This document shows, in pieces, positions 1 to 49,718 of a DNA stretch of 49,718 nt (the stretch's first letter is position 1; every line of letters starts with the position of its first letter). The notes under the pieces were generated by a model. It had not been told where the DNA came from. It searched no databases and was given only the letters and a program-made list of their open reading frames with translations. Position numbers and translations under genes: made by a program. This DNA comes from Opitutales bacterium (GTDB lineage: Bacteria; Verrucomicrobiota; Verrucomicrobiia; Opitutales; UBA953). The stretch lies in contig JAEMQU010000011.1 in assembly GCA_016463705.1 (NCBI GenBank), forward strand, positions 1 through 49,718, given 5' to 3'.

Positions 1-2
1 CC

Positions 3-539
3 CCGCACCGCCCCAACCCACTCGGCATCACCCCCGTTCAACTTCTGGGTATCAAAAAAAATCAACTACTCCTCGGACCGTGCGACTTAGTCGAAGGCAC
101 TCCGATTTTTGATATTAAACCTTACATCCCCGCTTACGATTCGTTTCCCGATTCCAAAGCGGGCTGGCTCCAAGAAATCGACGACGCCCAGAGTTCTCCA
201 CCAGTCTATCAAATCATTTATAGCGCACTCGCCGAGGAACATCTTTCGTGGTTACGAAAAGCTTGGGACATCGATTTCACCGAGCGACTCCAAGAAATTC
301 TCTCGCGCGATCCTTCACCACACCGCACGCGTCGCATTCGTAGCCGCCACGGCAACCTCTTCGACATCGGCTGCGGTGCTTGGTACGCTGTCTTCGAGAT
401 TAAAGATCAAATCATTACGATTTTATCCATCAAACCCGCATTTCCATTGAAGTTTCTAACTGACCCCGAGCGCCCAGAAATACCCGATAAAGAAGCCCAG
501 ATGTCTTTCCGTAGTCTTTGGCCGCAATGCGTCGACTAG
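3..539 (+). CDS. trmO: tRNA (adenine(37)-N6)-methyltransferase TrmO/TsaA, 5' end missing
   Basis: The reading frame is open from the window edge to a TAG at 537-539 and gives 178 residues. It opens with RPNPLGITPVQLL and continues with DLVEGTPIFDIKPYIPAYD, both characteristic of the TrmO/TsaA (YaeB) family. The C-terminal part (ILSRDPSPHRTRR) matches the extra domain of full-length enzymes. The family uses SAM to methylate N6 of t6A37 in tRNA-Thr-type anticodon loops, giving m6t6A. Compared with the roughly 235-residue E. coli protein, about 60 N-terminal residues lie outside the window. It converges on the following reverse-strand permease gene with only four bases between the stop codons. 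Family membership is well supported; tRNA specificity is inferred. Confidence 0.85.
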   Translation, partial: PHRPNPLGITPVQLLGIKKNQLLLGPCDLVEGTPIFDIKPYIPAYDSFPDSKAGWLQEIDDAQSSPPVYQIIYSALAEEHLSWLRKAWDIDFTERLQEILSRDPSPHRTRRIRSRHGNLFDIGCGAWYAVFEIKDQIITILSIKPAFPLKFLTDPERPEIPDKEAQMSFRSLWPQCVD

Positions 540-543
540 ACAA

Positions 544-1296
544 TTAATCTCGGATTAATAATCGCGCCCCGATCCAATTCACGAGGGCAACGAAACAGTA
601 GCCGACAATACAAGCGACCACGGCGACCGCAAAAACGGCCGCCGTATCGGTCCGACTCCAATAAATTTGTAGAAGATAACCTAAGCCACTTTCAGCCGGA
701 TTCGTTCCCACCATATACTCGCCACTCACCGCGCCGACAGTGGCAAGGGTCGCCGCAATTTTCACACCAGTAATCACACTCGGCAATGCACCAGGCACCC
801 AGAGTTTCCAAAATGTCTGGGCGCGACTGGCCTTCATTACCTTAAATAAATCGGCATAGTTTGGATCCACCTGCGACATGCCCGATGACGCTGAAGCTGC
901 GATGGGGAAAAAGGATATTAAAAATGTAATGGCGACAATACTCGCCAAACCTGATCCCAACCAAATCGCAATCAGCGGCACCAAGACAATCACCGGAGTC
1001 ATTTGTAAAATTAAAACCCAAGGGAGGAAACTTCGACGCACTGAGACGAACATCGTAAAGAAACTCGCCACAATCAGCCCACCCGCAATCGCACTCAACA
1101 GTCCCAGCGCAGCAGCTATAGCCGTTCGACCCGCGGCCGGAACCAAGAATTGGGCTTCCTTGACGATGGTGTGGTAAACTAAACTAGGACGCGGCAAGAG
1201 ATAATCTTTGATTTCCAGAATAGGCGGTAATACCTGCCAGATAATCAGGATAACGAAAGCCGTTAAAACGGGAGGTAAGATTCGTGATAGCCGCAC
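544..1296 (-). CDS. ABC transporter permease, NitT/TauT (SsuC/TauC-like) type
   Basis: 250 residues with about six hydrophobic segments (for example ILPPVLTAFVILIIWQVLPP at the N terminus and VFAVAVVACIVGYCFVALV near the C terminus). The cytoplasmic EAA-type loop is visible around residues 145-190 (FKVMKASRAQTFWKLWVPG, then LPSVITGVKIA). This is the BPD_transp_1 layout of permeases importing sulfonate, taurine, nitrate, bicarbonate or pyrimidine thiamine precursors. The substrate cannot be told from this subunit. The binding protein and ATPase are not in the window and may lie just beyond its left edge, although trmO, on the other strand, separates them. The start is GTG with no Shine-Dalgarno sequence. 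A perfect 10-bp palindrome (1317-1326) lies about 20 bases upstream in the region shared with dnaG. Confidence 0.85.
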   Translation of the reverse strand: MRLSRILPPVLTAFVILIIWQVLPPILEIKDYLLPRPSLVYHTIVKEAQFLVPAAGRTAIAAALGLLSAIAGGLIVASFFTMFVSVRRSFLPWVLILQMTPVIVLVPLIAIWLGSGLASIVAITFLISFFPIAASASSGMSQVDPNYADLFKVMKASRAQTFWKLWVPGALPSVITGVKIAATLATVGAVSGEYMVGTNPAESGLGYLLQIYWSRTDTAAVFAVAVVACIVGYCFVALVNWIGARLLIRD

Positions 1297-1382
1297 AAGG
1301 GGTGGTATGATTATTTTTAGGCCTAAGGCAAACCCCTGCTTGTATTAAGAGTTAAATTAACAATATTTTCAGTTGCACCGAC

Positions 1383-1406
1383 CCCCTTGACACACACCCC
1401 TTGACA
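1383..1406 (+). repeat. Tandem CCCCTTGACA direct repeat at the dnaG start
   Basis: The 10-base unit CCCCTTGACA occurs at 1383-1392 and 1397-1406, a 14-base period. The second copy overlaps the proposed TTG start of dnaG. The same ten bases occur on the opposite strand inside dnaG at about 2807-2816, as part of the inverted repeat there. Each copy contains TTGACA, a -35-like hexamer, but no -10 hexamer lies at a suitable distance, so I do not call it a promoter. Confidence 0.5.
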
Positions 1407-3269
1407 GCAGTGGCACTCATCTCACGCAGATCCATCGACGACTTAAGACAACGAGCTGATATTGTAGCTCTGGCAGGCGACTACACGCAAATGAAACAAC
1501 GCGGACGTGATTGGTGGGGACTGAGCCCTTTTAAATCCGAAAAGAGTCCGTCGTTTAAAGTAAATCCTGAAACGGGTCTGTGGTATTGCTTTAGCACTCA
1601 ACAAGGCGGCGATGTTTTTAAATTAGTGACCGCCCGCGAAGGCCTAGATTTTCCTGAAGCGGTGGAGCGCGTAGCGATGCGCTTCGGCGTCGAACTAGAA
1701 TACGAACAATCCTCCCAAACTACCGAAGGTCGCTCACTGCGCAGTCAACTATTGGAAATCCACCAACTGATTGCCGATTACTGGCATCGTTGTTTTCTGG
1801 AAGACGCCCAACACAGCGAGTGGATGAAAAATTACTGGATTGAAAAAAGAAAGTTCAATCTGTCTGTCGCTGAAGATTTCGGTATCGGGTTTGCGCCGAT
1901 TGATGACTCGAAATTAATCCCCGGATTATTAAAAAAGAATTTCACGAAAGAAGCGATTGCCGGAACAGGTTTATTTTTTGGCGTCGATAAACAACCTGAT
2001 CCCATTCGCTGGCGTTGTCGTTTTCGCGGACGCCTCGTCATCCCCATTCGCGATATCCAAGGTCGCGTCATCGCTTTTACCGCACGAACATTGGATATTA
2101 CGCCCCAGGACGACCCTTCGCGCGAAGCCAAGTATGTAAATTCGCCGGAGACTGATTTATTTAAAAAATCGCGGACGGTCTTTAATTTGGATCGTGCTCG
2201 GGCGAATCGAAAAGACGAAGAACCTTTCGTACTCGTCGAAGGTCAGCTCGACGCAATCCGCTGCCACACCGTCGGCATTCACGGGGTCATCGCCGCCCAA
2301 GGCACCGCCGTCACCGAAGAACACCTCGCCCAGTTACGTCGCTTCACCAAACAGTTAGTCGTCTTCTTAGACTCGGATGCGGCCGGACAAAAAGCCGCCC
2401 TTCGTCTCCTCCCCATCGGCCTCCGTGAAGGTCTCGATATTCGCTTCCTCTCTCTGCCGGGTGGTAAAGATCCGGATGAATATTTTTCGACACACAGCAT
2501 CGAGTCTTGGCCCGACCTCTTAAAAACTGCCCGAACCGCCATGCGCTTCTGCGTACAGTCCATTATTCCTGAAGGGAGTACGACCAGCCCACTGGCCCAA
2601 AGACTCTCGCTGCTCGAAAGTATTTTCCCCATTGTGGAACAAGCAGGCGCCGAGGAAATTGTCCGCGAGGCACTCAATGAGGCTGCGCGGCACGCCGGCA
2701 TCGGTATTCGCGAGATGCATATGGCCTATGAACGTCATTTGGCTAATTCAGCATCCCGCCGACCAGCCGCCCAGTTAGCCACCGCCGAACCGGTCGAAGT
2801 CCCCGTTGTCAAGGGGGGGGGCTTGACAACTCCGGAAGAAGACTTAATACATGTCTTATTGAGGCATGAACAATACTTTATCCCCGTCTCCGAAGCCCTA
2901 CCCCTTGAGTGGATTGATGTTAGTTATCGAGGAGGCAGTTTATTGCTCGCCCTATTAAACGAAGCAGTGAACGGACATTTCAAAGGAATCCGTGAAGCCG
3001 TCAACGTACTCGATCCAGAACTCCAATCCGAAGCCGCTAAATTAACTTCCCACCAGACCCAAGATCAGGACCAAGAAGGAGAATTAAAAAGTAGAATCAA
3101 CAGCATTCTCAAAGCCTTTCACCAAAGACGTATCCAATTTCAGAACCGACAAATCGACGCCCAAATCGCCTCAACGGCTTCCACCGAAGTCGAAAAACTT
3201 AATTCCTTACTAGCCGAAAAGATTAAACTACGCAAAGAAAGCCAGACTCCCCCGTCGCTGCCCAAATAG
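1401..3269 (+). CDS. dnaG: DNA primase DnaG
   Basis: 622 residues; synthesises RNA primers at the replication fork. The order is the usual one. A CHC2-like N-terminal domain occupies residues 1-100. The catalytic core follows, with a TOPRIM segment (LVEGQLDAI near residue 282, LVVFLDSDAAGQKAA near 320). After a linker at about 440-475 comes a helical C-terminal domain that normally binds DnaB helicase. The zinc site is degenerate: the usual Cys, His, Cys, Cys positions read Ser42, Lys45, Cys63, Thr66 (SPFKSEKSPSF ... WYCFST). The linker is encoded by a G9 run inside a perfect inverted repeat. Start is TTG 1401; GTG 1410 is an equal alternative, and neither has a Shine-Dalgarno sequence. rpoD follows after 114 bases, the conserved dnaG-rpoD pairing. 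Confidence 0.95.
   Translation: MTAVALISRRSIDDLRQRADIVALAGDYTQMKQRGRDWWGLSPFKSEKSPSFKVNPETGLWYCFSTQQGGDVFKLVTAREGLDFPEAVERVAMRFGVELEYEQSSQTTEGRSLRSQLLEIHQLIADYWHRCFLEDAQHSEWMKNYWIEKRKFNLSVAEDFGIGFAPIDDSKLIPGLLKKNFTKEAIAGTGLFFGVDKQPDPIRWRCRFRGRLVIPIRDIQGRVIAFTARTLDITPQDDPSREAKYVNSPETDLFKKSRTVFNLDRARANRKDEEPFVLVEGQLDAIRCHTVGIHGVIAAQGTAVTEEHLAQLRRFTKQLVVFLDSDAAGQKAALRLLPIGLREGLDIRFLSLPGGKDPDEYFSTHSIESWPDLLKTARTAMRFCVQSIIPEGSTTSPLAQRLSLLESIFPIVEQAGAEEIVREALNEAARHAGIGIREMHMAYERHLANSASRRPAAQLATAEPVEVPVVKGGGLTTPEEDLIHVLLRHEQYFIPVSEALPLEWIDVSYRGGSLLLALLNEAVNGHFKGIREAVNVLDPELQSEAAKLTSHQTQDQDQEGELKSRINSILKAFHQRRIQFQNRQIDAQIASTASTEVEKLNSLLAEKIKLRKESQTPPSLPK
2805..2830. repeat. Perfect 9-bp inverted repeat enclosing a G tract in dnaG
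   Basis: GTTGTCAAG at 2805-2813 and CTTGACAAC at 2822-2830 are exact reverse complements separated by eight G. The uninterrupted G run is nine bases long (2813-2821). It encodes Lys-Gly-Gly-Gly at residues 471-474, in the linker before the helicase-binding domain. Losing one G gives a TGA immediately after residue 474. Gaining one G gives a TGA after about 489 residues. As printed, the frame stays open through the tract. Confidence 0.8.
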
Positions 3270-3317
3270 AAAACTAAAATAAGCTCAGTTTAACTCAAAA
3301 TTCCGCCCTCGCCGTTT

Positions 3318-3345
3318 TTGCTCACTACCGAGCCCTTAGTATATA
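3318..3345 (+). promoter_or_regulatory. Putative sigma-70 promoter of rpoD
   Basis: TTGCTC at 3318-3323 is followed after 16 bases by TATATA at 3340-3345, about 38 bases before the rpoD ATG. Both hexamers match the sigma-70 consensus at four of six positions. This is the best promoter-like pair in the 114-base dnaG-rpoD gap. Confidence 0.4.
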
Positions 3346-3383
3346 GAGGGTAACTTAAATTTAAACCCATCCACTTTCCCAAC

Positions 3384-5525
3384 ATGCCCGAATCCAAAAA
3401 TAACAAAAAAGCTCACTCCAAAAAACCTGCTAAACCTGCGGCTAAGCCCGTCGCGGTAAAAGCGGTGGCCAAACCCGCAGCCAAAGCACCGGCGAAGCCC
3501 CTGGCCAAACCAGCAAGCAAACCGGCTATCGTAAACACGAAGGCGTCCCCAGCCAAAGTGGCACCCACCAAGTTAGCGCCAACCAAAGTGGCACCCGCTA
3601 AGGTGGCCCCTGTTATCGCATCCAAGCCAGTCGCCGCCAAGCCGGTGATTGATCAGAAAATCATAGCGAAAATCGCCCCTAAGCCTATTCCGTTTGGTAA
3701 AGACAAAGCGGTCAGCGTTCCGACTATACCTAAGGATGTTAACGCCAAGGTTCAGATCCTCGTCGGACTCTCCAAAAAGAATGGCTACGTCACCGTTCAA
3801 AATATTAACGAAGTCATCCCCGATAGCGCGACCGATGCCGAGTTAATCGAGAGCATCATGAACATTCTCGATAATTTAGAAATTAAATTACTCGATGAAG
3901 AAGAAGTCGAAATGTATCAGAAGAAAATCGACGAGTCCGAAGAAGAAGCAGCGCGCACGGTCCCCGCAGATGCGCCTTACGATCCGTTCAATGTTTATTT
4001 AAAGCAAATGGGCCACAAGCCCCTACTCACTCGCGAACAAGAAGTCGAGATTTCCAAACGCATCGAAGATACGGAATTACGCGCCCAAGAATTCCTCTTC
4101 TCCTGCTGGCTGACTCTGCCCTACCAACTCGATCTCGCCCAAAAGGTTTTCAAAAAGGAAGAACGTTTTGATAAAGTCGTCATCGATAAAAAAGTAGAGT
4201 CGCGTGATAATTATTATAAAAACTTACCCAAGGCGATTGATGAATGTATCAAACTGGAAGAACGTCTCGAAAAAGCTTGGAAAAAATATAACGAAGAAAA
4301 AGAAGAAGGCAAAAAAGCGAAACTACGTGAAGCTTATCGTAAAATCGAATTAACCAGCAAAGAAGGATGTAAAGACATCCTCCGTAAATTCTTCTTCAAG
4401 ATGAAGCTCTTCGAAGATTGGTTGGAATTACCTGAATTAAAGGCCGACCTCGAAGATTGTCGTCTTCTAGCTAATCCAGCGCCGATTATGCGCGGTCCGG
4501 TGCGTGCTAAACTCGCTCGCCGTCCCGAAGTCTCCTCTACCCGAGCCCAAGAGATCGAACGTCGCTGGCGCATGTCTCCAACCGAACTGCTCCACTGCGT
4601 ACGTTCCGTGCGTAAACATTTAGACGAAGCACAAAAAGCAAAAACCGAAATGGTTGAGCACAACTTGCGCTTAGTGATTTCCATCGCCAAGAAATATCAA
4701 AACCGCGGACTGCTCTTCACCGACCTCATCCAAGAAGGTAACATGGGCTTGGTTAAAGCGGTGGAAAAATTCGAATATCGTCGGGGCTATAAATTCTCGA
4801 CCTACGCCACCTGGTGGATTCGCCAGGCAATCACCCGCTCGATTGCGGACCAAGCTCGTACTATCCGCATTCCTGTTCACATGATTGAAACACTGAATAA
4901 AGTGATGCAGGTACAAAAACAATTAACGCAGGAATTAGGTCACGAACCTACCGCCGAAGAAGTCGCGAACGAAATGAACATGGCCATCGATCGCGTCCAA
5001 CAAATCATGAAGATGGCCCAACAGCCAATCTCGTTACAATCACCAGTCGGTGACGGTGAAGACACATCCTTGGGCGATTTCATTGAAGATAAATCAGCGG
5101 AAAACCCCAGTGATACGGCCTCGACTCGTCTCTTACGGGAGAAGATTGATTTCGTTCTGCACTCCTTAGCGGAACGCGAGAAAGAAGTTTTAATTCTCCG
5201 TTTCGGTTTACTCGACGGCGTCCAACGCACCCTTGAAGAAGTCGGTCGTCACTTTAAAGTGACTCGTGAACGTATCCGCCAAATTGAAGCCAAAGCCCTC
5301 CGCAAGATGCGTCACCCCACCCGTATGCGTAAACTCCAAGGTATGTTCGAAGGTGAACTCGATACTTCCGGTCCTGGCTTTGATAACTTCGTGGATGCTG
5401 AAACCGATCCCGATAAATTAAGCGAAATGGACAAGCCAAGTGCGACTCTCGAAGCATTCCGTCAGAAGAACAATGAGAGCCGAGACGCAATCCGTCTACT
5501 ACAGCAACAAAATCAGCAGCTCTAA
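3384..5525 (+). CDS. rpoD: Primary RNA polymerase sigma factor RpoD (sigma-70) with basic low-complexity N terminus
   Basis: 713 residues. Residues 1-110 are an unusual Lys/Ala/Pro-rich tail with repeats such as [19 protein letters not shown], including a 14-base direct repeat at 3554-3567 and 3584-3597. Sigma region 1.1 follows (about 120-180, [17 protein letters not shown]), then region 1.2 ([11 protein letters not shown]) and a long non-conserved region rich in charged residues. Region 2 begins near 423 ([17 protein letters not shown], then [17 protein letters not shown]), then region 3, then the region 4 helix-turn-helix at about 617-645 ([17 protein letters not shown]). About 50 acidic or polar residues trail after it. 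It recognises -35/-10 promoters. There is no Shine-Dalgarno sequence before the ATG. Its stop codon is followed directly by the start of a lipoprotein gene. Confidence 0.97.
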
Positions 5526-5936
5526 GTGATTTCACGTCTCTGTTGCGTCGTTCTGGCATTACTCGTTACGGGTTGTGCGACGACGCCAACAGAGAGTGAA
5601 GTTGTTGAAGTTGCTTCGCCGTTCAGTAAACCCATCGGTAGTTCAACCAACTATCGCATTGGGTTTATCGGGCGGGCGCCTGAATTCAATGGCGTCATCG
5701 CCGTTTACTTGGTTAGAGAAACCACTGAGTTTAATCTAAGAGAGAATGATGTGATGGTCGCACGCGATAACGATTTGAAACCGGCTGCGTTATTAAGTGT
5801 GCAGTCGATTAAGGGTCGGGTCTGCTTAGCCAAACTCCAAAAAGGGCAGGTATTGCACGACCAAGAGGTCGTTCTTCCTAACAGCAAAACCCGCGAAGAA
5901 GCGGAGACTTTGCCCTTGTTCATTTCCGGCTCTTGA
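5526..5936 (+). CDS. Small putative lipoprotein of unknown function
   Basis: 136 residues beginning with a signal sequence and lipobox (ALLVTGCATT, Cys17), so probably an acylated periplasm-facing lipoprotein. I do not recognise the mature part. It contains a beta-like segment (FNGVIAVYLVRETTEF) and a stretch reading like a small barrel (ALLSVQSIKGRVCLAKLQKGQVLHD is split by charged residues). The GTG start lies directly after the rpoD TAA with no gap, so translation is probably coupled to rpoD read-out. The stop lies 34 bases before ychF. The signal peptide and compact length make it a likely real gene; the function is unknown. Confidence 0.7.
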   Translation: MISRLCCVVLALLVTGCATTPTESEVVEVASPFSKPIGSSTNYRIGFIGRAPEFNGVIAVYLVRETTEFNLRENDVMVARDNDLKPAALLSVQSIKGRVCLAKLQKGQVLHDQEVVLPNSKTREEAETLPLFISGS

Positions 5937-5970
5937 CCTTCGGGGCAAGGAAGCCCACGTTGCAAACTCT

Positions 5971-7074
5971 ATGTTACAGGCAGGCATCGTCGGACTACCC
6001 AACGTCGGTAAGTCTACTCTCTTCAACGCGCTCACCCGCTCACGCAAAGCTGAGGCGGCCAACTACCCGTTCTGCACCATCGAGCCCAACATCGGCGTCG
6101 TCGAAGTTCCCGATGATCGTCTTTTTGAACTGCAAAAAATCGCTGGCACCAAAGTGGTGATTCCTGCGGCTGTCGAATTTGTAGATATTGCCGGATTAGT
6201 AGCCGGTGCCTCTAAAGGAGAAGGTTTAGGAAATAAATTTTTAGCCAACATTCGTGAAGTCGATGCGGTTGTCCACGTCGTCCGTTGTTTCGACAACGAT
6301 GATATCTTACACACCATGGGTAAGGTTGACCCCATCCGCGATATCGGTGTGATTGAGACCGAACTGATCTTAGCCGACATTCAATCGGCCGAACAACAAC
6401 TCGATAAAAACCAAAAGAAAATTAAGAGTCAGGACAAAGATGCCATCGCCAACGTTGAATTACTTACCCGCCTCGTTAAACATTTAAATGACGGCAAACC
6501 GGCTTCCAGTTTATCAGTGAACGAAGAAGAGAGACTCAGAATTAAAAGCTACGCTCTCTTATCATCGAAATCCGTTTTGTATGCGTGTAATGTCGCTGAA
6601 GAACATTTAGCGGATCCTTCCAAGAATCCTTATGTCGAAGCGGTGCGTAAACATATTGCTGAACAATCGGGCTGTGAAGCGGTCGTGATCTGTGCTCAAG
6701 TCGAAGCCGAACTCTGTGAGTTACCTCCGAACGAAGCCAAAGATTATCTCAGTGCTCTCGGCGTAACCGACTCAGGCGTCTCCGGATTAATCCGTGGCGC
6801 TTATAAATTACTCGGACTGGCGACCTATTTCACTGCGGGAGAAAAAGAAGTACGTGCCTGGACATTCCGCCATGGCATGACCGCTCCACAATGTGCGGGT
6901 GTCATCCATACCGATTTTGAAAAAGGTTTTATCAAAGCGGAAATTGTGGCCTATGCCGACCTGGTAAAGCTCGGCTCGGTTGCGGCTGCCCGCGACGCTG
7001 GAAAATATCGACTCGAAGGCAAAGAGTACCTGTTCAAGGACGGTGATGTCACCCTCTTCCGTTTTGCTAACTAA
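5971..7074 (+). CDS. ychF: Ribosome-binding ATPase YchF (Obg family)
   Basis: 367 residues, the normal length for YchF/OLA1. The P-loop is at residues 8-16 (GLPNVGKST), switch/G3 in [19 protein letters not shown], and a coiled-coil region around 130-160. A C-terminal TGS domain ends the protein (ending [15 protein letters not shown]). YchF binds the ribosome, prefers ATP over GTP and is implicated in translation and stress responses in other bacteria. The G4 position reads ACNVAEE instead of the NKxD of classical GTPases, as expected for this ATP-preferring subgroup. The ATG start aligns with the usual [15 protein letters not shown] beginning. No Shine-Dalgarno sequence precedes it. A weak hairpin lies after the gene at 7086-7110. 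Confidence 0.96.
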
Positions 7075-7176
7075 AAGCACTTCCCAGGGGTCTATTTGCG
7101 AATAGTCCCTATTAGTTCAGTTGATAATGCTGCCTTTTGGTTGCCAACAAGGGGGTGAGTTATTCTCTCAACCAAG

Positions 7177-7776
7177 ATGAAACATTGGTTGATCGTTCTA
7201 CCTTTAATCCTCTGCGCTTGTAAGCCCGAGCCCAAGATTTCGACCTACGAAGTTAAGTCGGAAAGCATTGCCGTTTCAACAAAAGCAAAAGCTGAGCCAG
7301 CCACCGCACCCACTGCCATGGTCGGCGATGCTAACATGCAAGCTGAAGTTGCCACTTTTGGTGAACCTCAGTGGGGACCTATTCCCAAGACCTGGATCAC
7401 CTCGCCTGCCAACCCTATGCGCAAAGGCAGTTGGAGTATCACGCAGGCGGATGGCTCTAAAGCCGAAATCGCTGTCACTGTTTTCCCGGGAGATGTGGGT
7501 GGCGACACGGCAAACGTCAATCGCTGGCGTGGTCAAATCGGATTAGAAAAAGTCAGTGATGAAAAAATCAGATCCGACCAAAGTTCACTCACCGTCGGTA
7601 ATCTAACTGGCCGCGTTTATCATCTGCTATCGGCCGACGGAAAGAATTCTACCAGTGCCGTGATTCTTCCTAAAAATAATGCGACTTGGTTTTTCAAACT
7701 CACGGGTGATACCGTCATGGTAAATGCCGAGAAGGAATCGTTCTTAAAAATGGTAACCCAAACGCAACTTCCGTGA
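7177..7776 (+). CDS. Putative lipoprotein with WRGQIGL motif, upstream of ccsBA
   Basis: 199 residues. The N terminus MKHWLIVLPLILCACKPEPK is a lipoprotein signal with Cys15 as the likely acylated residue. The mature part carries WGPIPKTWITSPANPMRKGS, a segment VFPGDVGGDTANVNRWRGQIGL and a beta-rich remainder. Proteins with this WRGQ(I/L)GL signature recur next to ResB/CcsA genes in Verrucomicrobia and Planctomycetes as I recall, but I know of no established function. Its stop overlaps the start of ccsBA by four bases (GTGA), so the two are translationally coupled. A periplasmic role in cytochrome c maturation or redox handling is a contextual inference only. Confidence 0.75.
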   Translation: MKHWLIVLPLILCACKPEPKISTYEVKSESIAVSTKAKAEPATAPTAMVGDANMQAEVATFGEPQWGPIPKTWITSPANPMRKGSWSITQADGSKAEIAVTVFPGDVGGDTANVNRWRGQIGLEKVSDEKIRSDQSSLTVGNLTGRVYHLLSADGKNSTSAVILPKNNATWFFKLTGDTVMVNAEKESFLKMVTQTQLP

Positions 7777-10700
7777 GTTCCACCGACCCAACATGGTTTA
7801 GTCGAATCTACAAATTCGCGTCGTCACTCAAACTGACGGTCGCGCTCATGGGATTGTCGATGATCCTGATTTTATTGGGGACACTTGAACAAGTTCACTG
7901 GGGCATCTGGCATGTCCAGAAAGAGTATTTTAGTAGCTGGTTCTGCATGTACCCACTCAATCCATCTGCTCCTCTTCACCTACCCCTGCCCGCTGGTTTC
8001 CTTTTGGGAGTTTTATTGGTGATCAATTTAACCTGTGCCCACTTCCAAAAGTTTCAGGATAAAAAAGGCTATAAACATTGGGGTATTAAAATGATCCACA
8101 TCGGCTTACTGATCCTTTTAATCGGCGGATTTGTTACCGCCGTCTACCAAAATGAATCCGCCATGGTTATACCGGAAAAAGAACAACGGAACTTCACCGA
8201 AGCGTTTCGTAGTCATGAAGTAGTCTTGATCGAACATACGCCCAGTGGAACTGATAAAGTAATCTCCGTGCCCGAGGAACTTCTCCAGAAAACTACACTA
8301 AGCCTACCCAATACTTCTTTCACCGCTAAAGTATTAAAGTATTACCCCAATTCAATCTTAAGATCTAAATCGCAATTTCCCCAAGGTGCAGTCGTACAAG
8401 TCACCCAAGGTATTGGTGCGCGCACACCGCTAACCTATAAGCCAATCCCGGAAAGTTTTGATGACAATAATCCCAACAACCCGCTCGCCATTATTGAACT
8501 CAGTTCCGGAAAAGTCAGCCTGGGTTCTTGGATTCTAAATGCTCAACTGGTAGAGTCGCTTCCTGCCCAAACCTTTGTCCACGAAGGAAAGAATTATGAA
8601 ATCGCCCTGCGAAAGCTGCGTTATTATCTACCCTTCTCCGTTACCCTTAACCAATTTACGCACGAGAAATATCCAGGAACCGAGATTCCTAAGCGCTTCG
8701 TGAGTGATGTATTCGTGACCGGCGAAACCAGTAAGTTTCCCTACACGATCTCCATGAATCAACCGATGCGTCACGGTGGCATGACATTTTTCCAGTCAAG
8801 TTTTGGCGCCACCTCGGAAGGTAAAAATATTTCTGTCCTGCAAGTCGTGCGTAATCCGGGATGGTTAATCCCCTATATTTCCGTCAGCCTCATGTCCTTA
8901 GGACTGCTCTGGCATTTCTGTCTATCCCTCGGAAAGTTCTTAAATCGTAAGACTACGACCACCGCTTTAAGTATTCTCGCGCTGGGTATATTTCCATTAA
9001 CTGCTGAGTCGGCAGAAAAAAATTGGGATACCCGAGAGTTTGGCAATATCCCGGTGCAGACCGGTGGTCGGGTCATTCCGATTGAAACCTTAGCCAGCTC
9101 TGCACTGCTCCAAATGCGGGCGCGACGCGAAATCGCCCTGACCGATGGTGAAGCCATCGCCTTTGGGAAAAAACCTTCCACCTGGACCGCCGAAGAATCA
9201 GCCTTAGTTGCCAAAGAATTACCCGACTTAGACGCGCTCGCCAAAACCGCACTCGAGGCTCGCAGCGTAAACCTGAAAGGAAAATCAATCAGCGCCTTAG
9301 ATTGGTTCATTGAAGTTTCCTTCCGTGGACATGTTGCGAAATTCCTACCCACCTTCCGCGTCGATCACCCCGTGGTACTTAAGATGATGGGACGCGATCC
9401 CGAAAAAACTAAATTCCTCAGTTGGAATGATGTGATTAAGAATGCTGAAAACTTAACCAAGGCCGCCGAAAAATCTCGGGCCCTCGCTCAGGCCAATCGC
9501 GAAGCTGAAGACCGCGCACTGGTGCAATTAGAAAACGCCGCTCGTCAATACGCCAACTTGTCGATGGCCTTTATTCCTGGTGATTTACCGGCCGAGATTT
9601 CCCCCCAACAAGAATATCAAACTTGGCTCAGCTCGCTTAATCGTGCCGCCGCCCAAATTTCCGAAAAGAAAAGCACGGATGGAAGTGCCCCTAAGTTTGA
9701 TCAAGAGCTTCAGGATAATTTAAAATTCCTCGTCGAGCGTTATCAAAACTTCAGTCGCGAATGCAGCATTCGTATCGTACCACCACTTCCCACGAACGTG
9801 AGTCAAGAGTGGGACAACTTGGGCATCGCGCTGCTTTCGGTAATCAGCGAACGTAATTTACATCGTCCTGCCTTAGCGATGGACGGCACCCTCACCCGCT
9901 ATGCCAATTTCTGTACCGCGTGGCGGGAAGGTCGCGATGATGATTGTGCGTTGCAAATCCGCGCACTCTACGCAGCCCAAACGGGACCATGGACTGCACG
10001 CACGGATGCCGAAACGATTTTTAGTCGACTCCAAATATTCTATTGGATGCTGATCGCCTACTTCATCTTAATTTTATTCGTCCTCTGGGCCTGGGTCACA
10101 GAAAAAGGCCGAACCCAATTCAACTGGGCTTATGCGATGCTGGTTACCATTTTCGTTTTTCACACCGTTGCCCTGGGCTTCCGGATGTGGCTGCACGAAC
10201 GTCCTCCCGTCACCAATTTATATTCTTCAGGAATCTTTGTGGCTTGGGGTGCAGTTTTACTCGGTATCATCTTAGAAAAAATTTGGCGGAATGGTATTGG
10301 ATCGGTCGCCGCCGGGGTCAGTGGCTTTGTTTCTTTAATTGTCGCCCATAATCTCGCCTTATCGGGCGAAGATAATTTAGAAAGCGTGCGAGCCGTATTA
10401 GATTCCAATTTCTGGCTCTCCACCCACGTGACCACCGTGACCATCGGATACTCAGCCACCTACGTCGCTGGTCTCGTCGCTGGCATTCACTTATGGTTAC
10501 GTGCATTTAAAAAGGGCTATCGCGAAGGCGAATCCGTCGCCCGTGCTGCTTATGGTATTCTGGCCTTTGCCCTCCTCGCCAGTTTCGTCGGGACGATGCT
10601 GGGTGGAATTTGGGCCGACCAAAGTTGGGGCAGATTCTGGGGCTGGGATCCCAAAGAAAATGGCGCTCTCCTGATTGTGCTTTGGTGCGCCATTTGCCTA

Positions 10701-10931
10701 CACGCTCGCTGGGGTGGACTGGTTAAACGCGAAGGACTGATGCAAATGTTGGTCTTCGGAAATATCGTCACGAGCTGGTCTTGGTTTGGAACGAACTTGC
10801 TGGGCGTTGGGTTACACAGCTACGGATTCACCGAATCAGGCTTCTTCTGGCTCTGTGCTTTTGCCGTTTCCCAACTCATCATCATCGCCCTTGGCTGGCT
10901 TCCCGCACGCGATGAAGTTCAAGCTTCATGA
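7773..10931 (+). CDS. ccsBA: Fused cytochrome c maturation protein CcsB-CcsA (ResB-ResC), system II
   Basis: 1052 residues. The N-terminal half is ResB/CcsB: membrane segments near residues 15-40 (LTVALMGLSMILILLGTLEQ), 70-90 and 108-128, then a large periplasmic domain and a further membrane segment near 370-390. The middle is a long hydrophilic periplasmic region. The C-terminal half is CcsA, with several membrane segments and the tryptophan-rich haem-binding WWD motif at about 947-965 (WADQSWGRFWGWDPKEN). The complex exports and presents haem and ligates it to CxxCH sites of periplasmic c-type cytochromes. Fusion into one polypeptide is known in epsilonproteobacteria and Bacteroidetes-like lineages. 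It starts with GTG overlapping the upstream lipoprotein and ends overlapping the NusG paralogue by ATGA. Confidence 0.93.
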   Translation: MSSTDPTWFSRIYKFASSLKLTVALMGLSMILILLGTLEQVHWGIWHVQKEYFSSWFCMYPLNPSAPLHLPLPAGFLLGVLLVINLTCAHFQKFQDKKGYKHWGIKMIHIGLLILLIGGFVTAVYQNESAMVIPEKEQRNFTEAFRSHEVVLIEHTPSGTDKVISVPEELLQKTTLSLPNTSFTAKVLKYYPNSILRSKSQFPQGAVVQVTQGIGARTPLTYKPIPESFDDNNPNNPLAIIELSSGKVSLGSWILNAQLVESLPAQTFVHEGKNYEIALRKLRYYLPFSVTLNQFTHEKYPGTEIPKRFVSDVFVTGETSKFPYTISMNQPMRHGGMTFFQSSFGATSEGKNISVLQVVRNPGWLIPYISVSLMSLGLLWHFCLSLGKFLNRKTTTTALSILALGIFPLTAESAEKNWDTREFGNIPVQTGGRVIPIETLASSALLQMRARREIALTDGEAIAFGKKPSTWTAEESALVAKELPDLDALAKTALEARSVNLKGKSISALDWFIEVSFRGHVAKFLPTFRVDHPVVLKMMGRDPEKTKFLSWNDVIKNAENLTKAAEKSRALAQANREAEDRALVQLENAARQYANLSMAFIPGDLPAEISPQQEYQTWLSSLNRAAAQISEKKSTDGSAPKFDQELQDNLKFLVERYQNFSRECSIRIVPPLPTNVSQEWDNLGIALLSVISERNLHRPALAMDGTLTRYANFCTAWREGRDDDCALQIRALYAAQTGPWTARTDAETIFSRLQIFYWMLIAYFILILFVLWAWVTEKGRTQFNWAYAMLVTIFVFHTVALGFRMWLHERPPVTNLYSSGIFVAWGAVLLGIILEKIWRNGIGSVAAGVSGFVSLIVAHNLALSGEDNLESVRAVLDSNFWLSTHVTTVTIGYSATYVAGLVAGIHLWLRAFKKGYREGESVARAAYGILAFALLASFVGTMLGGIWADQSWGRFWGWDPKENGALLIVLWCAICLHARWGGLVKREGLMQMLVFGNIVTSWSWFGTNLLGVGLHSYGFTESGFFWLCAFAVSQLIIIALGWLPARDEVQAS

Positions 10932-11449
10932 GTGACTCACCAGAAAATTTCTGGTTCTGCTTAAAATCCAAACCTCGCCAAGAGGCCGTGGCCGTTCGCA
11001 ATTTGAAAGCTGTCGGTGACATCGATATTTTCTTCCCACGCATTCGTCGTACCCGACGTGGCCACGAGAAAAACAAAGAAGTCATTGAGCCTCTTTTTCC
11101 GGGATATATCTTTGTTAAATTTAATCCTGAAGACTCACAAGGCACCGTTAAAAGTACTCGTGGCGTGCTTCATTTAGTCACTAAAAACGGCAAAGCAGTC
11201 GATGTTGATCATAAAGTCATCGATGAATTAAAAGCCCTCGGTCCAGACGGTATCTTATCGATGCTCGATGAAGAATTAAAAGTGGGGGCAAAAATTAAAG
11301 TCATACGCGGAATCTTCGCGGGGTCGGAAGGCGAAGTTTTAAAACTGGCTACCCCACAAAAACGAATCGCCGTTCTCCTTACACTACTGGGCGCCCAGCA
11401 ATCGGTGGAAATGCCGATGGATGATGTCGCCACAACCGAAGAAGAATAA
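10928..11449 (+). CDS. NusG/RfaH-family transcription antitermination paralogue
   Basis: 173 residues. The N-terminal NGN domain is visible (FWFCLKSKPRQEAVAVRNL, then PLFPGYIFVKF near residues 55-65, then STRGVLHLV). A KOW-type C-terminal domain follows (LKVGAKIKVIRGIFAGSEGE near 122-142). These proteins bind RNA polymerase and act on elongation. Housekeeping nusG normally sits beside secE and rplK. This copy instead sits behind ccsBA with an ATGA overlap, so I read it as a specialised paralogue of the RfaH/UpxY/LoaP kind. No polysaccharide operon follows in the window, so its target is unknown. It could still be the only nusG of the genome, which the window cannot exclude. Confidence 0.85.
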   Translation: MSDSPENFWFCLKSKPRQEAVAVRNLKAVGDIDIFFPRIRRTRRGHEKNKEVIEPLFPGYIFVKFNPEDSQGTVKSTRGVLHLVTKNGKAVDVDHKVIDELKALGPDGILSMLDEELKVGAKIKVIRGIFAGSEGEVLKLATPQKRIAVLLTLLGAQQSVEMPMDDVATTEEE

Positions 11450-11456
11450 TCCGGAA

Positions 11457-11918
11457 ATGATTCAAGACCTGCTCATCCATTCCCATCGAAGCGAAAACTT
11501 ACATCCGTATTTTCCCCAGGCCTTCCAATGGCTTAAAGCTTTTAATCCGAATACACCCGATGGAAAATATGAAATTGTCGGGCAGGATTGTGTAGCCGGC
11601 GTCCAACGTTATCAGACTAAACCGACCACAGAAAAGAAGTGGGAAGCCCACCAAGTGTTTGGCGATATTCAAGTGATCTTTGCGGGCGAAGAATACTGCG
11701 GACATCACGACGTGGCCTTACTTGAAATCCTTGAACCTTATTCAGCAGAAAAAGATGTCGCGAAGTTTGTGGCCCCGAAGACGCCCTCCACGCTTCTCCA
11801 TCTCTACCCTTCGCAGTTTACTATTTTCTATCCATCGGATGCCCATCAACCTGGGGTGCAAATTTCAAAATCCATCGAAGTTCTTAAGGTCGTCATCAAA
11901 TTTAAATTAAAGGTATAA
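11457..11918 (+). CDS. YhcH/YjgK/YiaL family protein
   Basis: 153 residues from the ATG at 11457. An in-frame start further upstream would overlap the NusG-like gene and adds no family-like sequence. The motif KKWEAHQVFGDIQVIFAGEE and the closing FTIFYPSDAHQPGVQ are typical of the YhcH/YjgK/YiaL (DUF386) cupin-like family. Members occur in sialic acid and rare-sugar catabolic clusters and have been proposed as sugar anomerases or isomerases; conserved His and Glu residues bind metal. The neighbours here are not sugar genes, so the substrate is unknown. The gene follows the NusG paralogue by seven bases and is probably cotranscribed with it. Confidence 0.85.
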   Translation: MIQDLLIHSHRSENLHPYFPQAFQWLKAFNPNTPDGKYEIVGQDCVAGVQRYQTKPTTEKKWEAHQVFGDIQVIFAGEEYCGHHDVALLEILEPYSAEKDVAKFVAPKTPSTLLHLYPSQFTIFYPSDAHQPGVQISKSIEVLKVVIKFKLKV

Positions 11919-11961
11919 TTTAACTCTCGCAGATTAGGATTTTAAGACCTAAAAGTTGTTT

Positions 11962-12666
11962 ATGGGAAATCCCTGCCGTCTCATTCTCGCGCTCGATGTT
12001 GAGAGCAAAGAAGAGGCACTGTCCTTGGTTCGTCCACTCATTGGAAAAGTAGCATGGGTGAAATTAGGTCTTCAGCTTTTCGTTAAATACGGACCCAGCA
12101 TCGTCGACGAATTTCATGCACTAGGGTTCAAAGTGTTTCTCGATTTAAAATTAAACGATATTCCCAACACGGTCAGCTCGGCGATCAAAAGTCTCAAAGG
12201 TCGCCCCTGCTCTTTACTGACGCTGCATGCCAGTGGCGGACCCGAAATGCTCGCTCGCGCCGTTGAAGCCGCAAAACAGAATATTCCTGATTGCCAATTA
12301 CTCGCCGTGACCGTGCTGACCTCCATGGATCAAGCCCAGCTCCACGCGGTCGGGGTAAAGTCGAGCCCCGAAGAACAAGTTAAGTTACTCGCGAAAATGG
12401 CCATTCAGTCAGGAGTTCATGGATGCGTGTGTTCTCCCTTAGAATTACCCTTACTCAGAAATGAATTAGGACCTAAACCCGTTTTGGTTACGCCAGGTAT
12501 TCGTTATCCCGACGGCAAAGCGGATGACCAAAATCGCGTGATGACGCCCATTCAAGCTGCCCAAGCGGGTGCGAGTTTCATCGTTGTCGGTCGCCCGATT
12601 TTAAAAGCCTCTGATCCGGTAGCTGAAACGATTAAAATTTGCCGAGAAATCGGTGAGACTCCATGA
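11962..12666 (+). CDS. pyrF: Orotidine 5'-phosphate decarboxylase
   Basis: 234 residues from ATG 11962; a TTG two codons upstream is less likely. PyrF decarboxylates OMP to UMP in pyrimidine synthesis. The sequence opens LILALDVESKEEAL and carries the catalytic motif DLKLNDIPNT (Asp-Lys-Asp network) near residues 60-70. The phosphate-binding C-terminal segments VTPGIRYPDGKADDQNRV and GASFIVVGRPILKA are present. Length and order match the type 1 (bacterial, about 230-residue) enzyme. The ispD start overlaps its stop (ATGA), which indicates coupled translation. No other pyrimidine gene is nearby. Confidence 0.95.
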   Translation: MGNPCRLILALDVESKEEALSLVRPLIGKVAWVKLGLQLFVKYGPSIVDEFHALGFKVFLDLKLNDIPNTVSSAIKSLKGRPCSLLTLHASGGPEMLARAVEAAKQNIPDCQLLAVTVLTSMDQAQLHAVGVKSSPEEQVKLLAKMAIQSGVHGCVCSPLELPLLRNELGPKPVLVTPGIRYPDGKADDQNRVMTPIQAAQAGASFIVVGRPILKASDPVAETIKICREIGETP

Positions 12667-13370
12667 GTACAGGTGGCGACATTCTTGTGCTGCTGGCCGC
12701 GGGCCTTGCCCGTCGCATGCAAAAAGTGGTCGATGATAAAATTACCGCGAAGCTCCTCGGTAAGCCGGTTTTTTTCTATTCACTCAATGCATTCTACACG
12801 ACAGGTAAGATTGAAAAAGTCATCATCACCTATCGCGACCCCGAACAATTGGAGAAAATACAATCAGCCTATGCGACCTTCAATTTTTCGAATTGGAAAG
12901 TTGAATATGTTTTAGGCGGTGAGAGCCGACAAGCCTCCGTCCTCGCTGCACTGGAAACCTGCGCCAATCATCCAGGCTTGGTCCACATTCACGATGGAGC
13001 TCGTCCGCTGATTACCCCGGCCGCCATTAATTTAGTTCGCGCTCAAGCTTTCAAATCAGGAGCCGCCATCCTCGCCGGAAGAGCCGCCGATACCATTAAG
13101 ATTGCCCAAAAGAGCGGTAATGCGGTCGAGACGTCGCCCGATCGCTCACTCGTCTGGACCGCGGAAACGCCCCAAGTGTTTCGCACCTCCGTCATCCTCA
13201 AAGCCTATCGCAAAGTAAATGCAACCGGGGAAAAAGTCACCGATGACAGTTCAGCTGTCGCTACCATCGGACAAGAAATATCTTTAGTAGAAAATACCGA
13301 TGTTAATATTAAACTCACTCGCCCGAGTGATTTTACCATCGCCGAAGCGATTTTAAAATCGCGCGCTTAG
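12663..13370 (+). CDS. ispD: 2-C-methyl-D-erythritol 4-phosphate cytidylyltransferase
   Basis: 235 residues, the usual IspD size. The enzyme joins MEP and CTP to CDP-ME in the non-mevalonate isoprenoid pathway. The nucleotide-binding start VLLAAGLARRM and the motif HIHDGARPLITPAAI (family VHDAARPL) are visible. So are RSLVWTAETPQVF (family WxxQTPQxF) and TDDSSAVATIGQEISLVE. The N-terminal loop is slightly longer than usual (MQKVVDDKITAKLLGKPV), but Arg, Met and Lys of the AAGxGxRMxxxxxK signature can be aligned. The ATG overlaps the pyrF stop by four bases. The stop overlaps the stop of the convergent reverse-strand gene. Confidence 0.93.
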   Translation: MSTGGDILVLLAAGLARRMQKVVDDKITAKLLGKPVFFYSLNAFYTTGKIEKVIITYRDPEQLEKIQSAYATFNFSNWKVEYVLGGESRQASVLAALETCANHPGLVHIHDGARPLITPAAINLVRAQAFKSGAAILAGRAADTIKIAQKSGNAVETSPDRSLVWTAETPQVFRTSVILKAYRKVNATGEKVTDDSSAVATIGQEISLVENTDVNIKLTRPSDFTIAEAILKSRA

Positions 13371-13831
13371 TATCCGGACTGACGTAAAGTGGCATCCAAC
13401 TTTTGCTGGAAGTCCATGATGTCAGTTTGGGTCGGACGATATCCCTGCGTGCGCGGGACGAGTCCAGGTCGGCCTTCCATGTCTAAATACCAATCGGCCT
13501 TTTGATTGTCGGAGAAAGTGACATTACCACTGACCATCGTGCCCGGACGACAAATGGTGTCCACTTCCACCCTCACGCTGGCGGCAGCACCAGCGGGAGC
13601 GGCTTCAGTTGGCAATGCCTCATCCGTGGCGGCCACAACTTCCTCAGGTTTCTTCGGCTCTTCTTTTTCTTGAAGAGTGAGATTTAAGTCATCGACCAGG
13701 AAGCGGACGTCTAAGAAAGTCATCGAAATACCCAGCTCGGTTGAAATTTTTCCTTGGATGACAGATAGCGACGCCCCCTCGGCCACCCATTGAGAAACCT
13801 TCGAAATTTGTTCCTTCGTTAATTCACGCAT
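13367..13831 (-). CDS. Conserved hypothetical protein with helix-turn-helix-like N terminus
   Basis: 154 residues that I cannot place in a named family. Residues 1-50 look like a small helical domain with helix-turn-helix spacing ([19 protein letters not shown], then [19 protein letters not shown]). An acidic/Ala-rich linker follows at about 57-85. The C-terminal part is compact and conserved-looking ([40 protein letters not shown]). No signal peptide or membrane segment is seen, so it is probably cytoplasmic. The gene runs opposite to its neighbours and its stop overlaps the ispD stop. A role in regulation would be a guess from the N-terminal fold alone. Confidence 0.7.
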
Positions 13832-13919
13832 ACCTAAAACTGGATGGGTTAGAGTAAATTTTCAAGCGTCCCCTCTCTTATTCATTGGAAATTATTCTTT
13901 AACCCCTCACTGTAGGCCT

Positions 13920-14765
13920 ATGCAACCCACACTAAAGTGGATAAAACACGGTAACTATACCGACATTATTTACGAGAAAACCGAAGGTATCGCTCGCGTG
14001 ACGATTAATCGGACCGATCGACGTAACGCGTTCACCCCCGATACCGTCGCGGAAATGATCAAGGCCTTTAACGATGCCCGTGATGATGAAACCATCGGCG
14101 TTGTTCTGCTTCGCGGTGCCAACCCTCAGACCGATGGCAAATTTGCTTTCTGCGCGGGCGGAGATCAAAAAATTCGCGGCAACCAAGCCGGTGGCTACGT
14201 GGGTAAAGACGGCGTACCCCGACTCAATATTTTAGATTTACAGCGTCTGATCCGCTCCATGCCCAAAGTAGTCATCGCACTCGTGGCCGGTTATGCCATC
14301 GGTGGCGGACATGTGCTTCACGTCATTTGTGATTTAACGATTGCAGCCGATAACGCGGTCTTCGGTCAAACCGGACCCACCGTCGGCAGTTTCGATGGTG
14401 GCTTTGGTGCTTCTTACCTTGCACGTCATGTTGGACAAAAGAAAGCGCGTGAGATTTGGTTTCTCTGCCGACAGTACAGTGCCACCCAGGCTCTCGAGAT
14501 GGGCCTCATCAACACCGTCGTACCTTACGAACAGTTAGACGACGAAGGGATCAAGTGGGCACAAGAAGTCATGACGAAGAGTCCTTTAGCAATTCGCTGC
14601 CTAAAATCAGCCTTTAATGCCGAGCTCGATGGACAAGCCGGTATTCAAGAACTCTCCGGAAACGCCACCCTTCTTTACTATTTATCGGAAGAAGGCGATG
14701 AAGGCAGAAAAGCGTGGAACGAAAAACGTCCGCCAAACTTTGGAAAATTCCCTTGGCTACCGTAA
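13920..14765 (+). CDS. menB: 1,4-Dihydroxy-2-naphthoyl-CoA synthase
   Basis: 281 residues, crotonase superfamily. It cyclises o-succinylbenzoyl-CoA in menaquinone synthesis. The start [19 protein letters not shown] and the signature [11 protein letters not shown] (family SGGDQKxRG) near residues 77-90 separate MenB from other crotonases. [20 protein letters not shown] contains the conserved active-site Asp/Gly loop, and the C terminus ends [13 protein letters not shown] as in typical MenB. The organism therefore probably makes menaquinone, consistent with a c-type cytochrome maturation gene in the same window. No other men gene is adjacent. The 3' end overlaps the next gene by about 52 bases, or about 13 if the later start is used. 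Confidence 0.96.
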
Positions 14766-15331
14766 TCCCTATTCGCGTCACTGAACGCGCCCAAGCTCTA
14801 GCCAGCGATGTTCTAAACCTCGGTGACATTGCTATCGATGCCACTGCGGGGAAAGGTCGCGACACTGCTTTCCTAGCACAAACCGTCGGCCCAACGGGCT
14901 GGGTGCATTCTTTCGACATTCAAGCGGAAGCCATTGCGTCGACCGAAAAAATTTTAGTGGCTTCAGGTTTAATCAATCGAGTAACACTCCATCATCTTTC
15001 CCACGCCGAAATTTCTACAGCCTTACCTGAGTCACACCGTGGAAAAATATCTGTCGCCCTTTTTAATTTAGGATACCTTCCCGGTAGTGATCAGAAAATT
15101 ATCACTCATCCGGAAAGTACGAGTACGGCATTACAATCGGCTTTTAATGAATTAAAAACGGGCGGGCGACTCATCTGCGTGGCTTATACCGGACATCCTG
15201 GTGGAAAAGAAGAGTCTCAAGTAGTCGAGAAATTTGCCGAGATGTGCGAAAAAAGCGGGAATAGCGTCGAAAAGTTCGGTTATACGGCCCATCAGCCTAA
15301 GCCCTGGATCTTAATGGTTACAAGGGACTGA
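14714..15331 (+). CDS. Class I SAM-dependent methyltransferase, MnmM/YtqB-like
   Basis: 205 residues from GTG 14714; TTG 14753 (192 residues) is an attractive alternative. It removes most of the overlap with menB and gives the N-terminal length typical of the family. The SAM-binding motif I is [15 protein letters not shown] and motif [20 protein letters not shown] is the catalytic-region motif shared with the YtqB/MnmM (rRNA methylase-like) family. In Gram-positive bacteria MnmM methylates the wobble uridine side chain nm5s2U34 of tRNA. Whether this protein has that substrate is inference. It follows menB directly, and no functional link is evident. Confidence 0.8.
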
Positions 15332-15371
15332 TTATTGTAGATTATTCTAGGTCTGAGTCCATCATCATAGA

Positions 15372-15863
15372 ATGGTTCAGGTAGCAGACAGGAAAGTTGA
15401 GTCTTGGTTTAAGACCTATCAGCCGCTTTTAGTAATCGTGACGATGATCACTTTAGTGTCGTTACAAAGTTGGCCCGATCGCGAAGCGTTCATGCTGAAT
15501 TTTATGGCGGGATTTTTCATCGTCTTCGGTTCGTTCAAACTTTTCGACTTAGCGGGATTTAAATCGGCATTTTCTACTTACGATTTACTTGCGCAAAAAT
15601 GGTCGTCCTATGGTTTAATTTATCCGTTTCTCGAACTACTCCTCGGCTTCGCCTTTCTCTTTAAATACCAAATCAACTTCGCACTCTGGGGATCGGTCGT
15701 CTTGATGGGCTTCGGCAGTTTAGGAGTGATCAAGGCCTTGCGACAAAATAAGCAAATTCCCTGTGCCTGCCTCGGGACGAGCTTAAATTTACCCATGTCG
15801 ACCCTCACTCTCATTGAAGATTTATTCATGGTAATTATGTCGGTAATCATGTTATACAAATAA
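15372..15863 (+). CDS. MauE/DoxX-like integral membrane protein
   Basis: 163 residues with four hydrophobic segments: about 18-34 (LLVIVTMITLVSLQSW), 41-58, 79-96 and 100-118, then a final one near 145-161. The conserved piece PCACLGTSLNLPMSTLTLIE resembles the MauE family (methylamine utilisation, DoxX-like fold). There a Cys pair is thought to handle disulfide or redox chemistry for periplasmic proteins. No methylamine dehydrogenase gene is nearby, so the name denotes fold only. The ATG has no Shine-Dalgarno sequence. The next gene starts six bases after its stop, so the two are probably cotranscribed. Confidence 0.75.
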   Translation: MVQVADRKVESWFKTYQPLLVIVTMITLVSLQSWPDREAFMLNFMAGFFIVFGSFKLFDLAGFKSAFSTYDLLAQKWSSYGLIYPFLELLLGFAFLFKYQINFALWGSVVLMGFGSLGVIKALRQNKQIPCACLGTSLNLPMSTLTLIEDLFMVIMSVIMLYK

Positions 15864-15868
15864 ATATT

Positions 15869-16780
15869 ATGATCACTTCCAACCCCACCCCCCGAGTTAT
15901 TTTAACAGGTGCCCAAGGCCTCGTCGGAAAAGCCGTGGGTGGTACTTTGATTGAAGATGGCTTCTCGGTCTTTCCTTTAAAGTCCCGCCAACATGGTCCG
16001 ATGTCGATGGACACCTCCGCGGGCTGGATTGATAAAGATTTTTTAGAAAATGCACACGCCGTTGTTCACCTTGCCGGTGAACCCATCGCGCAATGTTGGA
16101 CGGAGGCGACTAAGAATCGAATTCTGCTCAGCCGAACCGAAAGCACTGCATTGTTAGCGTCGACTTTGGCACAATTAAGAAATCCCCCAAAAGTATTCAT
16201 TTCTATTTCAGGCATTAATCGGTACGGCTTTCATCGTCCCAAGGAAATTTTAACAGAAAAGTCAGCCGTTTCCCGTCAAGGCTTCTTAGGCGAAGTCACC
16301 GAAGCCTGGGAGGCCGCGACCGCTCCCGCCAAAGCAGCCGGCATTCGGACCGTACATCTAAGAACTGGACTCGTCTTGGCCGCTTCAGGTGGAGCGCTCA
16401 AAACGATGCTCCCCGCGTTTTCGGCCGGTTTGGGCGGAAGGATTGGCCCCGGCACCCAGCATATGAGCTGGATCCGTCTAGGTGATCTCGCCTCACTCGT
16501 CACTTGGATTGTCAGAAATGATAAAATAGAAGGTGCCGTCAATGCGGTGGCCCCACACCCCGTGACGCAAATGGCCTTCGCCCATGAACTCGGGCGGGTT
16601 TTAAAACGTCCAACATGCATCCCTATGCCAACCTGGCTGGTAACTACTTTATTCGGCCAAATGGGGAAGGAAACTCTCCTCGCCGACCTCGCAGTCATGC
16701 CCGATGTCGCCTTGAAATCTGGCTTTAAATTTAACTCACCCCAACTTAATACCGCCCTAGTTAAAGCAATGAGAGAATGA
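15869..16780 (+). CDS. TIGR01777-family NAD(P)-binding epimerase (SDR39U1/YfcH-like)
   Basis: 303 residues. The Rossmann dinucleotide loop is near the N terminus (VILTGAQGLVGKAVGGTL). VVHLAGEPIAQCWTEATKNRI is split across the family's typical LAGxxI...RW motif region. SISGINRYGFHRPKEI contains the Tyr region, and the C-terminal DUF1731 segment is seen in VMPDVALKSGFKF. Members are extended SDR proteins linked in other bacteria to cell division or chloroplast-type division; the substrate is unknown. The ATG lies six bases after the MauE-like gene. Family assignment is firm; function is not. Confidence 0.88.
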   Translation: MITSNPTPRVILTGAQGLVGKAVGGTLIEDGFSVFPLKSRQHGPMSMDTSAGWIDKDFLENAHAVVHLAGEPIAQCWTEATKNRILLSRTESTALLASTLAQLRNPPKVFISISGINRYGFHRPKEILTEKSAVSRQGFLGEVTEAWEAATAPAKAAGIRTVHLRTGLVLAASGGALKTMLPAFSAGLGGRIGPGTQHMSWIRLGDLASLVTWIVRNDKIEGAVNAVAPHPVTQMAFAHELGRVLKRPTCIPMPTWLVTTLFGQMGKETLLADLAVMPDVALKSGFKFNSPQLNTALVKAMRE

Positions 16781-16824
16781 TTTTAGGTTGAGTTTAGAAT
16801 AGTAAATTGAAATGTTAACTCAGC

Positions 16825-17553
16825 ATGTCTCGTAAACATTCCGTTACTTTATCACTGGTTTTAATGACGTCGGTTCTCTTGCTCGTCGGTTGTGATGACA
16901 ACAAAGACACCGGTGCGAGAACGGTTGAACTCGATGATCCTGAATTTCGTCAAGGTCTCACCTACGGAAAACAACACGAGTCCCGTCGCGCACTCGAATG
17001 TTTCTTGCGGGTGATTGATACACGCAAGGGCGCAGCAGAGTCGCACCTCGAAGCCGGCCGCATGTACATCGACTTAAAAGAGCCCCTGCCCGCCATTTAT
17101 CATTTCAAAGAATACATTCGGTTAAAACCCACCTCCGAACAAAGCAAAATTGTTCGTCAGATGATTAAAACTGCCGAGAAACTTTATCTCGAACAAATCC
17201 CAGGCCGACCACTCGAGCCCGATGCCGTGGGCACGACTGATCAGTATGCCCAGCTTCAAAAATTAAAATCGGAGAACGAAAGATTAAAACGCGAAGTCTC
17301 CGAACTCTCCCGCATTAATAAAGTCAGCGAAGCCCCCATTACCAATTCAACAACCACGAGTACTAAAGTTACATCCACTGGTCCAAAGTCCTCGACGACC
17401 TACATCATTAAAGCGGCCGACACACTCTCATCCATCTCCCGAAAATTCTACGGTACCGATTCCAGAAAGACAGAAATTTTTAACGCCAATAAAACCAAGA
17501 TCAAAAATCCCTCTAAACTCGTGGTGGGTATGACGATTGAGATTCCGCAGTAG
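16825..17553 (+). CDS. TPR and LysM domain lipoprotein
   Basis: 242 residues. A lipoprotein signal ends at VLLLVGC (Cys23). Residues 35-110 form tetratricopeptide-like helices (RRALECFLRVIDTRKGAAES, LPAIYHFKEYIRLKP). Around 150-170 is a short coiled coil (LQKLKSENERLKREVSEL). After a Ser/Thr-rich linker there is a C-terminal LysM domain (YIIKAADTLSSISRKFYGTD, closing LVVGMTIEIP). The layout suggests an outer-membrane- or inner-membrane-anchored protein that binds peptidoglycan and holds partner proteins. recF starts two bases after its stop. Confidence 0.85.
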   Translation: MSRKHSVTLSLVLMTSVLLLVGCDDNKDTGARTVELDDPEFRQGLTYGKQHESRRALECFLRVIDTRKGAAESHLEAGRMYIDLKEPLPAIYHFKEYIRLKPTSEQSKIVRQMIKTAEKLYLEQIPGRPLEPDAVGTTDQYAQLQKLKSENERLKREVSELSRINKVSEAPITNSTTTSTKVTSTGPKSSTTYIIKAADTLSSISRKFYGTDSRKTEIFNANKTKIKNPSKLVVGMTIEIPQ

Positions 17554-17555
17554 TT

Positions 17556-18614
17556 ATGCGCATTACCCGTATTCGCACGGTCGACTTCAGAAACTTAGTT
17601 TTTGCGGATGTAAATACAGACAACCATCACGTTTTCTTGACCGGCGATAACGGCCAAGGAAAAACCAATTTACTAGAAGCAGCGGGCTTAGTTTCCACCT
17701 TTCGTTCTTTTCGCACCAACGAAATTACCCCGCTCATCCGCCAGAGCTGTAAAGAAGCACGCATCCGACTCGATATCCTGGACGGCTCCGGCGAACAGGT
17801 TGTCGAAATTCAATTAGCCAAAGGCTCACGTAAAGCCATCGTGAATAATACTCCCGTTCGTTCAGTCGCACAGCACTTAGGACTTTTTCCCACCGTTGTT
17901 TTTTGTTCAGATGATTTACGCTTAATCCGCGGACAACCTTCTAATCGACGTCGCTGGCTGGATGCAGCGATTGGGAGCACCGACGGAGTTTATCTGAACG
18001 CCGTGCGCGATTACCAACGTGCCCTCGAAGGTAGAAATGCTTTATTAAAAATGGAGAGACCGTCGGACGACGAATTGCGTGCGTTTGAGAAAATTATGAT
18101 CGCCGCGGCAGTGATCATAAATCAAACACGGGTAGCAGTAGTTCCTGAACTCGCTGAGACCTTACGTGCCACCTGCAACCGCTCGGGCTTTCCCAACAAA
18201 GGTGCGGATCTTATTTTCCAAGCCGATTGTCCGATTGAATCGCTGGCCGAGCTCTGGGAAAAAAATCGACCTGCGGAAAAAATCACGGGCACCACCTTAC
18301 GCGGACCACAGAAAGATGATTTTAACGTTCTCTTCGAAAATCAAGACGCCGCTGATTTTGCCTCCGAAGGTCAGCAAAGACTCCTCGTTTTAGCCCTTTG
18401 CTTAGGTCGATTAAAACGCGACGAGCTGCGCACCCCCACCCCTCCTGTGATTCTGGCGGACGATGTTCTCGGGGAACTCGACGATACCCGTAGACGAGCA
18501 TTTTGGCAGGAAGTAGGCGATTCTCATCAAGTAATTGCCACGGGAACCGTCCCACCCCCGTCCGGAAATTGGCTTACTTATAAAGTCAAAGACGGAACCT
18601 ATACCCTAGCTTGA
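17556..18614 (+). CDS. recF: DNA replication and repair protein RecF
   Basis: 352 residues, SMC-like ATPase that helps load RecA at single-strand gaps together with RecO and RecR. The Walker A motif is GDNGQGKT at residues 30-37. The ABC-type signature region is in DFASEGQQRLLVLALCLGR, and Walker B/D-loop is in VILADDVLGELDDTRR. RecF-specific segments FCSDDLRLIRGQPSNRRRWL and GTTLRGPQKDDF are present. The usual dnaA-dnaN-recF-gyrB context is absent. Here recF follows a TPR/LysM lipoprotein gene by two bases and precedes secG. No Shine-Dalgarno sequence precedes the ATG. Confidence 0.95.
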   Translation: MRITRIRTVDFRNLVFADVNTDNHHVFLTGDNGQGKTNLLEAAGLVSTFRSFRTNEITPLIRQSCKEARIRLDILDGSGEQVVEIQLAKGSRKAIVNNTPVRSVAQHLGLFPTVVFCSDDLRLIRGQPSNRRRWLDAAIGSTDGVYLNAVRDYQRALEGRNALLKMERPSDDELRAFEKIMIAAAVIINQTRVAVVPELAETLRATCNRSGFPNKGADLIFQADCPIESLAELWEKNRPAEKITGTTLRGPQKDDFNVLFENQDAADFASEGQQRLLVLALCLGRLKRDELRTPTPPVILADDVLGELDDTRRRAFWQEVGDSHQVIATGTVPPPSGNWLTYKVKDGTYTLA

Positions 18615-18657
18615 TTTTGGCGTTGTTTTATGGGCATCAGACCTCTTGGATAAAGGC

Positions 18658-19140
18658 ATGACCGACTTTCTGCTCTACGCCGCCGTTGTCTTCTTATTTT
18701 TAGTCAGCATCCTCGTTGTGCTCATCATCCTCATGCAGCCCCCCAGCGCCAACTCAGGAATGGGATCCGCTCTCGGTGGCGGTGCCGCCCAAAGCGTTTT
18801 TGGTGGTGAATCCACCAACGTCCTCACGAAAATGACGACGACCTTAACGGTCATTTTATTTGTTTTAAGTTTTGGTTTATACCTCGGTTTCGTGGCACGT
18901 GAAAACAAAGGACCGAAAGCCCTCACACCCGCACCGACCATCACCGCTCCCGCTAAACCGGAACCGGTTAAAGCTCCAGTGAGCGTAACTCCTGTCGCAC
19001 CTGTCGCACCTGCAAAACCTGTTGCCGCACCGGTTGCTACACCCGTCGCTCCAGCCACTAATTCCGTCAGCACACCTGCGGAGCCTGTTAAGTCTGAACC
19101 TGTCCCAGCTGCCCCCGCAGCCTCGGGCACCAATCAGTAA
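18658..19140 (+). CDS. secG: Preprotein translocase subunit SecG with Ala/Pro-rich tail
   Basis: 160 residues from ATG 18658; an in-frame TTG four codons earlier is possible. Two membrane segments are clear: LYAAVVFLFLVSILVVLII at residues 5-23 and LTVILFVLSFGLYLGFVA around 60-80. Between them is the conserved Gly/Ser loop (GMGSALGGGAAQSVFGGEST). This is the SecG layout, the accessory subunit of the SecYEG channel. The remaining 75 residues are a low-complexity Ala/Pro/Val tail (PVAPVAPAKPVAAPVATPVA), longer than in most SecG proteins. The following gene encodes a secreted LolA-like protein. Confidence 0.92.
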   Translation: MTDFLLYAAVVFLFLVSILVVLIILMQPPSANSGMGSALGGGAAQSVFGGESTNVLTKMTTTLTVILFVLSFGLYLGFVARENKGPKALTPAPTITAPAKPEPVKAPVSVTPVAPVAPAKPVAAPVATPVAPATNSVSTPAEPVKSEPVPAAPAASGTNQ

Positions 19141-19146
19141 TCCGCA

Positions 19147-19989
19147 GTGTCACGACTCTTACTCAGCTTGCTCATCTGCTGGGTGACTCTGTCATGCCCG
19201 ACTCCAAGCTATGCCCAAGGCAACTTTGATGACGACGGTTTTGCCCAATTAAACAGCGAGCAAAGCGATCAGGTCTTACAACTTTTTCGACAGTCAAGAA
19301 TCCCCGGTAATTTTTTTCTAAAGTTTAATATTATTCATAAACCGCGTCTCGGTGAAAATAAAAAGCCGGTCGAAGGCGCCCTCTGGGCCGGCTGGGCTGA
19401 CTTCGGACCGCAAGTGCGCGGCGAAATTTTTGATAGCGATGGACAAACTCAGCTGTCGTTCGTTGCCGTTAAAAATTTTAAACAATCATCTCTCTGGATT
19501 TCAAATAACCTAAAGCCAGCCCAAGCCGGAAATTCCCACGAAGCGAGTGAGCCCATCGTCCCAGGACTGATTCTAAGCGCTTTCGATATCAACCTACCCT
19601 TCACTCACTGGAAAGAAACCAAATACACAGCGACGCTAAGATCGCGTGGTCGCGGTGTGCATTTCTTCGAAGCGCTCAATCCAACCCAAAGTGAACCAGC
19701 AAAAGTAGTTTATGGAATTGATCGGACGTTCGGTGCGCTCACCGAAGCGACCTATTACAGTCAGACCGGAAAAATCACCCGAACCCTCAAAATTGAAGAC
19801 TTTGCGAAGGTCGATGGGCAATGGATGGTCAGCACCTGCAGTATTCGTGATGAGACGACGCGAGATATCGATATCTTAAAAATTACCGATGCGGCCGTAC
19901 GCATTAATTTACTCGAACAAACTTTTACGCCTGAATCCTTAGTTGAAAAAGCGAAATTCCCCACTCCCGCCGAGTTAAAGAATCTCTAA
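19147..19989 (+). CDS. Exported LolA-like (outer membrane lipoprotein-sorting) protein
   Basis: 280 residues with a signal peptide ending SYAQ|GNF, starting at GTG six bases after secG. The C-terminal half reads like the LolA/LppX beta-fold of outer membrane lipoprotein-sorting proteins. It contains VVYGIDRTFGALTEATYYSQ, TGKITRTLKIEDFAKVDGQW and ILKITDAAVRINLLEQTFTP. Such proteins sit in the periplasm and bind acyl chains or support beta-barrel assembly. I cannot tell whether this one serves lipoprotein transport, because the family is broad. Co-location with secG suggests a role in envelope protein export. Assignment rests on pattern resemblance, without alignment. Confidence 0.7.
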   Translation: MSRLLLSLLICWVTLSCPTPSYAQGNFDDDGFAQLNSEQSDQVLQLFRQSRIPGNFFLKFNIIHKPRLGENKKPVEGALWAGWADFGPQVRGEIFDSDGQTQLSFVAVKNFKQSSLWISNNLKPAQAGNSHEASEPIVPGLILSAFDINLPFTHWKETKYTATLRSRGRGVHFFEALNPTQSEPAKVVYGIDRTFGALTEATYYSQTGKITRTLKIEDFAKVDGQWMVSTCSIRDETTRDIDILKITDAAVRINLLEQTFTPESLVEKAKFPTPAELKNL

Positions 19990-19991
19990 TC

Positions 19992-20747
19992 ATGAGTGCC
20001 TCCGCTTTAAAAATTACCCAGTTCTGCCATCTGGTTACGAATAATAAGAAAATTAAGGATTTTCCGGGAGCCAACAATGGCCTGCAATTTCGGGGTAATC
20101 ATCAAGTTCGTAAAGTGGGTGCCGCCGTCGATGCCGGAGCCAAAGTTTTTGAGCAGGCGGCTAAACGGGGCGTCGATTATCTAATTGTTCACCACGGCAT
20201 ACATTGGTCGACCGTCTCTCCGAAAAACGAAGTTAAAAAACTCCGCCAAGCTGCACTCAAAAAAAGTAAACTGTCACTTTATTCAAGCCATCTCCCCCTC
20301 GATGCTCATCCGGCGATTGGTAATAATGCCTTAATCGCCCAAGACCTCGGTCTGAAAGTGGTGCGGTGGTTTGTCGATTTCGAAGGCCTGCCCATTGCCT
20401 GCATCTGTCGCGGTATCAGTCGGAAAAAATTAAGTCAGCGTTTAAAAAAGTCTTATCCGAAAACTTTTAAGGCGATTGAATTCGGATCAAAGAATCCGAA
20501 GTGGATTGCCATTCTCAGCGGTAGCGGACGCAGTGCGCTGCCCTATTTGAAGTCAGAAAATTGTGACACCCTCATCACCGGTGAACTGCGCGAAGAACAT
20601 TTTAACGAAGCCCAAGAACAAGGCTGGAATCTCTACCCTTGTGGACATTACGCGACCGAAACCTGGGGCGTGAAAGCACTCGCCGCTGCCGTATCAGCAG
20701 AGTTTGATATTCCTTGGGAGTTTATCTCGACCGACAATCCCCTTTGA
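19992..20747 (+). CDS. Nif3-like dinuclear metal centre protein (YbgI/YqfO family)
   Basis: 251 residues. The N-terminal NNGLQFRGNHQVRKVGAAVD, the metal-binding VHHGIHWS near residues 65-73, and the pair SSHLPLDAHPAIGNNALIAQ and CGHYATETWGVKALA near the C terminus are the conserved elements of the NIF3/DUF34 family. The His and Asp residues build a two-metal site inside a toroidal hexamer. The biochemical role is unsettled: GTP cyclohydrolase activity has been reported for one member and metal homeostasis proposed for others. gluQ follows two bases after its stop. The ATG lies two bases after the previous stop, so these genes form a tight operon. Confidence 0.92.
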   Translation: MSASALKITQFCHLVTNNKKIKDFPGANNGLQFRGNHQVRKVGAAVDAGAKVFEQAAKRGVDYLIVHHGIHWSTVSPKNEVKKLRQAALKKSKLSLYSSHLPLDAHPAIGNNALIAQDLGLKVVRWFVDFEGLPIACICRGISRKKLSQRLKKSYPKTFKAIEFGSKNPKWIAILSGSGRSALPYLKSENCDTLITGELREEHFNEAQEQGWNLYPCGHYATETWGVKALAAAVSAEFDIPWEFISTDNPL

Positions 20748-20749
20748 GC

Positions 20750-21604
20750 ATGTCGGACTATCGCGGTCGTATCGCTCCCACACCCACCGGCTTATTACAT
20801 GTGGGTCATGCGCGTACCTTCGCTCAAGCTGCTGAACGAGCTAAGCGTGCCCATGGACAACTCATATTTCGGATCGAGGATTTAGATGCTCAGCGCTGTC
20901 GCGATGAGTTCGCCCAGAAGTCGATGGAGGATTGTCGCTGGCTAGGTTTCGCGTGGAGCGAAGGTCCCGACGTCGTTGGCCCGTTCGGACCTTACATCCA
21001 GTCACAAAGAATCAAATATTATTCAGAAATCTGGAAACAATTACACGCTACTGGATTGATCTATCCCTGCGATAAATCACGCAAAGATGTGGAGCGCGCC
21101 TTGGTCGCACCTCACATTGAAGATGAGCAAGAGCCGATTTTTCCCATTGAATTAAGGCCGGATAAAAATCATGGCAACAATGCCACCGAACCCGGAAATC
21201 AAAATTGGAGATTCCGAATTCCTCTCGGCGAAGAAATTAAATTCCATGATGAATTACAGAGCGCCCAGTCATTCACCGCTGGAAAAGACTTCGGCGATTT
21301 TCTGATTTGGCGAAAAGATGGATTCCCCTCCTACGAACTGGCAGTCGTTGCCGACGATCATGCGATGAAAATTACCGAGGTAGTTCGCGGTGCCGACCTA
21401 CTCCTCTCCACTGCTCGACAGATTTTACTGTATCGCGCCTTAAATTGGACCCCGCCACAATGGGCTCATGTTCCCTTAGTAACGGACGCCCAAGGTCAGC
21501 GCTTAGCTAAGCGCACTCACAGTCTCTCCATCCAAGAACTACGCGAGAAAGGTATCACCGCCGAAGCTGTTTTAACTGCGCCCCTGAAGATACTCTCAAA
21601 TTAA
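20750..21604 (+). CDS. gluQ: Glutamyl-Q tRNA(Asp) synthetase
   Basis: 284 residues from ATG 20750, chosen because it gives the family start MSDYRGRIAPTPTGLLHVGHA. The class I HIGH motif is HVGH, and the KMSKS-like loop is RLAKR near residue 245. The protein lacks the anticodon-binding domain of full-length GluRS. That matches GluQ, which attaches glutamate to queuosine at position 34 of tRNA-Asp. RIEDLD near residue 42 is the glutamate/ATP site. The zinc ligands of the E. coli protein are incomplete: the CxC pair reads Cys-Asp-Lys. A short truncated GluRS-like paralogue is the alternative reading. Confidence 0.9.
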   Translation: MSDYRGRIAPTPTGLLHVGHARTFAQAAERAKRAHGQLIFRIEDLDAQRCRDEFAQKSMEDCRWLGFAWSEGPDVVGPFGPYIQSQRIKYYSEIWKQLHATGLIYPCDKSRKDVERALVAPHIEDEQEPIFPIELRPDKNHGNNATEPGNQNWRFRIPLGEEIKFHDELQSAQSFTAGKDFGDFLIWRKDGFPSYELAVVADDHAMKITEVVRGADLLLSTARQILLYRALNWTPPQWAHVPLVTDAQGQRLAKRTHSLSIQELREKGITAEAVLTAPLKILSN

Positions 21605-21649
21605 TCCAGTATTCATTGCCTTCGAAGCCCTAAGCCCTAGACCCACTTT

Positions 21650-22441
21650 ATGCAGTCCACCCGGATATTACTCGTAGATAACGGCTCACTCGAAGCCGCG
21701 ACGACCCTGGGTTTACGTCATCTTTCCCAAGAAGTAACGCGCATCATTGGTCACGAGGTCCATCCTGTTTCCGTTCTGCATTCTCAAAAAGTAGCTCCTG
21801 AACTTTTAGCTAATAAACCCGCACAGATTTTTTCCGAAGCAATCCTGCAAGCCGGTCGTGATGGAATTAAAAAAATAATCATACTCCCACTTTTCATGGG
21901 TCCGAGCCTGGCCATCACCGAATTCATTCCGGCACAGTTTACCCTCCACGCAACTAAAGACATGCAAATGGTTGTCGCCGATACCTTATTCGGTGCAGAC
22001 GGAGAACTTTGTGATATACTCATCGATAATCTCAAAGCCACTTCTTGGCAGAAAGATAAATCGACCGTCCTGCTCTGCGATCACGGCACTCCCATCATCG
22101 AAGTAAATCAGGTCCGTAATCTTTTAGCTGAAGAAATTCGCAAAAAACTTGGGTTAAATTCTCATCAATTATTGGCGTGCTCGATGGAGCGACGCGAAGG
22201 CGATCAATACGCTTTCAATGAACCGCTCTTGGAGTCTGCACTTTCGAAAGTATCCGCTCACGCCATTGTTCTCATGCAGTTCCTCCTTCCTGGTCGCCAC
22301 GCCGGAACGGGCGGCGATGTCGCAGAAATTTGCGAGAAGCACGCACCCACGGGTATCAGCTGGGAACTCAGTCCTTTGATTGGTACACACCCTAACCTAC
22401 CTCGCTTATTAGCCCGCCGATACAGCGAATTAAAGGCTTAG
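21650..22441 (+). CDS. CbiX-like sirohydrochlorin chelatase, two-domain
   Basis: 263 residues made of two CbiX-like halves. The second half has the expected metal-site histidines: His145 in LLCDHGTP and His217 in LLPGRHAGTGGDV. The first half has Asn at the matching position (LLVDNGSLEA, Asn11) and no histidine in LPLFMGPSLAITEFIP. Family members insert Fe or Co into sirohydrochlorin. Uroporphyrinogen methyltransferase and siroheme-dependent sulfite reductase are next door, so ferrochelation to siroheme is the likely job (inference). The gene converges on the methyltransferase gene, with stop codons overlapping at 22438-22441. Confidence 0.8.
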   Translation: MQSTRILLVDNGSLEAATTLGLRHLSQEVTRIIGHEVHPVSVLHSQKVAPELLANKPAQIFSEAILQAGRDGIKKIIILPLFMGPSLAITEFIPAQFTLHATKDMQMVVADTLFGADGELCDILIDNLKATSWQKDKSTVLLCDHGTPIIEVNQVRNLLAEEIRKKLGLNSHQLLACSMERREGDQYAFNEPLLESALSKVSAHAIVLMQFLLPGRHAGTGGDVAEICEKHAPTGISWELSPLIGTHPNLPRLLARRYSELKA

Positions 22442-23208
22442 AGAGTCTCTTCGAAACTGCCAGCCAGGTCGCTTAATTGCGAGTTCGTTACCACGACGCC
22501 GACCACGGCAATTAAAGGGGTCGGTAATGAATCTACATCTACCTTATTCTGTGCGAGATCCGTTAACTGAGTGAGCACATCTGTCGCGCCGACTTGTGAA
22601 ATCTTGGACAGCAATCGCACGGGCATATTTTTATCAGCACCCGCGTTAATTAATTTCTGAGCAACTTCGGATAATTTTTTAGCGCCCATGTATAAGCACA
22701 AGGTCGCACCCGTCTGCACATGCGCTGACCAATTCTGATCTGAACCATCGGCACAGTGACCGGTTAAAAATGTTACAGAGGCCGCTTTGCCTCGATGCGT
22801 TAAGGAAAAACCGGCATCCGCTCCCGCCGCAGTCGCCGCCGTGATTCCAGGAACTATTTCAAAAGGAATACCTTCACTCAACAAATGATCAATCTCCTCA
22901 CCGAGACGTCCGAAGATACAAGGGTCTCCGCCTTTTAATCTTACGACTAGGTTAGAGCGTTGGGCTTCGATACTGATGATTGAATTAATCTCAGCCTGCG
23001 TCACGGAATGAACGCCACATCTTTTACCGACCGAAATCACTCGAGCTTTCGGCGAGATCTCTTGGAGCAAATCATCACCCGGCAAACTATCATAAATAAC
23101 CACATCGGCCGCTCGTAAGTATTTCAAACCACGCACAGTGATCAGGTCAGGTGCCCCAGGCCCTGCCCCCACGAAGACCACCCGGCCACTGTTGTTATTG
23201 TTTACCAT
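22438..23208 (-). CDS. cobA: Uroporphyrinogen-III C-methyltransferase (SUMT)
   Basis: 256 residues. It methylates uroporphyrinogen III twice with SAM to precorrin-2, the first step towards siroheme and cobalamin. Motifs are the start VVFVGAGPGAPDLITVRGL, VVIYDSLPGDDLL and RLKGGDPCIFGRLGEEIDHL. FEIVPGITAATAAGADAGF and MGAKKLSEVAQKLINAG are also typical of SUMT. It is a stand-alone CobA/SumT without the CysG dehydrogenase-ferrochelatase domain; the adjacent CbiX-like gene could supply ferrochelation. It is transcribed away from the sulfite reductase gene, and a shared intergenic region of 70 bases may coordinate both. Confidence 0.95.
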   Translation of the reverse strand: MVNNNNSGRVVFVGAGPGAPDLITVRGLKYLRAADVVIYDSLPGDDLLQEISPKARVISVGKRCGVHSVTQAEINSIISIEAQRSNLVVRLKGGDPCIFGRLGEEIDHLLSEGIPFEIVPGITAATAAGADAGFSLTHRGKAASVTFLTGHCADGSDQNWSAHVQTGATLCLYMGAKKLSEVAQKLINAGADKNMPVRLLSKISQVGATDVLTQLTDLAQNKVDVDSLPTPLIAVVGVVVTNSQLSDLAGSFEETL

Positions 23209-23225
23209 GCATTTGACTTGACCTT

Positions 23226-23253
23226 AATATGTAATCATTGGTAATCTTATCAA
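23226..23253 (-). promoter_or_regulatory. Putative promoter for cobA in the divergent cobA/sulfite reductase region
   Basis: On the reverse strand TTGATA (23248-23253) and CATATT (23226-23231) are separated by 16 bases and lie upstream of the cobA start. The same 70-base gap holds TATAAA (23255-23260) on the forward strand towards the sulfite reductase gene. An inverted pair ATTGGT/ACCAAT spaced by about 23 bases surrounds these elements and could be an operator for a sulfur regulator; this is unproven. Confidence 0.35.
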
Positions 23254-23278
23254 GTATAAAATACAACCAATAACCACA

Positions 23279-25027
23279 ATGGAAAAGCCACTCACTAAGA
23301 ATGAATTCATGAAAGCCGAAAAGCCTGATTTATCGGGCAATATTCAGGCTACCTTGGCGGACCCCTCCCTCGATCGTTTCAGTGGCGACGACGAACAGTT
23401 CATCAAGTTCCACGGAATTTACCAGCAAGACGACCGCGATAAGCGCAAAACGGGCAAAGAATATTCCGTGATGGTACGCACGCGTCAGACCGGCGGGATT
23501 GTTCCTGCCTCTCAGTACATCGTGTACGACGAACTTTCTAGTCTATTTGCGAACGGAACTCTACGCATCACCTCTCGTCAAACTTTCCAATTCCACGGCG
23601 TACTCCAAAAAGGAATTGGTAATTTAATCAAATCCATCAACGAAGCTTTAAGCTCCACTCTCGCCACTTGCGGCGACGTGAATCGCAATGTTACTGCACC
23701 TTCTAATCCTCCGGTCGATTCCATCGGCGTCGCGGTTGATGAAGATGCTTTCGCGATCACTCGTGCACTGCTTCCTCGCACCACGGCGTATCACTCGATT
23801 TGGGTAGAGGGCGTATCACTCGATTTAGGCATTGGCGAAACAGTTACTAAAGCACGGGCCAGTGTCGTCGACCAAGCTAATCCTTACATGCCACCTCCTG
23901 CGGATAGCGATGATTCGGGTGCACCCGTCGATCCTCTTTACGGAAAAACTTATTTACCTCGTAAATTTAAGACCGGCTTCGCGATTCCTCCGAATAACGA
24001 TACCGATATTTTCACCAACGATATGGGCTATGTGGCTATCGTTGAAAACGGTAAATTAATCGGCTACAATCTTTTAGTCGGTGGCGGACTGGGTACCTCA
24101 CACGGTAATAAACTCACCTTCCCTCGCCTCGCTGACGTCATCGGTTTCATCACCCGCGAACAGGTCGTTGAAGTCGGCACTGCCGTCGTCGCCATTCACC
24201 GCGATTGGGGCGATCGCACCGACCGCAAACACGCGCGGATCAAATACGTCTTAGAAGAAAAAGGAGTAGAATGGTTCCGCAACGAACTCGCTCAGCGCCT
24301 CGGTGCTCCCCTGCCTGCCGCCAAGCCTTTCATCTTCAAAGGACAAGGCGATGCCTTCGGTTGGTTCAAACAATTAGATGGTCAATGGTTCCTCGGATTA
24401 TTTGTCGAAACAGGCCGCGTAAAAGACGCCGGTGATTACAAATTGAAAACGGCACTTCGCGCTATCGCTGAAAAATTTGGTCCCGTATTTCGTCTAACCG
24501 CGACACAGAATTTAATTCTTTCTGACATCAAAGAAGAAAATAAAGCGGCGATTGAGAAAATTCTCAACGACCATGGTTGCAGCATCGTATTCAATCCTGG
24601 CCTAATCAAAGGTCGCGGTATGGCTTGCCCTGCTCTGCCTACCTGTGGATTAGCCTTAGCCGAATCCGAACGGATTTTCCCAGCATTACTCGCGAAAATC
24701 GAGGACGCTCAAGCCGCCGCTGGTATCCCCAACGAAGAGCTCGTCGTACGTATGACTGGTTGCCCCAATGGTTGTGCTCGTCCTTACAACGCTGAAATCG
24801 GCCTCGTAGGTAAAGCTCCTGGTAAATACAATCTCATGCTCGGCGGAAACCGCGAAGGCACTCGCTTAGCCCGCACTTGGCGCGAATCCGTTTTACTGGA
24901 CGAAATTCCCGTAGCCATCGGTGGACTGTTCAAACAATACGCCCAAGAGCGGAAGAATGGACAAGCTTTCGGCGATTGGGTTAACGACGCCGCCATCTGG
25001 CCAGCTCCTACTACACCCGCTGCTTAA
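23279..25027 (+). CDS. Assimilatory sulfite reductase, siroheme hemoprotein (CysI/NirA family)
   Basis: 582 residues with two ferredoxin-like and two siroheme-Fe4S4 half domains. FHGIYQQDDRD and TLRITSRQTFQFHGVLQK match the N-terminal repeat of CysI-type proteins. Cluster and siroheme ligands are Cys450 and Cys456 (CPALPTC) and Cys495 and Cys499 (CPNGC). Reduction of sulfite to sulfide is preferred over nitrite because cysH, cysD and cysNC follow immediately. No CysJ flavoprotein is in the window, so the electron donor (ferredoxin or NADPH) is unknown. The ATG has no Shine-Dalgarno sequence. cysH starts six bases after the stop. Confidence 0.92.
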   Translation: MEKPLTKNEFMKAEKPDLSGNIQATLADPSLDRFSGDDEQFIKFHGIYQQDDRDKRKTGKEYSVMVRTRQTGGIVPASQYIVYDELSSLFANGTLRITSRQTFQFHGVLQKGIGNLIKSINEALSSTLATCGDVNRNVTAPSNPPVDSIGVAVDEDAFAITRALLPRTTAYHSIWVEGVSLDLGIGETVTKARASVVDQANPYMPPPADSDDSGAPVDPLYGKTYLPRKFKTGFAIPPNNDTDIFTNDMGYVAIVENGKLIGYNLLVGGGLGTSHGNKLTFPRLADVIGFITREQVVEVGTAVVAIHRDWGDRTDRKHARIKYVLEEKGVEWFRNELAQRLGAPLPAAKPFIFKGQGDAFGWFKQLDGQWFLGLFVETGRVKDAGDYKLKTALRAIAEKFGPVFRLTATQNLILSDIKEENKAAIEKILNDHGCSIVFNPGLIKGRGMACPALPTCGLALAESERIFPALLAKIEDAQAAAGIPNEELVVRMTGCPNGCARPYNAEIGLVGKAPGKYNLMLGGNREGTRLARTWRESVLLDEIPVAIGGLFKQYAQERKNGQAFGDWVNDAAIWPAPTTPAA

Positions 25028-25033
25028 TTTAAA

Positions 25034-25747
25034 ATGTCCGTACCAGATCCGAGTCAGCTCAACGATTGGGAGGCAAAGTTATTAAACTTTGCACCCGTGG
25101 ATCGTTTGCGCTGGGCGGCTGATACTTTCGGTTCTCGTGCAGGTATTGGTACAAGTTTTCAACCAGCAGGTATCGTCATTATGCATTTAACGAAGTCAGC
25201 GGGTCTGAAAATTCCTGCTTTCACTTTAAATACGGGCTTACTCTTTCCTGAAACTCTCGAACTAAAAAAGAAATTAGAGGCGGCTCTCAATATGCAAATT
25301 GAAGAAGTCCACCCGCTTGAGACAGTCGAACAACAAGCCGTGTCCCACGGTCCTGAACTTTGGAAAACCAATCCCGAAAAGTGCTGCGAGCTCCGCAAAG
25401 TGGATTCACTCGGTAAAAAATTATTTGATCTAGATTTGTGGATTACCGGAATGCGTCGCGACCAAAGTAGCGAACGCGCCTCCACTCCGTTACTCAGTAT
25501 TGCCGCTCGACCCGATAACTCAGACGTCTGGAAACTCAACCCTCTCGTGGACTGGAGTCGCGAACAGGTCTGGGCTTACCTCAAGGAACATCAATTACCG
25601 CACAACGTCTTGCACGATCGTGGCTATCGCTCCATCGGTTGCTGGCCGTGCACCCAAATTTCTAGTTCCGGCGATGAACGCGGCGGGCGCTGGCCCGGCT
25701 TCGAGAAAAAAGAATGCGGAATTCACACAAAAAATATTAAAAAATAA
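25034..25747 (+). CDS. cysH: APS/PAPS reductase with iron-sulfur cluster motif
   Basis: 237 residues; reduces activated sulfate to sulfite using thioredoxin-type thiols. The nucleotide-binding loop (GIGTSFQPAGIVIMHL) replaces the SGGxDS loop partly, as in this family. The cluster ligands Cys117-Cys118 (KCCELRKV) and Cys203/Cys206 (GCWPC) are present, as is the C-terminal catalytic ECGIH (Cys228). The CC...CxxC pattern marks the Fe4S4 type that acts on APS; classical E. coli PAPS reductase lacks it. An APS kinase domain is nevertheless encoded two genes downstream, so substrate preference is uncertain. The gene is tightly packed between the sulfite reductase gene and cysD (six-base gaps). Confidence 0.93.
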   Translation: MSVPDPSQLNDWEAKLLNFAPVDRLRWAADTFGSRAGIGTSFQPAGIVIMHLTKSAGLKIPAFTLNTGLLFPETLELKKKLEAALNMQIEEVHPLETVEQQAVSHGPELWKTNPEKCCELRKVDSLGKKLFDLDLWITGMRRDQSSERASTPLLSIAARPDNSDVWKLNPLVDWSREQVWAYLKEHQLPHNVLHDRGYRSIGCWPCTQISSSGDERGGRWPGFEKKECGIHTKNIKK

Positions 25748-25753
25748 TTAATC

Positions 25754-26575
25754 ATGTCACGTAACGCTCAAAACGATCACCTCACGCGACTGGAGCAGAC
25801 CTCCATTCACATCTTCCGTGAGGCCTTCGCCAATTTCCGTTCGGTGTGTATGCCTTGGTCCATGGGCAAAGACTCCAATGTACTTATCTGGTTAGCCCGC
25901 AAAGCTTTCTGCGGAAAAATTCCTTTTCCTCTCTTACACATCGATACCACGTACGAGTTTCCCGAAATGTATGAGTTTCGCGAAAAAGCCAAAGAGATTC
26001 ACGGGGTTGATTTAATCGTCCGGATTAACGAAGATGCGATTCGTCGCGGTATTGGTTACGCCACGCACGACCCCGTTACAGTCACACACGAACTGAAGAC
26101 CGTTCCGCTCAAGGCGGCGATTGATGAATTTAAATGGGATGCCCTCGTGACCGGTATTCGTCGTGACGAAGATCCTACCCGTGCCAAAGAACGCTGGTTC
26201 TCCCCACGTTCCGCCGAAGGAGTTTGGGATTATAAAGACCAACCACCTGAGTTCTGGGGACAATTTGCGTCGACCGCTCCCGAAGGTGGACACGTTCGCG
26301 TGCAACCTCTCCTCGAGTGGACCGAACTCGATATCTGGGAATACATTCGTCGCGAAAATATTCCTAATCCGACCCTTTACTTCGCACGTAACGGAAAACG
26401 TTTTCGTTCACTCGGTTGCCACCCCATCACGCACCCCGTCGATAGTCCTGCCAGCAACATTGATGAAGTGATTGAGGAATTAAAACTCACTCGCGTCAGC
26501 GAACGTGCCGGCCGTGCCCAAGACCACGTGGGGCGTAACTCTATGCAGGCCCTCCGCGCGAAGGGCTTCATGTAA
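25754..26575 (+). CDS. cysD: Sulfate adenylyltransferase subunit 2
   Basis: 273 residues. With CysN it forms APS from sulfate and ATP. The PP-loop reads [17 protein letters not shown] near residues 36-52, followed by [34 protein letters not shown] and [15 protein letters not shown]-type C-terminal residues match CysD. Length and start are normal. cysNC begins 19 bases after the stop, giving the classical DN order. The operon sulfite reductase-cysH-cysD-cysNC is continuous on the forward strand. Confidence 0.96.
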
Positions 26576-26594
26576 TTCCTCATTCTTTTATAAA

Positions 26595-28487
26595 ATGTCT
26601 CAAACCTCCCATCTTTCTTCAGTCCAAAAATCAGCTCAACCTGACATCGAAGACATGCGCAAAATGCACGTCGTCGTCGTCGGCCACGTTGACCATGGTA
26701 AATCTACTTTCGTCGGACGTTTATTACACGACACCGATTCTCTGCCTAACGGAAAACTTGAACAGGTTCGGAAAAACTGTGCCGCCGAGGGTATGGAATT
26801 CGAATACGCCTTCTTGCTCGACGCTCTCATCGAAGAACAAGAGCAGAACATCACCATCGATACGACGCGTATCTTTTTCCGGACGACTCAACGTGCCTAC
26901 GCCATCATCGATGCGCCTGGTCATAAAGAATTTCTAAAGAACATGGTAACCGGCGCAGCCAGTGCCTCTGCCGCCTTGTTACTCATCGACGCCAATGAAG
27001 GCGTCATGGACCAATCTCGTCGCCACGCTTTCTTACTTTCACTGCTCGGCGTCAAACAACTCGTCGTGCTCGTGAATAAAATGGATTTAATTAAGCACGA
27101 TCAATCGACCTATGAAAAAATTAAAGTCGAGTATACCGCATTCCTAAAATCACTCGGGTTAACCGCCGTACACTTTATTCCGATTGCTGCTAAACACGGT
27201 GAAAACGTCGTACAGCGCTCCGACAAGATGTCGTGGTGGAAAGGCCCAACCGTCGCGGAAGCTCTCGATAACTTTAAACACGAGGATGACCTCACTGGCC
27301 TACCCTTACGCCTGCCCGTGTCCGATATTTATCGTTTCGATCATCGTCGCATCATCGCCGGACGTGTCGAAGCCGGTGCCATTCGCCCTGGGGATGAACT
27401 CATCTTCCAGCCAGGTGGCCGTCGCAGCACGGTCCGAACTTTCGAAGATTGGCCAGGTCACTCACGCGATGTCGTCGGCACCAGTGGTTCCGCGAATTTC
27501 AGTCTCAGTGAACAAATCTTCGTCGAGCGTGGCCAAGTCGCCGCTCACCCGAATCAACAACCACGCGTCGGTCGTGAATTCCGTGCCCGTATTTTCTGGC
27601 TCGGCAAAGAACCCCTCCAACAAAATAAAACCTATCGCTTACGCCTGCTGACGCAAAACGTCGAAGCCGTCATTGCGAAGATTGAAAAAATTACCGATGC
27701 CTCCTCGCTCGAGCCGATCGAAGCTTCTACCGTTCCTCGCGATACGATTTGCGAAGTCATCGTCCGCTCCACCCGTCCGATTGCTTTCGATTTACATAGC
27801 GAATGCGCCATCACCGGTCGATTCGCGATTGAAGATAAAGGGCGGATCAATGGCGGCGGAATTATTTTAGATTCGATTACTGAAAAAACATCGGGCGAAG
27901 GAAAAGTGACGGCCGCCGAACGTACCGCCCGTGCGGGACATTCCCCTGCGGTGATTTGGTTCACCGGTCTTTCGGGCTCCGGTAAATCCACCATTGCTGA
28001 ATTAGTGGAACGTCGACTTTTCGACGCTGGTAAAAAAGTTTTCCGGGTCGATGGCGATGATTTACGTACCGCACTCAATCGCGATCTTGGCTTCTCCGCG
28101 ACCGACCGTGCGGAAAGCGTCCGTCGTGCTTCTGCCGTAGCTGGACTCTTTGCCAACGCCGGACATATCGCCCTGGTCACTCTCATCGCCCCTCTGGCGG
28201 CCGATCGCGCCAAAGCCCGTGCTGCCCTTGCGAATCACGCCTTCATCGAAGTCTTTGTGGATGCTCCGCTCGAAGTCTGTGAATCGCGCGACGTCAAAGG
28301 ACTCTACGCCAAGGCACGTCGCGGTGAAATTCCCGAATTCACAGGCATATCCTCGCCGTACGAGGCTCCTGAAGCACCGGAAGTACATATCCGCACTGAT
28401 AAACTTTCGACCACCCAAGCGGTCGAATTAGTCATTAACGCCCTCGATAAAATTCTCGAATCGAAAGCCGAAGACTGGGAAGTTTAG
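26595..28487 (+). CDS. cysNC: Bifunctional sulfate adenylyltransferase subunit 1 / APS kinase (CysN-CysC fusion)
   Basis: 630 residues from ATG 26595; an open frame further upstream lies inside cysD and is not family sequence. Residues 1-430 are CysN: a GTPase with GHVDHGKST (P-loop), DAPGHKEF (G3) and NKMDL (G4), then two beta-barrel domains. Residues about 445-630 are CysC, APS kinase: second P-loop [29 protein letters not shown] and [11 protein letters not shown]. The protein powers APS formation by GTP hydrolysis and then phosphorylates APS to PAPS. Such fusions are known as CysNC or NodQ. It ends the sulfate operon. An inverted repeat after the stop overlaps the azoreductase promoter. 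Confidence 0.95.
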
Positions 28488-28506
28488 TCTGCAGCCTGAG
28501 CGGGCG

Positions 28507-28534
28507 TTGACTCAGGTACTTTTAAGCTTATGTT
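28507..28534 (+). promoter_or_regulatory. Putative promoter of azoR, leaderless arrangement
   Basis: TTGACT (28507-28512) and TATGTT (28529-28534) are 16 bases apart. The azoR ATG at 28543 is only eight bases past the -10 element, so transcription would start within about two bases of the start codon. A 6-bp inverted repeat CCTGAG/CTCAGG (28495-28500 and 28511-28516) overlaps the -35 and could be an operator. Confidence 0.4.
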
Positions 28535-28542
28535 GATAGCAG

Positions 28543-29148
28543 ATGAAGTTGCTGCATATCGATGCATCTCCGCGCACCGTGCGCTCAGTGACTCGTAAAC
28601 TGAGTGCGGTATTCGTGAGCGCACTTCGGCTTAGTCACACGGACCTACAAGTCACCCATCGCGATGTGGGACATAACCCTCCGCCTTTTATTTCCGACGC
28701 CTGGATTGGTGCCGCCTTTGCCCAAGGTGATTTCGAAGACCCATCCATGAAAGGCGCACTGCACCACTCAGACGAATTAGCTTCGGAGTTACTTACGTGT
28801 GACGCCCTACTCATCGCCTCACCGATGCATAATTTTCATGTATCCGCTTCACTCAAGGCATGGATCGACCAAGTCGTCCGCACGGATATGACCTTTAAAA
28901 TTACCGAAGAAGGCCCGGTTCCTTTAGTTCGCGGTAAAAAAGCACTCGTGGTTACCTCACGTGGCGGCTTTGTGGCGGGGACAGCTTATGATTTTCAAGA
29001 GCCTTATTTGCGTACCATCTTAGGTTTCATTGGAATCACCGACGTTACTTTCATTCACGCTGAAGGCGTCAACAGTAGTGATCAAGATCGCGATGACGCC
29101 ATCACCACAGCTTCCGTAAAGTTGGTCGCGCTGGCCGAAACTTGGTAA
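28543..29148 (+). CDS. azoR: FMN-dependent NADH:quinone/azo oxidoreductase AzoR
   Basis: 201 residues, flavodoxin-like fold. It reduces quinones and azo bonds with NADH and probably guards against quinone stress. The FMN phosphate loop is near the start (HIDASPRTVRSVTRKL). ASPMHNFHVSASLKAWIDQV matches the family PMYNFxxPxxLKxWID motif that contacts FMN, and VTSRGGFVAGTAYDF is also typical. The length equals E. coli AzoR. It lies between the sulfate operon and the convergent umuC, with its own promoter-like sequence. No Shine-Dalgarno sequence. Confidence 0.92.
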   Translation: MKLLHIDASPRTVRSVTRKLSAVFVSALRLSHTDLQVTHRDVGHNPPPFISDAWIGAAFAQGDFEDPSMKGALHHSDELASELLTCDALLIASPMHNFHVSASLKAWIDQVVRTDMTFKITEEGPVPLVRGKKALVVTSRGGFVAGTAYDFQEPYLRTILGFIGITDVTFIHAEGVNSSDQDRDDAITTASVKLVALAETW

Positions 29149-29153
29149 CAGCG

Positions 29154-30458
29154 TCATTCGTGAAAACGGATGCGTCGCTTCGGCACGCCATTCGTTTTCG
29201 GTAAAACTTTTTCCTGTGTTTGCGAATTTTCCGACAACTGCTCGGATTTACTTTTCCACTTACGTTCAAAACCGGTACTCGCCGGTCGAACCATTTCCTT
29301 ACCGAGTTTAGCATTAATCGTATCGACTGCTTTCATCAAACGGTTGCGTGATGACGGTAGCGCGGTGCCCAGTCCAGGAAGTGTTTCCTGAACAACATCC
29401 TTCGAGGATAATTCCGTTAAGATTACGCCTGCTTTTTTGTAAAAGTAGCCTTCTTTAAAAACACGCTTTAACGCGCGCTGGGCCATCGCACCGATCACCC
29501 CTAAATCATCCGTCAGAAAATCAATCTCCTCTGTTTCACTCGTGCCGTATTGTTCGGCATCTTTCTGAAAACGATTAGTACCAAAAAAGACCGTGACGGT
29601 AGAAGTGGCTAAATTTTCCTGACGTAGTTTCTCCGCCGCTCGTACAGCATGCGTAGCGACAGCCTCCGATAAATCGGTGAAGTCACTCACCGGGCGGCCA
29701 AACGACCGAGAGACCATGATACTTTTACGCGCCTCTGCGTTTTCGATGATCTCGTGACAAGGAATGCCCCGTAATTCCAAAGCAATACGCTCTCCGACTA
29801 CTCCAGCCAGTCGTCGAATAAAAGCAGGATCCGCCTCCGCTAAGTCTTGGGCCGAGAGAATGCCATGGCCACGTAGACGTGTGGCCAGCCCTTTGCCCAC
29901 GCCCCAAATATCGCGCGTCTTCACTCCCTTTAAAAACTCTTCGCGACCTGCCGGTGAATAAGGAACCACGATGACTCCGCCCGACTCCGCATCGCCCTTC
30001 GCTCTTTCGTTAGCGAGTTTACATAGAACTTTCGTCGCACCCATTCCAATGGAAACAGAAATGCCCGTAGTCGATAAAACATCGTTACGAATTCGATGAC
30101 CTAAGGCACGCGCGTCAGCTTCGGGCATATCAGGAAAACCTAAAAAGGCTTCATCGATCGAATAAGATTCAAAGTCACGTGCCTGTTTTGCTAAAACCTC
30201 CATCACGCGTTCCGAAAAATCTCCGTAGACCGAAAAGTTAGAGGAAAAAACTTTTACCGAATGGGCTTCACATACTCTCCGCACTTGAAAAAAAGGTGCG
30301 CCCATCGGAATGCCCAAGAGCTTGGCTTCACTCGATCGCGCGATGACACATCCATCGTTGTTGGAAAGAACGACAATCGGTACTCCAATGAGTGCCGGAT
30401 TTAATGCCCGTTCACACGAGGCGAAAAAATTATTACAATCGGCAAGGGCTCGTAACAT
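29154..30458 (-). CDS. umuC: Translesion DNA polymerase V catalytic subunit UmuC
   Basis: 434 residues, Y-family polymerase that copies damaged DNA. The start ALADCNNFFASCERALNP, VVVLSNNDGCVIARSSEAK and the catalytic SIDEAF (in FESYSIDEAFLGF) are diagnostic. A helix-hairpin-helix region (TRDIWGVGKGLATRLRGHG) and the little-finger domain follow. The end of the protein is basic and low-complexity. The usual partner umuD is absent on both sides: the neighbours are azoR and cysK. A GAACATTTGTTC palindrome lies directly before the ATG and suggests LexA control. Without UmuD', activity may rely on a umuD elsewhere. Confidence 0.95.
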   Translation of the reverse strand: MLRALADCNNFFASCERALNPALIGVPIVVLSNNDGCVIARSSEAKLLGIPMGAPFFQVRRVCEAHSVKVFSSNFSVYGDFSERVMEVLAKQARDFESYSIDEAFLGFPDMPEADARALGHRIRNDVLSTTGISVSIGMGATKVLCKLANERAKGDAESGGVIVVPYSPAGREEFLKGVKTRDIWGVGKGLATRLRGHGILSAQDLAEADPAFIRRLAGVVGERIALELRGIPCHEIIENAEARKSIMVSRSFGRPVSDFTDLSEAVATHAVRAAEKLRQENLATSTVTVFFGTNRFQKDAEQYGTSETEEIDFLTDDLGVIGAMAQRALKRVFKEGYFYKKAGVILTELSSKDVVQETLPGLGTALPSSRNRLMKAVDTINAKLGKEMVRPASTGFERKWKSKSEQLSENSQTQEKVLPKTNGVPKRRIRFHE

Positions 30459-30474
30459 ATGAACATTTGTTCAT
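30459..30474. promoter_or_regulatory. SOS-type (LexA-like) operator at the umuC start
   Basis: ATGAACATTTGTTCAT is a 16-base palindrome with arms ATGAACA/TGTTCAT, directly adjoining the umuC start codon (30456-30458). The core GAAC-N4-GTTC is the Bacillus-type LexA box spacing. A TTGAAA (30493-30498, reverse strand) upstream would place the -10 on the palindrome. umuC is a standard SOS target, which supports the call. lexA is not in the window. Confidence 0.65.
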
Positions 30475-30518
30475 CTATCCGTTTGCCAATCTTTTCAAGG
30501 GTAAAAGTGCCTAGGCAC

Positions 30519-30546
30519 AAAAAAGGCGGGTCCCTGCGGCCCGCCC
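30519..30546 (-). terminator. Rho-independent terminator after cysK
   Basis: On the reverse strand a GGCGGG-type stem (30540-30545 pairing with 30525-30530, loop 30531-30539) is followed by six T (30524-30519). It lies 23 bases downstream of the cysK stop and separates cysK from umuC. Confidence 0.85.
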
Positions 30547-30568
30547 TTTCGAGTCAGCTAACCCCAGA

Positions 30569-31546
30569 TTACGATGCAGTTAAGGCGGTGACCTCAGCGC
30601 GAATCTTCTCCGCCAGAGCGGTCGAGAGGTAACGCTCACTAGGGCTACAAGCGATCGTGACGATGCGCTTACCAGCGTACTCAGGACGTTTCGCTAATTG
30701 GAGACAGGCCCAGATATTGGCACCAGAGGAAATACCAACGGCGAGACCTTCGCGTGCGGAAACATCAAGCGCAGTCGCAAACGCATCTTCGTTAGAAACT
30801 TGGATCACTTCGTCGATTAAAGATAAGTCGCAATTCTTAGGAACGAAACCGGCACCGATACCTTGGATCTTGTGAGGAGCAGGTTGCACCGGCTGCGAAT
30901 TACGAGTCTGGGTAATGACAGGACTTGCGGAAGGCTCTACCGCGATGGCGAGGAGTTTAGCGTTACGACCTTTGATGACTGATGCCACACCCGTGAGAGT
31001 TCCACCAGTGCCCACACCCGAAACAAAAGCGTCTACTTTACCATCGGTATCCGCCCAAATTTCTTCGGCCGTGGTGCGACGATGCACCTCAGGATTTGCA
31101 GGATTATCAAACTGCATCGGCATGTAAGCGGTGTCGCCAATTTCTTGACGAATCGCTGTCGCACGCTCAATCGCACCACGCATCCCCTTGGCCCCGGGGG
31201 TTAAAACGATTTCCGCACCGAGCATACGTAATAAAACGCGGCGCTCAACCGACATCGTTTCGGGCATCGTTAAAATACATTTATAACCACGAGCGGCGGC
31301 CACAAACGCCAACGCAATACCGGTGTTACCCGAAGTAGGCTCAACAATCGTGCCCCCTGGTTTCAGACGGCCATCACGCTCACCGGCTTCGACCATCGCG
31401 CGACCAATACGATCTTTAACACTCGAGAGTGGATTAAAGTATTCGAGCTTAACCAAGATTTCAGTGTTCAAACCTTCAGTCACTTTATTCAAACGAACCA
31501 GAGGTGTGCGACCGATGGTTTCTAAAACGTTTTTGTAGATGGGCAT
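30569..31546 (-). CDS. cysK: Cysteine synthase A (O-acetylserine thiol-lyase)
   Basis: 325 residues, PLP enzyme that makes cysteine from O-acetylserine and sulfide, completing the sulfate pathway of the preceding genes. The cofactor lysine is Lys44 in SSVKDRIG, the substrate loop is TSGNTG (71-76), and [15 protein letters not shown] binds the PLP phosphate. The C terminus carries the usual [12 protein letters not shown] segment. A good promoter (31574-31602) precedes it and a strong terminator follows, so it is probably monocistronic. It is separated from the sulfate operon by azoR and umuC and runs on the other strand. Confidence 0.96.
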
Positions 31547-31573
31547 AGCGTAATGTTTAGTTAATGACTAATA

Positions 31574-31602
31574 TATATAGCAAAACACCTATTTACGGGC
31601 AA
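31574..31602 (-). promoter_or_regulatory. Putative sigma-70 promoter of cysK
   Basis: On the reverse strand TTGCCC (31597-31602) is followed after 17 bases by TATATA (31574-31579), 27 bases before the cysK ATG. Spacing is optimal, and the -10 sits in an AT-rich alternating tract. I found no riboswitch-like fold in the short leader. Confidence 0.55.
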
Positions 31603-31636
31603 CCATAAATAAACGAACTCTAAGCCAGAAAAACCC

Positions 31637-31897
31637 TTAGTAACGGCGTTTGGGGGCAGCGGGCGGACGAGGTGCAGTATCGCGCAAACGGAAAATAATG
31701 CGGGCTTGGGTTAAGTCGGATGGGCTCATTTCGACTTTCACGCGATCGCCAGGATTAATTCTGATAAAGTTTTTACGGAGGCGACCGGAAATTCTTCCCA
31801 GCACCACGTGCTTATTGGGAAGTTCGATGCGGAACATAGTTCCAGGTAGGACCTGTAGGATTTTGCCTTCGAGTTCGATAACGGGTTCTTCTGCCAT
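31637..31897 (-). CDS. infA: Translation initiation factor IF-1
   Basis: 86 residues, OB-fold protein binding the 30S A site during initiation. The order [20 protein letters not shown], then [20 protein letters not shown], then [13 protein letters not shown] is that of IF-1. After residue 72 there is an extra basic Pro/Arg tail ([11 protein letters not shown]) not found in the 72-residue E. coli protein. Sense and start are clear. It is one of very few genes here with a purine-rich AAGG close before the ATG. cysK lies 90 bases downstream on the same strand but has its own promoter. Confidence 0.93.
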
Positions 31898-32002
31898 GCC
31901 TTGTAGGCTCTATCCATGCAGGGAAAGGGTCAAAGTCAACACCTCGTATAAAAGAAAGTCATCCCCGCTTGCCAGCAGCCGTCGAGTTTAGATTGTTTCA
32001 GT

Positions 32003-32548
32003 ATGGAAAGTGAAAACAGCTCAATTAGACCGCCTTTAAGCTGTCCCTTTGATAAGCTCCATCCGTCGCAATTAATTCGTGATGATAAATTTTATATGTC
32101 ACTCGCATTTAATTTAGCAGTGGATGCTTGGCGAATTGATGAAGTCCCCATCGGTGCCATCATTGAACGCGGCGGAGAAATTATTGCGGCCGCACATAAT
32201 GAAGTTGAACGGGCCAACGATCCGACAGCCCACGCGGAAATTTTAGCCATCACCCAAGCCGCCAAAAAAATCGGTGACTGGCGCCTCAACGACTGCACCC
32301 TCTACGTCACCAAAGAACCCTGCCCGATGTGTTCAGGCGCCACCATCATGAGTCGACTCGGGCGCGTGGTCTTCGCCTGGGGCGACCCCAAAATGGGTTG
32401 TTTAGGTGGAGCAACCCCCCTCCATGCGTTGCCCAAACTCAATCACCGCGTAAATGTTACCAGCGGTATCCTCGAAGAACCTTGCCGTGAAATCCTGCAG
32501 GCCTATTTTAATCTGAAGCGCGGCAAAGATTTACCCCCTTCGGCTTGA
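32003..32548 (+). CDS. tadA: tRNA-specific adenosine deaminase TadA
   Basis: 181 residues; converts A34 to inosine in tRNA-Arg(ACG). Zinc ligands and the catalytic Glu are His77 and Glu79 (HAE) and Cys107 and Cys110 (PCPMC). The first 25-30 residues precede the usual start of the deaminase domain and may be an extension. ATG 32096 would be too late because it removes the first helix. The C-terminal region ([30 protein letters not shown]) fits TadA better than guanine or cytosine deaminases. The SOD gene follows 28 bases downstream. Confidence 0.92.
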
Positions 32549-32576
32549 CCCTCGTCAAAATCACCACTGGTTCAAA

Positions 32577-33308
32577 ATGCTTCGTCGCCACTTCATCATT
32601 AAATCCTCAGCCCTCGCCCTCAGCTTAAGCACTTTAAAAATTTTCGCCTCCACTTCCCAAACCTCCATGAGCTACACCCTCCCCGCCCTCGCCTATCCCA
32701 CCAACGCCCTCGAGCCACACATCGATGTTGCCACGATGGAAATCCACCACGGCAAACACCACAATGCCTACGTGACTAACTTGAACGCGGCACTCGCTAA
32801 GGAACCAAGCTTCGCCGCGGGCGCCGATGTGCATGCCCTCATCGCAGATCTTTCCAAAGTTCCTGAATCTATCCGCACCGCCGTTCGCAATAATGCCGGT
32901 GGCCACGCTAACCATACCTTCTTCTGGAATTTACTTTCCCCGAACGGTGGCGGCGAACCCGTCGGTGCTCTCGCTGACGCGATCCATAAAACCTTTGGCG
33001 GTCTCGAAGGCGAAAAAGGACTCAAGGCTCATTTCAAAGCCGCGGCGACTGGACGCTTCGGTTCCGGCTGGGCTTGGCTCGTTGTTAAAGCGGATAAATC
33101 CATCGCCGTCACTTCGACGCCTAACCAAGACAGCCCCCTGATGAAGGGTGTTGCTGACGTTAACGGCCATCCCGTCCTCGCGCTCGATGTTTGGGAACAC
33201 GCTTACTATTTAAAATATCAAAACCGCCGTCCTGATTACATCGATGCTTTCTGGAAAGTCATCGACTGGAAAAAGGCCAACGAGCTCTACGTTCAAGCCA
33301 TCGGTTAA
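32577..33308 (+). CDS. Fe/Mn superoxide dismutase with Tat-like N-terminal leader
   Basis: 243 residues. The SOD domain starts at Met31 ([11 protein letters not shown]) and has the metal ligands in the HHGKHHNAY region, in GHANHTFFW and in DVWEHAYY. It dismutates superoxide to peroxide and oxygen. The first 30 residues add [18 protein letters not shown], which resembles a twin-arginine signal (RRxFIIK plus a hydrophobic stretch), so the enzyme may be exported. If ATG 32667 is used it would be cytoplasmic. Fe versus Mn cannot be decided from these motifs. A strong bidirectional terminator follows. tadA lies upstream on the same strand. Confidence 0.93.
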
Positions 33309-33332
33309 TTTTAAATATTAACTCCTATAAAA

Positions 33333-33358
33333 GGCGACTCACTCGAGTCGCCTTTTTT
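33333..33358. terminator. Bidirectional rho-independent terminator
   Basis: A perfect 8-bp stem GGCGACTC/GAGTCGCC (33333-33340 and 33345-33352) with loop ACTC is followed by T6 on the forward strand and preceded by A4 (T-run on the reverse strand). It sits between the convergent SOD gene and the adenylate-kinase-like gene and can serve both. Confidence 0.88.
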
Positions 33359-33366
33359 GTGCCCGC

Positions 33367-34569
33367 TTAACGGCCGCGTCGAATTTCTGAACCGACAAAG
33401 CGAATCGAGACCCGCCAGACTTTCTTTACGCGGGTTTGAATCTGTCCGGTCTTTACGTCAAACGTTTCAGGAATCTCGATGCGGTGGAGATCAACCACCG
33501 CGTGGAAGCCACGCTCCGAGAAAATGTCGATAAACATGGCCAAGGCCAAGGGGTCATCAAAAAGTGAAGCCTCACTGTTAATGTGAGCCTGACCCGAAAT
33601 CGCGTGAGCGTGAATAATCGGTAAAAACTTTTGTTGAATTAAATCTACCACTTCGCGGAAAAGTTTTTTGTGACGTTCCGTGTAGTCATCCAGACGTAAG
33701 ACTAACTCCTGACGAGCGTGTTGGCTGATTTGATTCGAAAGGGGGATACTCGAAATAATATCGTACGTCTCTAGCGAAAGCTCGAGCGAGCTCTGGTACT
33801 GCAACTCCTTGATGATCCGCGCCTGTACTTCAGGGATCGAACCTTGAGCGTTGATAAAGTGGTAATGGAAAATATCGCGCAATGACTGCAGTGGCTCGTA
33901 GGTGCGCTCTTTAAATATGCGGTAGCGATTGCGGGCCGCTTCGGCAGTTAAATCCGTCTTACGTACTTCTTCTAAAGGTAAACCTTCCGCTTCCGCTTTC
34001 TTATTAAAAGCTAAAGTCTGCTCACCGCGCATTAACTGACGACGCACCGACTCATTCTCATCGATGAAAAGAACTAAAATATGGTAATGCGGTTTGGGGA
34101 ATTTTATCGCGTTCGCGGAAGCTCTGAATTCATGACGTAATTCGTTCAATCGAGCAAAGAGATGCTTGAGACATTCAACCTGCACCATCGAACGAGGAAA
34201 ACCATCCACAATCGCCCCATTGGTAAATTGTGGCTCGAGTAACTTTCTGAAAAGTAATTCCACGACTTCGCGATCACCCGCCAGCATTCCAGCATCAATC
34301 CGTTTCCGTGCTTCCGCACTCGAAAGTAGGTCGCTAATCACAATCGGGGTCGCGGCATAATCACGATACTGCAGAATAAAATCTGTATTCGTGCCCTTAC
34401 CTGCACCCGGGGCACCATTGAGCCAGAAGATTTCTCGAGGGAAAAATAGTTTGTCGCGACCCATCTCGCGCTCGAGGCTTGTCCACACTGACTCAAAAAT
34501 AATGTGCGCATCCTTCACCTCCAAGTCGGTGACTTTATTGTTAGCAGAAGGTGCAGGTGCTTCACTCAT
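33367..34569 (-). CDS. Adenylate kinase-like nucleoside monophosphate kinase with extra C-terminal domain
   Basis: 400 residues from ATG 34567-34569; the longer frame begins at TTG. An N-terminal extension of about 45 residues precedes the P-loop GAPGAGKGT (52-60). GAIVDGFPRSMVQ is the NMP-binding DGFPR motif, and FIDENESVRRQLMRGEQ covers the lid entry. No Cys4 zinc lid is seen. After the kinase part (to about 275) come 125 residues (LETYDIISSIPLSNQISQHA onwards) that I do not recognise. They include HAHAISGQAHINSEASLFDD and a beta-rich end. Normal adenylate kinase is 180-220 residues, so this is a specialised relative. The nucleotide substrate is unknown. Confidence 0.8.
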   Translation of the reverse strand: MSEAPAPSANNKVTDLEVKDAHIIFESVWTSLEREMGRDKLFFPREIFWLNGAPGAGKGTNTDFILQYRDYAATPIVISDLLSSAEARKRIDAGMLAGDREVVELLFRKLLEPQFTNGAIVDGFPRSMVQVECLKHLFARLNELRHEFRASANAIKFPKPHYHILVLFIDENESVRRQLMRGEQTLAFNKKAEAEGLPLEEVRKTDLTAEAARNRYRIFKERTYEPLQSLRDIFHYHFINAQGSIPEVQARIIKELQYQSSLELSLETYDIISSIPLSNQISQHARQELVLRLDDYTERHKKLFREVVDLIQQKFLPIIHAHAISGQAHINSEASLFDDPLALAMFIDIFSERGFHAVVDLHRIEIPETFDVKTGQIQTRVKKVWRVSIRFVGSEIRRGR

Positions 34570-34625
34570 AATAGGCAAACGAATTGGTAGGCTTTTAGAC
34601 TCTATCTGCCAATCAAAAACCCTCG

Positions 34626-35507
34626 TTACGGCTTTCCACTCTTATTTTGAACCTCATCCGAGCCAGGCTTAACTACGGGCAATCCCGGGGCGTCGGAACG
34701 GTTGCGGCGAAATTGGTATCGGTTGATATCCTGCATCGATAACTGATCGATCGTCTTGGAAATGACTCGGTCCGATGGACTCGATGGCATTACATCGTAG
34801 CGACTATTCTTCTCATTGGGTAGTCGAGTATCGATACCTTTTACCTCCGCCAGTCTGCCTGATACTTCCGCGGTTTGGCGCTCAACGGATTTTACTTCGA
34901 ACAGATTTTTATTTTTTAACTCACCGCGCTCAAAAGTATCCGCCACTTCAACCTCCGCTTTTTTACGACCGTAGACATCGTACTTACCATGCCAAGAATC
35001 GAAAGTAATAATATTCTCACGGGAATAAGGGGTGTTGGAATTTAACTCTGCTTTGTTCGTATCAAATTTTTTGTCGGCGATATTCGACATCTTACTGGTA
35101 TTTTTGAGCGCTGAATTAAAATCGACCGATGAGTCTACTTGTTTACTTCCGCCATTACCCGAAAAACCAAAGGGAACTTTTCTTCCGTCACTCGTCGTCA
35201 TACCAGCCGAGACTGATGGACTTTGCGCAACAGGCTTAGAACTCTCTGTATTTACAACCACGGGCCTATTGACTGGTACTGCAGGCCTCGAAGAAGGAAT
35301 CTGCCCAACGACATTAGCCTCAATGATTCTTCCATTCTCATCATACTTAATCGATTGAGTGCCCTCTACTCCACCCTCGGAGGTGGCGGTAAATCCTGCG
35401 AGACGTGGATTCTCTGGCTTAGTCTGAGCCCTCAGCTCTAAGCCGAAACCACACACTGCCATCAATAAGACTGTAAGATATTTCTCCACAGTGAATTCAA
35501 TACTCAC
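34626..35507 (-). CDS. Exported hypothetical protein
   Basis: 293 residues starting with GTG directly after the glgP stop codon (no gap). The first 27 residues contain a hydrophobic stretch (YLTVLLMAVCGFGLEL) ending LRA|QTKP, a probable signal peptide. The remainder is polar, Ser/Asn/Lys-rich and poorly ordered, with a motif SRENIITFDSWHGKYDVYGRK in the middle and DINRYQFRRNRSDAPGLPVV near the end. I do not recognise a domain. Cotranscription with glgP and the kinase-like gene is likely. A periplasmic or surface structural role is possible, but the sequence does not show one. Confidence 0.7.
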   Translation of the reverse strand: MSIEFTVEKYLTVLLMAVCGFGLELRAQTKPENPRLAGFTATSEGGVEGTQSIKYDENGRIIEANVVGQIPSSRPAVPVNRPVVVNTESSKPVAQSPSVSAGMTTSDGRKVPFGFSGNGGSKQVDSSVDFNSALKNTSKMSNIADKKFDTNKAELNSNTPYSRENIITFDSWHGKYDVYGRKKAEVEVADTFERGELKNKNLFEVKSVERQTAEVSGRLAEVKGIDTRLPNEKNSRYDVMPSSPSDRVISKTIDQLSMQDINRYQFRRNRSDAPGLPVVKPGSDEVQNKSGKP

Positions 35508-38063
35508 TTATGATTGAGGAATCGGCAGAGGTTTCGCCTTCCAAATATGCGTAGCGTAATCGTTAATCGAACGATCCGACGAGAATTTTGCACAGCGGGC
35601 GACGTTGCGTATGGCCATGGCCGCCCAGCGACGGCGATCCGCAAAGGCAATCTCTACCCTCTCCTGCGCTTCGACATAGCTTCGGAAATCAGCTAAGACC
35701 AAATAAGGGTCACCCCCTTCAACCAACGAGTCTGCCACGGGCGATAAGGCGCCTGGTTGCTCAGGCGTGAAGGTATCAGAACGCAGCCAGTCAATTATCG
35801 CAGCCAATTCAGAGTCCTTATTTAAAACCTCTTGTGGCGAATAGCCATTTAAATGGAGTTGCGCGACTTCTTCCACCTCGAGGCCGAAAATAAACATATT
35901 ATCGTCACCCACTTCTTCGTGAATTTCAACATTCGCACCATCGAGTGTTCCAATCGTGACTGCTCCATTGAGCGCTAACTTCATATTACCGGTGCCGGAT
36001 GCTTCCTTCCCCGCAGTCGAAATTTGTTCGGATAAGTCGGCAGCAGGTATAATTTGTTCAGCTAAAGAAACACGATAGTCAGGCAGGTATACCACTTTTA
36101 ATAAACCCCGCACGCGAGGGTCGTGATTAATGACCATGGCAACGCGGTTAATGGCGTGGATAATGTGTTTCGCGAGCGCGTAACCCGGAGCAGCCTTCGC
36201 CCCAAAAATACAAACTCGGGACTGGAATTGAGTGTGCGGATTATTTAAAATCTTTCGATACAAGTAAAGGATGTGCAGCAAGTTAAGGTGCTGTCGCTTG
36301 TACTCATGCAGCCGCTTAATCTGGACGTCAAATAAGGCGTCAGGCGAAACTTCCACGCCTACTAATTCTTTTATTTTGGCCGCTAACTTCACTTTATTCG
36401 CATGTTTAATCCCCATGAACTCGGCTTGGAAATCGGGTCGATCCGCCAAGGTATCGAATTTCTTTAGTCGGGATAAATCAGTTTCCCACCCATGACCCGC
36501 AACCTCATCACAAAGATGACCTAAAGCTGGATTGCAGCCGCGAATCCAGCGGCGCGGAGTGACTCCGTTCGTCACATTAATAAATTTTTCTGGCCAGAGT
36601 TGATCGAAACTAGCGAAGAGATGTTCGCGTAATAAACGGGTGTGTAATTGGGCCACCCCGTTAACATGATGCGAGCCCACCACGGCGAGGTGCGCCATGC
36701 GTACACGTTTAACCGGGCCCTCTTGGATAATCGAAAGTTCGGCTTTCTTTTCGTTGTCACCCGGCCAGCGACGATCCACCGCTTCTAAATGTCGGCGGTT
36801 GATTTCATAAATGATTTCTAAGTGGCGAGGGAGAACTTTTTCGAAAAGGGGTACAGACCAAGTTTCCAGCGCTTCCGGCAAGAGAGTGTGGTTCGTGTAA
36901 CTGAAAACCATCGTACAAAGTCCCCACGCGTGATCCCACCCAAGGCGATGCTCGTCCACTAATAGGCGCATTAATTCCGCGACCGCCACGGAGGGGTGCG
37001 TGTCATTTAATTGCACCGCAATCTTGTCGGGCAGATGATCAAAACTTTTATTGAGCCGAAGATAACGTCGGAGAATATCCTGCAAGGAACAAGACACGAA
37101 AAAGATTTGTTGGACTAATCGAAGTTCTTTTCCGCTTTCGGTACTATCGTTTGGATACAAGACCTTTGAAATGGTTTCACTGATATCACGTTCGCGCACC
37201 GCTTCCACGTAGCCCCCACGATCAAAAGCACGGAAATCGAACTCCGTCGTCGCCCGCGATTCCCACAGGCGGAGGAAGTTCACACTCGAAGCATTAAAAC
37301 CGGCAATCGGAATATCCCAAGGCACTCCGAGTAAATCCTTCGTCTCCACTAATTCAGAGAGATGATTACCACAGTCGTCGATTTTGTTAACTACCCGTCC
37401 ATAAAGCGGCACGCGCACATTCAAATTGGGACGGCGAATCAACCAAGGATTATTATTCGAGAGCCAAGCATCGGCCACTTCGACCTGGCGGCCCTGCACA
37501 AACGTCTGACGGAATAATCCAAATTCATAATGGATGCCATAACCGACGGCCGGGATATCCATCGTCGCTAACGAATCGAGGAAACACGCCGCCAAGCGAC
37601 CCAGGCCACCATTACCCAAGCCCATGTCCGCTTCATCATCCGCAATGACTTCCAAGTCTTGACCCAAATTTTTCAAAGCCATACTCGCCACCTGACGCAT
37701 CCGCAAATTCACTAAATTGTTCGTGAGCACCCGTCCCATTAAATATTCTAAAGATAAATAATAAACCCGGCGGATATTATTATTGGCATGCACCGCTTGC
37801 GTGGCGATGTAACGCTCGAGCATGAGATCGCGGGCCGCCATGGAGGTAGCCAGCCACCAATCATTCCGGGTCGCCGTGATTCGGTCATGCGCGAAAGTAC
37901 TTTTTAGGTGACGTAAAATGGCATCACGAAAGATGACTACGTCCTTTTCATTCGGGGTCGTGGGCTGATGTGCTGCGACGGACGACTTCTGAGCGGCGAT
38001 TTTTTTCGCTGGTCGCGACTTTGCTTTGGGCGACTTCAAAGAGGATTTCTTTTTCGAAGGCAT
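35508..38063 (-). CDS. glgP: Glycogen/maltodextrin phosphorylase
   Basis: 851 residues from ATG 38061-38063; the frame continues upstream to a TTG inside the aas gene, and I reject that start. It releases glucose-1-phosphate from alpha-1,4-glucan with PLP. The first 40 residues are a Lys/Ser/Ala-rich tail ([18 protein letters not shown]). The catalytic domain follows, with [39 protein letters not shown] and the PLP lysine segment [20 protein letters not shown] near the C terminus. The total is slightly above the E. coli enzyme (815). It belongs to a reverse-strand operon with aas upstream. glgA lies at the other end of the window. Confidence 0.97.
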
Positions 38064-38113
38064 AGTTGTATTTAAAACATAGAGGCAATAGCCACAAGCG
38101 AGCCAAAACCGAC

Positions 38114-40432
38114 TCAACCCCCTGCCAACTGCTTCAAGGTATTTAAATCCAGCTTACCCGTGCCCAAAATCGGCATCTTCGGTACTTTTTTAAACAATTT
38201 GGGCACCCACAGGTTCGGTAGTCCCGCCGCAACCAGCCCCTTCCTCACGATTTCCGTATCTAAGTCCACCGTATGTAAAACGACCAGTTGCTCACCCTTT
38301 TGTGGGTCGACCTGCGAACTCACCGCTAAAACAATCTCGGCGGCACCTTCTAGATTTAAGACTTTCAAAATGGCCTGCTCGATCGTGCCATGCGGAACCA
38401 TCTCACCGCCCATTTTCGAAAATCGAGAAAGTCGACCGGCTAAATATAAAAATCCGTTTTCATCCATGCGGGCAAGATCACCGGTACGATACCAACCGTC
38501 GACCAAGGCTTCGCGCGTGCGGTGCGGATCACTCAAGTAGTGATTAAAAATATTCTCTCCTCGAACTTCGAGTAAGCCCGTCTGCCCCGGCGCTAAAATT
38601 TCGTTCGTGTCTACATCACGAAAGCGAAGAGCAATCCCGATCAGCGGACGACCCACCGAACCGACTTGATGTCCTTGCCAAACCCCACCCGGAGCTTCGG
38701 CATCCACTCGATTGGGCACATTAACCGAAATCACCGGGCTGGCCTCCGTGATACCATAACCTTCCAGCATAGGCGTATCGAGTTCATCGCTAAAACCTTT
38801 AACTAAATCATCAGGTAGTTTTTCAGCTCCAGCCACCACCCACTCCAAAGATTTTAAATCCTCTTTCGTCGCACGTCGTAAATAGGGACGAAGAAAAGTC
38901 GGCGTACCCACCGTGATGGTCACGCCCTCCTCTTTAATTGCATTAATACACGCCACGGTATCCAAAGGCGATGGCGTCGTTATCAGCACGGTTTCGCGCG
39001 AGAGCGCATACCAAATGCCTACGGTAAAACCAAAGCTATGAAACACGGGTAAACTGGATAAAAGTTTAGAGCGATCTGGAAGAATGTCTGAATCCTCAAT
39101 CTGGGTTAAGTTCGCGAGAAGGTTTCGATGACTTAAAACCACGCCCTTCGGATCACCCGAACTTCCACTGGTAAATAGTACGGCCGCTTCCGCATCGCCC
39201 CCTCGACGGGGAATTCCCAACAACGTACTCGCAAAACTTGTCGTTAAAAACGGTAAGAGTCCAAGCAGACTCAGCAATTTCCACTTCTTAATTTTTTGTA
39301 AGTGAGTACCGATATCGATGAAATTCTCCGACCAAGGAAACTCCGGAAATTTTTCGCTTAATTTTTCCTTAAAAACCAAGGCAGAAATCATACAGTCGAC
39401 ATCCGCTTGTTTCAAACAATGGAGCACCTGCTTTCGGCCTAACGTAAAATTAATATTCACCGGTACTTTATTGGCCAAGACACAGGCCAGATTCGCAATC
39501 GTTGCACCAACACCCGGAGGAAGGACAATCGCCACACGCTCTTTACGCGTAGATTTTTTCAGTGTTTGCGCAAAAAACCAGGAAAGTAAAAGTAGTAAAT
39601 AGCCCGAAAAACTTTTGCGCTTTTCCGTTCGATCAACCAACGCCGCACTGGTCCCTTTGGTCATCAGGCCCCGAACCACGTCTTGTGCTAAATGCCCCTG
39701 TAACGAAGGCCTTAAAGCAAAAGCGGTCGACGCTAATTCGAGTAATTTAAATCGCGTCGTTGCGTACTCACTCGCCGCATAGGGCTGACCCCAAACTGCC
39801 GAAACCGAACGGCGAAAATGTTTAGGCATTTTCCAAAAAAACTTCCCACCGCGAAAACTAAAAATGGATCCCCATAATCCATCAATCGCGACCGGCATAA
39901 TCGGTACATTGGCTCGACGGGCAATGAGTTCGAATCCTCTGCTTAACGGCAAGATACCCCCATTACGCGTCACATGTCCCTCCGGGAAAATACAAACGAC
40001 CTCGCCCGCCTTGAGTGCATCTGAAGCTTTATGAATCGCATCTTTCGCTTTTGCTTCTGCTACGGGAATGGTGCGCATCGTACGCATAATGAGTCGCGTA
40101 ATCCACGTACGCTCAAAACTCTCGTGAGATAAAAATTTTATGGGACGCGGAGATAAGACGCATAGAATAATCACATCCACGTAAGAAACATGGTTAGATA
40201 CTAAAAGCACCCCGCCCTCCTTCGGCATATTTTCCACTCCCATAGCACGCACTCGATACACCATGCGTACTAAAATTAAGAACGCCGTTTGTAGAAAAAA
40301 ATAAAACCACCACATGGACGGGTGCTTATTTTTCCCACGCCAAAGAGAACAAATAATAAATAAAACAACGAGGCCGAACGCTAACGTGAGCAAACCGACC
40401 AAGAATATACTGATAAACAATAATACCTGCAC
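38114..40432 (-). CDS. aas: Bifunctional acyl-ACP synthetase / 2-acylglycerophosphoethanolamine acyltransferase (Aas-like)
   Basis: 772 residues starting at GTG. Residues 1-60 hold two hydrophobic segments, then a PlsC-type acyltransferase: NHVSYVD at 80-86 and FPEG at 149-152. The second half is an acyl-adenylating enzyme with the AMP signature [20 protein letters not shown] near 410-430, [12 protein letters not shown] and [20 protein letters not shown]. Aas uses free fatty acids to re-acylate lysophospholipids in the inner membrane; a wider 2-acyl-GPE role is inferred from E. coli. It is about 50 residues longer than E. coli Aas. Upstream is a divergent gap of 92 bases shared with the peptide importer. 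Confidence 0.9.
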
Positions 40433-40524
40433 TCCATCGTATTAAGAGAAGTTGTCTAATGGTGCAAGCCGAGTCCTTTCGAGATTGACCCCTCCCCATT
40501 AAACGTTGGCTTTAATTCTCTCGC

Positions 40525-41757
40525 ATGCGCGACTACGTCCTCAGGCGGCTACTCTTGATTCCCTTAACTTTCTTCGGGATTACTTTGGTCGCTTTTCTCA
40601 TGACCCGACTGGTGCCGGGTGGACCCATCGAACGAGCGATGGCCGAGAAAGTTCAAGCTGAACAAAAAATGGTCGGAAGAGTCGGCTTATCCGCCAACGG
40701 TCCAGCCTCGCCCGAAGAACTCGATAATCTTAAACGACAATATGGTTTCGATCGCCCCGCTCTCGAAGCCTATGGAATTTGGCTCGGCATCCTACGCGGA
40801 CAAAACAACTGGTCCATCACCCGACTGGATTCAAACGGTCGCGTTGAGGTTGAAGTAATGTCGTCCCAACCATCATCGACCCAAAAAATAATCGTTCAAA
40901 AAAATCTCCAAGGTGAATTAAACGTAATCACCAAACAACCAACAGATTTAAGTCAGTGGAAGGTCGAAGCGGCACCCTTAGCTAACGATACCGATAAAAC
41001 TCAACGCGTGATTGTTTTTCAGTCTCAGTTCCACGGAATCCTCCAAGGTAATTTCGGTCAATCCACCGAAAGCGATAAACCCGTCATCGATTTAATTCTG
41101 CAAAAACTTCCACTCTCCCTCTGGTTTGGTTTTTGGGGCATGCTTATCGCCTACTTTGTCGCCGTCCCTCTCGGCATCAGCAAAGCGATTCGCCATGGCT
41201 CACTCTTCGATAGTGTCTCATCGGTGATAATCTTTTTTGGTTTTGCGATTCCGGGATTTGTCCTGGCGCTCAGCGGATTATATTTATTCTGCTTCCATTT
41301 CACCCTCCTGCCCCACTCGGGTTTCAATTGGAACGAACCCATCAGATCGACCATTCTTCCGTTAGCTTGTCAAAGCGCCGGTGCATTTGCCGCGATGACG
41401 ATGTTCATGAAAAATAGTCTGCTCGATAATCTCTCAGCTGACTTCATGCGCACCGCTAAGGCTAAAGGCGTCAGCTCACGCCGCGCCCTGTATGTCCACG
41501 CCTTACGAAACTCGATCATTCCGCTGGCTGCTTCCTTCGGACAAAACCTCGGCTTCTTTCTCACCGGCTCATTCCTCATCGAATACACCTTCGATATCGA
41601 TGGCATCGGACTTTTAAGTTATGATTCTTTAGTTCATCGCGACTTCCCCGTCTTTCTAGGCCTCCTGACGATTTCGAGCATCGTGCTCCTCATTGGAAAT
41701 ATTCTTTCCGACCTCTGCGTCGCCGCCGTCGACCCTCGCATTCGTTTCCAAAAATGA
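40525..41757 (+). CDS. yejB: Oligopeptide/microcin-C-type ABC permease (YejB-like)
   Basis: 410 residues, DppB/OppB superfamily. The N terminus RDYVLRRLLLIPLTFFGITL is the first membrane segment. A large periplasmic loop of about 165 residues follows, then five membrane segments. The EAA loop reads DFMRTAKAKGVSSRRALYVH, and FFLTGSFLIEYTFDIDGIGL is typical of the family. YejB of E. coli is about 364 residues. The extra length here lies in a beta-like insert in the loop (residues about 95-165, RLDSNGRVEVEVMSSQPSST). It starts a run of seven forward genes. Its stop overlaps the next start by four bases. Confidence 0.9.
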   Translation: MRDYVLRRLLLIPLTFFGITLVAFLMTRLVPGGPIERAMAEKVQAEQKMVGRVGLSANGPASPEELDNLKRQYGFDRPALEAYGIWLGILRGQNNWSITRLDSNGRVEVEVMSSQPSSTQKIIVQKNLQGELNVITKQPTDLSQWKVEAAPLANDTDKTQRVIVFQSQFHGILQGNFGQSTESDKPVIDLILQKLPLSLWFGFWGMLIAYFVAVPLGISKAIRHGSLFDSVSSVIIFFGFAIPGFVLALSGLYLFCFHFTLLPHSGFNWNEPIRSTILPLACQSAGAFAAMTMFMKNSLLDNLSADFMRTAKAKGVSSRRALYVHALRNSIIPLAASFGQNLGFFLTGSFLIEYTFDIDGIGLLSYDSLVHRDFPVFLGLLTISSIVLLIGNILSDLCVAAVDPRIRFQK

Positions 41758-43055
41758 TTTCGTTCAGTCCCATCACCCAACGTCGCTTTGCGAAATTCCG
41801 CTCGATCAAACGCGCATGGTTTTCACTCATCATTATTGGCACACTTTGCCTACTCGCTCTACTTGGCCCCCTATTAGTAGGCTCGCGCGCCCTCATCGTT
41901 AAATACCAAAATGAATACCGATTCCCCGTCATTGAGGGAAATATCAGCGGACGTGAGTTTGGACTACCTCAAGACACCGAGCCCAACTATCGCAGACTTG
42001 AAACTATATTTAAAGAAAAGGTATCGGGGGATTGGGTTTGGTTACCCCTGATTCCGTTTTCTCCCACCGCAGTTTCTGAAGTGTATTTGCCCGTAAAATC
42101 GAAAACCGAGGGTAAGCATAATATTTATGTGAATCCCGACGATTCGCTCATTCTTAATAGTCGTATTTTTATTTTAAATCCTGACGGCACCCGCGGCAGC
42201 ACTTGGTCAGTACAAAACGGTAAGCTCGACGGTGAGTTCCGTATTCGTAATCAAGACGGCGCAACTCTCTTGCTCAGTAAATACGTTAATGACGTCCCTG
42301 AAAAAACTTTGCCCAATCATGAGGAGAATCCGCCCAACAATCTGTATACTTTTGTGCCCTACCCGAGTGCCCCTGGTCTCGATGGTCACCTCTTAGGCAC
42401 CGATGAATCCGGACATGATGTGCTGGCCCGACTTTTCGGTGGCTTTCAAATCCTCCTCCTCGCTTCACTCATCTACATGATCGCGAGTTACGCCATCGGA
42501 CTCATTCTAGGCGCAGCCATGGGCTACTGGGGCGGATGGTTCGACCTCATCATGCAACGTATGATCGAGATTTGGTCTAACATTCCCTTTCTCTACGTGA
42601 TTGTTTTTCTGGCGACACTCTTTGAACCGAATTTATTTATTCTCGTCTTAATCCTCGTCGCGTTTTCATGGATGGGTATCGCCCATCAAATGCGAGCCGC
42701 CGCTTATCGGGAAGCCGCCCGCGATTACGTCGCCGCCGCCCGCGCCCTCGGGGCATCGGACTGGAGAATTCTCACCCGCCACATCCTGCCCAATTCGATG
42801 TCCGTCATCATTACCATGGCACCCTTTAGCATCGCCGCCGTCGTAGCCTCATTAGCGTCCCTCGATTATTTAGGATTTGGACTTCCACCCACGACGCCTT
42901 CCTGGGGAGACTTACTCCGCCAAGGTAAAGAAAATTGGAACGCTTGGTGGATTATCACCTCAACCGTCACCTGCATGGTCTCCGTTCTCATCATGGTTAA
43001 TTTCATCGGCGAAGGATTACGCGAAGCCTTCCATGGAAAGGAAAATCAATCATGA
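41754..43055 (+). CDS. yejE: Oligopeptide/microcin-C-type ABC permease (YejE-like)
   Basis: 433 residues, DppC/OppC superfamily. Membrane segment 1 is near residues 24-42. A long periplasmic loop then runs to the conserved LLGTDESGHDVLARLFGGF near residue 217. Five more membrane segments and the EAA loop AARDYVAAARALGASDWRIL follow. FGLPQDTEPNYRRLETIF-type sequence in the loop and GEGLREAFHG near the end are as in YejE. The protein is about 90 residues longer than E. coli YejE because of a beta-rich insert (NSRIFILNPDGTRGSTWSV region). ATGA overlaps tie it to both neighbours. Confidence 0.9.
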   Translation: MISFSPITQRRFAKFRSIKRAWFSLIIIGTLCLLALLGPLLVGSRALIVKYQNEYRFPVIEGNISGREFGLPQDTEPNYRRLETIFKEKVSGDWVWLPLIPFSPTAVSEVYLPVKSKTEGKHNIYVNPDDSLILNSRIFILNPDGTRGSTWSVQNGKLDGEFRIRNQDGATLLLSKYVNDVPEKTLPNHEENPPNNLYTFVPYPSAPGLDGHLLGTDESGHDVLARLFGGFQILLLASLIYMIASYAIGLILGAAMGYWGGWFDLIMQRMIEIWSNIPFLYVIVFLATLFEPNLFILVLILVAFSWMGIAHQMRAAAYREAARDYVAAARALGASDWRILTRHILPNSMSVIITMAPFSIAAVVASLASLDYLGFGLPPTTPSWGDLLRQGKENWNAWWIITSTVTCMVSVLIMVNFIGEGLREAFHGKENQS

Positions 43056-44986
43056 AAAAGTTCTTCCTCACCTCAGTAGTCTATTTGTTATTTTGTATCG
43101 CCCGTGCCGAAACGCATTCCCTCGAGATCTATCAAGATCCGCAAGCCCAAGCCTATTACCAAAAAAAATCAGGTTTCTTCAGACTGAGCTCACCGGATAA
43201 AATTCCAGAAAATTTAAAATGGGTGACCGACCCCCAACAGCCTATCTTTGCCGACCCTCAAGCCAAACGCGGTGGAGTTCTTAATTATTTTATTAATAGT
43301 ACGCCACCCGTTCTACGCCGGGTGGGCCCCAATTCCAATAATAGTTTCCGCGGGATCGCTTACGATGGTAACGATTTCTCGCTCGTCACCCTGCACCCGA
43401 ATTCTCTGAAGCCGATTCCCTGTCTGGCTCAAAGTTGGGCCATCTCCGAAGATGGACTAACGGTCTACTTCAAACTCAACCCGCGGGCGAAATTTACCGA
43501 TGGTCAACCCGTCAGCGCCGACGACTACCTGTACACCTTCTACTTCTATCAATCACCTTGGATCAATGCACCCTGGTATAACGATTTCTATACCAAGGAA
43601 TTTGCCGGAATCACTAAGTACGATGACCACACCATCGCCATTCACCTACCCGCCAAAAAGCCTGATCCCTTAAACATTCTGGGATCTATTAGTCCAACTC
43701 CTCGACAGTTTTATAAAAACTTCGGACCCGACTACTGCAAAGTCTACGGTGAGCGTTTCCAACCCACGACCGGTGCGTACACCATTCCTGATGAAGATTT
43801 TGTGCGCGGACAACGCGTAACGCTGCGCCGCATTCCCCAGTGGTGGGGCGATAACGAGCGCTACACGGCACATCGCTACAACGTCGACGCCATTGAATTT
43901 AAAGTCATCCGTGAAATGGATAAAGCTCACCAAATTTTCCTCCAAGGTGAATGTGATTTATTCTTCATGGGCACACCGAAGTTTTGGTACGGCGCTAATT
44001 CAACCGAACCCTACCAAGCTGGCTTCATACAAAAAGCACGTTTCTTTAACGACGTACCTCGCCCACCCTTCGGCCTTTATATTAATAGCCTCAAACCGCT
44101 GCTCTCCGATTTGAATGTCCGCATCGGATTACAACACGCGACCGATTTCCAAAGAGTCATCGATACTTTTTACCGCGGTGACTTCGAACGTCTCAACCAA
44201 TTCAGCCAAGGCTACGGCGAATTTACCAACTCCTCCATTAAAGCACGTAAATTTAGTCCAGCCTTAGCCAAAGCCGCTTTCGCCCGTGCGGGCTTCACCG
44301 AAGTCGGATCCGATGGCATTCTCCGCAAGCCCGATGGCACGCGACTCTCCATTCGTTTAACGATGGATGATAGCGAACGCAGAAAATTCCTACCCACCCT
44401 CATCGAATCAGCGAAACTGTGCGGACTCGAATATCGCCCCGAAGTTCTCGAGCACACCACGATGTATCGCAAGGTCATGGAGAAGAACCATGAATTATGT
44501 TTTTGGGCTTGGGGTGCCACCGGACTCCAACCCGAACTCTGGCAATCACATCACGGCGATAATGCGGTCGAAAAAACCGTCGACGGGTTAATCGTCCCCA
44601 AAAGACAAACCAACAACATCACTGGTACAAATATCCCAGAACTCTCCGAGGTCATCGATCGCTTCCGGGCATCGACCGATAAATCCGAAATGATTCAACT
44701 GAGCTTTAAAGCCCAACAACTGATTCATGATGATGCGAGTTTCATTCCCGCCTTCTGTGTTCCGAGCTATCGCCTCGCCTACTGGAATTGGCTGAAGTGG
44801 CCGGCCCATTTTGATGTACGTACCAGCGATGATCCACTCAGCACTGGCCTCTTTTGGTTAGAACCTACTGAAAAATCCCGCATTCAAACACTCCTCAAGC
44901 GTCCGCAGTGGTTTCAATCTCAGCTCTTTCAGAGGATAAGAATCCCACCCACGACACACATTTACGACCAGTGGCGTACTGAATAA
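43052..44986 (+). CDS. Peptide-binding protein, SBP family 5 (YejA-like)
   Basis: 644 residues with a signal peptide ending IARA|ETHS. The domain follows the DppA/OppA/YejA fold: AKRGGVLNYFINSTPPVLRR, LAQSWAISEDGLTVYFKLNP, FTDGQPVSADDYLYTFYFYQ and ERFQPTTGAYTIPDEDFV. The segments KVIREMDKAHQIFLQGECDL and TLRRIPQWWGDNERY are closest to YejA-type proteins, which bind peptides and microcin C. It is periplasmic and delivers peptides to the upstream permeases. It lacks a lipobox, so it is soluble. The ATG overlaps yejE by four bases. The ATPase gene starts 49 bases later. Confidence 0.88.
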   Translation: MKKFFLTSVVYLLFCIARAETHSLEIYQDPQAQAYYQKKSGFFRLSSPDKIPENLKWVTDPQQPIFADPQAKRGGVLNYFINSTPPVLRRVGPNSNNSFRGIAYDGNDFSLVTLHPNSLKPIPCLAQSWAISEDGLTVYFKLNPRAKFTDGQPVSADDYLYTFYFYQSPWINAPWYNDFYTKEFAGITKYDDHTIAIHLPAKKPDPLNILGSISPTPRQFYKNFGPDYCKVYGERFQPTTGAYTIPDEDFVRGQRVTLRRIPQWWGDNERYTAHRYNVDAIEFKVIREMDKAHQIFLQGECDLFFMGTPKFWYGANSTEPYQAGFIQKARFFNDVPRPPFGLYINSLKPLLSDLNVRIGLQHATDFQRVIDTFYRGDFERLNQFSQGYGEFTNSSIKARKFSPALAKAAFARAGFTEVGSDGILRKPDGTRLSIRLTMDDSERRKFLPTLIESAKLCGLEYRPEVLEHTTMYRKVMEKNHELCFWAWGATGLQPELWQSHHGDNAVEKTVDGLIVPKRQTNNITGTNIPELSEVIDRFRASTDKSEMIQLSFKAQQLIHDDASFIPAFCVPSYRLAYWNWLKWPAHFDVRTSDDPLSTGLFWLEPTEKSRIQTLLKRPQWFQSQLFQRIRIPPTTHIYDQWRTE

Positions 44987-45035
44987 GCAATCTTCTGCCT
45001 TCCCCTTCTCTGTTTAAACTTTCATACTCCCAAAA

Positions 45036-45872
45036 ATGTCGGCTACGCCTTTATTAAAAGTTGAGGACCTCACGATTACTTTTCATGCCCATGAAAAAGC
45101 AACCGTCGCAGCTTCAGGAGTGTCCTACGAATTAAACAGCGGAGAGGTTCTCGCCGTGGTGGGTGAATCGGGCTCAGGTAAATCCGTCTCCGCCCTCGCC
45201 CTCACTCAACTTTTACCCAGCGCCCCCACCTGCGTCGTCAGCGGAAAAATAACCCTCGAAGGAATTAATCTCTTAAGCTTATCCGAAAAAGAAATTTCCA
45301 AGTATCGCGGAAAAGTCATCGCCTACATTTTCCAAGATCCCGGCACCTCCCTGAATCCAGTTTATTCCGTCGAATTTCAAATTGCCGAAGCGATTAAAAT
45401 CCATCGCCCCGAAATCTCCGATGTTCGTGCCGCCGTCATCCAGTCACTCAATGAGGTTCGTATTCATGAGCCCGAGAAAGTCGCCCAACAATACCCCCAC
45501 GAACTTTCGGGTGGCATGCAACAACGCGTCATGATCGCCATGGCTTTAGCGTGTAATCCACGCATCTTGGTGGCCGATGAGCCCACCACGGCACTCGACG
45601 TCACTATTCAGAAAGAAATCATCGATTTACTCGCCCACCTTTGTCGCCAACGCGGCATGAGCATCTTACTGATTACTCACAACTTCGGTATCGTGGCCAA
45701 TTTCGCCAATCGCGTGATTGTGATGCGACACGGAAAAGTAGTCGAGACAGGCAGCGCTCAACATGTTCTCGAAAATCCCACACACCCTTACACTCAAGGA
45801 CTCATCGCCTGCATTCCGCGACTCGGACAAAAGCGTCATCGCCTCACCACCCTACCCACCGAGCTCTCCTAA
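45036..45872 (+). CDS. Peptide ABC transporter ATPase 1 (DppD/YejF N-half-like)
   Basis: 278 residues. Walker A GESGSGKS near 45-52, Q-loop IFQDPGTSLNP, signature LSGGMQQRVMIAMALA and Walker B ILVADEPTTALDVT are all intact, as is the H-loop (LLITHNFG). It ends at THPYTQGLIACIPRLGQK plus about 15 residues. It therefore lacks the roughly 50-residue C-terminal extension with Cys-rich PRCP of OppD/DppD. That matches the first half of the fused YejF protein. The next ATPase starts two bases after its TAA. It powers uptake through the two upstream permeases. Confidence 0.93.
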   Translation: MSATPLLKVEDLTITFHAHEKATVAASGVSYELNSGEVLAVVGESGSGKSVSALALTQLLPSAPTCVVSGKITLEGINLLSLSEKEISKYRGKVIAYIFQDPGTSLNPVYSVEFQIAEAIKIHRPEISDVRAAVIQSLNEVRIHEPEKVAQQYPHELSGGMQQRVMIAMALACNPRILVADEPTTALDVTIQKEIIDLLAHLCRQRGMSILLITHNFGIVANFANRVIVMRHGKVVETGSAQHVLENPTHPYTQGLIACIPRLGQKRHRLTTLPTELS

Positions 45873-45874
45873 AA

Positions 45875-46669
45875 ATGTCTCTCCCTTTATTAGAAGTCAG
45901 AAACCTTTCCGTCGATTATCCCGGTCGGGCTCCTTGGTTTTTTCAGAAAAATATCCCCAAGCGCGCCGTAAACAATATTTCGTTCACTATTCCTAAAGGT
46001 AAAACCGTTGGCCTCGTCGGTGAATCGGGCTCAGGTAAAAGTACCACGGGTAAATCAATCATTCGCCTCGCCCCTTGCACCGAAGGACAAATTTTATACG
46101 AAGGGGTCGACATCGGAAATAAATCCAATCGGGATTTTTTACCGTGGCGTAAAAAGATTCAGATGATTTTTCAGGATCCGTATAACTCACTCGATCCCCG
46201 CTCCGATGTTTTAGGAATTCTCTCCGAGCCTCTCGAAATCCATTTTCCGCAACTCAGCAAAGCCGACCGCGAAGCGCGCTGCGTTGATTTACTTAAAAAA
46301 GTAAAATTGCCCGCTGAATACCTCTATCGTTATCCCCATGAGTTTTCGGGCGGTCAGCGCCAACGTATCGGCATCGCCCGCGCCTTAGCCGTCGAGCCGT
46401 CCTTAATCATTTGCGACGAACCGGTTTCGGCGCTCGATGTTTCAGTGCAGGCCGAAGTGGTTAATTTATTACAGGACCTCCAAGAGCAGTTACAATTAAC
46501 CTACCTTTTTATAGCGCACGACCTCGCCGTAGTTGAACATATCAGCGACCACATTTTAGTGATGTCCCAAGGCAAGATTGTTGAGGCTGGCACTCCTGCA
46601 GAAATTCTGCACAACCCCCAAGAGGAATACACCAGAACTCTTCTCGCCGCCGTACCTAAACTTTCATGA
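45875..46669 (+). CDS. Peptide ABC transporter ATPase 2 (DppF/YejF C-half-like)
   Basis: 264 residues from ATG 45875; the frame upstream overlaps the previous gene and is not family sequence. Walker A is GESGSGKST. Q-loop IFQDPYNSLDPR, signature SGGQRQRIGIARALAVEP, Walker B LIICDEPVSALDVSVQ and H-loop FIAHDLAVVEHISD are present. NISFTIPKGKTVGLVGESG matches the C-half of YejF. Together with the preceding gene it would equal E. coli YejF split at the linker (278 + 264 compared with about 529 residues). Its stop overlaps the exosortase start (ATGA), so the exosortase is translationally coupled to this transporter. Confidence 0.93.
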   Translation: MSLPLLEVRNLSVDYPGRAPWFFQKNIPKRAVNNISFTIPKGKTVGLVGESGSGKSTTGKSIIRLAPCTEGQILYEGVDIGNKSNRDFLPWRKKIQMIFQDPYNSLDPRSDVLGILSEPLEIHFPQLSKADREARCVDLLKKVKLPAEYLYRYPHEFSGGQRQRIGIARALAVEPSLIICDEPVSALDVSVQAEVVNLLQDLQEQLQLTYLFIAHDLAVVEHISDHILVMSQGKIVEAGTPAEILHNPQEEYTRTLLAAVPKLS

Positions 46670-47679
46670 GTACCCCAGACAAAGCCCGATTGGATAAAAC
46701 GACCCTTGGTCTGATCGGCATCATTCTGGGTATGGCCACGCTCACTTGCTGGGATCAGTGGAATATTTGGAGCACCAAAGACGATTACTCCTTCGGCTAC
46801 CTCGTCCCCTTCTTTTCCGCCTATGTGCTCTACGACCGTTGGGATGAGCTGTACGCTTATTTAACCGGACAAAAAAATATTGTCGGTAGTCCCACTCCGC
46901 GTTGGGTCCTCGGTCTGGTTAACTTCATCGCATTATTTTCCATACTTACCTTTGTCGGCGGTGGAGCCATTCGGGCAATTTACGGCACCGGCGTCGGACC
47001 CACGATTGCGATTTCGTTTGGACTCGTCGGAACGGTTCTAAGTTTTGGTTTTATCTCTGCCCAAGGACCCGAGGGAACCATCCCCTCCAATGCAGTGCGC
47101 TGGAGCATCGTGGGACTCCTCCTCTTCCCCGCCTGTGTTTGGATTATTTCCGGTCCGTTTCTCTACCTCGTCGATAACCGTATCAAAGGCGAGCTGCTCA
47201 CCAACGTGACGGAATTCGTTTCAGGTGTCTTAAGACTTTCGGGCGAAGCAATCAAAGTAAACGGCAACACCATCGAGTTTGCCAATAAGGATGCGGTCGG
47301 TATTGCCGATGCTTGCTCGGGTATTCGTTCACTTTCCGCCTGCGTCTTCGTGGGAGCCTTTTTAGGTGCTATCTTTATAGAAGGCGGTTTCCCTGGATCC
47401 CTTATTCGTCGTGTCTTCTTAATTATAGTTTCTGGAGCAGTGGCGATTGTCATAAATATTCTCCGCAATACCTACCTCGCCTTCTACGCACTCGAACATC
47501 GCTCCGCCTCACTCGATCGGGATTTCTGGGGCGTCGAGATGGGCGCAAAAGATTTTTCCTTCTTAGGCACCGTCCACGATTTTGCTGGAAACTTTTCCAT
47601 GGTGATCGCCTTCGTTTTACTTTTAGCGTGCGTGCCCTTAGTCAATCGCCTCGGACGGAGCTCGCCCCCGAAAGTTTAA
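46666..47679 (+). CDS. Exosortase (EpsH/Xrt family)
   Basis: 337 residues with about eight membrane segments. The proposed catalytic triad of exosortases is present: Cys217 in ADACSGIRSL, Arg267 in INILRNTYLAF and His304 in GTVHDFAGN. The N-terminal DDYSFGYLVPFFSAYVLYDR is also typical (family DDYSHGxLVPL). These inner-membrane enzymes cleave or process PEP-CTERM-type C-terminal anchors on exported proteins, often with exopolysaccharide production. No PEP-CTERM protein or polysaccharide gene is seen here. The subtype is not identified. The ATG overlaps the upstream peptide-transporter ATPase by four bases, and glgA follows six bases after its stop. Confidence 0.9.
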   Translation: MSTPDKARLDKTTLGLIGIILGMATLTCWDQWNIWSTKDDYSFGYLVPFFSAYVLYDRWDELYAYLTGQKNIVGSPTPRWVLGLVNFIALFSILTFVGGGAIRAIYGTGVGPTIAISFGLVGTVLSFGFISAQGPEGTIPSNAVRWSIVGLLLFPACVWIISGPFLYLVDNRIKGELLTNVTEFVSGVLRLSGEAIKVNGNTIEFANKDAVGIADACSGIRSLSACVFVGAFLGAIFIEGGFPGSLIRRVFLIIVSGAVAIVINILRNTYLAFYALEHRSASLDRDFWGVEMGAKDFSFLGTVHDFAGNFSMVIAFVLLLACVPLVNRLGRSSPPKV

Positions 47680-47685
47680 TTTTGC

Positions 47686-49131
47686 ATGAAGATTCTGCAC
47701 ATCAGTCCCGAGCTCACCCCGTGGTCCAAAGCAGGTGGGCTGGGTGATGCGGTTGCCGGATTAGTCAAAGCGTTAGCCGCCGAGGGACATGAGGTGCGCG
47801 TCGTTTCCCCCCTTTACGGCTCCGTCCCCGATCAGGAAAAATTAGGAACCCTGATCGAATCATTAAAGGTGAACGTCACTGGCGATAAACTCCGCGCCAC
47901 CTGCCGCGTCAGGAAAATCGATTTAGCATCCAAGGCCGAGGCTTGGTTCATCGAACATCACGAATACTATGGTGCGCGTGAAATTTACCCTGAACAGGAA
48001 AACACCGCCGAACGCTCCTGCTTCTTCGGTCGCGCCGCCCTCGATGCCTGCCTGGCCCTAAATTGGATACCCGATATTGTGCACTGTCATGATTGGACGA
48101 CCGGGCTGATTCCCGTGCTACTCAACACCACCGCCAAAGAAACCTTACTCGGAAAAGCAAAATCAATTCTCACCATTCATAACCTGCAACACCAAGGTCT
48201 CCTCAGTAAACGAGTCATACCCTTCCTGGATTTACCCGAAAAGTTATTTCACCCCGACCAAATTGAATGCTACGGCGGAGTGAATTTTTTAAAAGGCGGA
48301 ATACTCCACGCGACCAAGGTGACCACCGTAAGCCCAACGTACGCTCAAGAAATTCTGACCGCCGAGTATGGCTTTGGTCTCGATGAATTTCTGCGCCGCC
48401 GAAAAGCTGACCTCACCGGCATCCTCAACGGCGTCGACATGGAAGAATGGAATCCGACCACCGATAAAAACTTAGCCGATAATTTTAGTTCAAAAAAGCT
48501 CTCGGGCAAAGCCGCTTGTAAATTAGATCTTCAAAAACAGTTAAACCTCAGCCCACAAAGTGATATCCCCCTGATTGGCGTAGTTTCACGCTTATGGGGG
48601 CAAAAGGGCCTAGATTTAGCCCTTCCCGTCTTACCCAAGTTTTTACGGGCTGGTAAAATTCAGTTCGTCCTACTCGGTAGCGGCGATCCGACATTAGAAA
48701 ATAATTATAAAAAACTCGCCGAAGATTTTTCTGGGTCCGCCGCCGTACGCATCGGCTACAATAATGCACTCGCTCATCAAATCGAAGCAGGTTGCGATTT
48801 CTTTTTAATGCCGAGTCGCTTCGAACCGTGTGGACTTAATCAACTTTACTCGATGGCCTACGGCACGATTCCAATTGTACGGGCGACCGGCGGATTAGCG
48901 GACACCGTAAAAACTTGGAATGAAGAATCGGGTGAAGGCAGTGGAATTGTTTTTAATAATTCCGATAGCCCCGCGATCGAGTGGGCAATCAATCAAGCGC
49001 TCAAACTTTACCGTTCGCCCAAAGATTTTAAATCAATTCAGAAAACTGCGATGACCTCTCAATTCTCTTGGAGCACTGCAGCGAAAGAGTATCTGCGCAT
49101 CTATAAAGCAGCACAGCTATCTGCGGTATAG
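47686..49131 (+). CDS. glgA: Glycogen synthase, GT5 family
   Basis: 481 residues, the usual length; extends alpha-1,4-glucan from ADP-glucose. The glycosyl donor loop is KAGGLGDAVAGLVKAL near residue 15 (KxGGL). VHCHDWTTGLIPVLLN, SILTIHNLQHQG and GGVNFLKGGI are conserved. The C-terminal catalytic segment is MPSRFEPCGLNQLYSMAYG. ADP-glucose is assumed from the family; no glgC is in the window. The ATG lies six bases after the exosortase stop, so it may be read from the peptide importer operon. Confidence 0.97.
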   Translation: MKILHISPELTPWSKAGGLGDAVAGLVKALAAEGHEVRVVSPLYGSVPDQEKLGTLIESLKVNVTGDKLRATCRVRKIDLASKAEAWFIEHHEYYGAREIYPEQENTAERSCFFGRAALDACLALNWIPDIVHCHDWTTGLIPVLLNTTAKETLLGKAKSILTIHNLQHQGLLSKRVIPFLDLPEKLFHPDQIECYGGVNFLKGGILHATKVTTVSPTYAQEILTAEYGFGLDEFLRRRKADLTGILNGVDMEEWNPTTDKNLADNFSSKKLSGKAACKLDLQKQLNLSPQSDIPLIGVVSRLWGQKGLDLALPVLPKFLRAGKIQFVLLGSGDPTLENNYKKLAEDFSGSAAVRIGYNNALAHQIEAGCDFFLMPSRFEPCGLNQLYSMAYGTIPIVRATGGLADTVKTWNEESGEGSGIVFNNSDSPAIEWAINQALKLYRSPKDFKSIQKTAMTSQFSWSTAAKEYLRIYKAAQLSAV

Positions 49132-49267
49132 GTCTGAAAGTCTAAAAACTAACAGTAAATGCCCTATTTTAGGCAAAATCTATCCTGAGAGTGTAATAGT
49201 ATTCAATGTTAACTAAGTAAAAATAAGATTGGACATTAGAATAAATTGTATTACCTAAGAAAACGCT

Positions 49268-49718
49268 ATGAAACAAATCGCATCCATCACAACCCTCACC
49301 CTGATCGCCGCTGCCGCTATGGCAGATGCCGCCCCTGCTGTTGCTCCTGCTTCAGCTTGGACACAATCAGGCAACCTCGCTCTCTCCAGCAACTACATCT
49401 GGCGTGGCGTTTCACAAAATGACGACAAAGTAGCCTTACAAGGTGGCTTTGACGTTGCACACACTTCTGGCCTCTCGGCTGGTGTTTGGGCTTCAAACAT
49501 CCAACAGAAATTCAGCGCTAAAGATGCTAACCTCGAGTTAGACATTTACGCTAACTACGGTTTCAAAGTTTCCAACATCGATCTCTCTGTTGGTTACATT
49601 GCTTACATCTACCAAGGTATCTCTGCAAATAACTTCAGCGAACTCAACATTGCAGCAACCTACGCTGGCGTAACCGCTAAGGTCTCTAAAGAAATCGCCA
49701 ACGGCAACAACACCGGCG
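49268..49718 (+). CDS. TorF-family putative porin, 3' end missing
   Basis: 150 complete codons from ATG 49268 to the window end. A signal peptide with cleavage near ADAAPA (residues 20-25) is followed by WTQSGNLALSSNYIWRGVSQ and ALQGGFDVAHTSGLSAGVWA. This is the opening of the TorF (gcw_chp, TIGR02001) outer membrane beta-barrel family, in which LTSDYxFRGxSQ is the signature. SVGYIAYIYQGISANNFSEL fits further strands. The 136-base gap before the gene is AT-rich and probably contains its promoter, but I see no convincing -35/-10 pair. No Shine-Dalgarno sequence precedes the ATG. Substrate unknown. Confidence 0.82.
   Translation, partial: MKQIASITTLTLIAAAAMADAAPAVAPASAWTQSGNLALSSNYIWRGVSQNDDKVALQGGFDVAHTSGLSAGVWASNIQQKFSAKDANLELDIYANYGFKVSNIDLSVGYIAYIYQGISANNFSELNIAATYAGVTAKVSKEIANGNNTG

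Follow-up and report, generated by a model that had tools for sequence, protein, structure and literature searches.

The heat-shock promoter of rpoD in Escherichia coli comprises a C-rich stretch followed by CTTGA at -35, and in Thermus slippage on the A9 run of dnaX gives rise to two products. It has long been asked how bacteria match the supply of primase to that of the main sigma factor, two proteins whose genes stand together in very distant lineages. In the E. coli rpsU-dnaG-rpoD operon the rpoD heat-shock promoter lies inside dnaG (Taylor et al. 1984, cited in PMC2824700), and the portion of PMC2824700 considered here places rpoD/sigA promoters inside dnaG in both the E. coli and the B. 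subtilis operons and describes several internal promoters for the sigA operons of B. subtilis and Staphylococcus epidermidis. Here we compare with these systems a site inside dnaG of an Opitutales bacterium, contained in a stretch of 49,718 nucleotides that was analysed as a whole and is referred to below as the window.

A palindrome in the linker codons of dnaG

The dnaG gene (DNA primase) occupies positions 1410-3269 of the plus strand, from a conserved GTG start, whose column is invariant in the alignment, to the stop at 3269, and its product contains the Pfam domains Zn_ribbon_DnaG, DNAG_N and Toprim. Within its codons, positions 2805-2830 read GTTGTCAAGGGGGGGGGCTTGACAAC, i.e. GTTGTCAAG-G8-CTTGACAAC, a palindrome assigned to neither strand, with a genus-invariant core at 2807-2828. 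An earlier note, made from the letters of the window, had reported a nine-G tract inside a perfect inverted repeat at this place, and so it is found: the G9 run lies at 2813-2821 (plus strand), the arms are perfect 9-mers separated by an 8-base spacer, and the first G of the run belongs to the left arm. The note had further placed the repeat in the linker that precedes the helicase-binding domain, which the structural analysis bears out. In the AlphaFold2 model of the 615-residue query, pLDDT is below 50 at residues 448-468 (a disordered linker), the element corresponds approximately to residues 462-470 at the end of this stretch, and a helix begins at 471. The C-terminal domain that follows (codons 2832-3266, plus strand) matches the solved DnaG helicase-binding domains 2r6c_G, 4im9, 5z51, 4esv and 7t22 in Foldseek (prob up to 0.97, E about 0.1-1). 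At the other end of the protein, the zinc ribbon (window 1410-1700) has lost all but one of the four CHC2 zinc ligands (SPFK...YCFST vs CPFH...CFGC), in the window as well as in all aligned Opitutae relatives, while the outgroups have kept them.

A 9-bp inverted repeat with a loop of 4-12 bases is not rare by itself, as about 1.75 are expected per window under a Markov model; the window contains no G/C run of at least 7 other than the G9. It is through comparison that the element stands above chance, the 22 letters of its core being identical, 22 out of 22, in the sequences of the whole genus, a genus of lake bacteria, two genomes with a G10 apart. We fetched 64 loci; the relatives are all genome assemblies, mostly metagenomic, and since the species are related the counts are not independent. 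TGTCAAG-Gn-CTTGACA is letter-perfect in all 48 genus genomes in which the dnaG linker is assembled, with G9 in 46 of them and G10 in two (G198 and G233); in the seven genus genomes devoid of the core, the corresponding portion of dnaG is missing from the assembly as well. The core occurs once per dnaG and once per genome. No second place was found for the palindrome with one mismatch across the genus genomes, nor for the core with up to three mismatches elsewhere in the window's own genome. A dispersed repeat or mobile element was rejected on the grounds of the single core copy per genome and the lack of a phage match, and a LexA site was likewise rejected, as its presence in a single copy speaks against a regulon.

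The conservation exceeds what the protein would impose. Among 302 degenerate dnaG columns with an invariant amino acid only 11 are invariant at the codon level, and 7 of these are the contiguous codons of the element; the number of synonymous changes per column of this kind, counted on a tree of 41 species, has a mean of 8.0 and is 0 in the columns of the element. In addition, the codon preceding the core ends with T in all species, even though the encoded residue varies (V/P/L/I/F/A/D/T). The invariant codons of the core, together with the fixed T of a variable codon, indicate a constraint that acts on nucleotides, and we regard such a constraint on the element as practically certain. As judged from the alignment, the nucleotide pressure coincides exactly with the run and the seven-base arm on either side of it; the AC that follows on the right is kept because the Thr encoded there is invariant.

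The half-site word in the dnaG leader and a candidate rpoD promoter

Genome-wide pattern searches reveal that the word forming one half of the palindrome recurs immediately upstream of dnaG. The leader of the window's dnaG carries two plus-strand boxes of CCCCTTGACA, box 1 at 1383-1392 (7-mer CTTGACA at 1386-1392) and box 2 at 1397-1406 (7-mer at 1400-1406). In members of the genus the leader has two CTTGACA seven bases apart, mostly behind a C tract, and the second is always CCCCTTGACA; 43 of the 55 genus genomes have the tandem CTTGACA-N7-CTTGACA, once each, just 5' of dnaG wherever its place is stated. The window's genome (1.47 Mb) has three copies of CCCCTTGACA, all at dnaG, the third and last being the minus strand of the left half-site (2807-2816), i.e. 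the left arm with the adjoining G. The word thus recurs at control regions of dnaG in a fixed geometry, as is typical of an operator. In the clade L034-L036 the start-proximal boxes are missing while the internal element is kept; the leader of this clade has a TGTCAAGGGG...CCCCTTGAC pair farther up. This inverted pair, TGTCAAGGG(G)-N-CCCCTTGAC, lies about 110 nt before dnaG, right after the stop of the upstream gene. A genus-conserved block, ATTGGGAAT-ATTT-CG-TTGC, is located in the window at 1300-1385, 5' of the leader boxes, and is probably the dnaG promoter, though it lacks a clear -35.

The recurrence of the word could also reflect control at the RNA level, with the coding UGUCAAGGGG pairing with CCCCUUGACA near the dnaG start, or with the mRNA hairpin itself being bound. 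The complementarity to the leader boxes is perfect over 10 bp (predicted energies of -36.9 kcal/mol for the duplex and -11.6 kcal/mol for the hairpin), and the 10-mer is present nowhere else in the genome. Against this, L034-L036 have lost the start-proximal boxes and kept the element, no compensatory changes were found anywhere among the relatives, and the versions of the site in sister genera (see below) hold only the top-strand half or precede rpoD. We regard RNA-level control as improbable, if not negligibly so.

The other half of the palindrome may serve rpoD. The right half-site CTTGACA (2822-2828, plus strand) holds a perfect -35 hexamer, TTGACA, at 2823-2828, and dnaG is located directly 5' of the gene of the primary sigma factor on the same strand (rpoD, 3384-5525, plus strand), which is the proposed target of a putative internal promoter. 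The dnaG-rpoD gap (3270-3383, plus strand) measures 114 nt in the window and about 100 nt in the two relatives closest to it; in the remaining species it has only 4-17 nt, which leaves no room there for an rpoD promoter. The candidate -10 in the window, TAATAC at 2845-2850 of the plus strand, follows at a spacing of 16 and is weak, while in most relatives TTGACA is followed by GATACT or GATATT at a spacing of 17. The codons at this position are unusual: Ile is encoded by ATA in 35 of 37 species, compared to 28 out of 1550 other Ile codons, and no other dnaG column behaves in this way. Where Ile is replaced, a Leu codon CTA or TTA mostly stands directly in front, which shifts the TA one base earlier (spacing 16), and A-ending Leu codons are used here even in genomes where they make up 0-3% of Leu codons; L034-L036 are an exception, with GACATT at a spacing of 17. 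The promoter scores are mildly high relative to synonymous recoding (p about 0.05-0.2 per species, the species not being independent). Hexamers at a spacing of 16-18 nt and under nucleotide selection are thus found inside dnaG, the window species having a weak -10, and an internal rpoD promoter is somewhat more probable than its absence in most of the genus. In the window's clade, in which the internal -10 is weak, the gained dnaG-rpoD gap has a TATATA-like site of its own. The window species, like several clades, combines a weak -10 with a palindrome that is still perfect, so that the palindrome is not explained as a -35 alone.

Sister genera possess different versions of the site. Two of them carry C5/C9-TTGACAAC at the dnaG codons of the element: in genus g2 we found CTCCCCCTTGACAAC (C5-TTGACA), followed by TTTAAT at a spacing of 17, and in one g5 genome (G245) C9-TTGACAAC, in both cases with no G run. 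In genus g4 (G146) a CTTGTCAAG-CCCCCCA-CTTGACAAG palindrome lies about 50 nt before rpoD, while its dnaG, on a different contig from rpoD, has no such site. The closest sister, g3, lacks both the site in the dnaG codons and the one in the rpoD leader. What the genera appear to share is a C/G tract with CTTGACA near dnaG-rpoD, the coding-strand G run being peculiar to the genus of the window. The CCCCC found at this place in sister genera speaks against an internal translation start, in which AAGGGGG would act as a Shine-Dalgarno sequence for an in-frame TTG and yield a free helicase-binding domain, the hairpin hiding the signal. Such a sequence does lie a few nucleotides before an in-frame TTG, and Met-Thr-Thr would begin the domain; in the window, however, only 4 of 35 long ORFs have a Shine-Dalgarno match in front, which is less than the background of 20%, and we consider an internal start very unlikely.

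In the reading that we favour, the element serves the dnaG-rpoD (macromolecular synthesis) operon as a control site at the level of nucleotides, accommodated within the DnaG linker codons. The right arm would provide the -35 of a sigma70-type rpoD promoter inside dnaG, and the palindrome TGTCAAG-G8-CTTGACA over this -35 would be an operator that has the C-tract-TTGACA word of the leader boxes as one of its halves; a single putative DNA-binding regulator would then set the synthesis of primase and sigma factor jointly, and part of the G run (2813-2821) would provide the minus-strand half-site with its C tract. This reading rests on the nucleotide constraint, the restriction of the word to dnaG, the sister versions at dnaG or rpoD, and the rare codons at the -10 position, from which we infer the transcription start, the existence of a regulator that represses or activates, and a function of the G run as a C tract. 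It explains the arms, the recurring word and the confinement of that word to the operon, as well as the g4 site at rpoD and part of the G run. The nine invariant G and the CAT codon at 2865-2867 are not fully explained by it, and full invariance of nine G exceeds the usual need of a spacer; L034-L036 without start-proximal boxes, g3 without either site, and the modest promoter scores count against it. We give an even chance to the combination of an rpoD promoter inside dnaG with an overlapping operator whose putative regulator also binds the dnaG leader; for the operator and regulator taken by themselves the balance falls just short of even. If correct, a word nearly confined to the dnaG-rpoD operon and frozen genus-wide in an essential gene would mark a dedicated control site, and its binding factor could be captured directly.

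A heat-shock sigma -35 was considered and rejected: C-tract-CTTGA resembles one, but the upstream regions of groES lack the box. The CTTGACA box was absent from six of the seven groES loci examined, the other (L200) having been misplaced by crude anchoring. These loci (L196-L202 except L200, including L197 from the window's genome) have a conserved TTTGGCAT-N-TTCTGCA-like site with the sigma54 -24/-12 pattern before groES, which suggests that the chaperonin genes of the genus are under sigma54 control.

The G run and the slippage hypothesis

The earlier note likened the G run to programmed slippage systems such as dnaX, with a primase devoid of the helicase-binding domain as the outcome; RNA polymerase or the ribosome would slip on the run and make this form as a fraction of the product. 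The anatomy, the domain border and the reading frames on which this proposal was built all hold: with one G less the sequence reads GGG-GGG-GCT-TGA, and with one G more TGA follows after 15 codons. In no species does either slipped frame exceed 15 codons, the CAT that creates the later TGA is invariant, and the site falls exactly at the domain border. The comparison of the linker in close relatives, which the note had called for, reveals the G run in every genus member with an assembled linker and its lack in sister genera; a slippery run is thus conserved among relatives, within the genus only, and with G9 in 46 of 48 genomes the two G10 assemblies leave slippage a minor possibility.

The proposed function fares less well, as the data favour another role. 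Conservation is not confined to the run, to stimulators, or to the alternative frame and its stop, and slippage leaves unexplained the invariant arms, the fixed T of the variable codon, the leader boxes and the sister sites without a run. The tail peptide of the +1 G frame shows no conservation; at 10 of 49 loci this frame stops earlier, with the CAT still in place. In a transcriptional mechanism the hairpin could not be the upstream stimulator, since its 3' arm is not yet made while the run is synthesized, and in a ribosomal one its 5' arm would be inside the ribosome while the run is decoded. Moreover, transcriptional slippage in bacteria is documented chiefly at A or T runs, which are the runs treated in the relevant portion of PMC1088944. 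All in all, we consider programmed slippage unlikely, and still more so a dual role, in which an operator/-35 tying rpoD to dnaG would be combined with a slippery run making a fixed fraction of truncated primase; were it true, the G10 genomes would survive by slipping back into frame.

Replicative phase variation, the other option raised for the run, would find its support in the G10 of G198 and G233. In the corresponding loci (L039 and L051) the additional G frameshifts dnaG and the remainder of the gene is intact; it may be an assembly or read error in the homopolymer or a real variant. As the gene is essential, the arms are invariant and the run length is fixed in all other genomes, phase variation is hardly credible.

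The His codon CAT at 2865-2867 (plus strand) would lie near +10 of a putative internal transcript. It is present in 47 of 47 aligned sequences, while the codon varies in other conserved His columns. The codon creates an ATG and, in the slipped frame, a TGA. It was rejected as proof of a selected stop, as it stays in species with an earlier one. A hidden overlapping gene starting from the conserved ATG in CATGA was also rejected: the ORF has 26-30 codons in most species and its protein is not conserved.

Comparison with described systems

Like dnaX of Thermus and E. coli, the site has a homopolymer where two domains of a replication protein meet, and a slip there would give a shorter form. It differs in that the G run is embedded in an invariant palindrome, its word recurs in the leader, and sister genera have versions without a run; homopolymers that are conserved within coding regions are not necessarily slippage devices. 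With the CIRCE-HrcA and HAIR-HspR systems it shares an inverted repeat with arms of 7-9 bp and a spacer of 7-9 bp, located near essential genes. The CIRCE and HAIR operators have different sequences, and the palindrome described here, in contrast, has a single copy in each genome and lies within a coding region, with no CTTGACA box before groES.

The sigA operons of B. subtilis and S. epidermidis are similar in that extra promoters in or just after dnaG drive the sigma-factor gene; those promoters belong to other sigma classes (sigmaB, sigmaH), and the portion of PMC2824700 considered here describes no conserved palindrome in the coding region. The E. coli operon is not known to have a palindrome, a G9 or matching boxes in the dnaG leader, and its internal promoter is a heat-shock one, whereas that of the window is a predicted, sigma70-like promoter whose link to heat shock is unsupported by the groES regions. 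The E. coli macromolecular synthesis operon nevertheless shares the C-rich stretch followed by CTTGA at the -35, and it has the same arrangement, with dnaG beside rpoD and a promoter of the sigma-factor gene within the dnaG codons.
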